A stretch of 64,000 nt of DNA from contig VCJN01003320.1 in the NCBI GenBank assembly GCA_006384855.1, positions 21,148 through 85,147 of the forward strand, written 5' to 3'. Source of the stretch: Tetraselmis striata (taxonomy: Eukaryota > Chlorophyta > Chlorodendrophyceae > Chlorodendrales > Chlorodendraceae). Below are positions 1-64,000 of this stretch, one piece after another. Under the pieces are notes generated by a model. The model saw only the letters and a list, made by a program, of their open reading frames with translations. It was not told the DNA's origin and did no database searches. Made by a program: the position numbers and the translations under genes. Numbering within the stretch: the stretch's first letter is position 1; each line of letters opens with the position of its first letter.

Positions 1-171
1 CAAAATACTACTCGAACATATAGTACTCTAACTCCGACACCAAGCGAACTTGGGACTTCGAACCATCAATCAGAAAAAAGCCCATATGGGGTCGAAGGCA
101 ACGAAAAAGCCGACACTTCCGCCGGCGAAGTAGCCAACGGCACAATCCCACCTGACACTATCGTAACCGTA

Positions 172-1468
172 GACGTGTGGCTGACCCCATGTCAGCGCGC
201 GCCGACCGCCACTTTCACCCCCCACAACCTGAGAACCGCCCTCCGGAAACACGCCAACGCTACAGCAGGCTGCGACGCCTTCATCCGACGAAAGCCTACA
301 CTCCCACCTCATAGACCATGCGTTGTAATGCTAGACCTCGTCACCCCCTCGGACATCACCACCTCGGAAATGATCCACAGCCTGAAATTCATGTGGGAAA
401 CACACTCAAGTCGAATGAGACGCAAAGGCCAGCCGTCTTTCACATATGCGGGAAATGCGGACATCACCTGACTCGGCAACGGCCACATGGCAGGCAACGG
501 CCACATGGCAGGCAACTGCCCCTCCATGGCCGGCCTTACGACATGCCGACACAACAGCACGCTTAAACTCCTCCTCAACGAGTTGGAAGTCATGATCGGC
601 GGTCGCTGGCACCTACTATCCACGGACGCGGGCACAAACCTGCAGCTGACTTCTCCTCCCCCAATAGAGACACCATGATCGCCGACCTAACCGACACAGT
701 CAAACACACAGTCCCGTGCATCGACATCCCCGACCGCCTAGCGGACACCCAACAAGGGGAAACCGAAGGTCCAAGCGCCGCCCAAGCATCCATTCTACTC
801 CCCACGACCATGCGATGGTACACGACTCCCTGCCAGCCGATGACGTGTGGCTGACCCCATGCCAGCGCGCGCCGACCGCCATTTTCACCCCCCACAACCT
901 GAGAACCGCCCTCCGGAAGCACGCCAACGCTACAGTAGGCTGCGACGCCTCTATCCGACGAAAGCCTGCCTACACTCCCACCTCATAGACCATGCGTTGT
1001 AATGCTGGACCTCGTCACCCCCTCGGACATCACCACCTCGGAAATGATCCACAGTCTGAAATTCATGTGGGAAACACACTCAAGTCGAATGAGACGCAAA
1101 GGCCAGCCGTCTTTCACATATGCGGGAAATGCGGACATCACCTGACTCGGCAACGGCCACATGGCAGGCAATTGCCCCTCCGTGGCCGGCCTTACGACAT
1201 GCCGACACAACAGCACGCTTAAACTCCTCCTCAACGAGTAGGAAGTCGTGATCTGCGGTCGCTGGCACCTACTATCCACGGACGCGGGCACAAACCTGCA
1301 GCTGACTTCTCCTCCCCCAATAGAGACACCATGATCGCCGACCTAACCGACACAGTCAAACACACAGTCCCGTGCATCGACATCCCCGACCGCCTAGCGG
1401 ACACCCAACAAGGGGAAACCGAAGGTCCAAGCGCCGCCCAAGCATCCATTCTGCTCCCCACGACCATG
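172..1468. repeat. Tandem duplication, two copies of about 630-640 bp
   Basis: Copy 1 spans 172-812 and copy 2 spans 842-1468; both begin GACGTGTGGCTGACCCC and end at CCCCACGACCATG. They are nearly identical. The main difference is an 18-bp unit (GGCCACATGGCAGGCAAC) that is doubled in copy 1 near 478-513 and single in copy 2. Reading frames in the two copies differ at several single bases and stops, so I see no intact gene. The composition (low codon bias, many short frames) suggests decayed mobile-element sequence, but I recognise no domain. Confidence 0.85.
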
Positions 1469-2512
1469 GTACCCCCCACCTCCCCCCAAATACCCGGACG
1501 CAGTACGCATCGTCGGACGCAGGACGTAGTACGGATTCGACAGGGACCCGGCCACAGAAAGCATATATCTGCCATCAACGATCCCATGGCAGTCCAAAAA
1601 ATACAGATAGTCAAGTTCAAATACTACACTGATCTCAGTCATGCCACCGTACACGCTCTCATCCGCGAAAAAAACACCAACACATAGTGAACGCCCTACC
1701 TCGGCAAGGCTGGCAGTGTCCGATTGAAATCATCCCCGTCACCCTCAACCGCAGCGGTACCTTGCACAAACTCACACTAGAAGCCATCCATATCCTCACG
1801 GCTAAAAAGAAACCCCCATACAAACCCCCTCCTCCTCCCAACGCCGCTGCAACCCGCCTTTGTAGAAAACTCCAAAGACACTAAATCGCATGGCTACAAG
1901 TCTTACTCTCCTCCGCATATCCTGACAGTCCCTCAAACCTGCCATGTCCGACCCCAGTACCTCCCACAAACGCCACACGCACATCCACCGTTGACATACA
2001 CGCTTCCGCAGATCAGCGTACACGACACCCTCGCTACAGCAAAGGGGACCTATATCAAGCGGCATGGAAGGAGGAGGGGCGCGGGCGAAAAGGAGGAAGG
2101 CCGGAAGCTGGATCCGGAATCCCTAGGATTCGCACAACGGTTGGATAAAGCGGGTCCTAAAAGCAACTCGGCTTGGATAGTGCAGAGCAGCAAGTCAGAA
2201 TGTTGTAAATCAATTCAATTTCAATTTCGCGTCACGTACGGCGTACCGTACTTCACCTGGTTTTAGATGGCGCGCCGGCGCGTGCAGCTCGTACTGGCCC
2301 GACATGTGCCGCTTTGCATGGCACTCGTCGTCAACATGTCCGCTCCCGCTGGCCTACCACAATTCCGGTTCATGCCGCGCTCCTACTGGCCTATTACAGT
2401 TCCGGTTCATGCCGCGCGCCCCACGGCGCGCGCGACAATTGCTGCATGCATGGCACTACCGTTGGGAGACGGCGCCTTGACTTCGCGCCACGTCAGGCCT
2501 ATGTCGGGCCGA
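1469..2512. other. No recognisable gene
   Basis: Continuation of the duplicated block. An open frame runs on the plus strand from 1331 to 1687 out of copy 2, but it matches no family I recognise. The segment holds only short open frames on both strands and ends in GC-rich sequence. It may be the unduplicated remainder of the decayed element represented at 172-1468. Confidence 0.4.
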
Positions 2513-2807
2513 TGTTCGCGCCGTCCACATCTCCCACTTGCGTCCGTTCTGCGCCTGCGCCTCGATCGAGGCTGCTAAACCTCTCGGCGCGAGACCCTTC
2601 AACAACACAACATCTTCCGCCTTCGTCTTGTCGGCCCGCTTACGATTGCGAGCGTGGGAAGTCGGCAGGCGTGCCAACCATACTGCGAAGAACGGACGAG
2701 GTCTTGAGTTGTAGAAGGGTCTCGCGCCGAGAGGATGTGCATGAACCTCGATCGAGACGCATGTGTAGAGCAGAGGCGGATGGGAGATGTCGGCGCAAGC
2801 GAACGTC
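2513..2807. repeat. Imperfect inverted repeat (foldback)
   Basis: The left arm (about 2513-2612) and right arm (about 2708-2807) are imperfect reverse complements. The arms share the blocks CATCTCCCA, CCTCGATCGAGG / CTCGATCGAGG and CTCTCGGCGCGAGACCCTTC in inverted order. Inner parts of the spacer (CTTCCGCCTTCGTC against GACGAGGTCTTG) are also weakly complementary, so the whole block could fold into one long hairpin. No transposase is nearby. It looks like a foldback or MITE-like element; target duplications are not obvious. Confidence 0.7.
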
Positions 2808-3636
2808 GGAGCGACAAAAGGCCGGACGCCGTGTGAAATTAAGGTCATATCGCGAATCGATATCGGAGACCACTACCAGTAATTAAGCGGGACATGCGTC
2901 GATTGGGTATATTGCCCATTTGCTTGGAAAAGATTAAAATCATTGTTTTGAATAGATAGCAATACAAGAATGTGGACCGATGCAAATCGACATGACATTA
3001 TTTTCTTCCGACAGCACTAGGCATTAATTGCCGCGCGCCGTGGCGGGGCGCGAGAGGGACCTGAGGTGCAGGTCAACATAGGCGGGCAAGTCGGCGACGA
3101 GTGCCCAACATAGCGGCGCAGGTGGGACGAGTACGGGTTGCGCTCAAGGCCGCGCGAGCGCGCGGCGCGCAACCATGCGAAGTACGGTATTTGTACGCGA
3201 CGCGGCGGTTTTACTATGTATTTGTACCAACGGTTTACACCACGAGGAGGAGACACACGACGCCGCGCGGCGATGCCACTGCACGGCAGCTGCCATCACC
3301 AGTGGCGGTCGTCTTGCTGTCTTCTTTGAAGGGAGGCACTGGAATCGCATAAAGCAGTGGGAGACGGGCACAATCAAGGAGTGACCCAGTGTGGCCGTGC
3401 CTTACCGGACTTGATGTGTATTCGGGGGGGGGGGGGGGGGGGGGGGGGGTGCCGGCGATGTCGTAGAAGGTAGACCCGCCGACGCGATCAGTCGTTGTCG
3501 CATGCCTCGTTTCGCGAAGTGTTGCAAGGCGGTCGCCGCTGCTGCACCACCAGCGGCGGACTCCGACCACGAGCTCGCAAATCGCAGGACCACGATGACG
3601 CCACGAAACGCATAGATCGCGCTAAGTGGCTGAGCT
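2808..3636. other. No recognisable gene; contains a poly-G tract
   Basis: Short frames only. It includes a G run at about 3423-3450 and GC-rich palindromic patches (for example near 3150-3175). I see nothing coding. Confidence 0.4.
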
Positions 3637-4575
3637 GCCGACCAACTGCGTGCCCGGGCCGCGGAGGCGACAGGGGCGCGGGGTGCATCGGCGGCCCGAT
3701 GGCGCCGACCAGCTGCGTGCCCCGGCTGCTAAAGCAACCGAAGCACAATGTGTGGCGACGGCCCGTTGGCGCCGACCAGTTGCGTGCCCGGGCCGCTGAG
3801 GCGACTGGGGCACGGGGTGCATTGGCGGCCCAATGTCGCCGACCAGTTGCGTGCCCAGGCTCTGGACGCGTCCGAGGCAGAAGGTGCAAGGGCCAGATGG
3901 CGCCGAGCTGTTGCGTCCCCGGGCCACGCAATCGACCGGGGCACATGACTCCGTGCCAGCCTTTTGGCACCAACCAACTGCGTGCCCGGGCTGCGGGAGC
4001 GGCCAGGGCAAAGGGTGCCGTGGCGGCCCGATGGCGCCGACTCGCTGCAGGATCGGCCTCCGGGTTCGATGGGGGCACATGGTGCCGTGGCGGCCTGATG
4101 GCGCCAACCGGCTGCGTGCCCGGCCTGCGAAAGCAACCGGGGCACAACCTGCAACGGCGGCCCGATGGTGCCGACCAACTCCGTGCCCGGGCTGCGGAAG
4201 CAATGGGGGCGCAAGGTGCAGCGGCGGCCCGTTCGCGGCGACCCACTGCGTGCCCGGGCTGTGGAAGCGACCAAGGGGTACATGGTGCAGCGGCGGCCCG
4301 ATGATGCCGTCGACCAGATACGTGCATGGGGCGTGGAATAAGCGAACGGAGCACTTGGTGCGGCATTGGCGGCCCGTTGGCGCCGTCCAACTGCATCCCT
4401 AAACCGCGGGAGCGCACTGAGCACACGGTGCAGCAACGGCTTGATGGTGCCGACCAGCTGCGCGCAGTGTCGGCACGATGGCGCCAGCCGACTGCCCGCC
4501 GATGGCGCCGGCCGAGGTGGCATACAGTGGTGGCCGGTTGGCGCCGACATGTTGCGTGCATAACGGGTTGCGAGC
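3637..4575. repeat. 67-bp minisatellite, about 14 degenerate copies
   Basis: The unit starts GCCGACCA(A/G)(C/T)TGCGTGCCCGG. Its phase markers fall at 3637, 3704, 3771 and 3838, giving a 67-bp period, and continue with small length changes to about 4575. Because 67 is not a multiple of three, the repeat rotates through all frames, and GC-rich composition keeps stops rare. Overlapping open frames of up to 381 codons on both strands therefore arise by chance and are not genes. Confidence 0.9.
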
Positions 4576-4914
4576 GGCAGCCCGATTGTGGCGCGTTGAA
4601 GCAGCATATCCCCCCAATGCATGTATCGTTCATAATAACCGGAAATGGCAGTCTTCTTCACTTCCGAGCCAAAAGACGGCGGCATGGGGGGCTCTTTGTG
4701 TCGCGAGGCGTGAAGAGCATTTGTCCCCCGAATCAATCGGACGGATGTCCGTGTGGGACATTGGTCGTCGGCTCAAGGAGCCCGCGCACGGTAGTGCCGT
4801 CAGGTCGATTGTCGAGCGCTTGCAAGCCAGTGAGACACGTCCTCGAGTTTCGCGCAAAGCATCACTTGTGAGTGTATTCCACACCAAAGACCTTGCTTGC
4901 ATTCCACGATGACA

Positions 4915-4985
4915 CGCGCTCTGTCGAAGACACGAGGTCATTGTCGAAGACACGAGCTCTGTCACGAAGACACGAGCTCCGTCGC
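4915..4985. repeat. Short tandem repeat of about 20-22 bp
   Basis: Four imperfect copies of a unit around GTCGAAGACACGAGCTCT / GTCACGAAGACACGAGCTCC. The flanking sequence from 4600 to 6000 contains only short open frames and no recognised gene. Confidence 0.7.
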
Positions 4986-6021
4986 GGCGCGACCCCATGG
5001 TAGGTGCGCCGCGACAAAGGAAGATGTGGACAGACAAGCCCCATGGTGCTTGCAAGCAAACGACGAAGCAGCATGCGGGAGCAGCGCTACCCGGGATGGC
5101 TACGTCGGGAACCGCGCGCGGGGTGCCGTACGGGCGTACGACATCTTCCGCCGGATGATGAAATTGCCGAGAGGCGGCTGGGTCGATGCAGCTCCTCGGG
5201 CGGTACGGGCACGCCACATACTAGCACCGTAATGGTGCCGTATCGCGCCTTCTAAGTAGACAATAAGGGAAGAGGCGGAAACCCCAACTACAAGTAGTAA
5301 TCAATACTAACGACTATAAGCCCTACATATACTGCACTCATATCTTTGGCATCAAGACCGTGGCGGGACACGTGATATACGAGGCTCGCGCAGATGGTAC
5401 GAGGTCATGCCACCTCGCCGATTCTACACTTTTCAACTCAAGCGATTGTTGGATTTGGGTTCGATAGCAACAAAGTGCAACACTCCACATAATTCCTTGC
5501 ACACATAAGTCGCGTGTATCCCCGACCATTGATGCCAAAGCCATGGGGCTACGGGGCCATCAAGTAGCATCGCCTTTCAGTGCATGGAAGCCTCATACGC
5601 CAAGGAGGCAGCCGCTTGATTGTGTCCGGATATTGCACTTGAAAGAATGTTTTCGGCAATGGCTACTTTGTTGGGCATAATAAGGCTAGAACCACCGAAA
5701 CACGATCAACGCAGATAACGGAAGATGTTGACGGTGGAGCTACCGTCCGTCGCTCGCATGTGCACGCGCGCTCCGGCCCGGTGCTTGGTGGGTGGACATA
5801 TGGCGGAAGTATGACGCGCAAGTTCGATATCATCAATGCACGATACCGTTGCGATGCACGGACATTTCCATAATAATGTGCCAATAATGAAGAAAATTCT
5901 CCAATAGAAATTTCAATCCCACAATTTTCCACATACGATAAGCGCCGCTGGCTGCGCCTCGCTGGGCTTAAGTAGTACACATGAAGTGCTTTCGATTTCA
6001 CAGTGGGGTATGCTTATACCA

Positions 6022-6090
6022 CGGACCTTGGTGGTCGGGGAGTCACGCGGCCAAGCAGTACTGCGGACCTTGGTGGTCGGGGAGTCACGC
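6022..6090. repeat. Two-copy direct repeat (27 bp, 42-bp spacing)
   Basis: The sequence GGACCTTGGTGGTCGGGGAG followed by TCACGCG occurs at 6022-6048 and again at 6064-6090. No associated gene is evident. Confidence 0.8.
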
Positions 6091-6266
6091 GTCGTATGAT
6101 TTGTTGTTTGTCTTATTTTTCTGGCACGCATCATTTTCTTGTGGCGATTTCTATCTCGTGGTTCGCGCATTTGCGACACTCGGTAAGTATGGCGTCCGGC
6201 GACGGTGAGGGGTATGTCTCCTTGGGTGCCCCGGGCTATGTCGCCTATCTGGCGTTGATCACGGCG

Positions 6267-6632
6267 TCAGGTGCCTGGTTTCGGAGCCGTGAGGCGTCGC
6301 GCGTCTCGGGTGAGTCTGCGGAGGCGCAAGATGACGCGTTTGTGCTTGATAAGGAGATAAATGGGGAGGTGTCCGCCGGTGAGGCGCGGTTTAGGGGTGG
6401 CGGAGGAGTCCGGGGTTGGCTTTGTGGGCCAAGTTGTTGCCGCGTGGTCGAGGTGTAGGTTGAGGAGGGCCATGAGGTCGGTCGCCATGTCATCGATATT
6501 TCTTGTGGTGTAGTCCGTTGAGGCCCCAGACCAGGATTTTGTGAATTGCTGGGCGAGTTGTTCGGTTACGGCACCGCCATGTTGCTCCGCGCCGCTGCTG
6601 CCTCGGGCGTTATCGGGAGCGTAAATTGACAT
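6267..6632 (-). other. Open frame of unknown origin, possibly a retroelement linker
   Basis: A 121-codon minus-strand frame, rich in Ala, Thr and Arg, ends in a basic stretch (KHKRVILRLRRLTRDARR). Non-LTR retrotransposons often have such a basic linker between endonuclease and reverse transcriptase, but no catalytic motif of either is visible here. Plus-strand frames overlap it. Treat it as an unassigned frame. Confidence 0.2.
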
Positions 6633-6939
6633 TTGCGCGTGGTCTGTCCCCGTGGCGGGCCAGGATGCAGCAGGCGGCTCGGGGTGAAGAAGGACGCTCG
6701 GGGGCCTGATCGTCAGGCCTTTGTGGTCGCAGGAGAAGTCCGATATTCAAAGATTTCTGCATTGAGGCGGGTGGGGGTGGGAGCGCCCCCAATACGCGCC
6801 AATGATCTATGGGCGTGTTCGCTGGAATGAACGTGGGCACTTCGTGGTGCGATTGCGTCATGCCGGCGTTCGCTAGGGGCTGTATATGTTTTTTGTTGGG
6901 GTGCGTGGCACTGACCGGGAGTTGGAAGTCTCCACGTCC

Positions 6940-7099
6940 GTACGGGTTGCGGTAGGACGGTAAATAAATTGTTGGGAAACCCCATAAACATGTTTGAATC
7001 AAAACTAGCAAAACCAGACTTGATTGCAGGTTTGAAATGTTCTAAGCATGGTTATAGGGCTTCCCAACAATGTAAATTGTCCTAATGCAACCCGTACGA
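6940..7099. repeat. Inverted repeat with about 53-bp arms
   Basis: Arm 1 (about 6940-6993, CGTACGGGTTGCGGTAGGAC...) is an imperfect reverse complement of arm 2 (about 7047-7099, ...GTCCTAATGCAACCCGTACG). The arms flank a loop with the motif GCAAAACCAGACTTGATTGC and TTTGAAATG. That motif is also the B repeat of the recombinase element immediately to the right, so the structure is probably a related terminus. Confidence 0.75.
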
Positions 7100-7432
7100 T
7101 CTGTTGGTGGTTTCAATCGACGGTAAAGTTACCGATACCACCGGGGTTCACTACGGGCTGTCCCTGGCCATCGGCAGTGAGCCCAACGTTTCCGGCCGGG
7201 GAGCTACTCAAGACAACCACCGCCAGACCGCCAGCCATCTTCCAGCTCGCTGCCTTCGGCAGCGCTCTTTCGTTCTCCGTTTCTGCCTTGCAGGCTTATC
7301 GGGCGCCCCCCCCCCCCCCCCCCCCCTTTTCGCTGAGGCTTACTAGCCACGAAATGGCGCTTCTCCCGTGTAAAAACGCCTCCGCACACTCTTGGCAAAG
7401 TCCGACTCGATTGCATGTTTGAAACCTGATGC
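7100..7432 (+). mobile_element. Remnant right terminus of a related YR element
   Basis: Several blocks here resemble, in the same order, the right end of the element at 10368-10674: CCGCCAGCCATCTTCCAG, then TCGCTG...GGCAGCG, a C run, GTGTAAAAACGCCT, and TTGGCAAAGTCCGACTCGATTGC...TTTGAAA. The corresponding block at the intact element reads GTGTAAAACAGCCT...TTGGCAAAACCAGACTCAAC. The copy is diverged and carries a poly-C tract (7307-7326). I infer an older insertion immediately upstream of the younger one. Confidence 0.55.
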
Positions 7433-7445
7433 TGGAGATCGATGT

Positions 7446-7631
7446 ATGATCTAAACTAGTTTATGGGGTTTCCATCCTTGACCTAACCGCTTTTTAGCTA
7501 CAAGTGCTGCTCAGTGGTACGGGAACTAGTAACTGTTGTTGCGCCCTTGTTGGGTGCAGCACGAGTAGACATAAAAGCAGCCAGAACAGCTGAGCCTGCC
7601 ATCTTCCAGTTTTCGCTGCGTTCCACGCAGC
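7446..7631 (+). repeat. A1 repeat of the YR element
   Basis: 186 bp starting ATGATCTAAACTAGTTTATG and ending CGTTCCACGCAGC, identical by eye to A2. It forms the left terminus of the element and probably contains the promoter for the downstream ORFs, since the Gag-like start codon lies about 115 bp beyond it. Confidence 0.9.
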
Positions 7632-7745
7632 AATGTAAAAACTGTCTCGTAACCCGTTGCGAGCAAGGTCACCCCAGGTTGTTCAAGACCACACCCGGCT
7701 CGCCACCCGAGTGTGATATTCTCGTCCGTACGTCCGTGCGTTACC

Positions 7746-8621
7746 ATGCCAGATGGAGAAGAACCCGTCGCTGAGCCGACGATGGAGTCGCTGAACGCAG
7801 ATATGAGGGCCCAGTCTTTATTACTGCGAGAGCTGGCTACGGCTGTGGCACAATTGACGGCTCGTGATCGCGTTGTTGATGGAGAAGGGGCACATGGCTC
7901 CGGCTCAGGGCAGCGCTTCGCGGGACAGCCGACAGGCAGCGGGGGAGCCGCAGAGCGCCCCGACTTGCTAGAGCTAGCCCAGAGCGGCCGTGTCGGAGCA
8001 AAATCCGTGAGTGCCGAGGATGATTACCTCGCGGTGCCAGAGCTACTGAAGAGAGCAGAGTCTGGTTACGAGGCCGTTCGACCGGTCAGCCGAGTGCCTG
8101 GGCTTTTCCCTTTGAGCACCGACCTAACGAACGAGTACCTCAAGCAGGATGACCGGCGTCTGCCGGCCCAGGAGGAGTACTTGTGGATGTCGTGTTTCGG
8201 GGCCCACATGGCCGCCCTTTTCGTGGCGCTCGACGAGCTGCTACCTTACGTCCCCGCCACTAACCAGGACTTCACCCCCTACCTCGCGAGAGCTCGGAAT
8301 CACGCCGAGGCCATCGACAAGGCGTTTCGTTTTCGTCTAGCCTTCCTGCGGAGGCTGAATGAGATCAAGCGTGTGCACGGTGACCAAGGTGTTCTGGACG
8401 TGCTGCGAGCTCAGCATTTTCAGCCTGCTTCGGAGCATCTGGGTTCCGCGATTTTTGGGGACCTCATGAGGGACTACGAGCGTCGTGTCTTCGAGGCGAC
8501 CGTTGCCAGCAGCGCCAAGGCGACCGCTACTTCTCGAGTAGCGGCTGCAACTGCAGGACGCGGGCGTGGGCGAGGACGTGGCGGCGGACGTGGACGTGGC
8601 CGCGAAGGTGAGCACGAGTGA
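7746..8621 (+). CDS. Gag-like ORF1 of the YR element
   Basis: A 291-codon ORF beginning MPDGEEPVAEP; the ATG at 7746 is the first in frame. The N-terminal 50 residues are amphipathic with heptad-like leucine spacing, suggesting a short coiled coil. A Gly/Ser-rich linker follows, then a helical central region (about residues 90-250). The C-terminus is an Arg-Gly tail (GRGRGRGGGRGRG) that could bind nucleic acid. It precedes the recombinase ORF by about 95 bp. Its size, order and basic tail fit the Gag-like ORF1 of DIRS-type elements, but I see no zinc knuckle or other diagnostic domain, so the assignment rests on position. Confidence 0.6.
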   Translation: MPDGEEPVAEPTMESLNADMRAQSLLLRELATAVAQLTARDRVVDGEGAHGSGSGQRFAGQPTGSGGAAERPDLLELAQSGRVGAKSVSAEDDYLAVPELLKRAESGYEAVRPVSRVPGLFPLSTDLTNEYLKQDDRRLPAQEEYLWMSCFGAHMAALFVALDELLPYVPATNQDFTPYLARARNHAEAIDKAFRFRLAFLRRLNEIKRVHGDQGVLDVLRAQHFQPASEHLGSAIFGDLMRDYERRVFEATVASSAKATATSRVAAATAGRGRGRGRGGGRGRGREGEHE

Positions 8622-8715
8622 CGGCGTGGGGCGCCGCTCGCCGGAGCTGCAGGAGCCTTGCGAGGCCACCTTTCGGTGACCGCCGCAAGACGCACCCTTG
8701 CAGCTCAACGGCGGG

Positions 8716-10289
8716 ATGAGCGCCCTGTGTCAGGACCTGACCCCCCCCACCTTACAGACTTCATTTAGACCTTCCTCGGTGCGGCGCTTCTTACAGCTAC
8801 AGCCGAGTGCGGCTCAACCATCCGCACGCCTGCACATGGCGGCTCAACCATCCGCCCTTCTTACAACCTCATCTCCGCGTTCGTCGGTTGTTACACTACG
8901 TGTTACAACCGGTTCGCAACGACCAAGTTTCGCGCGTGTACGTTACGCACGGGACAGGCGCTACGAGCGCGAAGGGCGCGCGGGGCGGCCCTCTTACCTG
9001 AACCTAGCCCCGCAAACCCGTATTGGAGCTACTGCAAACCCGTCCAGCAACTACCGGCCAACCGCCGGGAACCTAACCGTTGCTGCCGAGTACTTTGCGA
9101 ACAGTAGCCGTGCCGGTGGAACTCTGTCAGTAAAACGACGCACTTACGTAATTGACGAGCCCGCAGCTATCGCTCCATGGGCTGCGTCACTGCGATCTCG
9201 ACTGCAGGACGCGTTTGGCCCAGACGAGCTAGGCCAGCGGACGCTCGACCTGCTCTCCAGCTCCCTCAGCGCTCAGACCCTCAAGAGCTACGCCGGCAGG
9301 TTGTCTCAGTTCGCTGAGTTCTGCCACGACTCCGAGAACATCAGCCCGCTGGAAGCGACTACTGCTACTGTTGTTCGGTACGTTGCCTGGATCGGGGAGA
9401 GAGGGCACATCGCAGCTAAATCGTTGCAGCCCTACCTGTCTGCCATCAACACCTTCTTCGAGCTGCACAACCTCGTCCCGATCGCCAAGGACAGCCTACA
9501 CCTCACTTCAGCAAGGCGTGGGTTAATGTTGCGTCAGCGCCGGCTGGACGCTGCCCCTTTGCGTGTCCCTCTGCCTGCGGATGTAGCTTACCGCTTCGTC
9601 TCAAAGGCCGAGCTAATTGTGTCTGCTCCTTATTTTACCCAGAGTCCCACCTCGACTACCGAGCCCTCTTGGCCTCGGTCGTCAACTTCCTGTTCTTTGC
9701 CAGGGGCCTTACTGGCGTCTCCTGTCGAGTGCAAGATGTGCATGTCGGCACCTACAACATCACCTTGCAGATCTACCGCGAGAAGGGTCGCGCTGGCCGA
9801 CGGGGACCCGACGACCTGCGCGTACTTCTCCTTCCAGTGTCTGAGCACCCTCGAGTGGCACGTCTCTTGCACCACTTCATCGACAACGTACAGTCTGTCC
9901 CCTTGGTTACTGTTGGCTTGGCTGCCTCCAACTTCTGGGCTGTCAATGTGGCTGAGCAGTCAAAACCTTGGACTGCGGCTACGATGTCAGACTGGTTGTC
10001 TACAGCAGTCAACCTAGTCAACGCTGCCCCTCCTGCTGGCACTTCCTGGACTTCACACAGTCTACGCAAGGGCGCAGCCTCTGCAGCAAACGCCATCGGA
10101 GCGCCGCTGTCCCACATCCGCTACCAAGGCGGTTGGGCCACTAACTCTGATGTCGTTCTGGACTACATCGACCCCAACGTTCTTCCTTCTCCTGGCGCGT
10201 GGTTCTTCTTTGGACACATCGCCCCCCTCCGCCACTTCCAAGTCCAACAGGACTCCGCAGCGGTGGCCTTCCCAGTGCCTCCTTCATGA
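8716..10289 (+). pseudogene. Tyrosine recombinase of the YR element, frameshifted
   Basis: The first frame (ATG at 8716; the frame is also open upstream) carries a basic N-terminal extension. A SAM-like core-binding domain follows, with LSAQTLKSYAGRLSQFAEFC and QPYLSAINTFFELHN. Near 9600-9650 the reading shifts by one base into a second frame that continues to 10289. There it reads FFARGLTG (candidate catalytic Arg), a basic turn YREKGRAGRRG (candidate Lys), HSLRKGA (the H-x-x-R box), IRYQGGWA and VVLDYIDP (candidate nucleophilic Tyr). These are the canonical tyrosine-recombinase landmarks in the right order. Apart from the single frameshift the catalytic domain appears complete. The shift could be a real lesion, a programmed event or a sequencing error. 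Confidence 0.8.
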
Positions 10290-10343
10290 CTTGGCGCTAC
10301 CCCTTCTCCGTCAATCTACCGCTCTCTACGTTCGCTCAAGACG

Positions 10344-10370
10344 GGCAAAACCAGACTCAACTTTGAAATG
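10344..10370 (+). repeat. B1 repeat of the YR element
   Basis: 27 bp from GGCAAAACCAGACTC to TTGAAATG, identical to B2 at 10648-10674. Its last three bases (ATG) are also the first three of A2. Confidence 0.9.
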
Positions 10371-10553
10371 ATCTAAACTAGTTTATGGGGTTTCCATCCT
10401 TGACCTAACCGCTTTTTAGCTACAAGTGCTGCTCAGTGGTACGGGAACTAGTAACTGTTGTTGCGCCCTTGTTGGGTGCAGCACGAGTAGACATAAAAGC
10501 AGCCAGAACAGCTGAGCCTGCCATCTTCCAGTTTTCGCTGCGTTCCACGCAGC
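10368..10553 (+). repeat. A2 repeat of the YR element
   Basis: 186 bp, identical by eye to A1 (7446-7631). It directly follows B1, forming the internal copy of the circle junction expected in split-direct-repeat elements. Confidence 0.9.
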
Positions 10554-10647
10554 GCCCCCCCTGACTCCGTTTGCCCTCCACGCTTTCGCTAAACCATCCT
10601 GCCAATTTCGGCTCTTGATCGTGTAAAACAGCCTGCGCGATCTTTTT

Positions 10648-10674
10648 GGCAAAACCAGACTCAACTTTGAAATG
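10648..10674 (+). repeat. B2 repeat, right end of the YR element
   Basis: 27 bp identical to B1 and ending TTGAAATG. The next bases, CTAGTATCC, are taken as flanking host DNA. A 94-bp spacer separates it from A2. Confidence 0.85.
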
Positions 10675-11078
10675 CTAGTATCCCCATATCTGCTGGCGCG
10701 CCACGGCCCCAGCAGCCGTCGCGCTGCTCCGTGGTCGGTATAAATTCCCACCGGTCGCACTGGTGAGGATTACCAGGTATATCTACAGGCCCGCGCCGGA
10801 CACCACATGTAATCCTTACCGCCTGCTGTACTGAGTAGCGAGAACTTTTCTGTCCGCTCCCTGGGTCGAGTTGTGCAATTTTGTGTGCGAAGTCGTATCC
10901 CAGCGAACTCGCCAGGCGGGTCTTCGAAGGGTTTCCTCTGCTCGTTGGCTGCACACTCGTCATCAGTACGCGGCTCGTGGGCAGCTCATTAATTTTGGAG
11001 TCTTCGCAAGACGACACTGGCATCAACGTGACGCCGCCACATATATAGTAAGGGTGAGTGCACGGAATTCCACGGGCC

Positions 11079-12018
11079 ATGTCGCCTCTGAAATATCTAG
11101 CAAGATCGGAGAGGAAGCGCTCCGACTCTGATAGGGACAGCAGCAGCGAGAGCAGTCTCGCGACCACGCTCCCGCGACGGTTCCTGCAGTCGGCGCTGTC
11201 ATCGACATTTCCCTTGAGCCCATCGGCGAAGCAGCATTCGTCACCGGCAGCCAAATACGAGCTCGGGGGAGTAATCGGGAGCGGCGCCTCCGGCACTGTG
11301 CATATTGCCACCGACGTAATGACTGGCGTTCAGTGGGCTTGCAAGGTGATCACTGAAGATCTAGGCGTATCGACGTCTTTGGAGGAGGTAGAGTTGATGC
11401 GGCAGCTGAGCGACCACCCGAACATCGTCTCGTATCGCGAGCATTTCTTCTATGGCGGCCGCTTGCACATCATCATGGAGTACGTGAAAGGCGCCAACCT
11501 CGGTGATGCTATCACTTATCGTGGCAGCTTTGCTGAAGAGGACGCGCGGGAGGTGTTTCGTCAGTTACATGCATGATCGGGGCATCGCGCACAGAGACTT
11601 GAAGGTAGAGAACATCTTGGTGACGGATTTCGACCATACCGCGGTGAAACTCGTCGACTTTGGACTCGCCGGCAGGCTGCGGGGCAACGGCGACGCCTTA
11701 AACGTCTCTTGCGGCACGCCCACCTTCGTTGCACCCGAGGTCCTGCAACTCGACCCTTCGTACGGCACCAGCTGTGACTTGTGGTCGCTCGGGTGCGTGC
11801 TTCACGTGATGCTGTCCGGCTATCTGCCCTTCCGAGCCCCCAGCGTCCCGCAACTGCTCGCGCTCGTCCGCCGAGGTGTCGTGCGATACAATGACCCTGT
11901 GTGGCAGCTCATATCGCCTTCTGTGAGGGAACTGGTTCAGAGGCTGCTCACGGCCGATCCGCGAGACCGCCCCTCGGCATGCGAGGCACTCTCGAGCAGC
12001 GTATGGCTCAGGCTATGA
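11079..12018 (+). CDS. CAMK-like serine/threonine protein kinase, intronless, one frameshift
   Basis: ATG at 11079 opens a Ser-rich, basic N-terminal segment of about 60 residues, followed by a protein kinase domain. Part one contains the glycine loop IGSGASGTVH, the Lys motif WACKV, and a C-helix glutamate. The second reading frame contains HRDLKVEN, DFG (in LVDFGLAG), the activation-segment motif CGTPTFVAPEV, DLWSLGCVL and the final Arg motif PRDRPSA. HRD plus GTP.F.APE resembles the CAMK/CDPK group. Between VFRQL and YMHDRGIAHRDL (about 11555-11572) the frame must shift by one base; the phase change from 11079 implies one extra base. All surrounding host genes are intron-dense, so the lack of introns suggests a retrocopy or transferred gene. 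No EF-hands follow. Confidence 0.85.
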
Positions 12019-13130
12019 TGCGGCGAGGCGGCCGATCGTCCCGCATCAAGGGCGGCTGGATGCCCAACGCGCGTCGGCGATACATCTCGCGGCAACAACA
12101 GCTGAATACGGTGACTACGACATCAAACATCGTCGACTAGCAGCCTGACTCGGACCTGTGGCGCCTTAGCGAGAGTTCGTTCTTTAAAAACAGGGGTATA
12201 TGTATTCACCCTCTGTCGATTATGAAAAAAGACCTCACACGGACCGATCATCCGTCCAGAGGAATAGCTTTTTATGTGCACAGTCTCAGGAACACGATGG
12301 CTTTGGAGCACCAGTTTAAGTACCACTATTTATCTCGGCAAAGGAAAGAATGTCGTTCGCTGTCATTTTTGACGCAGCAAGCTGGCGGGAGGACATCCGC
12401 TGAGACCAAGCTATCCATTTGAAAGGTGGTGCACCGCATGCGCAGTTGACAGTGTCGCAAATCCGAGGAATCGAGTGTACACCACAATGCGGAACAACAG
12501 CTTTGAAGCAGTGCGATATACAGGGACGCGGTCCCGATTGAACTTTCCCCTGCTAGCTTGTACTTACGAAGGAACCCATTTCCGGGACTCCTGCCCCAAC
12601 CCATCCGCGATGCACCCTGCTGCCCTGTCTTCTTCGGCTGGGGTGACCTCTTGGGGTTGTGGGTGAGAGGGGGTCGCAGGGCATTATCCCCCTCCCCCAT
12701 TTGCCTGCGATACTCTCTGGGCGCATCAGGATAAGCGGCTCGAGCGTGTGGCTGCTGAAGGAGCCGTGCTTTGCCGCATCGCTACGTGTGTGAGCGCATC
12801 TCCTTCCGCACCCGCCATCAGGGGCATTATCACCACACCGGAAAGCCTTCCCCCCCCCCCCATGGTGACACAAGCTTTGCCCGCCGCCCGTCAACGCTGC
12901 ACTCTGCACTCTGCACCCAAATTAAAATTGATTTACGTGCCGACTTGCCGCTCTTCTGGAGCCGGGTTGTTCTTAGGGCCCGCCATTGGCTGCACTTGGT
13001 GACTTCCTATCCGCTAGCCGCCGGCCGGTGTCTGCACCCACCCCTCTGCTGTCCCCGGCCGCAAGCAGGCGTCCGTGAAGACAGCGCGCTCGTGGTGGAT
13101 GGCCTGCATGAGCCATAGACCCCGTTTGCC
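12019..13130. other. Intergenic spacer between convergent kinase and USP5 genes
   Basis: Only short, overlapping frames without family resemblance. It must hold the 3' untranslated sequences of both flanking genes. The USP5 stop codon is at 13133-13131 on the minus strand. Confidence 0.5.
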
Positions 13131-13353
13131 CTAGACGCCGTTCCTCTTGAAAAAGTACATGTAGCCCAGGTCCAGGGGGGGCTTCTCGGACAGCGCGACC
13201 TTCTCGTCGTTGAACATCACCCACCTGGCAGCCAGCACCAGAGGGCCAACAGCAGTCAGCGGGGGGCGCCACGGGCGCCCGCCAAAGCCAGCAATTGCGA
13301 CGCACCACGGCCCCGTCAAATGTGTTTTTTGCATCGCCCGCGGGGATGGCGGG

Positions 13354-13389
<36 letters not shown>

Positions 13390-14350
13390 CTCCTAAATAA
13401 TGGTAATGTCCTGCAGCATGGCGGCAATGTCTAATTGCATGGCGGGGCAAACATAATTGCCAAGGCCGGGAAAGGTTTTTGGGGGGAGGGGGGGTGGAGG
13501 AGGGGGGGTTCCCATTTATCTTATGCTCATGTACATGCAAAACACACCATACACAATTTAACATCTTCTTTAAATGGGGAAAACAAATAAAGCGAGCTCT
13601 ATGGGGTATTTTTCAGGCTTCTGAGCCGCCCCCCCCCTTGGACAGGCAGGGACTATTGTACTGTCTAATATACTGTGTACGGCGCGTGGTTTGGGGGGGG
13701 GGGGGGGGGGGGGGGGGCAACGTCAGTTCGAGCTCGTCATAATATATATCGGCGCGCAACCCTGTCCAGTCGCGAAGAGGACTGTTGAGTCCCCACTGCT
13801 TCGCGCATGCATGCCGGACACTTGCCACAACGCTATTAAACGAGTAGCAACGATGACACGCTACCATCCGTCTGACCCATCGCCGTACCCATCTATCTTG
13901 CCCTAGCTAGCCTGCTAGTGGACGTCGGCGATGTATCGTCCCGTACAAGCGTCCCGTGGCGCGTGTTGGATACGCCACCGTGCTCGGCGGGCTGCGTGCC
14001 CTGAGGAACGTGCAGCCCGGCGCCTCAGCACACCCAGCCTGGCGATCGGGCCCTGAGCCCGGTCTGCGCCCGCAGTACACACGAGCGACGGGTCCGGTCA
14101 GCTGTCGAGCGTCAGCGAACCCGCCCGGTTTACTTCGATATTTGTGATTTATGCGAATTACATACGGAATATGTCAGAATACATAACGGGAATAAGGAAT
14201 TTCGACTTTTCCTGGGGCCTGTAATGTAACTCCGAGAGCGCATTGTTCTTCGCCAGATTTCAATGCCTTTAGGCCTTATATATACACCTTCGGGATATAT
14301 TAAAAGACCCCCCCACCCCCCCCCCCCCCCCCCCCCCCCCGCCGCCGCCG

Positions 14351-14385
<35 letters not shown>

Positions 14386-17300
14386 ATTAACACCACAAAA
14401 AAAAAAAAAACATATTATACATACTTTCACATGGCGACTCCCCTGTCCCGGGGGTCTGAAAACATTATCAAATAGCCAATCCGATAAAATACCTGCCGTC
14501 CTTCTTGATGTGGCACACGTAGTGGCCGCAGGCTGTGTTGCTTCCCATGTGGCTGATGATGCCCACCAGGCTGTACTCCCCTGCACAGTCAGGGCGGCAA
14601 CGCGCAAGGCGCAACTCAGCCACTGGTCGAATCATATCGAAGCGGCAATCACTGGGGCGCAGGGCCTGCCGCCCTGCCCCCAGGCGGGACAATCATTCCA
14701 TCCTATATGTTATCCCGATATGTTCAACTCCTTTAAAAAAATCCGACCTCAATAATAACAAATAAAAGGCGTTAATCGTGCATATTAATACACCGTACCA
14801 TTTAATTGGGTTCATGCGTCCCCGAAATAATTAATTGTTCTGTAATATCTTTTTGGGATATCCACGCAGGTTGATACGTGTCATGATATATATCCAGGTT
14901 GACGTAGTTTTTCTCTTTGCGCCCCGCCACGCGCGGGGAAAGGGGGGCATTGGAAATTGTATACAGCGAACCCAAAACGCGGTTGCAGATATATCATTGT
15001 TTTTATGCTCCAACTTGCCGATATGATCAACTCCTTTAAAAAAATCCGACCTCAATAATAGCAAAGGCGTACATTTGTGCGTGTTCATACACCGTGCCAT
15101 TTAATTGGGTTCATGCGTCCCCGAAATAATGGATTGTTTTGCAACATCTTGTTGGGATATCCGCGCAGTTGATACGTGTTATGATACATATGCAGGTTGG
15201 CGTAGTTTTTCTCTCTTCGCGCCCCGCCCCGCGCGGGGAAAGGAGGGCATTGGAAATTGTATACAGCGAACCCAAAACGAGGTTACGGCGTCCCGCAGAT
15301 ACATCATCCGTCCGATTCCATTGTTTTCTTGTGAAGATATACAGGACACATACAGTGACACACACAGTGACCGGGCAGGAGCACAGGGTGGGACGGGCAG
15401 GGCAGCGCGCGACACATCGAGAGTGGAAAGGCCCCCCACCTGGGCCGTCATTTAGCGCTGCCGTGGCGGCTCCTGGGGCGCTCGCCGGGGCAGCACCCGA
15501 TGCGCCGGAGCTGTTGACCTGCGCGCCAGCAAGGGGCAGAACGCCGAGGAACCGTTAGAAACCGGGATGGAGGCAGGGCCAAGGGGGGGGGGGGGGGGGG
15601 GGGAGGAGGAGGACCAGCCGGCCGGTAGCCCCACCTGCGCCACGGCGGCGTCCAGATCATCCATGTGCGAGAACAGCCAGTCGCCCGCGCGCTCTACGTT
15701 GCCATCCGCGGACTTGAGGGCTGCCGTTGCCTGCGCGAGCAGCATAGGGTAAGGGGGCTCAGAGGTCAGGTGGGCAGGAAGGGCGACGTATTGCGGGCTC
15801 TGCGGAGTGGTGACATGTCACGGGATAAAGAAACTTCCGTGCATGATTGTGCTACCAATGACAGCTCTCGCGTGGATGTGCGGCTATATCCGTGTGGATA
15901 ATACATCCGCCGCGGATTTGTGTGACCTACCAAAGTGCTAGTGACAAATCCACCGCTAAAAGCAGTACTAGGAGAGCGACAAAAGCCGCGCTCTCGTACC
16001 GGACATTACTTTTAGATGTCCGTTACGGTGAACGGCGGTACATTGATTCCATTTTAACAATTAATGTAGTTAGAAACACGATACTCGTCTACTAATCACG
16101 GTGACTCCAGTTGCACATGGTACTGTACTCAAGCAACGGCTGTCTATCGATGGGCAGCCCGCGTTTTTACCCTTTTAGATGTAGAAGTAAGACCGGTCAA
16201 ACCTTACAACGGGAGATGATGAACACGCTGACATGCATCAAACACTCGAACATCAGCAATGGGCATGCGAGTAAGGATTTGTGATCGTAAGACCAGGAGT
16301 AAGACCTAGCGACTACCGATAATAGAAGTCGGATTTGGATTTTAGCGGTGGATTTGTTACTGGCCTTTTTAGAATTCAACTAGTACGACGAACGAGCAAC
16401 GTACAAGGTACCACGATACCTGCCATGAGTCAGCGGAGAGAACAGAGAGGCTATTATGGACGCAATCTTTCAGGACTCTGTCAGTTCAGGACCATCCGTA
16501 CTCCGTAAATCACAAAACCTGCGATGAGTAAGGATTAAGGCCTACTTTATATACGTCGTAGTATAGATAGAGCTTCTATCGATGTCGCGAGCTGTGTACT
16601 GCAGGTGCATGCGAAGCTGTCCTCGATGTCGCGTGATATCATATAAAGGTCTTATTAATTAATAACTGTATTAATGAGGGCTTCGGAGCTATGAGAAAAG
16701 GAGGCAGGGCCCCTATCCATGTATACGGTTCATCGATTCACATATAGTGTTGTATGTAACAGTCGATCGCATTCGTCTGGCTGGCAAAACCAGACTTGAT
16801 GCCTTTTGAAACATCTCACTCCCGTGTCGATTTACTTACGCCGTGCTCGCACTAAGCGTAAGTAAGAGTACTGTGCCTACAGGTAGCCCCCCCCCCCCTC
16901 TCCTCCCCCCCCCCCTGCCCCCTTGGTTGACTCGCCTAGACCTGGCGCAATGCCCCATAATGCGCATGGAGATATGCATGTGCATCGCCATTTCCCGTTG
17001 GTCTAACCAGATAGTAAAGGTACGGTTCTACACACACAAGCTGTTCTGGAACAATTGTTGTACTGTACAACTGCTGCGGGCACCGTCTGCTAACGTATCA
17101 CGGGCAACCCAAACATCCCTTCCCCCCTCCCCCCCCCCCCCCCTAGTAGGCGTTAGCTGGGTTCGGCGGGGGGCAGGTCAGGGCGGAGACAAGCGGCGCA
17201 CCTGCTCCTCCGTGAAGCCCATCGCGGTGAGGTTGCTCAGCGCAACGGGGTCGATGCTTTCTGACGCGCCAACGGCGGAGGGCGCCTCCGGATCCGGCAG

Positions 17301-20300
17301 CGGGCTGTTAAAATCCGGGTCCTGCGACGTGCGAGGGTCCAAGTCAGAGGCGGTGCTGCTTGCAGACACAGGACTGGAATAACCAGAGCCCAACCGAGTT
17401 GGCATTCGGAAACAAAAACGAAATTACTCCACCAATGCCGTTTCGTGAGGCTCTAAAAGTGAGCGATTCCTCTGCCCCATCGCGCCAGAAAGTCCGCAAT
17501 GCTTTCGAGGCGCATTCTGATATATTTCCAGATAAATACAACTTTTCGATTTTTCGCCAGGGGCTTGCCAACAGTAATGCACAGCCGACCCAGAGCATAG
17601 CCACAGTATGCTCTCAACTGCCGTACTTGTAGCCCTGTGATTTAGCGCACACGAACTACTAGCTGAGTACAGCATCAGTAAGCATCACGAACTTGGAGTG
17701 AAATCAGTGAATTCCACAATAGTGATTCACAGTATGTTTGTCAGTGAGTCCGTCGGACTGTGTGAGGTGAACGGATGGTGAAGGCACGAAGGGGGGGGGG
17801 GGGGGGGGGCACCAGGGCGCTCGCACCTCCATGTGGCCAAACACCCACTCCATGGAGGCCTCCGCGGAGGAGTTGCCGGTTGCGAGCGCCGCCCGCTTGC
17901 TCCCGTTCTCGCTGAAACCCATCGACATCAGCTGCGCCACAATCTCAGGGTTGGGCTCCGGCGCAGCGCTGGCGGGAGCTGCGCCGGCCGGCGGCTCCTC
18001 CACCTCGGGCTGCGCAAACGACTCGCCTCAGCGCCGCCTCAAAATCCGATAATCGAAGCAAACGGGTGAGGCTGTGCTTTGGGGCTGGGTTGGCCTCATC
18101 CATGTGACCAAGGGGGTGAGTAAGGGTACCAAAGGGAAAGGAAGAGTGGGGGGATGCGGGGGCAACCTGCAGCTTGTCGTCCGGCTGGGGGCCCGTGGAT
18201 CGGTAGGCCTCCAGGCTCAGGGTCTCGGGCACCTGGAGCAGACAAACACCAACACGGCGCACGGGATGGGTCAGGCACGGCCGCCTCCGATAGTATGGCC
18301 ACTGTGCCCCCCTCCCGTCTCCCCGCTCCGATCCACGGTCAGTTAACAATTCTGTGAGAAACGGTTCAACAACCAGCGCATATAACACCTAAACAAAGCA
18401 CGATCCACGGCGACGACAGACCCATAGGTACCATAAATGGATACCCTAGGTACGTGTCAGTGCCTTGATAACCAGACGAAATCATATAGAGGTTAGGATC
18501 ACAGAGTTGAGACCCCGGTGCCTACTGACGGCCACCACCTGTCTGCCTGGTGCACCGGCCCCGTACCTCCACAAGGACGTTCATCTTTTTTGGCGTCCAG
18601 TCAGTGTCGACAAAGTAGCGGCGCATCTGCACCACCAGCAGCGGCGGCATGGTGGCCAGGCGCACCGAGTGGCTTGCTTTCCCCTGCTCAGAGGGTGCGT
18701 GAAGGGGAAGCGGGGGGAGTCAGTGGTTAGAACCTCTGGCCAGACATGGGAAAGCGCGCAGGGGAGGGGGGGGGGGGGGGGGTGTCACACTTTGAGTACG
18801 CAATATGTTGGAAATGTGTCTGAAACCCCAACGAAGAGAGAACTGCAGTAACTATTCTGAATAAAGCACGACTGTAGCGCCGAACCTCTGACCCGATGGT
18901 GCAAGACAGTCCATTGTCCGCATGACCCGCGGCCCCATTTGAATGACACGGGTTACAGGAGGGTCACCTTCTTGCCCAGCGCCGCGCTGAAGTAGTCGTC
19001 CATCTCGCTCTCGCGCCCGAGCTGCGCAAGGCAGGCCTGGAACGGGACCTGCAAGCCCGGGGGCGCGAAGCATGGTCAGCGCCGCCAGGCCGCACCACCA
19101 GCGGGGCGGAGCCGAAAACAGGGGGGCGCCACGCGCCTGCGGAATCACGGGCTCCTCCTCCTCGGCCGCCGCCGCCTGCGTCTCCGCGCCGATGTACGCG
19201 TCCGCGCCCTCCTCCGCCAGCTTCTGCCGCTTGAGCTCTCGCTCCTTGTACGCCTCCAGCTCGTCCTGGCCGGACACACAATCCGGTCAGCCCCCACCGC
19301 CAGTTCATAGCAACCGTTGACCTCAGGCTGCTACTCCCCGAGCGGCCGCTCACCCGGTTGATGGCGTCGTCCAGCGGGATGTTGAGACCCAGCACGTTGC
19401 TGGTGTTCTTCTTGTAGCTCAGGAACCCCGACTCCTGCAGCCACATACCCAGACAGGCGTGCCAGTCGGACGGTCAACCAGGCGCAGCCGTGTACTGGCA
19501 GTATGTATACCAGCATCACCCCAAAGTCGGCCATTGAAGTACTAAACGCCTCCTAGTAAACCCCCTCCTCCCTCCCCGAGTGTAGCGATTTGGGCGACAA
19601 CCCCGGCTATTGATCGGATGGAGTGAAGAGTGGCCAGTTCAGATGCCACAACACCTCAGAGCCCTGTTTGTAGTAGGGGTGTGGAGCCATCCGAAAGTGC
19701 AGTCGCCACTTTATGAGCAGTACACCCAGTTATCATATGAACTGTAGCTGTGGGTTTGATATATGCTGTTGTCTCTGTCGCACACGCAAAGAGAGGGAGT
19801 ACTGTGTTTTATTCTGGAAACATGTTATAATACACCATAAAACCATAAGGGAATCCCCGGCTCCATGGTGCAACAGGTCATTGGTTATTGGACCCGCAAA
19901 CTCGTGCAAAATGATACAACCCGTCACATGATATGATAGTATTTCACTTTTTTGGACCAGTATATAATCACTAGCGCCTTTCTATCAGTATATCACGCAC
20001 ACGCACGGCAGCGTAGAAGTCGTTTATTATCATCTGCAGAAGGCAATATGGCTGCTAGTGCATGTTACATGAAGCGGTAGTCGCTAGGTAGCGTTACAGA
20101 ATACCCCCCCCCCCCCCCCTTTCGTTGATATAAGTTGCCAGGGATACCACATGTAGGACTGGCAGCCCCATGGGGAGGGGAAGGGGGCGGGGACGTTCCA
20201 GCAGGGTGCCACCTTGCATTGGATCCTGTCCTCTGTGGCAAACTGGTACAGCTGCACGGAGGAGCTGACCGTGGGGCAGGCGCCCAGGCGAGCGCCCTCC

Positions 20301-21395
20301 GCGTGCTCCACGCGCTCCAGCAGGGCGAGCAGGTGCTGGAAGTACTCGCACGCGTCCTGCTGCCGCGCGGAGCTGAACTCCGCGTGGCCGCGCCCCGCCA
20401 GCGTCCTGAAGCGCGCGGGCGCCACGGCAGGCTTGGGGTCCTCTGGCACCTCCCCGCTGGGCAGCGCCGGGCTGGACTGGTAAGCGCCAACCTGGCAGGA
20501 CGGCCGCCAATGAGGCATGGGTGAGAGGCGGGGTCGGGCTTCTCCGCGTCCGCAGCCCTTTCTACACCAGGAGCAACTCGCGTACATATCGCAGGAGCTT
20601 CCGCCGAGGCATTGGCGCAGTTTCATGGTGTAAATACACTGAGTATTTTACTTTTTTTGACCCCTCGCGAAGACGGGAGAACATACTTGTCTGGAAACCG
20701 GTCAGAATACACAACCAACATGGAGTATCTGAGTTGATGGTGCCCTAAACACTTCATTTCTTCTGCAACCCGCAAACGCAGTCAATGTTACAACGGTTCT
20801 CGTGGTTGGCAGGGGTGGCCATTTGATGTTGTACGTCCTTTTTTCCACGGCATTGACCACACCATACAGCATCACCAAAACAGACGGCAGCAACAGGGGC
20901 GCCAAAAGTGAACGACAGCGTCGGCTGGGCTGCACTTGACGCCACCGGGGAGGCTGCGGCATTCCGTATGGTAACCGCATGAGCGGGTGGAGGAAGGTGG
21001 GTGGACAGGTAGGCGGCGCACCTTGGCCTCCACCAGCGCTGCGCCAACCTTGGCGAGCTGGGTTGCAAAGTCCGCCACCGCGTCTGGCGGCGCGGTCTCG
21101 TACAGCGAAGCCCGCGCCGAGAGGAAGCGCTCCGGCAGGCCGGGCAGCGACCACATCACCTGCGGGCACACGGCGCCCGCGGTAGTCAGCAACTCTGGCA
21201 GCCTCAACACCCCACCTCCACCCCACCCACCAGGGAGCGGCTGATCCAGATTATGGGCGAGGAACAACGGCATGGCGGTGCTCCCTCTGCCCGCACTGCG
21301 ACGAGCAATACGCAGTCCTATAAGCACCCGCAACATAAGCCCCAATTCGGGGGCGCACACTGCAGAAGGGAACAAATATATATACATATACATAC

Positions 21396-21475
<80 letters not shown>

Positions 21476-24246
21476 CCTTTGCAGCACAACTTGCCAATAG
21501 GAACAGACACTGTAGTTCTGTCAACGTCTACCCTCTGACAGTATGGACAGGTTCTCATTTACAGTGTTCTCATTCCTTGCACTCCCGAGTCCTTGCGGAG
21601 CCAGCCCCGCACACAGCACAGCACTACAAAGCCACATCCCTGCGCGCCAAATGCATGTTTTGGGGGCGCGATGCGTCCATGCCGGCGGTGCCCAATTGTT
21701 GACACGTGCAGAAATTAGTGGCGGCGATGATGTACTGTGGATGAATCCCGCCTTGAGATCAGCACAGCTCGGCCTCAATCCCCTCGCAACTCCAGTACTC
21801 GGACAGCTATCCGCGTGAAAAAAAAAAAGTACACATACCAGCATGCCCCACGACAGATATTCAACACACCATCTTCATGGGGGTGAGTTCCAATTAGTAC
21901 TGGACAGAACAGCAGTTCGCCCCTGGGGCACTCCACCAGCAGCGAAAAGGGGGGCGGCGCGCGCACACCTGCAGCACGCTGTTCACGTAGCACGAGTTGC
22001 CCAGGTTCACGAGGCCCACCAGCCCCGGCCCGGACACCGGCACCAGCTCCGCGCCCGCCTCCGTGATCTTGTCAAACTCGAAGCTCTGGGACGCCGCGCC
22101 ATGGGGAAGGGCAGAGAAGATTACTGGCAGGGGCAGACACTGTTGCATTCTTCGTGATATCTCCTCACTGCATCTCTTAATTAACAGCCGATCAGTGCTC
22201 TTGCGCACGGTCAGGCCGGAGGCGCGAAGCCGCCGAGCACAGCGCCCAGGGGGGGGGGGGGGGGGGGGTGTTGATGCCGCGCACCTGGTTGCGCTCGATC
22301 TCCAGCTCCGCCATCGTCTTCTCTGTCTTCTCCATCTTCATGATGTCGATGCCCCAGTGGCTGAGGTGCGACGCCAGGTGCGGGTCCAGCACCATGTCGT
22401 CCTCGTCCGCCGCGTAGCTGTACACGTCCGCGCCGTGCGGCGTGATGGTGCCCAGCTTCACTGCCAGGGGGTACTGCGCACGTAATCAGGGGAGGAGGGA
22501 TTCGTGCGGGGAGGAGGGGGGGGGGGGGGGGGGGGGGGTCAGCGCAGCGCTCCATCCCATACACAACCCGTGCGCTCCGGCTGGCCACCCCACCTTCTTA
22601 TCCATCTGCTCATAGTGCCGGATTGCCGCGCCGTTGCCGCCGCTGCCGTCCCAGTTCTTGCGGCCGGACCCGATGAAGCCGGTGCCGAGGTTCAGCCACA
22701 GGTTCTCGGTCGCGCCCGACTCGTCGCACTTCCACAGCGACGGGTCCGAGGGGATGACCTGCCAGGACGGCCAGCAGGAGGTGCACGCCTCAGCCGCCCT
22801 CAATCCCATGCCTCCTAGCCCCCGAACCACCGCCCTGCCTGTGAGCCCCCATCCACACCTTCCCGTTGGCCGGCAGCTGCTCCAGGTTCTCCGCATACTT
22901 GCTCACGCGGCGCTCCTCCTCCCACACCGACACCTCCTCCTGCTTGCTCGCGGCCTCGTGCGCCACGACAGCGCTGATCGCCTGCAGCACGACCTCCGGC
23001 AGCTGGGGGCACGGCAGCTCGATGCGCTGCTGCCCCGGCATGACCACCAACGCGAGCCGCTTGTCCAACTGCGCACAGGGAGCAACACACCCGCACGCAT
23101 CAAAGGCGCCCCCTGTTTGCGCAAGCAGCTCAGCGCCGCTCCAGCATGCCCCCCAAGCAGGCGGAGCCACCCACATTGTACTGCTTCTTGCTCAGCTGGA
23201 AGCCGCCCTCGCCGCCGATGTTCATCTTGGTGGGCGCCGTGTTGGTGTCCTCCTCCTCCTCAGCGCTCAGCGGAATCTGGCGGCACGCCCAGAGCGCAGC
23301 ACCTCAGCGCCCGCGCTCCGGACACACCCCCAGGGAAAGGAAGTGGGGAAGAGAGGGGCAGGGGGGTGGGTGGGGGGGGGGGGGGGGGGGGGGGCTGCCT
23401 TGATGTGCTTCTCGTGCAGGTAGAGGTGGTTGCCGGACTTGGCGTGATCCAGTGCCACGTACTCCTCGCTAAACGCCTGGAAGGAGGCCATGTTGATGTA
23501 GAGGCCGCCCGGGGACTCGGGGGTGTCAAAGCTAAAGGTGCACTCGTCCTTGTAAACCTGCAGGCGCAGTAGAGGGGGGAGGCAGAGGTGAGATAGGCCT
23601 ACTCATACCGCTGACCACCAGGAGGTCCCGGCGGGGCCTTCTGACCCGAGGCAGCCGGCGCCTGCTGCAGCCTGCCCGTCGCTGCACGGATGGGGGGAAG
23701 CACTGAACAACGCATGGACAACAATGGGCGTGGCGATGCGCGTGGGGGGGGGGGGGGGGGGGGGGTTGCGCCCTTCCATCTGGGTGCTGCTCAAGCCCGC
23801 AAAGCCGCCAGGCGTCAGCCGTTTTTGCGGAGGCCAGCCCAGGATGAGGGTGACCGCTGAAATGTATGAACCCGGGTTGAATTAAACCAGTGATTACACC
23901 GCTACGTACCGGAGCATATCCACCCGGGGACCGTTCCCCCACTCCCGGCCTCCCCCTCCCCTCCCCCACTTGCTTGTGAGCCAAGGCCAGCAGTGGAGCC
24001 TGGGGTCAATTACTCCATCATAGCCCCGAAGGTCGGTATAATACCAGCAATTGTATGAATGTGTATGGCACACGGGGGGTAACTCTGCTCATCCTGGGCC
24101 AGCCCCGGCTTTTTTTCGCGATGTCAACGGGCAGCTCCTCGACGAGACCTCACGATCCTGGATAGACTCTCCGCATATGACCCGCCCTCTTGCCACGCGC
24201 CACGCTGAGGACCTCGCTGCCTGAGACTGAGGTGGGCGGTGGCGGG

Positions 24247-24278
<32 letters not shown>

Positions 24279-24354
24279 CCTTGTCGTAGTGGCCCGGACA
24301 GCGCACCGCGCCCATGTGCGCGCGCACCACGTCCAGCAGCGCCTCGGTCGCCAT
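13131..24354 (-). CDS. USP5: Ubiquitin carboxyl-terminal hydrolase, USP5/UBP14 (isopeptidase T) type, 20 exons
   Basis: Exons (minus, 5' to 3'): 24354-24280, 23557-23399, 23276-23175, 23068-22859, 22758-22594, 22473-22285, 22085-21969, 21159-21022, 20491-20213, 19434-19354, 19265-19137, 19048-18968, 18683-18567, 18232-18167, 18009-17827, 17321-17202, 15730-15635, 15518-15440, 14580-14493, 13224-13131. The phases join into an 855-residue protein, about the length of human USP5. USP5 disassembles unanchored polyubiquitin. The Cys box [16 protein letters not shown] puts the nucleophile near residue 332; the His box is [10 protein letters not shown] (His near 815), followed by FNDEKV. Two UBA domains (about 640-770) sit inside the catalytic domain, with the MGF motif in each. 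The ZnF-UBP region (about 180-240) has lost most zinc ligands. Introns after exons 2 and 11 use GC donors. Start chosen at ATG 24354, matching the family N-terminus. Confidence 0.95.
14309..14386. repeat. Long interrupted poly-C tract in the last USP5 intron
   Basis: About 78 bp, nearly all C, interrupted by GCCGCCGCCG. On the coding strand it reads as poly-G. Another G run (13357-13388), and one at 13694-13717, lie in the same intron. Open frames of poly-Pro or poly-Gly here are artefacts. Confidence 0.85.
14715..15335. repeat. Tandem duplication of about 300 bp inside a USP5 intron
   Basis: Copy 1 (about 14715-15013) and copy 2 (about 15018-15335) both start CCGATATG(T/A)TCAACTCC. Both contain CATTTAATTGGGTTCATGCG, GATACGTGT(C/T)ATGATA and GGGCATTGGAAATTGTATAC. 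They are about 85 percent alike, with copy-specific indels. The block lies wholly within the intron between exons 18 (15518-15440) and 19 (14580-14493). Confidence 0.85.
15941..16360. mobile_element. MITE-like element in a USP5 intron
   Basis: The left terminal repeat at 15941-15961 (GTGACAAATCCACCGCTAAAA) is the reverse complement, with one mismatch, of 16340-16360 (TTTTAGCGGTGGATTTGTTAC). The 420-bp element has no coding capacity and lies in the long intron between USP5 exons 16 and 17. I see no clear target-site duplication. The superfamily is unknown. Confidence 0.7.
17501..17542. repeat. Intronic repeat motif, copy 1
   Basis: The 42-bp block GCTTTCGAGGCG...TTCCAGATAAATACAAC lies in the USP5 intron between exons 15 and 16. 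It is about 79 percent identical, without gaps, to 41303-41344 in an intron of the exchanger gene. Confidence 0.5.
21401..21474. repeat. (GT)n microsatellite
   Basis: About 37 GT units, preceded by ATATATACATATACATAC, inside the USP5 intron between exons 7 and 8. Confidence 0.95.
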
Positions 24355-24971
24355 CGCGGGCGGCCCGATGTGTGGGTGGCTCTTTCACTTCCTGTATGCG
24401 ACGGTCAGGATGGTCCAGGTTCGGTGATAGGGCTGGCGGGAGGGAGGGACGAGAGGTGGGGGGAGGGCGGTGAGGGAGCGGCCCGACCAGTCTACGGAGC
24501 TCCCGACTCTGCCCTCAGGTATTCGAGTTAATGCGATCGGCGTACGACACTCTCAGATCTGCGGTGGAGGGCGAAGGAGCTGCGCCCCTCGGATGATACT
24601 ATCTCGCACCTCAGGGCAGGGTAAGCCAGCACGGAACGGTGGAAGCTGGCGGCGACGCTGCGGGGTCGGACTGCTGCAGACTGCACGCCGTGAGCGCAAA
24701 ATCTTCTTCTTCAGTCGCAGCGCCCGCGGGCGTGCGGGCGCGGCGCCACGCAGTCGCTATGGGTCTGCATCGTCGTCGTCAAAGACGACTGACAAACGGA
24801 TAACCGTAGTCTTTAGAGACTATAAATTCATGTCACCGATGATCCTCATTAGGTCCGATGAGCTACCGGGTTCAGCTGGAGATTACTCAGCGGAAAGTAC
24901 CTTCACAGTCGCCAAGTTCTGTGCTGACGTGCTGTGCACCATTATTAAAAACTAAAAGTACACGCGCGCGT

Positions 24972-25235
24972 AAGCAGTAGAAGTAATGTTCGCCCTACTG
25001 GGTCATCCGCCGAAGCCGCCCCAGCACTTGACCTCGTGCGACAACTGCAGTCTCGCATAGCCATTTATAGACTGTTGCCTCATTCGAACTCCGAACGAAG
25101 GGCTAAATCATCAACCGGGTAAACCCGAGACTCAGGCCCGGATGATATTGCCCAAAAATGACAGAGCCGGGAATCGATCCGGGGACCTCCTGAGAAGAAT
25201 ACCACCTACCGCTCTACCGATGAGCGGACGGACAA
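24972..25235 (-). mobile_element. tRNA-derived SINE, copy 1
   Basis: Read on the minus strand, the 5' end is tRNA-like. The A-box region is CCGCTCATCGGTAGAGCGG (25228-25210) and the B-box region is GGATCGATTCC (about 25180-25170). It then runs into a body with CATTTTTGGGC, CGGGTTTACCCGG and GGGGCGGCTTCGGC, ending GGGCGAACATTACTTCTACTG. The same head and body recur at 27150-27418 and 55519-55772. The B box differs from the tRNA consensus at one base. Confidence 0.75.
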
Positions 25236-26536
25236 CGAGGCATGTAAGTTTTTAAGCCGTAAGCAAGCGCGTAAAACGTAGTCGAACGGGTAGGGCGCGC
25301 GACGAGCGGGCATCAGCACTTGCCCGAGTGCCCGAATGCGACAACGCCGATCGATCATCCCGATGATGAAGACACCAAGACGGCGACATTATGAGTTGCG
25401 CTGTCGTTGAGGCACAGAGGACTCGCCAGTCTCACACGGCGAGCGCCGAACGCCGGGTAGACCCAAATGGTGGCGCGACTATGATCCAAAGAATCCCATG
25501 CCTCGCACATTGTGGCCTTCCTCTTGGCCGGCGGCGCTGCCATCGCAACGGAGGCCTCCGTGATGGTCATATTGGGGGTGCGACGCGGGGCCGTACGTAG
25601 CTGATGGTTGCACACCGGGTCGGTGGTGTTTTGCAGCATTGACTCGGCCAAGGGTTGCCGCGACGGAGCTTGTCGACCCTCCTCCGGCTGATGTGACGAG
25701 AGGTTGGACTATGATGACGCACGGGTATGCTGCCCATGTAGTGCCTGGGTTATATTGTTGTCCTCGGTGGTCTAGGTTCCGTGCTTTCAAATTCTACCTC
25801 AAATGTTTAATAATTATTGCTCAGAAACCCAATGTGCCCGAGCACATCGACGCGGTTCGCCAAGTATTCCTTCCTCAGTCCAAACAGGGATTCGTGGCAA
25901 TGAGGCAAAGGGCAGAGGTTGACCAAGCTCATGTCGTCCTGGTGCACTAGTACATAACAAGTTATTCTAGCTAGAACAACCGCGGAGAGCCTCATGGCCC
26001 TCGACAGTTGTTCCTTGTTATTGCCGCCGCCGAGTAGATCCTAATGTTATTTATTGTTGCAACGATGTTCGTCTATTGTTGAACCAACTCCGACGGTTGC
26101 AGCATCGTTTGGTGAGCTACATGTAGTCTAGTTCGTCCAAGTTATGTGCTTCTCGACGTTGTTGTAGTGTTGACCTGATGCATCCGCGTTGAAGACACGG
26201 CAGTAGCAGCAGGTGATAAAGTAATACTTGGCATTGCATGTGAAGTCTCGTTCAGATATGATGCGCATCTCATCCGCCGCCCGCCGCGCCCGCTATGCGA
26301 TGCCGAGTAGCATCATATGGGACGATGATACGGCCTAGCTGCACCGGGGAATCGGCACATCGCCAAGGCGGTGGCGGCATGCTGGGCGGTGAGGCCATGT
26401 GCGAACATTGTGTTGAGAGAGTCAGAAGTACATATATGGCACTGCCGCCAGCTGCCCCGCATGCAAGTAGCGATACGAGTACGACGCGTTGCGCGCTGCG
26501 GGTAGATATCTGATAGTGACTGTCTCTAGGATCAAC
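24972..26536. repeat. Left arm of a local duplication
   Basis: Two parts recur further right. 24972-25530 resembles 27150-27718 (SINE plus flank), and 25985-26536 resembles 28150-28712. The latter shares GAGCCTCATGGCCCT, CCGCCGCCCGCCGCGCCCGCT and GGGTAGATATCTGATAGTGA. The middles (25530-25985 against 27718-28150) differ. No gene is recognised in either arm. Confidence 0.75.
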
Positions 26537-27071
26537 GCCGCTTGGTATTGGACTCAAGTGCTCTTTCCCGGCAATAGCTCTCCTCGACGTTGGCCGCCAA
26601 GAAGCCGCGCTTCCAGCCGCTTAGTTGGGTAGTTTCTTCGTCCATAAGTCCCGAAAGCAGTCACTTTCATCAGCCATCTCCTCGTCGGAATCGGGCTCCA
26701 AGCCCGCACTCGCGCAAGCAAAGTCAGCCAGAAACCGGCTGCCGGCCGTCTCATTCATAGGAAGGCAACGCAGCGAGCCGCTCAATTAATTACCGCTCAA
26801 TTTCTTTACTAGTTGTAGTGGGATAGCCGAGGTTCTTACGACTCCTGCGGCCCGCTACACCCTGACATAGTGTTGCATGATCTTACTCTTCCGTCGCTCA
26901 TGCGGTTGTTGCCCGTTGGAGGGCAACACTTCGTCTCCAGTAGGTTATTACGTTGTCGCAGCAGCTGTCGGTAGGCGTTGAAGAGTTAGTTAAATTACAA
27001 GTAGATCCGTTGCATGAGTGTGGAATCCAGAGAGCCGCAAGGATCAATCGTTGTAGTCGCTGCATTGTACA
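26535..27071 (-). mobile_element. 535-bp dispersed repeat, copy 1
   Basis: Almost identical to 36374-36907, with a handful of substitutions and one short indel near 26946. It starts CGCCGCTTGGTATTGGACTC and ends CGCTGCATTGTACA. It lies exactly between the two arms of the local duplication; the arm without it (28690-28712) reads through GGATCAACGC without the insert. On the minus strand, a 45-codon ORF from 26758 to 26621 is acidic (EPDSDEEMADES) and may be a transposase N-terminal scrap. No terminal inverted repeats are obvious. Confidence 0.75.
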
Positions 27072-27074
27072 TCA

Positions 27075-27150
27075 CCGCATATGACCCGGCCTCTTGCAAC
27101 GCGCCACGCTCAGGACCTCGCTACCTGAGACTGAGGTGGGCGGTGGCGGG
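27075..27150. repeat. Copy of a USP5 intron-1 segment
   Basis: This 75-bp block, CCGCATATGACCCGGCCTCT...GGTGGGCGGTGGCGGG, is about 93 percent identical to 24171-24245 within USP5 intron 1. It is joined directly to the 3' end of SINE copy 2. Confidence 0.8.
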
Positions 27151-27418
27151 TAAGCAGTAGAAGTAAAGTTCGCCCTGGGTCATCGGCTGAAGCCGCCCCG
27201 GCACTTGACCTCGTGCGCCAACTTCAGTCTGGCATAGTCATTAGACCGTTGCCTCATTCGAAACCCGAACGAAGGGCTAAAATAAGTCATCAACCAGCCG
27301 GGTAAACCCGAGACACGGGCCCGGACGATACTGCCCAAAAATGACAGAGCCTGGAATCGATCTGGGGACTTCTGAGTAGAAGACCACCGCGCTCTACCGA
27401 TGAGCGGACGGACAACGA
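27150..27418 (-). mobile_element. tRNA-derived SINE, copy 2
   Basis: Same organisation as copy 1. On the minus strand it has CCGCTCATCGGTAGAGCGCG (27410-27391), then AGATCGATTCC (about 27362-27352), CATTTTTGGGC and the shared body ending GGGCGAACTTTACTTCTACTG. It forms part of the right arm of the local duplication, so copies 1 and 2 may descend from one insertion. Confidence 0.75.
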
Positions 27419-28712
27419 GGCATGTAAGTTGTAAGCCGTAAGCAAGCGCGTAAAACGTAGTCGAACGGGTAGAGCGCGCGACGGGCGGGCATCAGAGCTT
27501 GCCTGCCGAGTAGTGCCCGGGTGCGACGCCGATCGATCATCCCGACGACGAAGACACCAACACGACGACATGCTAAGTTGCGCTGTCGTTGATGAGGCAC
27601 AAAGGAGTCGCTAGTCTCACTCACACGGCGAGCGCCGAACGCTGGATAGACCCAAATGGTGGCGCGATGACCCAAAGAATCCCATGCCCCGCACATGGTG
27701 GCCTTCCCCTTGGCCGGGGGATTTAGTACCTGTGAGTATTAGTACAATGTGTACCTGTGACTAAGGGTATATGTACCGTATAATGCTACCATGGGGTAAG
27801 CGTTGTGCTTCGGAGCCGGATTGATACCGCCTCAATTGTTACAAGGCGCCAGCATCCTACTGTAAGGATTTCGAACCGGTTCGAACCCCGCTGATGTCGA
27901 GAATTGAATTCTCGCCGGGGGGTGTAGTGTGACAATTATACGAGTACGATATACCACGAGTTGGTGCCTGTAAATACTACTACAATGTGCACATGTGACT
28001 ACCGATGTCTGTACTGTATAATGTTGCCATGTGGTAAGCATTGTGATAACCAAGATCTTTGTATCCTCAAAACACTATAGCCTCTCGCATTTGCACCACC
28101 ACTGCACACCATCTTTGTTTGTCTTTGAGTCTCTCTCATCATGTTGAGACTGTCGCATATGAGCCTCATGGCCCTTGATAGTTGTTCCTTGTTACCCGCC
28201 GCCGAGTAGATCCTAACGCTGTTGCAACGATGTTCGTTTGTAGCGTCACGTCATTGTTGAACCAACTCCGACTGTTGCAGCATGGTCAAGTGAGTTACAT
28301 GTAACTAGTCTAGTTAGTCCAAATTACATGCTTCCTGACGTTGTAGTGTCAACATGCTACATCTCGCGGTGAAGACACTGCAGTAGCAGGTGATGAAGTA
28401 GTACTCGCCATTGCATGTGAGGTTCTCGTTCAGATATAATGCGCATGTCATCCGCCGCCCGCCGCGCCCGCTGCCAAGTAGCAGCATTTGGCATATGGGA
28501 CGCAATTACGGTCTGATTGCAGCGGCGAAGCAGTACATCGCCAAGGCGGTGGCGGCAGGCGGTAGGTGGGGCCATGTGCGAACATCGTGTTGACTGAGTT
28601 GAATTTACATGTGGTACTGCCGCCAGCTGCCCCGCATGCAAGTAGCGATACGAGTACGACGCGTTGCGCGCTGCGGGTAGATATCTGATAGTGACTGTCT
28701 CTAGGATCAACG
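27150..28712. repeat. Right arm of the local duplication
   Basis: Counterpart of 24972-26536. The unique middle (27718-28150) contains two imperfect copies of a block with CCTGT(G/A)A...TACAATGTG(T/C)AC and (A/G)TAATG(C/T)TACCATG(G/T)GGTAAGC, about 27727-27808 and 27965-28045. No gene is recognised. Confidence 0.7.
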
Positions 28713-29334
28713 CACCGTGAGATTCAGATGTGACGTAAATGTGCCCTACTGGTGACGAACGACGACATACGGGGACGATACGGGACGGACGAGGGACGTG
28801 GATTTCATACCCAGTAGCGACGACTATCGCGCGCGACCTGCAAAGTACTATATGAATTTCTCGTTTCCATAATTTCATCAAATTGATATGCGCACGCGGG
28901 CTCGCGTGTCGCCCGCCGACGCGGAGCACCCGGGCTAAGTACAGGCGGATGTACGCACTCATTGCACATCGCCGCACATCGCTGACCGCACATCGCTGAC
29001 CGCTGACCCCGCGGTGTGCCGCGATGTGCGGCACGACGGGCGGAGGTGTGGGCGGATGTAGGTGGTACGGTAGGTGGTAGGCGGTAGGTGGTGTTCGTAG
29101 GTGCGCGTTTTAATGCAGCCGCCCTAACTGCTGATGATTGTGTAACGCCCCAGCACGCGCATGAAGTACGGGGTCGCCTCACGGTCACCGCCGCTCACCG
29201 TTGAATCAAGCGCGGACAGCCGCGCACTCGCATCTGTGTTGCCTGCCGGTGGTGGGTTACATCCACCCCAACTCTCAACACCCCCCCCCCCCCCCCCCGC
29301 CCCCCGCGCGCGGCAGCAGGCATGCCGGCAAAGG
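28713..29334. other. No recognisable gene; short tandem motifs
   Basis: Contains (GCACATCGCTGACC)n-like repeats near 28968-29010, a GGTAGGTGGT-rich patch near 29060-29095 and a C run at 29281-29298. Only short frames. Confidence 0.4.
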
Positions 29335-29570
29335 GATGGATAGCGAGTGTGTCGAAGGATGGCGTGTACACATGCAAGCACTGCCACGGCATCGTGACGG
29401 GCAGTAGTGAAAGGACGGCGCGAGAGCGGCACTTCCTAAAATTCCCGAACTGTAGCCACTCGTTGAAGCGTGCGGCTAAGTTGCGCCGCAAGGCCGCCTT
29501 ATCACAAGCAGCAGCAGCAGGGGCGGCAGCAGCAGCAGCAGCAACAGCAGCAACAAGCGCGGCAGCATGA
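29334..29570 (+). CDS. Small zinc-finger-like ORF, possibly a transposase N-terminus
   Basis: Begins MPAKGWIASVSKDG and holds a single C-x2-C ... H ... C array (CKHCHGI ... RERHFLKFPNC), reminiscent of BED-type fingers of hAT transposases. A basic stretch and then an Ala tract encoded by GCA/GCG repeats follow. The frame stops at 29570. The region downstream carries transposon-like fragments, so this could be the first exon of a decayed transposase. The family assignment is tentative. Confidence 0.4.
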   Translation, partial: GWIASVSKDGVYTCKHCHGIVTGSSERTARERHFLKFPNCSHSLKRAAKLRRKAALSQAAAAGAAAAAAATAATSAAA

Positions 29571-29749
29571 GTAGCTGCAGCCGTCGGAAACGGCCCGCCG
29601 GCGCCGGTCTCGGACGACGGCGGCTCGAAGGTGGACGATGTGATGGGCGTGGGGGAGGACCCCGTTGGCGAAGACGGTATGGACATCGACGCGCCTGCGT
29701 GGCCGCCGGCGGGCGTCGAACCCGCGATGAGGGCGTGATATGGAAAGGC

Positions 29750-30770
29750 GATCCCGGCGACTTCTACATGAAGGTCATCGCCAAGAAGTTCCGGGGAGTA
29801 TGGCACTACGGCGTGATAACCGGCGTCGTTACCGAGTGGGTGTTGGAGGACTACGGCGGGGCGACCCAGTGGCGCGCTGTTTTCGAGGACGGTGACATTG
29901 TGGACCTTCTGCGTTCAGAGGTGAGTGGGCCCGGCCTGCGTGCTGGTGGCACCACTCAACTGCGGTTGCATGGAATCACACGCACCCGCCCGGTCGGCGT
30001 GGCAGGTTGTGGAGGCTATGGCGGCTGCCCAGGAGCACCCCCCTGTGGATGCGGACGGGGAGGCTCGCTTGGTAACCGTCCATCAAGGCGATGACTTGTC
30101 CAGTGAATCACGCACCTTGCCCGGCGTGCGTTCAACACAACCCGGCTGGCGGAGGCCAAGCAGAACACTGGCTGCCATGGCGTGTGCCATGTGCATGTGG
30201 TCCAGGGCTATGTCAGCATGATCAACCTCTTCCCCCTCGCGCCGTTCCACCTGTTTTTTTTGGGCTTGGGAAGGGACTTCTGGAGGAAATTTGTCACCGT
30301 GCAGGGCCACATTGGATTCCGAGCTATGAAGCAGGAAGACCGGCGCCAGGCTTTAGTCCCGATACCCAGCAACTTTGAACGCGGGTTGCGCCCTTCGTTT
30401 GCAGTGTCCAAGAATCGAAAGGTAACCCCCCCCCCCCCCCCCCGGGCGTGGGCGTGGGCGTGGGCGTGGGCGTGACGGCATTCCCCTCCATGACTGCAGG
30501 GTCAGGCAAGGTGACGGTGCAGTCCGGCTGGGTCATGGAGGACTGCTTGCACCACATGGAAACGTTTTCCATTCTTAACGCCGGTCCGCTGCTCGAGGAG
30601 GCCCGGGTGAAGGCGATCATGACCGAGAAGGAGCTTCGCGTCCCCAGGCGGTGCTTGGGCACATGTACAAGCGCATGCAAGGAGCTGCGTGGTTCGTCAC
30701 GCGGTGGGGGTTGCAGAATGTGGTGACGGAGGAGGACGGCCCCGAGCGCAAGGCGCAGGTGGACGCGCTC
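29750..30770 (+). pseudogene. Transposon-like gene fragments, one with a Tudor-like segment
   Basis: Three fragments in different frames. At about 29740-29930, KKFRGVWHYGVITGVV and a few residues later WRAVFEDGDIVDLL resemble a Tudor-like fold segment. At about 30205-30421, INLFPLAPFHLFFLGLGRDF resembles the conserved block of tnp2/DUF4218-type transposon proteins. At about 30509-30645, SGWVMEDCLHHMETFSI is plausibly joined to it through an intron (donor 30422, poly-C inside). No full domain can be rebuilt. It is either a decayed transposon or a host gene I cannot assemble. Confidence 0.35.
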
Positions 30771-30795
30771 ACTAGGGAGGGGAGGACTCGATACC

Positions 30796-30935
30796 CAGCG
30801 CGGCGCCAAGGCGCGGTGGCCGGGGCAGCGCGGCGCCAAGGCGCGGCGGCCGGGGCAGCGCGGCGCCAAGGCGCGGCGGCCGGGGCAGCGCGGCGCCAAG
30901 GCGCGGCGGCCGGGGCAGCGAGGCGCCAAGACAGC
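30796..30935. repeat. 30-bp minisatellite, about 4.5 copies
   Basis: The unit CGGCGCCAAGGCGCGGCGGC CGGGGCAGCG is repeated almost perfectly. Its 30-bp period keeps frame and gives decapeptide repeats on both strands, so the open frames through it are not evidence of a gene. Confidence 0.9.
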
Positions 30936-31528
30936 GCATACAGCGGAATCGGCGGAAAGGGATGCATTACAAGCTGTGGACGGCAGCCGCTGAAAACTAT
31001 GCGGTCATGCCGCAACAACCCCAGCACTGGCTTCTGGATACCTCTGATCTGGCTGACGGCGACGGGCTGCGGGATGCAGGGCCGCATGACTGAGGTGGCG
31101 GTGCTGGTGAGCCCGCAGAGTCTGCATGCGGCGGAGGCGGCGCAGCCGCATAGGCACTAGACAATGCTCTGAAGCGAGCCCCAATTGTCTGCCCAGCGCC
31201 TGCCCCAATGTAACGCACCAGCTTGGCAGCAATTGGCAGCTCTTTTGCCCCCCCTCCACCCCACAGACACACTACCAATACCAGTTTCTCATCCCGGCGG
31301 GCAGTTGATGCGTATACCCAGGCTTGTGCGTACGCGGTGCGGGGGGGGGGGGGGGGGGGGGGGAATCACTATAGCTAAGCTAGTGATGTGAGATATGAGT
31401 GCAGCAACAGATATTGTGCAAGATATAATACGATGGCATGCAAGCGGGTCCCCGCTCTTCCACAATCATTGGCCCTGCTCCCTCTTGCCCCGCCCCCGGT
31501 GCCCTTTAGCTGCTCTCATCATCCCGAG

Positions 31529-31839
31529 TGGGATGGGCGGGGCAGCGGTTGCTACCGAGTGAGGCGTAGCATCGTTTGCAGTAGCAACGCAGCCTTTCCG
31601 GTGTGACGCCGCCTGGATGTAACCCAGCAGTACGCGCAAAGTGCAAGTGCAAGCTGCTGATGGCGGGGATCCCGCGCGGGGGGGGGGGGGGGGGGGGGGG
31701 GGCAGCGGCTGTGGGATAGGCGCGGCAGCGGTTGCTACAGAGTGAGGCGTCGCATCGTTTGCAGTAGCAACGCAGCCTTTCCGGTTGCATAGTGTGACGC
31801 AGCCTGGATGTAACCCAGCAGTACGCGCAAAGTGCAAGT
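31529..31839. repeat. Direct repeat of about 120 bp separated by a poly-G tract
   Basis: 31529-31649 and 31711-31839 share GTGGGAT(G/A)GGCG...GGCAGCGGTTGCTAC, GTTTGCAGTAGCAACGCAGC and TGGATGTAACCCAGCAGTAC. The second copy carries a small insertion (TTGCATAG). A G run at about 31678-31702 lies between them. Confidence 0.85.
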
Positions 31840-31882
31840 CTTACACGTCCGTGTGCCCCACCCAATGACATTGCGCCCGACC

Positions 31883-32584
31883 TCACTGACGGCATGTCTC
31901 GCTCTCCTTCAGCTCCTGGGCCGTCCGCCGCCTCACCCTGCGCACCCTACCAGCCGCGCGTGCCTTCTCGGAAGCCTCACACACGGCGGCGCGAGTCGCG
32001 TCGTGGAACGCGTCCCTGACATGGCGGAACTCCGCCCTCTTCGTGGCCGTGGTCGGGCAGGGGACTGCCCGCTGATGGGTCGCCATGCATGGGTACTTGG
32101 GGCCGCACAAAGCCGGGGTGCCGTCGCAGCAACACTCCCAGTCCGTCCGTTGGCCGCAGTCCACGCATGACGGGCGTCCGGCCAGGACACGCACATGATA
32201 GTGCATGTGGCCGCCTCCCGCCACTGCTCGTAGTGCTCCGGTCAACATGGCGACGAGCAAGTCGGCATGTCCCGCAGGTGGCTGCGGGGCGGGTGGCGCG
32301 AGCGCAGCCTCGCTCGCCTCGACAACCCCCTCAGCCCGATCAGTCGCCTCGACCACGGCCTCCTCAGCCTCCTGACGCGGCGCACCAGGCGCATCATCGT
32401 CGCCTGGCAGGGCGTCCCCCCCCGCAACGGCGCCGTCGGCGGTGGCCGACGCCGTCGTGGCGGGGTGTTGTGAGGAGGTGGCCCTAGACATAGGTGGGGC
32501 CGGCACCGCCATGTGTTGCTCCACATGCGGTGCGGTTCCTGACGCGACAGCTCCGTCGCACCAGTACTGGCGCCGGCACCCCAC
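31883..32584 (-). CDS. Ala-rich ORF with a Cys-rich zinc-ribbon-like segment
   Basis: A 233-codon minus-strand frame. After a long Ala/Pro/acidic segment it has the cluster CVDCGQRTDWECCCDG followed by LCGPKYPCMATHQR. The pattern C-x2-C ... W-x-C-x-C ... LC ... C ... H is like the C-terminal ribbon of piggyBac-type transposases. A basic C-terminus (RRVRRRTAQ) follows. No DDE catalytic block is visible nearby, so it may be an orphaned transposase end. The full length and start are uncertain. Confidence 0.35.
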   Translation of the reverse strand: MGCRRQYWCDGAVASGTAPHVEQHMAVPAPPMSRATSSQHPATTASATADGAVAGGDALPGDDDAPGAPRQEAEEAVVEATDRAEGVVEASEAALAPPAPQPPAGHADLLVAMLTGALRAVAGGGHMHYHVRVLAGRPSCVDCGQRTDWECCCDGTPALCGPKYPCMATHQRAVPCPTTATKRAEFRHVRDAFHDATRAAVCEASEKARAAGRVRRVRRRTAQELKESETCRQ

Positions 32585-32776
32585 GCACGCCTGCTGGGCT
32601 TACCACCAACCGGCATGTTTCCGTTGGGAGGCGGTTCATCCGCGTCGGAGGTGAGCGGCGGTGCCTGTGTGGGTGTGGATACTGCCCGGCCATTAGGGCT
32701 CCCGCCGCCTGTCGCTCCGCCGACCCACGCCGCGGCGTGTGCTGCGCCCCGCATAGTCGCCTCGAATATAATATAC

Positions 32777-33115
32777 ATGACGCGGGGACGGGGGGGGATT
32801 CGTGCGTTTCGTAGGTCGGCGGAAAGGCGTGCGAAGCTGCGGCTGGCGAAGGTGGTGGAAGTAAGCGTGGCGGCGTCGGCGGCGTATTACCGTGCGTGCA
32901 TGCGTGCGCAACCCCGCGGCAGCAAGCGCCGGACTCGGCGTGTGCCAGCGGCAGAGCTGCGAAGCCATGGACACGGTACGGGATGCCAAGTCTGGCTAAG
33001 CAACTGCCGAGGCTGGCGGCTTAACCCCCATGTCCGGCGGTTGAGGGACGGAAAGTGTGTAGAAGTTGATCGGGAAAGCGGGCATATAAGCCTGGCTGTG
33101 CTAGGTTCCTATTAA
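32777..33115 (+). CDS. Basic ORF of unknown function
   Basis: A 112-codon frame starting MTRGRGGIRAFRRSAERR. It is strongly basic in its first half and has a possible helical segment (AKVVEVSVAASAAYY). It lies divergently from the Cys-rich frame at 31883-32584. There is no recognised domain, and chance in GC-rich DNA is possible. Confidence 0.25.
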   Translation: MTRGRGGIRAFRRSAERRAKLRLAKVVEVSVAASAAYYRACMRAQPRGSKRRTRRVPAAELRSHGHGTGCQVWLSNCRGWRLNPHVRRLRDGKCVEVDRESGHISLAVLGSY

Positions 33116-33482
33116 GTAATGGCGGTTTGTGCTAAGTAATTCGTAGGGGTAGACCATGCAGCGCAGGTAGGGGGCGGTATAAATGAGGCCGGGCACATAT
33201 ACTGCTCCACGAAACGACACTGTCGCACGTGTAGTTGAATAGACGCCCCCCCCCCCCCCCCCCCCCCCCCGCCGGGTCGGCCCGCCGGGTCGGCCCGCCG
33301 ACCCGCCACGGCATGTAATATTTGTCATGCATCGCCGGGGTATGTGTGAGTGGATGCCCCGCCGCCACATCCCCCCCCCCCCCCCCCTTTACACTTGTGC
33401 ACTCATTAAGTTTGGGCTGGTTTCGGAGCAGTACATGTACGTATGTATATACATACAATGGAACGTAGGACCTGCGCGGAAA

Positions 33483-34622
33483 GAGGCGGGGCTGGCGGAG
33501 TGCGTTGGGGGTGCGTAGAGTAGCGTGTTGGTGAGATTCGGGGTGCATCGGACGCCGGATGCCCATCCACCCAGCGTAAAAGACGCCTACGTAATATTCA
33601 CACTATATATATTCACACGCAAATGTGTGAAAACCGGACATTCCGTGCCGGATGGGTGGGAATACGGCGTCCGATGCAGCCAAAACCCCAGCAACACGCT
33701 ATTCTGTGCACCGCCAATGCACTCCGCCAGCACCGCCTCATTCTCTGTCGATTTCGAAAACGCCTTCACATTACCCACCGCTAATTGCAATTGCCACCGT
33801 GTAATGTTGTCACGATGTGCGCACACAACAACACTTACTACCGGTTCCGACGCGGATGGAGGCGAGGCTTGCGGAGTGCGTTGGGGGTGCGTAGAGTAGC
33901 GTGCTGCAAATAATTGGGGTGCATCGGACGCCGGATGCCCACCCACCCGGCGTAAAAGACGCGTAATATTCACACTACTTTATTAACACACAAATGTGTG
34001 AAAACCGGACATTCCGTGCCGGATGGGTGGGAATACGGCGTCCGATGCAGCCAAAACCCCAGCAACACGCTATTCTGTGCACCGCCAATGCACTCCGCCA
34101 GCACCGCCTCATTCTCTGTCGATTTCGAAAACGCCTTCACATTATCCACCGCTAATTGCAATTGCCACCGTGTAATGTTGTCACGATGTGCGCACACAAC
34201 AACACTTACTACCGGTTCCGACGCGGATGGAGGCGAGGCTTGCGGAGTGCGTTGGGGGTGCGTAGAGTAGCGTGCTGCAAATAATTGGGGTGCATCGGAC
34301 GCCGGATGCCCATCCACCCGGCGTAAAAGACGCGTAATATTCACACTGCTTTATTAACACACAAATGTGTGAAAACCGGACATTCCGTGCCGGATGGGTG
34401 GGAATACGGCGTCCGATGCAGCCAAAACCCCAGCAACACGCTATTCTATGCACCGCCAATGCACTCCGCCAGCACCGCCTCATTCTCTGTCGATTTCGAA
34501 AACGCCTTCACATTATCCACCGCTAATAATTGCAATTGCCACCGTGTAATGTTGTCACGATGTGCGCACACAACAACACTTACTACCGGTTCCGACGCGG
34601 ATGGAGGCGAGGCTTGCGGAGT
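33483..34622. repeat. Tandem array, period 371-376 bp, three units plus a partial
   Basis: Unit starts (GGGTGCATCGGACGCCGGAT) fall at 33541, 33917 and 34288. A partial leading piece occupies 33483-33540, and the last unit degenerates after about 34622. Units are nearly identical, with a TAT/ACT indel and a TAA insertion in the third. Each unit holds an inverted repeat, GCATCGGACGCC...CCATCCACCCGGC against GCCGGATGGGTGGG...GGCGTCCGATGC, around a loop with AATATTCACACT. Near-identical open frames on both strands follow from the repetition; I see no known domain in either. Confidence 0.9.
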
Positions 34623-34740
34623 GCACTTGCGGTGCACAGACTACCAGGAGACTAGACCCATTGTCGCTTATTTACAAGCACGGGCGGTGCTGCCAGACCT
34701 GATCGTCTACGGCCGATATAATATTCACACTATATTAACA

Positions 34741-34795
34741 TCGGTGCACACCGCCGCACACCGCCGCACACCGCCGCACACCGCCGCACAACGCT
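34741..34795. repeat. Short tandem repeat (CACACCGCCG-type)
   Basis: Four to five copies of a 9-12 bp unit (CGCACACCGC). No gene is recognised between 34640 and 34990. Confidence 0.75.
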
Positions 34796-35429
34796 GCGCG
34801 CGCACATTCGTCGCACACATTATCCCGGATTCACTCGCCGTATCCATTACGCCGTGCTACTTCAACAATAAACATTGCGAAATTACACCGACACAATGCC
34901 GCACCGACTAGCTCTTGACAATACGTGCATATAAATAGTAGTGGCGCGCTGCTCCTCGCCTCCGATGTGTCGTTGACTGCTGCGGAAGGCGGTCGTCGAC
35001 TGGGTGTTAGTTTCTCCACCTCGGCCGCCGCCCCCCCCCCCTCCCCCTTCACCGCTCACAGCGCCATGGCCGACCTCGCCCCCCCGGGCAAAAGTGGGCG
35101 GCGAGCCTTGTTGTCTCGCGTGTCCGCGCCGCCGGCATCGAGGAGGACGAGAAAGACATGAGGAAACGCGTGACAAGGTGGGCGCGCAACAAAACACTCC
35201 ATCCTCCGCATTAGCGCGCACCCACTCGTGGCTAACTTGTGCCGCGCGCAGGTTCGTCCGGGAGCGCCGTAAGGCCCACCTCAACGCCAAGGCTTCCACA
35301 GTGCCAGCGGCGCAACTCGTGGTGGCCGAGGAGGCCGCATCCTCAGCCGCTTAAAGGCGAAACGATTGTGGCTTGTTGTGGGTGTCTGGGCACAGGGGGC
35401 GTCCCGACGCGAAGGTAAGGAAGCTCATG

Positions 35430-35654
35430 GCGGCGTCGTCGACGGCACAGCCTCCCGGGGTGGTGAAGACACTGACGGATGACAAGAAGCGGAAGAGGCC
35501 AGTGAAGAAACGCCGAGGTAAGAAACTGACGGTCGCGGAGTCGGAGGCGGAGTCGGAGGCGCAGGCGGAGGCGGAGGCGGAGGCGGAGGCGGAGGCAGCG
35601 AGATCGTCGAAGCGGAGGGTCCCCCGGGCACGCAAGAACAAGAACAAGCAGTAG
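35430..35654 (+). CDS. Small Lys/Glu-rich ORF, nuclear-like
   Basis: From ATG 35430 the frame has a basic cluster (KKRKRPVKKRRGKK), then an acidic Glu-Ala repeat encoded by GCGGAG-type hexamers (about 35537-35596), then a second basic cluster at the C-terminus. The frame is open upstream to 35373. Such low-complexity proteins can be real nuclear proteins, but this could equally be a product of the hexamer repeat. No recognised domain. Confidence 0.3.
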   Translation, partial: AASSTAQPPGVVKTLTDDKKRKRPVKKRRGKKLTVAESEAESEAQAEAEAEAEAEAARSSKRRVPRARKNKNKQ

Positions 35655-36373
35655 CCCCCGCCCCCTTACCCCCCCCCCCCTCCCAGGCGGGAGCGGCTGG
35701 CGGCGAGGGGGGGCGGGGGCGGGCGGGGCGGGCGTGGTCCCCCCGCCCCCGCACCCCCCCCCCCCCCCCCCCCCGGGCCACATTCCCCGATGGCAGCTGT
35801 CGCGAATATTGTAATTCAATCATTCTTCGGCAAACCGCTGCCTGCCCCCGCCCTCCCCCTCGCGAATATTTATGTAACGTGAGCACTCTTTGGCAAAACA
35901 TGGCAGCCAAACCGCCCATCTGATGACCTTTGATCGGACGGCTGGCAGGCCCGTTCAGCAGTACTAGCTATAATGTACACAAAATTCCCCAGTGTTACCA
36001 AATACGTACGGCTGCGATTTGCGCTCCCATGTACTAATAGTCGTAGTTATCCACAGGACCACTCGTCATCGTGCCCGGGTACCGGGTACCGGATACTAGA
36101 TACCCGGTACGGGCGTAATAAATATATCGCGTACTACCCGGTACTACACGGACAACCTTGTACCTTGTACGTCAGTGCCATGTACGCTTCACCGGGCTGG
36201 TACGACTACCAGAATGATGACAAAAAGGATTTATCGCCCGCCGGCAATAACGCCGGATGTACTCGCACGTAACTGGATGGACGTGCCGCCACCAGCAGCA
36301 GCCTTCACGGATAAATAATAGTCGCTAGTAGTAGTGCTTCGTCACCTGTATGTCACATCTGAATCTCACAGTG
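35655..36373. other. No recognisable gene; poly-C tracts and palindromic patches
   Basis: Contains C runs (35668-35680 and 35757-35774) and a palindromic GGGTACCGGGTACCGG patch near 36078. A 20-bp stretch at 36352-36371 (GTCACATCTGAATCTCAC) is the reverse complement of sequence at about 28718-28737. Only short frames. Confidence 0.4.
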
Positions 36374-36907
36374 ACGCCGCTTGGTATTGGACTCAAGTGC
36401 TCTTTCCCGGCAATAGCTCTCCTCGACGTTGGCCGCCAAGAAGCCGCGCTTCCAGCCGCTTAGTTGGGTAGTTTCTTCGTCCATAAGTCCCGAAAGCAGT
36501 CACTTTCATCAGCCATCTCCTCGTCGGAATCGGGCTCCAAGCCCGCACTCGCGCAAGCAAAGTCAGCCAGAAACCGGCTGCCGGCCGTCTCATTCATAGG
36601 AAAGCAACGCAGCGAGCCGCTCAATTAATTACCGCTCAATTTCTTTACTAGCTGTAGTGGGATAGCCGAGGTTCTTACGACTCCTGCGGCCCGCTACACC
36701 CTGACATAGTGTTGCATGATCTTACTCTTCCGTCGCTCATGCGGTTGTTGCCCGTTGGAGGGCAACACTTCGTCTCCAGTAGGTTACGCTGTCGCAGCAG
36801 CTGTCGGTAGGCGTTGAAGAGTTAGTTAAATTACAAGTAGATCCGTTGCATGAGTGTGGAATCCAGAGAGCCGCAAGGATCAATCGTTGTAGTCGCTGCA
36901 TTGTACA
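36374..36907 (-). mobile_element. 535-bp dispersed repeat, copy 2
   Basis: Near-identical to 26535-27071, including the same acidic 45-codon minus-strand ORF (about 36597-36460). The flanks on both sides differ from copy 1, so the shared block defines the element length. High identity implies recent movement or gene conversion. Confidence 0.75.
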
Positions 36908-37890
36908 GCCCCGTGTCCGCCAACCCGCCGACCTAGGGCCCGGCATCCGTCGACGGATGGGCGGCGTGGCGGACGGGCGACGGTCGTCCGTCGTCCGGCG
37001 TCCGGGTCCGGTACACGCGGCGGGCTTGGCGCTTTGCGCCATGCCCGCCCCGTAGACCTGATGAACGGCGACGAGCGGCCTGACTGGCGGTGGGTACAGT
37101 ACCGATACCGACGACCGGCCGACCGGACAGTACCCGTACCGGTACACGTAGTCAGCAGGCAAGCGCGACGGATATTTTGCCCGGAATTGTTACGGAGTAT
37201 GTAACGGATACAAGTAGAATTTATATTATATTATATGCGAAATCGTTCCGAATGTCGGCAACAGACAGACACACCGCCTCACAGACAGACTCATCTCGCA
37301 ATTTTAAATATGGTAAGATTTACGGGACAGCAGCTGGACAGTAGCTGGACATTTGCGGACAGCAGCTGACGTCACGCGGTGAAATATAATAAAAAGCAAG
37401 AATAATTATTAAAAATAATGAAAACCGAACCGAAGTGAATATCGATATATGTCTTTTTGGTTACAGGGAGAGCGTCCAGAGAATGCACGCAAAGTGAATA
37501 TCGATCCTAACGACTGCGTGGCTTTACGGGTTTATATTTCAGCAAGGCTGTATTTCATTTTCATTAACGCCGCCTGCTTTTATAATAAAAAAGCGGCGAG
37601 CGTGCAACTCACGCGGCTGTCCCGCCGCTCCCAAACAAAACATCATCCCGCCGCGCCATCACTGTCACCACTACTACGAACTCGGCGAAATATACCATAT
37701 CCTCCTCGCAGCAGGTGAGGAGCGCGCCACCGCCTTCAAGCAGCGGATCCGCCGGCAGTAGCGCCTTCATTGGACAATAGCAGAGCGACAACCCTGAGCT
37801 GGACCCGTCCGAAGGCTGGGCAAGTATACAAGCTGCCGTAGGGTGTCGGCGAAGCAGGGACAGGTACAGGTGGGGGCAGGCGGCGCCAGC
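36908..37890. other. No recognisable gene; upstream region of the copine-U-box gene
   Basis: Contains nested CGTCCG/GTCCGG palindromic motifs at 36945-37020. An AT-rich stretch (37190-37420) with several near-palindromic ACAGCAGCTG motifs (37326-37368) follows. The promoter of the downstream gene is probably within the last few hundred bases, but no specific element can be named. Confidence 0.4.
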
Positions 37891-38238
37891 ATGGGCGTCA
37901 CCACTAGCAAGTCGCCGAAGAAAGTTGGCGGCACGGGAGCCGCGAAATGGAAGCCAAACCCGGACCGCTTCGGCTCGATGGCGGAGGTGCAGGACGCGCT
38001 GCGCGCGAACGGGCTGGAGTCCTCCAACCTCATCATTGGCATCGATTTCACCAAGGTGAGGGCCTGCCGCGCCACTTGGCGCCGGTCTGGATAGGTCGCT
38101 ACCAGTACCCGCGCGCGCACACCCTGGCGCTCCTTCTGTCGGGTCGAGGGTATTCCGGGACACGACAGGTGGACATGTCGGAACGGCGCGCCGCACTGTG
38201 CAACCACATGCTGCTGCACGTGCGGGCGTGGGGAGCGG

Positions 38239-38272
<34 letters not shown>

Positions 38273-38832
38273 CTACCAAGCGTTGTCGGGGGCTTTGAGA
38301 CCCTCCCCGCGTGCTCGCACCGCGCTTGCAGAGCAACGAGTGGACGGGGAAGTGGAGCTTCAAGGGGCGGAGCCTGCACGCCGTTTCTCACGCGGGGGAA
38401 GACGAGCGCAACCCCTACCAGGAGGCCACGCTGGCAATCGCGTCCACGCTGGCGCCTTTCGACGACGACCAGCTCATCCCGGTGTACGGCTTCGGGGACA
38501 CCACCACCAACGACCGACACGTGTTCTCCTTCTTCCCGGGCGACAAGCCGTGCCAGGGGCTGGAGCAGGTGATGCAGCGCTACAGCGACATTGTGCCGCA
38601 CACCCGGCTGGCGGGGCCCACCTCCTTCGCGCCGCTCATCTACCGTGCCATCAACATAGTCCGCGAGAGCGAAGGTGCGCCCGCTCGAGCGCCTCGTATG
38701 ACGGCAACCTGCATATACTGCGTGTGGGACTGGCGGCAGTGCAGACTACTCCGACCCCGGAGACAGCGCACGGGGGCGCCAGGGTGGGGAGGGGCTTCTA
38801 CGAGGGCAGTTTACCGCCCGTGGTCATTCTTA

Positions 38833-38867
<35 letters not shown>

Positions 38868-40567
38868 TTTTACGGGAAGAGGAAGTGGGGCGGGGGCGGA
38901 GTGGGGGGGGGGGGGGTTCTCCAGGGGTAGTAAACTGTACGTGGTCATTCTTACCTGAACCCCCCCCTCCCCCCCCCCCCTTTATGCTAGGCGGATTCCA
39001 CATCCTCGTCATCATTGCAGACGGGCAGGTCACGCGCTCTGTGGATATGCCCAGCGACCAACAGAGCGTGCAGGAGAAAGACACAATACAGGCAATCGTG
39101 GACGCCAGGTGAGGCGGACCGGCTGGGGTCCGGACTGAAAAGCCTCTGGCAGCATGCCACTACCGGTGTATCTGCCCACATCCCATACGCCCAAATGCCC
39201 TCCCCCCCCTCCCCCCAACCATGCCATGCCTCCTCAAGGCTACGCATTTGCCTGCCACCCTCGCAGTGAGTACCCGCTGTGCATCATCATGATCGGAGTG
39301 GGCGACGGCCCATGGGACACGGTGCGCCGGACCTCCGTAGCGCACCCGCGCCTCGCCTGCCTCCCCCCTCCCCCCCCCCCCCCCCGCCCCCGCCCGCATT
39401 TTGCCCTCGTCTAACCCGCCACCTGCTTGCAGATGGCGGAATTTGACGACGCGCTGCCGGCACGCAAATTCGACAACTTTCAGTTTGTAAACTTCACCTC
39501 CATCGCTCAGAAATACGGGGTGCGGCCAGCAGCCTGGCGCAGTGCCACCCGGATGTGCCCAACCGGCTCGCGCATCCTTTGCTTTGGGTAGAATCCTCCC
39601 TCTCCCCCCCCCCCCCCCTTCCCCCCTTGTCTCACACCGCCCTGGTCGTGTTGTGGACCACAAGGACCAAGCAAAGCGCGAAGCGGTCTTTGCGGTCTCC
39701 GCGCTGATGGAGGTTCCGGACCAGTACAAGGTGGGTGCCCCGCCTACTTCCCCCCTCTGTGCTGCCGCGTGGCCCTCGCTTCACTGTCATTGTGGCCAGC
39801 TGCGCCGGAGGCAGGCAGGGGGCGGCTCCTTGGCTGCCCCTCTTACCCCACCAGCAGCCCAGCACTAGCATATCAGCTGACGCTACACGCCGCGGGTGGA
39901 CCGGCGCGCAGACAATCCAGAGGATGGGCATGATGGGGGCATCTGCGTCCGCCGCGCCTGCGCCCAAGTGGGAGGATGAAGTGAAGGACCCTCCAGGAGG
40001 CGGCGGCCAGGTGGGGCGGCGCCCTGCCTGGCGTAGGGAGGCTGTCTGAGGCACTGAGAGGCGCATGCCTGGCGGTCGCCCCGGCTGACGGTGTGCCCTA
40101 ACTGCAGGCCGCGGCAACCAGCAGCGGCGCGGAGGGCGATCAGAGCATGTACCTCTGCCCTATCACACAGTTTAGGGAGATCCTGTCTGCCGCACCTGCT
40201 TGCTTGCTTCTCACTGTGGCGGCAAACTGGCTGTCGCCGCCATTTTTGACCACCCCCCCGCCTCCCCCCTTGTTTACCCAGGAAGTCATGAAGGACCCAG
40301 TGATCGCTGCAGACGGCTTCACGGTGGGATGCGCCCACCATGTCGCGGCTTTGCCTGCCTGAACGGGTCGCACGCAGCAGCTCCTTGACGCGGGGTGCGG
40401 TTTGCGCCTCGCAGTATGAGCGGAGCGCCATCGAGGCCTGGCTGCAGAAGAAGTCCACCAGCCCGATGACAAACTCCCCGCTGGAGCATCTCAACCTCAT
40501 CCCCAACCACAGCCTGCGGTCAAACATCATGGACAAGCAGACCAGCGCCAGGAACGTTCTGTCTTGA
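37891..40567 (+). CDS. Copine-domain (vWA) protein with C-terminal U-box, RGLG-like E3 ubiquitin ligase, 10 exons
   Basis: Exons: 37891-38055, 38332-38674, 38991-39108, 39267-39321, 39433-39519, 39665-39730, 39912-40010, 40108-40170, 40282-40323, 40415-40567; about 396 residues. The start MGVTTSK fits an N-myristoylation signal (Gly2, Ser6), as in plant RGLG ligases that act at the plasma membrane. The copine/vWA domain (about residues 45-280) shows the MIDAS-type motif DFTKSNEW, then GRSLHAV, IPVYGFGD, LVIIADGQVT, IGVGDGPWDT and NFQFVNFTSI. The C-terminus is a U-box: [32 protein letters not shown]...-LIPNHSLRSNI. Plant RGLGs carry a C3HC4 RING there instead. All junctions are GT-AG and in phase except exon 8/9, where CACACAG is followed by TTTAGG. 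Confidence 0.9.
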
Positions 40568-40980
40568 TCTTCGGTGAGGCGGGGCGTGCGTGCGTGGAGG
40601 CGTCTCCGCCGCGTGGATCTTCCCCCCCCCCCCCCCCCCCCGGGGCCTTCGGGGGCGCTGCGCCACAGTCATTGGGTTTCTATTACACGCAGCTGCTGGC
40701 TTAATAGGAAGCGCAGGGGCAGATTCACGGCCGGATCTATGTAGCTGCACATCTCCGCTGGTCGTCCGGCTCCGAGTCAACCGGCAACACCATGGGTGTC
40801 ATGGGCGCCAGGGGCCGGAGCGCAGCATGTGATGGGCAGCCCGGCCAAGCAGAGTACATGGCGGAATACATACAGAAATTGCGTTACGGTTCACATGGAA
40901 GGGAAGGGGTGGAGGTTTGTCCACCGACCGCTGGCGGGACTGGGCAGGCGGCCATGGATGGCAGCCACGTCGGGTGGGCT
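40568..40980. other. Convergent intergenic spacer
   Basis: Separates the stop codons of the copine-U-box gene (plus) and the exchanger gene (minus). It contains a poly-C run (40620-40641) and no gene. Confidence 0.6.
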
Positions 40981-43900
40981 TCAGGGCACAAGCATAAACG
41001 CAGTCACCTGCCGCAGCGTGCGGGCACAGTCGCGTCAGGCAGCCAGCTCTGTTGCTGCGTGGATGCAGCAAGGGGGGGGGGCGGGGGGGGGGGGGGGGGG
41101 GGGGCTCGCGGCGTACCTCGTACACCAGGTAAAGCGCGTACATGCCCAGGCAGAGAAAGCCTTGCACCCTGGTGCGCCGGCCCGCACAGATGTTGAAGGT
41201 TAGCAAAACCAGGTTGCACACGCCATTTCATCGGGTGTGCGGGTCCGAGTATTGCCAGAACGAATTGCTTTGCATGAAACCAGGAGTTCGGATATCCTTT
41301 AAGCTTTCGTGGTTTACTCTGATACATTTCCAGATAACAACAGCTTGTCCCTCTTGAGGGAGAGCGAGGGGGGGGGGGGGGGGCAACCTGGTGAGACGCA
41401 TGCGGGTGTAGCAGAGCAGCAGCACATACACCAGCAGCACGCCGGCGTCGATCATGCCGTCCCGTGACACGTTGCCCGCGGCGATGGGGATGGGCTGCCA
41501 TCCCTGCATGCCGCACTGGATGGTGTACGGCAGCGCGAAGGCCACCAGGATGTCAAAGATGTTGCTGCCGAACGCCTGGCTGATGGACGTCTCGACCTGC
41601 GTATGTAAGGCACACTGAGATCAGATCCAATCACTCCCCAAACCTCCCCCCATAAACTCGTACCTGTAACAGTCAATCGGGTTTGATGGTCTCAAAAACA
41701 ACACTGTTTTGCATCATCGAGTCGGCGTTTCGGGGCTATCTACAGGGTGTATTCTGATATCCCTCAAAGCAAGTGTATTTTGTTCTCAGCGAGCAATCAA
41801 GAATAGTGACCAATGGCGAACTGAGCGCGTGTACAGGGGCGGCGGGGCAGACCTGGCCTTTGGCGCCAGCAGACACCGCAGCAAAGACATTGGGGAGGCT
41901 GGTACCGATGGCGACGACAGTCATCCCTGAGGAGGCACCACAGGTACTCAGTTATCACCGAGGATATGAGGCAGCCGCGGGAGTGGGCAGCATCCGAGTG
42001 TGGCGCGCACAGGGGGGGGGGGGGGAAGGGGGGTCGCCCTGTCCTGTCACAGTCTAGCAGCATTCCTCACCAATGAGCTCGTCGTCGATGTGCAGGTAGC
42101 AGCCCACGCGCGAGGCGCTCCAGTCCAGCATGTACGCCAGCAGGGCGAGCCACGCCATGGCGGAGACGATGGTGACGAGGTAGAGCTCCGGTTGGTGAAA
42201 CATGGTGAGCGACATGAGCGCGTTGAGCGGGAAGGACACCACGAACCAAAGCTTGGCCACCACACCTTGGCCCTGGCGGGCAAAGAGGTCGCCACAGCCG
42301 CTGTCAGCCTTTAGCCCCCCCCTTTCCCTCCCCCTTCAAAGTAGTAATTACAATAAGAAGAAAAAGTACCCGCAACGTTTTATCGGGTTTGCGGGTCGCA
42401 GTAATATCGCATTGCGGTGCGTCATCGGGACGGGGTTCTGCCAGTAGTCGTCGTCGATGTTGGCGTGCAGGTCGCACGGGCGGACCTGCGGCCACTTGAG
42501 CAGCGCCTCGTGGTCGTGCGTCTCCGCTTCCTCGTAGCCCTCCACCATCTCCGCCAGCTGCATGACGTCCGTCGCAAACTTGCGGTGCGACAGGTTGTCG
42601 ATGGCCACCGCAATGAGGCGCGCATCCGCCTGCGCCGCACAGTCGCGTCGGGGTGTCAGCTGACGGTTGGGTGTGGGGATGCCAGTGCGAGGTAAGGCGG
42701 GGAGGGGGTAAGTTCGGTGTGAAGGAGTGAAGGGGCAGGCGGGTGCACCACCTTGAGCAGGTGGTTGACCTCCGCCGCAGAGCCCTGGGTCAGCATGTTC
42801 TCCACCATGTCCCAGTTGCGCTGGCGCTCCTCCTCCGTGACCTCGGCCGCCACCTGCAGCACCGCGGCGGGTGTCAGACAGCGCAGCCCTGCAGACCTGA
42901 GCACCTGCCCTGGGGGGGAGGAGGCCGGGGGGGGGGGGGGGGGGGGAGGTCGCAGGCGCCCAGGAAAGCTGGAAACCCCGAGCACTATAAAACCCTATTT
43001 GATTGAGGTTATACCCTAAATGGCAGTTTTACTTTATGTCACATCTGCATCTCATACCATGGTTGTGCACATGCCCCGCTATCTATTACGAAATGTCCGC
43101 GTCGTTGGCAGCGCAAGACAGTGCACAATTTCAGCGGCCCGCGAGCTGAATAATTAATGACAGGGGAGATACTTCTCAAGATGTATATTTTGCTCTGGGC
43201 GCAGGGAACGCGCCGTGGTCAGCAGGGGCTGCTCCAGGTCGTTTGAGAAGGAGGTCCCAAGCCTCGGAAAGGTCCCTGGCGCAGCCCAACATGCGAGTCA
43301 GCGGTCAGCCCCGCCGCCCCCCCCCCCCCCCCCCGGCCCCCCCCAGCCACCCGCCCGCGACAGCTTCCCTCCCATCCGCAGCACCACCGCACCTTGCGGG
43401 ACGGGCGCCGAGCGCGACCGGTGGATCGAGGCCTGGTCGAGTGCGGCGGGCGGGTCGGCGACCTTGTGGCGATGCAGGCTGGTGTAGCCGTTGTCCAGCA
43501 GGCCTTGCAGCACCTGGAGCGGACGCGGCGCCGGGATGGGGTGTCCGTTAGCCAAACCTCCGCAGCATGCCATTTGTCAGCACAGCGCCAGGCAGCCAAG
43601 CGGTAATGCGATGCGTTGTGATGCGAAGTGAGGACTATCCCCACCCCCCGGCCTCCCACCACAGGCAATGACGCGGTACTGGTGATGAACATGCATTCAT
43701 GGCTGATGCACGGATGTGTAAAGAGGCTTCAGGTCGCTGGCCAGGTAAGGCAAGGGAGAGGAAGGGAGAAGGAGGGAGGGGGGGGGGGGGGGGGGGGGGG
43801 GGGCGCATGCCTTTCGCAGCTCCATGGCCTGCACCTCACTCACTTCCTGGCCCCATACGGGTGTGGCGGTGCCTGTGCTGGGCGACCCCGCCGCTGGGGG

Positions 43901-46900
43901 CAGATCCCCCGGGGGCATCGCTTGGCGCAGCATCACCGGTGACGACTCGGTGCGGATGGTCTTGAGGGCAGGGAACTGCCAGGCCGTGACCGCTGGCGCG
44001 GCAGGGGCGGGGGCGGGGGCGGGGGCACGAGGCGTGGGCACGGTCGCGGGTGACCCTGGCGCGGGCAGCTCGGAGGATGCGCAGCGCAGCATGTCGGCCG
44101 GCGCGTGGGAGTGCTTCTCCACCAGCTCCGCCACCCACGCCTCACCCATGACTTCGCATATGACGCGGCCCAGGGGGCGCTTGCGGCGCGGCTTGCGCTT
44201 CACGTCGCAGCAGAGGCGCGCGATGGCGCCCGTCATGACGCAGAGCCCCACGTACAGCGCGTACAGCGCCAGCATGGCAAAGCACTCCCACGCCTCCAGC
44301 ACCTGGTCCGCCGCGACGATGCCCAAGAGCACCACGGCCGCCAGGTACAGGCCCGCGTCGCGCTGCAGGTAGCGCCACTCTAGCTTGAGCTGGCGGGAGC
44401 GCAGCCGCTGGCGCGCCGCGATGGCGGTCATGCCCGTGATGCAAAGGATGTTGAAATTGAAGGAGCCCATTACGAGGCCCAGTCCCACCGGGTTCTTCAG
44501 CACAAAGATGCCAATGAGGTTGGAGAAGAGCTCGGGCGCGTTGAGCGCAGCGCCCAGGATGGTGGCGCCTGCGTGCCGGGGGCGGGGGGGGGGGGCTGAT
44601 TTGACAGCCGCGGCGCCCGCCGCCCGGCAGCGGCCCACCAGGAGCGGAGGATCCTGGGTGCGGCAGGCATGCTGGCACCACCCCCACCCCCACCTCCACG
44701 CGGTGGGCGCCAGTAACCCGTAAGACCCGTGCCCGGCTGGGTGCGGCAGGGGCTGAGCGGGCTGGCAATATGCGCAGCCGACGGCGGGCCCTTAGAACAA
44801 CTTGCTTGGGCGGCGAAGAGCGGCAAAGGAGCACGTTGCCATCCAATTCCAATTTCGCTATCCGGCCCGCTTGTCCCAGAAAATTGAGTCATGTTGTAGC
44901 TCAATTCAATTCAAGTCACACTGTAATTCAATTCCAATTTCGCTCCCCAAAACTGGAGTCCCCGGAACTGGATACATCAGCCCACTTGTACAGGGGCCAA
45001 AGCCTTGCCTCGTGTGACGCGGGCATCAAAGACCTCCCCACCTCATCCCAGCCCTCCCCCAGTAAGAAAATGCACCCCGTACAGCTGCAACACCCCCAGC
45101 CCGTTGTTCGTATTTTGGATTTTGGCATGGACATCAAGGAAGATGTATTCGTAGGCGACAAATGGCTAGTTGCCCCCGATCTGCCCAATGGCCTCTCGCC
45201 TTAGGTGCTAGCCCAAGATAAGCTGCAGTCTGTTGGGAGGTGGGGGGGGGGGGGGTTGACTGGCGTACGCCCAGACATGGTCCGCTCCAGAGGAGTGCCA
45301 CTCGTTACGGATCAGCGTCCGGGTGCGGATTTCCAAAGGGTAAATTGCGAGTTACTGCTGTTTGAGGTTAGGCACTGCATGGACACTCGCTACAAGGGCA
45401 AACTGGCCGCAACAAAGTGATAGCACAGACCGCTCCTACAATTACGGCGAGCGGAGGGCTAGGAGTCTGTGCAGCTGGTGGTGATTCCTATAGGAATCGC
45501 CACCCCATGCACGCAGACGTACAACGCCATAACATCCATTGACGTCCGGGCAACGGGCCCTGGACAGCTTCAACCAACAAAAAACAACATTCTGAACCTC
45601 CCCTACCGGAACGGATTCGGGACCCCAGCAGCGACATCCTCCTGCTCTACCACGACCCAATCGATTCCTACCTGGACATGAAGCCCACGGGCAAGTCTGA
45701 CATCCATGGACTGCCCAGCAATCCGGAATCGGCGGTGCTCTGCCGGCCCAACAGGGAGGCGGCAACCACACTATTGCAGCACTCGCGCAAGACCATCACC
45801 GGTGCAGAACTCAGTTCCTTCAGTCTACGCTGAGGGAACCCAGACAATGGATAAAACCCTCCTCACTGACAGCACATGCTCTTTTCTTACGCCGAATCAC
45901 CAAAGGCATCTGCCACCCACACGCGCTCAGGCACCACACACACCGCGACACAGTGAAGGTGAAGGCGCACACCGGACGCCGGGCTCGTCACATGCCCAAG
46001 CAAAGGTGAAGGCGCACATCGGCAGCACCGGCAACGAGTTGGCGGACGCGGGAGCCAACGGAGTAGTTCGCGGCACTCACACCCCCACGCTACACTACAC
46101 GGAGGGGTCGCAGAGCCCAAAAGGAGGGATGTTCACGTGGCCGCGGACGAAAATTCGTGGTGCGTGGGGAAAGAAAACCAGTCCGTACATGGGCTTCTAC
46201 TTGGACGCCAAAAGCCTCTCCCGCAGGGCCTTGGGGTTGGATGAGCCCCGCAGCGTGAAACAAGCAGCAATGCTGGAGCTGGCCGCAGAAAACGGCGTGG
46301 TTTTCGCGGAATACACAGAGTAACCCGAGCTCATGCAGGCCTAATACACATACAGGCTGGAATTCGAACTCCGAGTGCACAACACCCGCATGATGACAGG
46401 GGGCGGGGGTAGGGGGCTTCTCTGCGCCTGCCCCGGACATCCATTTATGACCAACAGACACCTTGTGCAGGTGTTTAGGGTTCTCCCAAATGCCCTGACT
46501 CAGGACCGACGCTGGGAACGGATATCATCCGGAGTTGGTGAACGGGGGCAGACTCTAATGGCGGACTTCGGGAACAAGCCTGTCAAAGACTTCTCAGATA
46601 CCACCCCATCCATGGTTAAAGGGGGCGCAAGACCTTCCCAATCCGGAAGGCATCGGGCCAGCGTCCGGGAACCCCGCCTCAACACGCCGAGTCAGGGACG
46701 CGGAGGTAAAACCCAACGGAGCCCTCACCCGTGTTGCCGTCACAATCCCGGACGCGGTCCTCTCACATTTTCAACAGCCGAAGCACCGCAAACCCGACAT
46801 GCTGCGAGCCGTAGAACCGATTAGAGGCAGAGACATGACCGACGACGCCTTTGCGGGGGCTCAACTTCTTCGGATAGTGGAACTCGAAATCCGCACAGAC

Positions 46901-48556
46901 CACATCATGGAGATGGTTGTCACACTTACATGTACCACCTATGGACCCCTGGCACAAGCCCGTCGCGAGCAATGGTTGGGTCGCGAGGTGCGCGTCATCC
47001 CGAGTGTAATCAGCCGTACGAGCACGCCGCACAAACTGGCCATCAAACACATGAAACAGCTCATTCCCACCAGAGCAGATCCCGGCGGAGGTTACTGCCC
47101 CCCCAAGATCCATGTACATACACACGGTGCAACGGTTGCACAGACTTATCCAAGTTTTCAAAAATCAAGCACCGCGCCCGCTGTATACACACTTGCCAAA
47201 CACACTGGAAAGCGCAAAGCGTCAGGATGATCGCATTGACGAGGCTGCACGTAGGCAAAAAGCCTCCCATTGCATCCCGGCGGGCCGGGGGGTCGGGGGC
47301 AAGGAAAAGGAGGGGGGGGGGGGGGGGGGGGCGGGACGACACCACTCTCTCTCAGGACTCAGGACTTGGACTTCAAAGGACTACATGCGACGGATCTAGC
47401 CGACCCCATGCGGGCTTATGTCGTCGGGCCGTGAGACAGCTAACCGAGCACGCCCGGGATCAAGATGTAACAAGTACCAAAATTCAGGGGTGGCCGGCTG
47501 CTTGCTACCTGAGGCGGTGCATGCAGGCTTTGCAACCTCGCCACCGGTACCCGTCGTACATCGGTGCCTGGTGTCGGCCGGTCGCCGCTATACGCAACCG
47601 GCTACTCACTCAGATACAACAGGCTTCAGGCGGTCGTCTCCTGCCGTTGCGACGAGCTCGCTCCATGGTCAACTTCCAGCAAAGACAGCCACCGGCCCGC
47701 TTTGCCCTTGAAGGCCAGAAGCCTATATACCACATCCCCAAGCGACCCCGGACAGCCGCGAGCTTCTACAGGACAACAGCCACGCCAGCCGCTTCGACCG
47801 ACGACTGCTACGGACAGATATTTATGGGCGGACAAAACGGCAGATAGTAACCCTACATAGGGCAAAAGGCACTTCACCAGCCAGAGCGGGTACCGCCAGC
47901 CTCCCAGCTGTGGAGCTGCAGGCAGTAATAGCAGGTGGATATGACGAGACATCGCTGCTCGGGCGCGGGTAGCAGACATCCAGTAATCATGGTGCGCATA
48001 TGCTAGGCGCTGACGCGTGGGGCCAGCATCACTTCACATTCTCTCCCTTGAGGTGATCTTAGCATCTCACCCGATTGCGATGTGCAACCTGGCCTTCAGA
48101 GGGCAGCATACATACTACGCGATAATCAGTGAACCCTATGCGGGTTGGTGCAGCCGAGCCGTAAGACAGCTGGCCTGGTTCGCCCGGGAATAAAGTTGCA
48201 ACAGGTTTCGAATGTCTAATTTCTGGGATGTGCCGACGCGGGGGTGCCCTTTCACCACCTGCGACAACTCCATTTAAGGTTTCTCTCTCGCTCGCTTCGT
48301 TGCTACCTGAAACTGCTATGAAAGCAAGTGCCACGAGGGCTCCGGGCAGGCGGGCCGTACCCGCGAGATCGTCTGGGATGTGCAGCTTGTTGGTGAGCAC
48401 CGTGATGGCTGGCACGAAGAAGCAATCGGTGGCGAGATAGAACCCGTAGAATGTGTACAGCACCAGGCCCGCCTGCAGCAGCACGCCGCCCGCCGCCTCC
48501 CAGGCCGCCACCTCGCACGCCTCCTCAGCGAATAGCCTCATGGCTGGCTGCACCTC
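40981..48556 (-). CDS. K+-dependent Na+/Ca2+ exchanger (NCKX/SLC24 type), 5' end unresolved
   Basis: Exons resolved (minus): 48556-48361, 44568-43811, 43513-43393, 43275-43214, 42853-42752, 42629-42432, 42272-42071, 41926-41853, 41596-41388, 41168-41117, 41007-40981; phases agree throughout. The protein is a membrane Ca2+ exporter of the CaCA family. First half: a transmembrane segment (LYTFYGFYLATDCFFVPAI), then alpha-1 with ALNAPELFSNLIG and GSFNFNILCITG, then three further hydrophobic helices. A long hydrophilic loop (residues from exons 2-6) follows. Second half: SFPLNALMSL, alpha-2 with IGTSLPNVFAAV and AFGSNIFDILVA, and final helices ending VTAFMLVP. Two introns appear to start with GC (after 43811 and 43214). 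The start may be ATG 48541 or lie in an unrecognised upstream exon. The first intron (3.8 kb) holds retroelement debris. Confidence 0.88.
41303..41344. repeat. Intronic repeat motif, copy 2
   Basis: GCTTTCGTGGTT...TTCCAGATAACAACAGC aligns without gaps to 17501-17542 in USP5. Here it lies between exchanger exons ending 41388 and starting 41168. Confidence 0.5.
45560..47850 (+). mobile_element. Decayed retroelement with RNase H domain in an exchanger intron
   Basis: Scattered over several frames on the plus strand are an RNase H-like series: KTITGAELSSFSLR (about 45795-45830), VKVKAHTG and VKAHIGSTGNELADAGA (about 45950-46055). The last is the conserved C-terminal His/Asp block of RNase H in non-LTR elements. 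Further on (about 47115-47275) comes a Cys/His cluster of the type C-x2-C ... H-x3-C ... C ... H, which many LINEs have after RNase H. Stops and frameshifts break every piece. The element runs antisense to the host gene, within its first resolved intron (48360-44569). Confidence 0.6.
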
Positions 48557-50209
48557 CTGAGTCTCACACAACGCAGCGGTATCGGAGCGGCGACGCACGG
48601 AGATGTTGGGCTGGCCCAGCGGCGCTTTTTGCTTTTTTTCGTCGGCTCCGCTCTAATGGCCGAGTTGTCCAGATGTGTGTGTGTGTGTGTTGTGGGGGGG
48701 GGGGGGGGGGGGGGGGGGGGGAGAGACGACAGCGACAGCCCGTCCTTGTACACCTCGAGGCCGGCCTGCCTGGAAGCGCGCTACTGTCAGCAGGAATCGT
48801 CCTGGTGTGAGCGACCGCGCGAGGGGCTGCCAGCCGGCACCGATCCAGCACGGCTGACGAGGGCACAGCGGAGGAGGGCCGATTATGCTTATGACGATGG
48901 GGTCCGTCGGCGCGCTTGTGCGGTCGTCAAAAACACGACCGGGGCGGCGCTGCTGATGCTGAGCTGACTATGACGAGCAATTGCCGCCCGGCTGGTCGGG
49001 CTTGGCCGGGCGGTGCGCGCGATGGGCATCAGAGAACCGCGCCGCCAACCACAGCGCAGGAACACACCTCGTCGCAGTTTAATATTAAAGATGGTTACTT
49101 ACATGAACAATATTTAAGGGTGATGAAGTCCTTATACAGTATCACACTAGATACACAAATGCCTTCGCGTCGATCTGATTCTGATACGATATGCGTGTCT
49201 TCTCGTTGTTAAGTATTAACTGAGGTTAGAAAGCGACAACGGAGTGATGCCCCAATCCTATAGCGGTGCCAGCCCTAGTCGGCCGTGTGCAATCGGCGCC
49301 ACGATGCTCCGGAAATTTCCGGAATCTTCCTGCGCCGATTCGTACGTCGGCCGCCGGCACCCCCGGCACCGGAGGGTTGGTGGCAGCAGCTCTAGACCCT
49401 TCAACAGCACTGGCTATTTAGGCGGGACACGGACTCGGCACAGTCCATCCCTTTTGCTGTTGCTTGCGCAACAGACAATCGCACGGTGCTCTGCGCCGTG
49501 AGGGACCGTGTGCTCGGCATCATCGGTGCACGTTAAACCTCCGCAGCGATGGCGTTCCGCTGCTAGGTTGTTCATGGGCCGCCCAATCGCGCAGAGCGGG
49601 CGTGCCAGCCGCGCCGGCCCGTATGGCGTGGCACGCCGGCGCTTTTCCCATCGCGCGCCGGCCCCGCGTTGCTCGCCCGCCAGCGTGACGTCCGACACTC
49701 CTGTGGTATCAGCCGTCCATGGTGCTTGCAGCCCGGATCCCTCCGACCTCTGCTTGCCTTCGGCGTGGCGGGAGTCCGTCACCCTTGCGCGAGACGACAC
49801 CCGAGTTGTTACCCTGCTGACTTAAACTGGCTGTGCCTCCCTCTGCCCAGTGCCTACCTGCCTGCTCATGGAAGTAGTTTAATGATTATTCTGGCCCTCG
49901 GGACAGGATGACTGACAAAAACCCTTATTATTTATTATTATAATTGCAGCGTCTCTACCATGCTTGGCCGTTTCGGCAGCGATCCAGTTACGAAAAGCCC
50001 TGGATAGGCGACGCTCCGTTAAATCAAACTTACATGAGCTAGCTGCGCAGAAGGCGATGTCAGGAAATCACCAGAAAAGGACAATCGGTCCTCTCCGTTA
50101 AAGTCAGCAAGCAAATTACCGAAGCATTCTGCAATATTAAGTAGAAGCATTGGGAGCATGGTGACCTAGACATTGGGAGTCGCATTGGGAGCGTGGTGAC
50201 CTAGACACG
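48557..50209. other. No firmly recognised gene; probable exchanger 5' region
   Basis: Contains (GT)n at 48676-48692 and a G run at 48692-48720. There is a possible short minus-strand exon near 48780-48735 (AGLEVYKDGLSLS) that I could not join in phase. A two-copy 37-bp tandem repeat (GCATTGGGAGC(A/G)TGGTGACCTAGACA) lies at about 50150-50205. Other frames are short. Confidence 0.4.
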
Positions 50210-53200
50210 TTGTTGGCCCTCGCGCGTACGCATGCATCTGTTCGGGCTACTCCTCAGGATTACGTGGCTCCGGCGTCGGCCAATTGTGGGGACCCACCGC
50301 CGGTTACCAAACGCCAAGCCGCTCGGGCCTCGGCTTTGGCCGCGGTGGGCGAGTACAAGCGCGCAGCTGCCGCCCTTCACTCAGTCCCGCTCGCGCCCAC
50401 TGGCCCGCGGCTTCACGAAGAGCTCCTCCGCTTGCATCCCCAGACCCCGGACCCTGATCCTTGCACGCTCCCGGATCCGTTCTCGTTGGACCGCCTCACT
50501 TTCCCTGAGGCTTCGGTGGGCGTTTGCGAGGTGTTGTCCAGCAGCCCCAATGGTTCTGCCCCATTCCTCGATGGCATCCGCTTTGAGGCTCTCCGTGCCC
50601 TCTGCTCGCGCTCCCACCTCCGTGGCATAGCCGAGGCCATCGCGAATGCGGAGGTCCCTGCTGGTGTCGCTCATTCCGTTCCTCCGCTACCTTGGTTTCC
50701 CTAGATAAGCTCACGCCGGCGGAGCGCAATGCGTTGGAACTAAGTGCCGGAGACATGAAGGGGTCCGTTCGGCCCATTGGCACCGGCAGCGTGCTTGTCC
50801 GGTACGCTATGCGCGTCCTCTTGCGCGCTCATGGCGAGCCCATCGCCCAATGGCTTGCCGCCCGCGGCCAGTTCGGTTTTGACGTTAAGGGTGGCATGGA
50901 ATTAGTTCAATTCCTTGTGCGATCTCTCCTAGACTCGGATCCATCCCTCATCTTGGTGCAGCTTGACGCCGAAAACGCGTTCAATTCCTTCTACCGCTCC
51001 GAAATGTTCCGCACACTGCTCGATGACCCTCTTTGGCAGCCTCTGTTGCGTTCGGCGATCATGCTTTATGGTCATGAGTCCAATCTGTGCGTTTTCGACG
51101 GCTCCCAACCCGGTCCCTCTCTCCGGATTCCAAGCCGTCGAGGGGCCCACCGGGGTTGCGTCCTCGGCCTCATCATCTTCGCCGCCGTCGCTGCCCCCAG
51201 TCACTCAGTGTTGGCGGCTTTCTCAGACGACGTCAACCTGGTCGGCACTGGTGACGGACTTGCGCTTGCTACGTGGGTGGCCCCGTCCGCTTTTGCCGCC
51301 GTTGGGTTAAGCGTCACCATTCGCAAACGACAGGTGTATTGTCAGCTTGGCTCTTCGTCCCCGTTCGGCGCCCTTCCTTTTGGGCATTTGTTGCATGGTG
51401 TTGCAGCCTCCTCGTCCGGAATCAAGGTGCTCGGTGCCCTTGTAGGCTCGGCCACTTTCGCCCGGGAACTGTTGGACAAAACGGTCGAAAGATTTCACCA
51501 ATTCGGCTCCCGGCTAATCGGTTTGGCCGACCACTTCCACTCCCACACTGCTACTCGTTTGCTGCAAGTTTGCGGCCGTCGTTTTGGCCACCATCTCCGC
51601 TCCACGCCTCGGGGCTTGGGCCGATCCGAGGGGTATGGCGACACTATTACGTCTTTCCTCGAAGATGCAGACGCCGCCGCATTTTCAACGCTTGCCGGCA
51701 TATGGGGTGTTAGCCCCGACCTCTTGGATACGCCCTTCATGCGCACGCAGTTGTCCCTCCCGGTCCAATTTGGGGGCCGCGGCATCGGCGATAATGTGGT
51801 TATAGCAGATGCCTCCCACATTGGCGCTGCCGCCCTCGTGGTTGGCCAAGCTGTGACTTTCCTCCGTGCTCAACACGCCACCCTGAGCGACGCCGGGGCG
51901 TTCTTTTCCGACCCGTGCGGCGTATCCAGCCCTCATAGCCTCTACCTTGTTGGGGCGTCCACGAACCACCAGGCTTTGGCCACCCCAACGTTGGAGCCCG
52001 ATGCCGGCGCCAACGTGTCGGCGCCGATGTGGGCGGTCGAGCTTCGCGCCGCTCATACCCGTGTCGTTGACGAGTGTGGAGACGCGGTGCTCGAGGATAT
52101 AGCGGGGCCGCGGGCCTCTGCCCTAAAGTTGCTCCCTCCAAGCGCTCCCACGTTGCCAGTGCCGGCTGCTCGGCCGCGGGGGCTGAGCCGGCGTCTGCAA
52201 TGCGCTCGGCGGCCGACCTCCAAGCTACCCCGCATTACTCGGACTTCCCCTTGCACTCCATGCGGAAAGTACAGGAAACCCTGAGCCACCGCATTCACAC
52301 GGTCCGTTTCGCAAAGCTTGCTGCGCGTATGCCTACGAGGGGCCCTGACGGCAACCGCTTCCGAGGCCGCCTCTTACGCGCTGCGACAGCGTTCCTGGTG
52401 ACTGATCCTCCAAGTGAGGGTCGCCTTGGTGAAGTCCGTGAGCGTTCCCTTGAGTACTACGATTCCATGTTCCGCGTTGCCGCTTGCCGCCCATTTGGCC
52501 TCCCGGTGGCTCTTGTCCTCTCCCTTGGCGAGCCATGCCCTTGTGCATTTTGCTCCTTCTCGGTACAAGGTATGCCGGCCCGTTTTGAGGATGCGGGCGT
52601 GGATTTCACTCCTTCAACTTGGGCGGTCACATACGCTGATCACGTGGCACGTTGCTCTGGGGGCGACTCCAATCACGCCGCACACGAGTGGGCGGCACAT
52701 GGCCTTTCCGACATTTGCCACGACGTGAAGTCCGCGCTGGGCGTGGGTGTCCAGATCCTCACGGACCCGTCGGTGCTTGTTTCTCTTCCGAAGGGCAGCG
52801 ACGGCCGGCCGGCCGATGTTGGGCTTTTTGGGTAGTATGGCGGTATCCGCGGGAACACGGTTGCTGTCGATACCACCATTGCCCCTATCCTCGGCGTGTC
52901 AAGCTCGGATCCAACGACTGCTTTGCGGGCTGCAGAGCGCCACAAGATCCGGGAGTATGACGAGGGTGTCCGAAACGCCGCCGGCATGCTTCGCTTTGTT
53001 CCTTTCCCCGTTTCCGAGTTTGGCTCGCTGGCCCCGCACGCCGAGGCTTTCTTGGTGGATCGAGCTCTCGAAAGCTAGCCACACACACACTGGCCAAAAA
53101 ATCGGCCAGCTCTTGTCTGCGTGGCGACGCCGTTTCTCCTTGCTCATCAACATGGCACATGCAGACAACGTTCTAGACGGGGTCGCGGCCGCGCGTGCGG

Positions 53201-53295
53201 CACGTGATGGTGCTCCTGCGCCTGCGTCGCGTCGCTCGTCGGCATGTGTTGCTATGACCCGGGTCATTGGCTGCAAGCGTCCTCGCCGCGGCTAA
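50210..53295 (+). pseudogene. Non-LTR-type reverse transcriptase pseudogene with C-terminal nuclease-like domain
   Basis: Frames: 50210-50704, 50692-52284, about 52160-53078 (with an in-frame TAG at 52833) and about 53075-53295. Reverse transcriptase landmarks include a VRPIGTGSVLVRYAMR block, LVQLDAENAFNSFYR (catalytic Asp), SRRGAHRGCVLGLIIFA and AAFSDDVNLVG, where FSDD stands for the usual YxDD. After a thumb-like region come a Cys/His cluster (CPCAFCSF ... DHVARC) and a PD-(D/E)xK-like segment (RPADVGLFG, stop, then AVDTTIAPI). KIREYDEGV and FVPFPVSEFG follow. This tail is typical of elements with a restriction-like endonuclease, but that is inference. At least three frameshifts and one stop make it inactive. 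The 3' end is AT-rich (53440-53510). Confidence 0.75.
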
Positions 53296-55518
53296 CAGCC
53301 TACCCCGGGGCGGGTGTCCCTTTGGTTCCTGGCAGCTAAGCGACTTCGTGGTTCCCTTGGCTCCTTTTTGGTTCTTGGCTCCCTGTCCTCCTGCTCGACC
53401 TTGGTTTCAGGCGTATGCCTCTCTTTTGCTGGCAACCTTTCATAGTTGATGTTACTTCTGTTTATATAGTGCGCATTTGTGAAAGCCCTGATGTAATTAT
53501 AATAAAATTAATCAGGGGCCATTGATAAGATCTCCAACACTGTCGAATACTACAGTCTAAAACACTGCCATTAAAATACCCGGCACTTACCATGAAAGGT
53601 CTGCCCCTTTGGGCGTCGGCCCATTGAGTGATGCGAGTTGAGAGAAGCCCACCCCGCGGAGCATTTCGGGTGTGCGATACATGTGCAACAAAAAGGCAAT
53701 GTGAGGGAGGGCCCGACGCCATCATAGGGATAATTTCCCATTCTTAGTAAATTACAACGGCGTCGTGAAGGGGAGGGACCCCGCCCCCAAAAAAGGCAGT
53801 AAAGTCCTCGGGTGTTGACTCAATGACCTGACTAGTAATAAAATTCGTTAACTCCGGAACCATATAACAACCCCAAATCATGATGATGATACCCCCATCA
53901 CCATTGGCACTCCGCAAGCATATGTTCGATAATCTCAGCCTCATGCTGATAGAAGACCCAGGGGTGACGCGTGACGCCGATTATATTGCGATTTGATTGG
54001 CTGCGAGTTTTAGGCTATTTCGTTTTGGTATCGTAGTGGAAAAGATAAAAGACGCTCGACTGTCACCAGTACCGGCGCACTGTCACGGGCGGCAAGCGTT
54101 GCATCCCGTACCTGTAGTAGGAGACAGTTTCAAAAGTCCCACTCGAGCTAACCCCGAGCCTGCCGGCGACTCTGTCCGGGGTGCACCACCGCGCCTGCCG
54201 ATCTGCCGTCTGGGAGTGCTATTTCCGATCGTCCCGACCGGTACCTAAGGCGGTCGGCAGATATTTACGGCTGCGGCTCGCGAGTACACGTACAGGTAGT
54301 CGCAAACGCTTCTCACCGAATTGCCTTTTCGAGTCGTAGCCGCAAATCACCCCGATTTGCGGCCGGATAATTTGCGACTAGCCTCGCTTGTCAGAAATAT
54401 ATCGCGATATTTGCGACCGACCTAAATCAGGCGCACTGAGCCGCAAATCAAAATAATACATCGCGTAGAACTTACATGTTCAGCGCAATGTACATGCCGC
54501 GCCAAATCTGAAGATACCCTGCTGGCATAGCGTAGCAAAGTGGTCAGCAGGACAAGGCCGCCGTGACAGTAGTGTGCCCCCGGTCTTAATATTCGAAAGC
54601 GGCGCGGGGGCACCCCACGCGATGCGCGGTCGCGAGCCCAACCCGTCTTACCGTAGCGCGCTATAAAACTCAAGATGGCTCGGCACAAGAGCCTGCAACT
54701 ACTCGATGGCGGTCAGTAGTGGTGTGGGAGGACCATAGTGCGTTTGTCGGCAATAGTGCGGTTGGGTGCCCAAGGTTCGGCCGATGGTGCCCGACGTTGC
54801 GTGCTTCACTGCGCCTCACTACAGCCGATCGGGCCGCCGACAATGGGCCGCTCCTCACACCCACCACCGTCCCGCACAATATATAGTACCTTGACGGGTC
54901 GCCATACGTTTCTATATCCGCTCTGTGGCTCACGGATGCCGGGGTGGTTGGGTGATGGACACGGTGCACGCGGATGAGACTAGAGTCTGCGGTTGCCACC
55001 GAAAGTGGGATGTAGCTTTTTGCGAGGCCGGCCGCTCTAATCTGCGCTTTATACGAGAAATCGGTACCCGTACGTAGATTTACCATGGCAGTTATGACTC
55101 AACTGAAATGCGGCCCTAGATGAGCGACCTGGCCTTCAAAGGGCTGCGCGCTGCGCACTTATTAAATAAATAGTGGAACTTTTGCGGTTCAGGCAGTAAT
55201 AAGACAATTGGCATGTGTAGCATCGAAGACTACGCAGGAACAAAGCAGAAAGAAATTTCAAGTTTTTTACTTGCATGGTACGGGTAGTACACTGCCGTGA
55301 CTAGGGGCTCGAGCATGGCAGCCTGCTGCTGGCTGAGTAACGGCGTTCCGGGGCGACAGTGGCGGGCAGGTGGAGAGCGAACTCGATGCGCTGCTGCAGC
55401 GACAGTCCTGCTGGATGTAATTTCAAGTTCATACCGGTAATGGTAATTAATAGTAGTACAATACTATGAACTGCTAACCAAAAAAACTATTAATTCAACT
55501 ATTAATTCCCACAAGGTA
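53296..55518. other. No recognisable gene
   Basis: Short frames only, on both strands. It begins with the AT-rich 3' flank of the reverse transcriptase element and is otherwise of mixed composition. A 138-codon minus-strand frame (55086-54670) has no recognisable domain. Confidence 0.4.
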
Positions 55519-55772
55519 TATTCTTTGTCCGCTCGGTTGAGCGGTCGTCTGTGCGAGGTCCTGGGATCGAATCCTGCTCGATGTATTTCGGCAATATCGT
55601 CCCGGCGTGTCCTGGGTTTACCCGGTTGATGCATTAGCGCTTCGGGGTTCGAATTAGGCAATGGTCTACGGGCTATGCCGGACCTACGACTGCAGTTGGC
55701 GCAAGAGATCAAGTGCTGGGGCGGCTTCGGCCACTGTCCCGGGGCGAACTTTACTTTTACCACCGGGATTAA
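55519..55772 (+). mobile_element. tRNA-derived SINE, copy 3
   Basis: Plus-strand copy of the family seen at 24972-25235 and 27150-27418. It has an A-box region CCGCTCGGTTGAGCGG (about 55529-55544) and a B-box region GGGATCGAATCC (55563-55574), then TCGTCCCGGC, GGGTTTACCCGG and AGTTGGCGCAAGAGATCAAG. The body ends GGGCGAACTTTACTTTTACC. The tRNA-like head differs more from copies 1 and 2 than the body does. Confidence 0.75.
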
Positions 55773-56235
55773 TTCCCACACAAACAAAAAAGTACCGGCA
55801 ATGCGGCACCCAAATTGCCACCTTCGCGCTAGTACCACTGCTACATAATCCTTACATAAATTTTGCTAATAATATAGATAGCGTATTTATTTTTATTAAA
55901 ATCATGAGTACGGGTATCGTACTCGTACTACGCGTCAGTCGAGCGCGTGCTGCGCGCGCTTGCCGAAGCCTCATCAGGCACCAGCAGCAAGTCCGCTCCC
56001 ACCTGCCTGCCCGTGGTGTGCTAACTGCGTTCGCTGTATCGGTCCGGCGGATGGACTACGGCGAGACAAGCAATGGTGAGGGAGCAAAACGTCCCAGCCG
56101 CATGAGCAGTAACACGTGTGGGCGGCACAGGTAGCATAGGTGGGGCACGCGAAGCGGCACTCTCAGGACGGCCCGCCGCGGGCCGGTCAAGTTTGCTCCG
56201 CCGACGAGCGCCGCACCGCCGCGGGGCTGGGCGCC
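55773..56235. other. Upstream region of BTAF1
   Basis: 463 bp without a recognised gene between the SINE and the BTAF1 start codon. It presumably contains the BTAF1 promoter and 5' leader, but no core element can be named with confidence. Confidence 0.4.
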
Positions 56236-59200
56236 ATGGGCACCCAGGGCAGCGGCAGCCGGCTGGAGAAGCTCTTCCACCTGCTCCAGAGTATGGCACC
56301 CCGGTTGCAAATATGCGTCGCCACCGGCTGTCTTTCTGCACCTCGACCAGCCAGCTCACCCCCCCCCCCCCTCCCCCCCCCCGGTCTCTCCGTTCCAGAT
56401 GGATCCACGCCGGCGACGCAGCAGGAGGCGGCGCGCCAGATCGCCGAGATCGCCAAGGCCAGCCCACAGCAGGTGCCCAGCCTGCAGCGCAAGGTGCGGC
56501 CGCACGACCCTCCGTCCACCCCCTGGCTCTCTCCACCCGTCCATAAACCCCCTGCTCCTCCCACACGCACCGGCCCACCCGCCAGCTCGCTTCTCATGCC
56601 TGCGCCTTTCCCCTCCCTGGACAGCTGGCGGCCTGCCTGGGGCACAACGCCTGGGTGGCGCGGGTGGCTGCGGGCGAGGCGCTGGGTCAGATAGCGGAGC
56701 ACTTCAGGCAGCCGAGCGTGGATGACCTGCGGGTGAAGCCCTGCCCTGGGCTAGGCGGCATACAGGCAGACAGGCAGCAGGGCGCAATAGCATCCATGCC
56801 CTGTCCAATGGCACCGCACTCTTCCCATCTGTTGCTCTCATCAACCCGCAGAGCTCCAGCTACCTGGCCCGCTGCGTGTTGCCCCAGCGAATGCAATCAG
56901 CGCACCATCTGATCATGCACATTCCGTCAAGCACATTCGGGCGTGGCCTGTTGGGCAGTGGGGGGTGGGGGGGGGGGGGGGGGGGGGGGGGGCTCTCACA
57001 CCCACCTCCATTTGGCAGGCTGCGGCCGGGATGCCTCAGGAGCGAGGGGGGAAGCCGCACACAGAGGGCGAGCAAGCAGCGGCGGAGGCCGAGGGCGAGG
57101 AGGCCTTCTCCTTTCACACATTTGATCTGCAGCAGGTGCCTCCCCCTTCTCCTGTGGTGCCCCACGGCCTGCTCCCCGGGAGTATCACTCCTGGCTGGCT
57201 GCGGCACGTGTGAGCTTAGGCTGCGGCACGGTGTGCCTGCGGCACGTGTGCCTGAGAGGAAGGGGGGGCTGCTGGTGGCTACGATGCGCAGGTGCTGGAC
57301 AAGGGCACGCCAATGCTGGCAAGCGGGGGGCAGGAGTTTGACGCCTGGCAGGAGGAGCTGGCGAGGGCAACGCCGGCGGAGCGGCTGGCGCGGCAGCGCA
57401 AGAACCTCAAGAGCCGGCTGGGCAAGTATACCCTCGCCGTGCTTGGCAGCCGCGCAGCGCCTGTGCGTTGTGCGGTACAATGATGCGGGGCGATGACAGA
57501 CTCGCCTGGCGCTGAGGTGCGTGGCATCGGTGAGCAGCTAGCTGATCGAGGCTCTTCCGGCGCCTGGGGGCAGGCCTGGGGGCCGGCAGCGACTCGTTCA
57601 TGGACACCGCGGACCTGGTGGCGGACGAGGATCTCATGGCGTCCGTCGAGGCGGCGCCGGAGGGCCGCCAGGCTGCAAGCCAGCTGGTGGAGGAGCTGGC
57701 GGGTGGCGCCATGAGCGCGCGGGAGCGCAACCGCCTGAAGCGCAAGGTGGGGCCACCCCTTGCGTCAGGGTGGACTTGGCCTCGCAGGCAAGGTCTAGGC
57801 AATCTGCTGCTACGGAACTACAGGCTTGAGCGCGCTGAGCGCGCTTGCGCACCCCCCCCCCCCCCCCCCCCCCCCTCCTCCATTTCCCCCTCTCCCCAGG
57901 CCAAGATCGGGCGTACTGGCAGTACTGCGGTGGAGCTGATGCGATCCAGCAGCATGACAACAGAGGTCAGCATGCCCCCTCCCAGGTAGATACAGCCACA
58001 TCGGGTGCACCGCCGGCCGTAGACTGAGACCCGGGGCGGGGAATTCACAGGCGCCCGCGCCAGGGGGCGACGCAGCTGGGGGCGCCGGCGCTGCACCCAC
58101 GGAGGATAAAGCAGCGGCTGAGGCGGCCGCGATTGAGGAAGACTTGCAAGAGGTGCTTGCGCCCCAGGCGCATGTGTCTCCCCACCCCACCTTGGCAGAC
58201 GCTGTGCAGCAGCCATAACCGCATCGCCCCCCCCGCCCCCCCCTCCCCTTGCCCCCTGTTGGGTGCACTTTTGTCTCCGCTCAATGCAACAGTGGCGAGA
58301 GATCTGCAACGGGCGATGGATGTTCCAGCGCTTGGCGGACCACATGTGTGCGGATGTGCTGCACCCCAACTGGCAGGCAGGGGCCCATACCCCCCTCCCT
58401 CCCCCCACATCTTCCCCCTTGTTTGCCGGCCGCTTGTTCTCCTTGGGCCCACCAGCATCACCAGGGCCATGTGGGGCCACGACGTCGCAGGCAGCTCCAG
58501 CCCTAATCGCCCCGCGGAACCCGTCTACGCTCCACCCAGGTGCGCCACGGCGCGGCAGTGGCACTGCGGGAGGTCTTGCGGTCGCATGCAGGCTGCGCCG
58601 GCGTTGCAGTGAGCGCAGCCACAGAGGGCGCCACCATCCTGCGAGCCGCGGACCTGCAGCCTGGGTCGCAGACACCAGAGGCGGCCAAACACGCGGAGCA
58701 GGTGCGCGCCCCAAAACCCCTGCCCTGCAGCGGTGCCAGTGGCCGGCCCGGCGGAGCTGTGGCATTTGGCAACTCAATCGGGCGTGCGGCACAGCCCTTT
58801 TCCCAGTCATCCGCCCGTCTCATTGCGGCTCTGCCCGACCTTGCTTTTGCTATTTGCTGCTGTAGGCCAACAACGCCTGGCTGCAAGACAGCATCGTCAG
58901 GCTGATGTGCGTGCTTGCTCTGGACCGCTTCGGCGACTACGTGTCGGACCAGGTGAAGGCCTGGCGGCTCAGCATAGCCACGTGCCCAAACTCGGACATC
59001 CGCAGGATGGGGAAAGAAGGGGGCGGGAGGGGGGCATTGATTTGTGCGGGCCCCCATCCTGAAGGTTGGCGCTCACTGTGGGTTACACTGCTCAGGTTGT
59101 GGCGCCTGTGAGGGAGACCGCGGCGCAAGCACTCGGCTCTGCGACCAAGGCGCTGCCATTCTCCTCTCTGAAGGTGCCCCTCCCTCCCCAACACACACGC

Positions 59201-62200
59201 GCTCACATCGAAACTGTCATCCGTGATCCCGTGGCCTGCCTCTCTGGGCTGGCTGTTGGATCTGCCCCAGATAAGGCCGCCTGACCCACACTTGGGGGCG
59301 TCCGCGCAGGCTGTCATGTGCCTCCTGAAGCAGCTGAAAGACCGGCAAGAGTGGCAGGTACGCGCCCACACGCGAACGCTCTCCATCCCTGTCAGTGAGA
59401 CGGTGCTTCGTGTTCCCGGCGGCCATCACCATCGATGCCCCGTCCCCAGGTGCGCCATGGCTGCATCCTCGGTTGGAAGTACATCCTTGCGACGCGGCAG
59501 GACCTGGCCGCGGAGCTACTGCCACAGGCGCTGCCGTCGCTGACGCAAGGCCTTCAAGACAAGTGCGCGCCTCACCGCCGCACCTGCCGCGGCAGGAATG
59601 CGCGCAGTGCTTGCATGTGGCCAATCTTCCACCGGCCAGGCTGCTGCTGGGTAGACGGCCCTGGTAGCAGAACTCAGATCTCGGCGCCCGGGTGCTGCAG
59701 GGACGATGATGTCCGCGCAGCTGCGGCGGAGGCGCTGGTCCCGGTGGCGGACGCGCTGCTGGCGGCTGGCCAGGGGGTGGTGGGCGAGGTGAGGGACATT
59801 CTGTGGGACATCCTCCTGGACCTGCAGGAGCTCAGCACCTCCACCGCCTCGGTGATGCACCTGCTGGCCAAGCTCTACTCCGACCCTGCATGCCAGGGAA
59901 ACAGGTGCGCTGCGGGCGCCACACAGGCCCAACCATACAGGGCCCCAGGAGCAAACCATAAACATCGGCTGCTTGTGATGCACCCGATCCCCAAAGACCC
60001 CCAGGTTGGATTGAGGTTGGGCTGGGACAGACACGCGATCGCCCGGCACAGCAGCTGGGGGTCAGCCGGTAGTGACTCTGCCCATTTGCCCTTCCGCCGG
60101 GGGTTGCTGACGATGACGTGCTGCTTTCACGGCAGGGACGATCTCACCGACCTTCTGCCGCGCCTGTGGCCGTTCCTCCGCCACACCCTTGAGCCCGTTC
60201 GCCTCGCGGTGCTGAAGTGCCTGCAGGTGAGGCCGCCCCCGCCCGGGCCTCCCCGCAATCATCCCCGCAGTCTGGTCGTCCCCACAGTCTCTCGGCCCTT
60301 GGCTCGGCACGTAGGCATGAGACAGCAAGGCTGCAGCCGCAGTGCCTGTTTGCCTCCCTGGCGTGAGCATCGTTTGTGGCTGGCAGTGCTGATGGGGCTG
60401 GCTGGCTGCCACGTCATCAGGGCGTGCTGGACGCGGAGGCGTCCCCCGCAGAGTGGCTGGCGCCCGTCGCCCCGGAGGCCCTTGCCCTTGTGTACCAGAA
60501 CCTGCTGCTGGAGGAGAGGGACGCCGTGCTGGACGCCAGCAGCAAGCTGTGGGACTCCCTGCTGGCCCGCACGCCGCCAGCGGCCCTGGAGGCCGCGGCG
60601 CCCCTGGCGTCCGTGCACGGCTGGGCGGTGCTTGCCGCCACGCCGCCGGGTGCGCGCTTCGACGTGCGCTACATGCTGCAGGTGGATGCGCTCTCGGGCC
60701 AGGATGCGGCCGCACCGCCAAAGAACAAGCGCGCGCGGCTGCAGGTGCGCCTGGCCCTTGTGGGTCCGCACATGTTACGCCCCGAACCCGTGCCACCAAA
60801 CCCCGTATTGACGCAAGCGCTTCTCTGCCACCGTGACCGCAACCCACAGCACACCTCAACATAGTTAAACCCTAAACCTGTGCTCTGGCAGGCTGCGCAG
60901 GAGCGCCAGATGTACGGAGGCGACCGGGCCACCGCGCCACCGGCCGGCGACCCCGCAGGCAGCCGCGCCAGGGTAGCGGCCGCTGCCGCCCTGGGGGCCC
61001 TTGGAGCTGCGGGCCCGGGCGTCAAGGGCCCAGTGGTCGCGGCGCTGGGGGCGCTGCTGCAGGCCAGCTACGCGACGTCGCGGCAGTTGGCGGGCATGGT
61101 GATGGCTGCGTGGGTGGACGCCGCTGCGGCGCGCGGCCAAGCGGGCGAGGCGGCGGAAGCGCTGCGCCCGTTGCTGGAGCTGGCCGTGCAGATCCTGCAG
61201 GGCGCGCAGGTGGGCCGGGGCCGCGCTGCCAATCACCCGGCAAATCTGCTACTCATTGTGTTGTGTGTGGGTGCGTGTGTGTGGCTCGATCTCCGTACCT
61301 TCCCGGTATTTCTGTCCGGGTGGGATGGCGGATAGTCATGCCTCAACGGGTCAATCACACTGCCGAGCCTTGGTGCATGTGAGAGGTTTACCGTGAACTT
61401 GACAAAGGGAAGAGGGGGGCGGGGGGTGGAGGCGGGGGGGGGGGGGGGGGGGGGGGGGGTCGATCACTGAGGAGCAAAGCCCCGCACCCAGCTGGAAGAA
61501 GCCCTGCCCGGAGGCGCTGCCCTGTCCAGAGGCCCGGCCATCCGATTTGCATCAGCAGCGAACCAGCCCTAGCTCCAAAGTGCACGTTTGCCTCTTCCTA
61601 GTTGCTGGTTCTTATGTGTTTGGCGATACGCATGGCGCGTCCATGCTGCGGTGGCGTGGTGTCACCGTCTTGCGATGCATGGCTCTGGTCTCCCCCAACA
61701 AGTCGGCCGAGTTAGGTTGTTAAAGGGGGGAGGGGTATCCGTACAGCTTGGGTCACTCTAGAGCGTTTATCTGGCGCCGTCCAAACTATCCGAGACACTG
61801 GTTTGTGGCACCTGGAAGCACTCCACTCCACTCCACTCCACTCCACTCGGGCGCTCTGCTCAGTGGCAGCCCGATGGCAGTGGTGACAGTGCGGTAGCTG
61901 TTGTTCCCTGGTTATGGTTCTGCACGCGGCTGTGGCAGCCTCCTTCTGAGCGCCCCTCGCCGCCTGTGACGCAGGCCTCCTGCCCGTTGCCCGGCAGCAC
62001 GGAGCCGTACAGCGAGCTGGCGTCGCTGTACAAGCAGCTGCGGGCGCAGCTGGCCAGCCTGGTGGCATCCCGGGACGCTGCGGTGGCGTCGTTGGTGCAG
62101 TCAGTGCTGGGCAGCGTGCTGCTGGAGGCGGCCAGCAGCGAGCAGCTCGCGCAGCTGTGCGCCACCCTGGCGGGCCACACGCAGGTGCCGAGCGCGGTGC

Positions 62201-63270
62201 GGCCGGCGCTGGACGCCGCGCTGGGGACGATGGGGGTTGCTGCAGAAGCTGGAGGCGATGCTGCACAGCGGCGCGCAGGCCGCGCTCGCGGGCGCCGTCA
62301 TCGCGGCCGGCAGCCTGCCGCCCAAGCTCAACACGCTGGTGCAGCCGCTGATGGGGGCGCTGCGCCGCGAGCCTGACGCGCTGCTGGTGGCCGCGGCCGC
62401 GCAGGCTGTGGCCAGGCTGGCCGCGCTCTGCGTCGCGCGCAAGCCCTCCCCCAACGCCAAGGTGCCCCCCCACCCCCCCCCCCCCACCCCTTCCACGAGC
62501 GAGCGCAACCCCGGTTCCTTTCCCTCTAATCCGCCTTACAGATCGATATCAAGAAGTTTGCAAAGCCTGTCGGATACCGCCAGCCTTGCGGTCCACTGCA
62601 ACTCACCCCGCCGCGCCACGTTGTTGCGCCAATCCCACGCAACCTTACGCCTGCAACAGTGTCTGCTGGGCAGAGTAGCGCAGTCACAGTTCCCGGACCC
62701 CCTCCCTTTGCCCTGGCCCCTATTGCTCCTGCCCACCTTTGGGGGGCCGATATCCATAGCCACATTGCATCACACCACACCACACCACACCACACCACAC
62801 CACACCACACCACACCAACTCCATGCGCCTGTCGACGTTGTGCCGATCTCACACGGCTGTACAGTTGCTGCTAGATGTGTCTCTCCGCAGAGCAGGCCCC
62901 TGCCGTCCTCCCCGCTCGCCTCGCCCCACCGCCTCCGACCTCCTCCGTGTACGTGGCTGCCCCGCAGATCATCGGCAACATCTGCAACATGGCGTGCGGC
63001 GACCCGGCAGCCACGCCGGATGCCTCAGCGCCAGAGCAAACGGAGGACGCGGAGCCGTTGCCGGATGCCAATCGGGCCTCTACCACCGGGGACGCCGCGC
63101 TCTCCCCGGAGGCCGTTGCCCGCGCCGGAGCGGAGGCCGCGCTGCGGGCCTTCGCCGGCCACTTTGGCCGCGGCCTGCTGGAGGCGCTGCCCAAGCTGTG
63201 GGAGTGCATGACAGGCGCGCTGCTGGCGGGGGGCGCCGGCGACCCGCAGCCGCTGGTGAACAACCTGCAG
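56236..63270 (+). CDS. BTAF1: BTAF1/Mot1 (TATA-binding-protein-associated factor), N-terminal HEAT region, truncated by window edge
   Basis: Exons: 56236-56290, 56399-56493, 56625-56732, 57019-57135, 57292-57421, 57574-57746, 57900-57965, 58051-58152, 58293-58376, 58540-58701, 58866-58952, 59096-59173, 59310-59357, 59450-59562, 59701-59904, 60136-60226, 60421-60744, 60892-61209, 61975-62461, 62968-63270; about 1048 residues here. Mot1 removes TBP from promoters using a Swi2/Snf2 ATPase; that half lies beyond the window. HEAT landmarks match the family: SRLEKLFHLLQ, QQEAARQIAEI, NAWVARVAAGEALG, LARQRKNLKSRLG, VRHGAAVALREVL, VLALDRFGDYVSDQVVAPVR, WQVRHGCILGWKYILA, DDDVRAAAAEALVPV and LPRLWPFLRHTL. 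The start in GCGCCATGG is a good context. Introns 5 and 9 use GC donors. Exon 19 has a one-base surplus in a G5 run near 62231-62235. Confidence 0.93.
62771..62818. repeat. (CACAC)n-type pentanucleotide microsatellite
   Basis: About nine copies of ACACC within BTAF1 intron 19. A similar (CTCCA)n run lies at about 61823-61850 in intron 18. Confidence 0.9.

Positions 63271-64000
<730 letters not shown>

Follow-up and report, generated by a model that had tools for sequence, protein, structure and literature searches.

Organization of the window element

The question raised by this locus is how an element with the split direct repeats of a retrotransposon and a tyrosine recombinase (YR), and with no reverse transcriptase (RT) of its own, is mobilized. 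A repeat search of the window, the whole 64,000-nt stretch of Tetraselmis striata contig VCJN01003320.1 that was analysed, identified a 186-nt direct repeat whose left terminal copy, A1 (7446..7631), and internal copy, A2 (10368..10553), are identical (186/186, 100%). A second repeat of 27 nt, also 100% identical, comprises the internal right-end copy B1 (10344..10370) and B2 (10648..10674), the right end of the element; all features lie on the forward strand. B1 and A2 overlap by 3 nt (ATG), forming the same junction as the two element ends. The PAT/Ngaro-type order A1-ORFs-B1-A2-B2 proposed in the initial annotation is thereby confirmed, and defines a 3.2 kb element, hereafter Y, with split direct repeats of the PAT-like type (DIRS order). 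Within the first 27 nt of A1 lies the palindrome TAAACTAGTTTA (7452-7463). A TATA-like ATAAAAG (7571..7577), also found within A2 and at position 126 of A in the sibling copy L026, is a candidate promoter. The spacer, or tail, between A2 and B2 (10554..10647) contains TGTAAA (10622-10627), a candidate polyadenylation signal; TGTAA serves as the polyadenylation signal in green algae.

Coding content and a putative readthrough signal

Three open frames of the window copy cover its genes: ORF1 (7653-8621), an N-terminal part of the YR (8680-10017) and its catalytic part (9420-10289). ORF2 (8622..10289) encodes an N-terminal extension followed by the YR, and is frame-disrupted in the window copy. 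The N-terminal SAM-like domain of the recombinase (PF02899, 9259..9462) was matched by Pfam as Phage_int_SAM_1 at 8e-8, and the catalytic region (9948..10172) by PF00589, Phage_integrase, at 5e-4 and 17-20 bits, below its own cut-off; HSLR, GGW and Tyr were recognized there by inspection. A PDB search with the YR alignment matched a single entry, a designed binder, and only weakly. The proposal of a recombinase without an RT holds: Pfam scans of the window and L026 ORFs identified the YR, with no RT match in these ORFs, and the Y copies read are too short to accommodate one. No methyltransferase domain was found in Y.

Counted from its ATG, ORF1 spans 291 codons (7746..8618) and ends in an RG-rich basic C terminus. 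Pfam assigns it to no family, and no similarity was found to the Gag of L040, a full-length PAT-like element of the same genome. Its position, size, C terminus and UGA link to an enzyme ORF suggest a Gag-like protein.

ORF1 and the YR are in the same frame, with a conserved UGA (8619..8621) between them. In the alignment of 33 copies, 8 of which do not cover the site, UGA is kept in 25/25 and is followed by C in 24. A conserved RNA stem-loop of 39 pairs in two helices (8629..8725) begins after a 7-nt spacer; 94.7% of its 645 alignment cells are paired, versus 34-45% when the structure is slid, and double-changed cells number 8 versus 2.4 in shuffles. Covariation is modest, with 4 double-changed pairs (13/500 shuffles reach as many) and 17 further pair types (116/500 shuffles equal this), while copy L039 folded alone gives much the same stem-loop (z -3.97). 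The UGA and stem-loop together probably direct translational readthrough into the YR frame. The recombinase ORF is open for at least 549 codons right after the UGA in 7 of the 21 copies spanning both ORFs, a set that includes two copies with an internal deletion each (L014 and L015). In the retrotransposon Tca2 (PMC2194720), gag and pol are likewise separated by a UGA that is followed by an RNA structure; there Pol lies behind the UGA, whereas in Y the tyrosine recombinase does.

The Y family in the genome

The 224 Mb genome contains 1,774 A starts (up to 3 mismatches) and 750 YR cores, each against 0 in controls, the reversed pattern serving as control for the A starts. Spacing was taken from the 47 same-strand neighbour distances below 20 kb among the 100 exact places listed of the 1,774 starts; 45/47 fall between 2,696 and 2,930 nt, and the remaining two are 968 and 11,537 nt. 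Two places on contig C29 behind an outlier spacing were, when read, one ordinary Y copy and one separate fragment. The number of starts against a control of 0, with the uniform spacing, shows that the repeats are not due to chance, and the predicted distinct family of many 3.2-kb copies without RT is borne out, with spacings of 2.7-2.9 kb. No long, RT-bearing Y was found in the sampled spacings (100/1,774 starts listed) or among old copies, and it is possible that a full-length parent lies within the unlisted share of the family. The pair L034/L035, considered as a longer, RT-bearing Y, was rejected; the two are 94% alike throughout, flanks included, and damaged, and trace back to one old copy by segmental duplication.

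The identity of A1 and A2 stands, and the recent movement that had been read from it is supported. Near-identity is common in the family: 17/21 copies show 0-2 differences, the other four being old. No difference between A1 and A2 is fixed across copies. In the flanks of 16 insertions, 12/16 show no match, the mean match is 0.94 nt versus 0.52 in mismatched pairs and one 6-nt match occurs, so that Y appears to insert without a consistent target-site duplication. The repeat order, the YR and this lack of consistent duplication rule out an ordinary LTR retrotransposon (LTR pair, target duplication, DDE integrase), the alternative that the initial annotation had raised. Tandem A-int-B arrays at L017 and C348 are suggestive of B|A recombination; the end junction, folded as DNA, gave nothing beyond chance.

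A genome search with PF00589 for other YR elements returned 7 matches, including C1548, which is Y; two (L029 and L030, on C396 and C2009) have bacterial-looking neighbours, and the remainder lie at C396:53229, C1804, C1064 and C483. No relatives of the Y ORFs, or of the R ORF described below, were confirmed in viral_contigs or genome_contigs.

An RT-bearing element with the same layout

A second, RT-only family with a Y-like layout and ends is present in the same genome, invisible to a reader of the window alone. This element, R, was read whole in one copy (L041), which is 3,051 bp long and arranged A1'-ORF-B1'-A2'-B2', with A1'/A2' identical at 180/180 and B1'/B2' at 28/28 positions; two further copies (L042 and L043) match this layout over the sequence read. 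The genome contains 349 R A' starts (control 0), and with 100/349 starts listed, 19/23 A'-A' spacings fit the short form, the rest being 3,437, 9,500, 11,858 and 13,663 nt. The ORF of L041 matches RVT_1 (8e-17), RT_RNaseH (9e-6) and, below cut-off, Dam (0.006); retroviral RTs were matched in a PDB search. The L041 ORF product aligns with the L040 RT-RH-MT protein at 28% identity along 646 aa, an alignment that covers the methyltransferase-like region, where L040 itself matches Dam at 1.3e-6. Neither Gag nor YR was detected in R, and tblastn with Y ORF1 and ORF2 gave no match at E<=1.

The coding of the two elements is thus complementary, Y carrying the Gag-like protein and YR and R the RT-RNase H, which makes them candidate partners. 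Y outnumbers R about fivefold, an excess also expected of a parasite. A non-Y form of the A end has 284 exact matches, and among the 100 listed, 96 have the T of R, two have A and two have C; a third element class with these ends, reading G at that position of the A end, is possible.

Shared ends and end-to-end joins

The resemblance of Y and R is confined to their ends. The first 27 nt of Y A match at 25/27 positions at exactly two places among 14,950 positions scanned, both A' starts of R, the next best match being 18, and only 1/5,000 shuffles equals the likeness of the B ends. The A start of L040 reaches 15/27 at best in the same scan; in local alignment 174/5,000 shuffles are as good, so not every test separates it clearly from Y. 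The L040 B end and YR have no significant similarity to their Y counterparts.

Exact B|A joins were found once from Y to R (L038) and once from R to Y (L044), and recent chimeric joins are rare in the whole genome (Y-to-R 0, R-to-Y 1). At L009, B2 of a Y copy abuts A1 of an L040-type element, with AA common to both; that element is itself internally deleted. Exact joins are therefore not specific to the Y/R pair, which weakens the argument from them, and target preference alone may produce end-to-end joins.

Selection on the ORFs

Normalised N/S for changes shared among Y copies, which were taken in down to 75.7% identity, is 0.18 in ORF1 and 0.24 in the YR, versus 1.3-3.2 in other frames; singletons give 0.77 and 0.79. 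No selection was seen in the N part of ORF2 in young copies alone (p 1.0). For R, pairs of three copies give N/S of 0.20-0.42 in the ORF and 0.95-1.46 in other frames. Purifying selection is seen in the two ORFs of Y and in that of R, a pattern unlike that of a passively carried derivative and, for Y, unlike that of a decaying deletion product. Together with the absence of RT-sized A-A spacings in the sample, this speaks against the earlier suggestion of a simple internal deletion product.

Candidate mechanism and alternative explanations

Y is likely the Gag-YR half, and R the RT half, of a bipartite PAT-like retrotransposon whose parts are separate, mutually dependent elements. The stronger form of this reading, an obligate two-component retrotransposon in which one PAT-like genome is divided over two independently amplifying elements tied by recombinase sites at their ends, is somewhat favoured. 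Y RNA would yield the Gag-like protein and, by UGA readthrough, a Gag-YR fusion, and R RNA the RT. Both RNAs would begin inside A1 and stop in the tail, so that both extreme ends are absent; the R-encoded RT would copy both, and the internal B1|A2 junction would restore the ends in a circular cDNA. The Y-encoded YR would then recognize the end sequences common to Y and R and place the circles into TA|Y-like sites without target duplication. We infer from the sequences the RNA ends, the circular intermediate and the provision in trans of RT by R and of YR by Y. An unlikely variant, in which RT still comes from R, makes ORF1 an accessory protein other than Gag; this would fit its lack of family match or similarity to L040 Gag, but not its Gag-like placement, size, basic C terminus and UGA link.

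It is unlikely that Y and R are separate derivatives without mutual dependence, each relying in trans on ordinary full-length DIRS/PAT elements of the L040 kind or on a rare, undetected full-length parent that shares their ends. A potential supply exists, as L040 encodes a zinc-knuckle Gag, RT-RH-MT and, at the YR place, a third ORF that is a putative YR by position and motif (Pfam none); at least 151 DIRS-type RT matches were scored in the genome, and such abundant elements could provide RT to Y. The internally deleted L040-type element that directly abuts a Y end in L009 shows that deletion derivatives do arise here, and non-autonomous forms are known from VIPER/SIRE (PMC6681497). There, the RT-less SIRE shares ends with another element, as Y does, but as described it consists of a few hundred bp of VIPER ends, a size at which it would be hardly coding, and its parent is known, whereas here the ORFs of both halves are under selection and the sampled spacings gave no parent. 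Purifying selection on all three ORFs, the dissimilarity of the L040 B end and YR, and sampled spacings that are short forms (45/47 in Y, 19/23 in R), none fitting a full-length parent with the same ends, argue against this explanation. That Y is instead a YR-only DNA transposon, excising and re-inserting as a Crypton-like circle with its split repeats merely retained and its recombinase parasitised by R, would account for the YR without RT, the tandem arrays and the lack of consistent duplication; it is very unlikely, however, as it leaves B1-A2 without evident use, offers no evident route to homogenise A1 and A2, which nonetheless show no fixed difference, and fits poorly with a Gag-like ORF ahead of a readthrough-like UGA and copies in the hundreds.

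Comparison with known elements and significance

In descriptions of PAT-like elements such as Pat1, TOC3 and Kangaroo, a single element encodes Gag, RT-RH-MT and YR, and the Gag of algal TOC and Kangaroo is reported without a zinc finger (PMC4157794). Y has the same split direct repeats, A1-ORFs-B1-A2-B2, and YR; however, Gag-YR and RT-RH-(MT) lie here on two elements alike only at their ends, the repeats occurring in both Y and R (whole in L041), the YR in Y and not found in R, and the RT-RNase H in R and not Y. Ngaro elements, as described (PMC8547959, PMC4157794), share the order A1-[ORFs]-B1A2B2, solo AB repeats and adjacent insertions, but combine RT and YR without a methyltransferase, whereas R has a weak Dam-like match; Y, having no RT, does not belong to Ngaro. 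Cryptons likewise have a YR and no RT, but are described without long direct repeats and with terminal direct repeats of 4-6 bp (PMC3212892). The 186-nt and 27-nt split repeats of Y rule out Crypton membership, and its Gag-like ORF and candidate RT partner are further differences; the suggested lineage between DIRS and Cryptons found no support. A partial analogue is HeT-A of Drosophila telomeres (PMC5537684), which has Gag but no RT of its own and presumably borrows it from a partner family; HeT-A and TART are non-LTR and telomeric, with TAHRE carrying Gag and Pol and TART encoding Pol, whereas here neither half is complete, each missing something essential that the other encodes. No precedent for a bipartite Gag-YR/RT retrotransposon was found in the literature searched.

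If the bipartite reading of Y and R is true, selfish elements, each without what the other supplies, would depend on one another while both are selected and multiply. The usual division of retrotransposons is into autonomous elements and their parasites; an arrangement like a multipartite virus genome would make multipartite genome evolution testable beyond viruses, and RT-less YR elements elsewhere would have to be screened for an RT partner on another element before they are labelled Cryptons or defective.

Structure and Abundance of the Y Family

The element at 7446..10674, here termed Y, carries a Gag-like ORF1 and a tyrosine recombinase (YR) gene. The initial annotation's split direct repeats in the order A1-ORFs-B1-A2-B2 are borne out, with A1 (7446-7631) and A2 (10368-10553) identical over 186 nt and B1 (10344-10370) and B2 (10648-10674) over 27 nt; its claim that reverse transcriptase (RT) is absent also holds, as Pfam searches gave no RT match in the window element. 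ORF1 had no Pfam match, and the second ORF matches a SAM-like N-terminal domain (8e-8) and, weakly and below the cut-off, a catalytic integrase (5e-4). The YR ORF is frame-disrupted in this copy, its intact form being visible in siblings. Directly upstream, 7100-7445 resembles by eye the decayed tail (the A2-B2 spacer) and B end of an older relative. A 160-nt inverted-repeat mini-element lies at 6939-7098 (arms 6939-6958 and 7079-7098); its two halves, inverted at 6975-7001 and direct at about 7040-7070 (by eye), resemble the family A start and flank a B-like stretch. Long C runs recur in the window and several loci, also within element tails (L034-L038).

A genome search of the kind proposed in the initial annotation, made in the 224 Mb assembly with the A start and YR core, reveals a large family of short spacing. 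With 63 matches to chlorophyll a/b-binding proteins in the assembly, its source is photosynthetic and very probably an alga. The 35-nt A start occurs 1,774 times with up to three mismatches (reversed control 0), and among 100 exact places listed there are 47 same-strand neighbours within 20 kb, 45 of them spaced 2,696-2,930 nt. The 35-nt YR core occurs 750 times (control 0), so that by number Y-type elements can account for most A copies. Twenty loci around exact A copies and then further ones were read, giving an alignment of 33 copies or parts: 24 young (96.4-98.6% identity to copy L026) and nine old (75.7-88.4%). The entire order A-ORF1-YR-B1-A-tail is kept in old copies L025o, L036, L037 and L039, the remaining old ones being partial or damaged. 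Among 21 copies spanning both ORFs, two of which are internally deleted (L014 and L015), ORF1 and the 553-codon second ORF are both open in three (L021, L025n and L026), or in five on counting L012n and L031, whose C termini are altered.

Several loci have new copies next to old ones (L011, L019 and L025, the order being inverted in L019), and head-to-tail A-interior-B arrays occur at L017:2977-8997 (three A repeats) and on contig C348 (four YR cores). At L018:2897-3202 the order is simply A-tail-B, no family interior having been detected in the fetched upstream stretch; this copy resembles solo AB repeats, which are reported from Ngaro elements, and is followed by a young Y copy in inverted orientation.

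Selection and Predicted Expression of the Y Proteins

Variants present in two or more copies (shared variants) were taken as changes in multiplying lineages and singletons as mostly post-insertion decay. Normalised N/S for shared variants and singletons, respectively, was 0.18 and 0.77 in ORF1 (Fisher p 3e-12), 0.40 and 1.09 in the N part of the second ORF (p 3e-4), and 0.24 and 0.79 in YR (p 6e-19), copy relatedness being ignored in these tests; the two other frames gave 1.3-3.2 for shared changes in ORF1 and YR. In the 24 young copies only, the contrast is kept for ORF1 (p 0.008) and YR (p 0.02), and the N part of the second ORF shows none (p 1.0). From these substitution patterns, both Y proteins appear to be maintained despite the element lacking RT.

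In intact copies the ORF1 stop is followed immediately by the second ORF, which continues in frame. Eight of the 33 copies do not reach this stop; in all the other 25 it is UGA, with C as the next base in 24, and the first in-frame ATG of L026 lies 71 codons further on. The intervening stretch is already poor in amino-acid changes, with 11 nonsynonymous and 13 synonymous shared variants (normalised 0.38; other frames 1.14 and 1.15). A long stem-loop begins 7 nt behind the UGA (-63.3 kcal/mol, z -3.8). Across 15 copies and 43 pairs in three helices, one comprising four pairs around the stop, standard pairs fill 94.7% of 645 cells versus 34-45% in slid versions, with eight double-changed cells versus 2.4 in shuffles. 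Covariation is otherwise modest, with four double-changed pairs (13/500 shuffles had as many) and 17 further pair types (116/500). The most diverged copy, L039, alone folds much alike (z -3.97). The UGA, spacer and stem-loop together are the anatomy of a predicted stop-codon readthrough.

Mode of Movement

In 17 of 21 copies, A1 departs from A2 at no more than two of 182 sites, in scattered positions and with no fixed difference. Among the four old copies and L026, A1 is on the whole no closer to another copy's A1 than to that copy's A2, so that A1 and A2 are homogenised. Such homogenisation is as expected if the ends were rebuilt from the internal B1-A2 junction, which would take place during reverse transcription. 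A TATA-like motif within A and TGTAAA in the tail are compatible with a putative RNA lacking both extreme ends. Sixteen insertions share a TA|Y-like target site, with no consistent target duplication among them.

RT-Bearing Elements of the Genome

An approximate DIRS-type RT query gave at least 151 scored matches, most falling into one or other of two main groups. The first of these is represented by L040, an ordinary, complete-looking full-length PAT-like element of about 5.9 kb with the order A1, Gag (zinc knuckle, 3e-7), RT-RNase H-methyltransferase (RT-RH-MT), third ORF, B1, A2, B2; the third ORF has no Pfam match and is assigned as YR by position and motif. The other main group, R, is represented by L041, in which A1' (180 nt), a 763-codon ORF, B1' (28 nt), A2' and B2' occupy 3,051 bp. 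This ORF matches RVT_1 (8e-17), RNase H (9e-6) and, weakly, Dam (0.006), and is 28% identical to the L040 RT-RH-MT over 646 aa. L042 and L043 keep this order as far as fetched.

Searching with the A' start gives 349 places (control 0); among 100 listed, 19 of 23 same-strand spacings below 20 kb are 2,734-2,779 nt, the other four being 3,437, 9,500, 11,858 and 13,663 nt. A frame of exactly 763 codons is open in 22 of the 59 RT places assigned to R among the matches listed, three shorter matches of the same score range being left out. Three copies compared among themselves give N/S of 0.20-0.42, and both an old 72% fragment and the diverged copy L044 give 0.22 (other frames at least 0.95), suggesting, on few copies, that R is also maintained.

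In a separate search, 150 RVT_1 matches score almost alike; many of them lie in frames of about 1,540 codons, and they probably represent another young, abundant retrotransposon family. Two integrase-bearing contigs in this algal assembly (L029 on C396 and L030 on C2009) look bacterial by their genes, and C1804:118938-119390 matches an integrase strongly, at 118 bits in a 410-codon frame, well ahead of all other hits in the integrase search.

Relationship between Y and R

Outside their ends, Y and R show no similarity beyond short chance-like matches. Of the first 27 nt of A, 25 agree with R at exactly the two A' starts, the next best being 18 among 14,950 positions, and the alignment of the B ends is equalled by only 1 of 5,000 shuffles. 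In L038 the B2 end of an old Y is followed at the exact crossover by A1' of an old R, and in L044, from a targeted pattern search, a diverged R is joined at the exact crossover to a young Y; joins among young copies are rare (Y to R 0, R to Y 1). Two A-type ends at C648:7698 and 10395, 2,697 nt apart, have C at the position distinguishing Y from R and are possibly a third variant.

The best explanation, which we consider probable, is a bipartite retrotransposon in which Y and R complement each other: RT is missing from Y, no Gag or YR was detected in R, and both elements are multiplying, show selection and have the same end sequences. Its main rival, which we regard as rather unlikely, is that full-length elements drive Y, R or both. 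Compared with Y, L040 reaches at best 15/27 in the scan of the first 27 nt of A, its B end is equalled in 1,522 of 5,000 shuffles, and its YR has no blastp similarity to that of Y; local alignment with its A repeat, over the initial 40 nt, is equalled in 174 of 5,000, so that a weak likeness (GGGTTTCC) remains. Speaking against the specificity of the Y-R joins, in L009 a young Y ends in a B2 that, sharing AA, runs exactly into A1 of an internally deleted L040-type element (L009:4930-8500). Exact joins can thus arise by target preference or another family's recombinase, which lowers our confidence in the bipartite reading; as evidence that Y and R use a common recombinase, the joins between them are of moderate weight, and the shared ends weigh more.

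No description of a split YR retrotransposon was found in open-access titles and abstract openings; background literature was drawn on (PMC4157794, PMC3212892, PMC6681497, PMC8547959, PMC3266345, PMC3537659, PMC12477816, PMC12440569, PMC5537684). Neither Y nor R is classed as a PAT element, because each is without a defining gene. Taken together, they contain what makes up one PAT-like element; the nearest analogue of the pair is HeT-A/TART, and under the bipartite reading Y and R would function like one PAT element.
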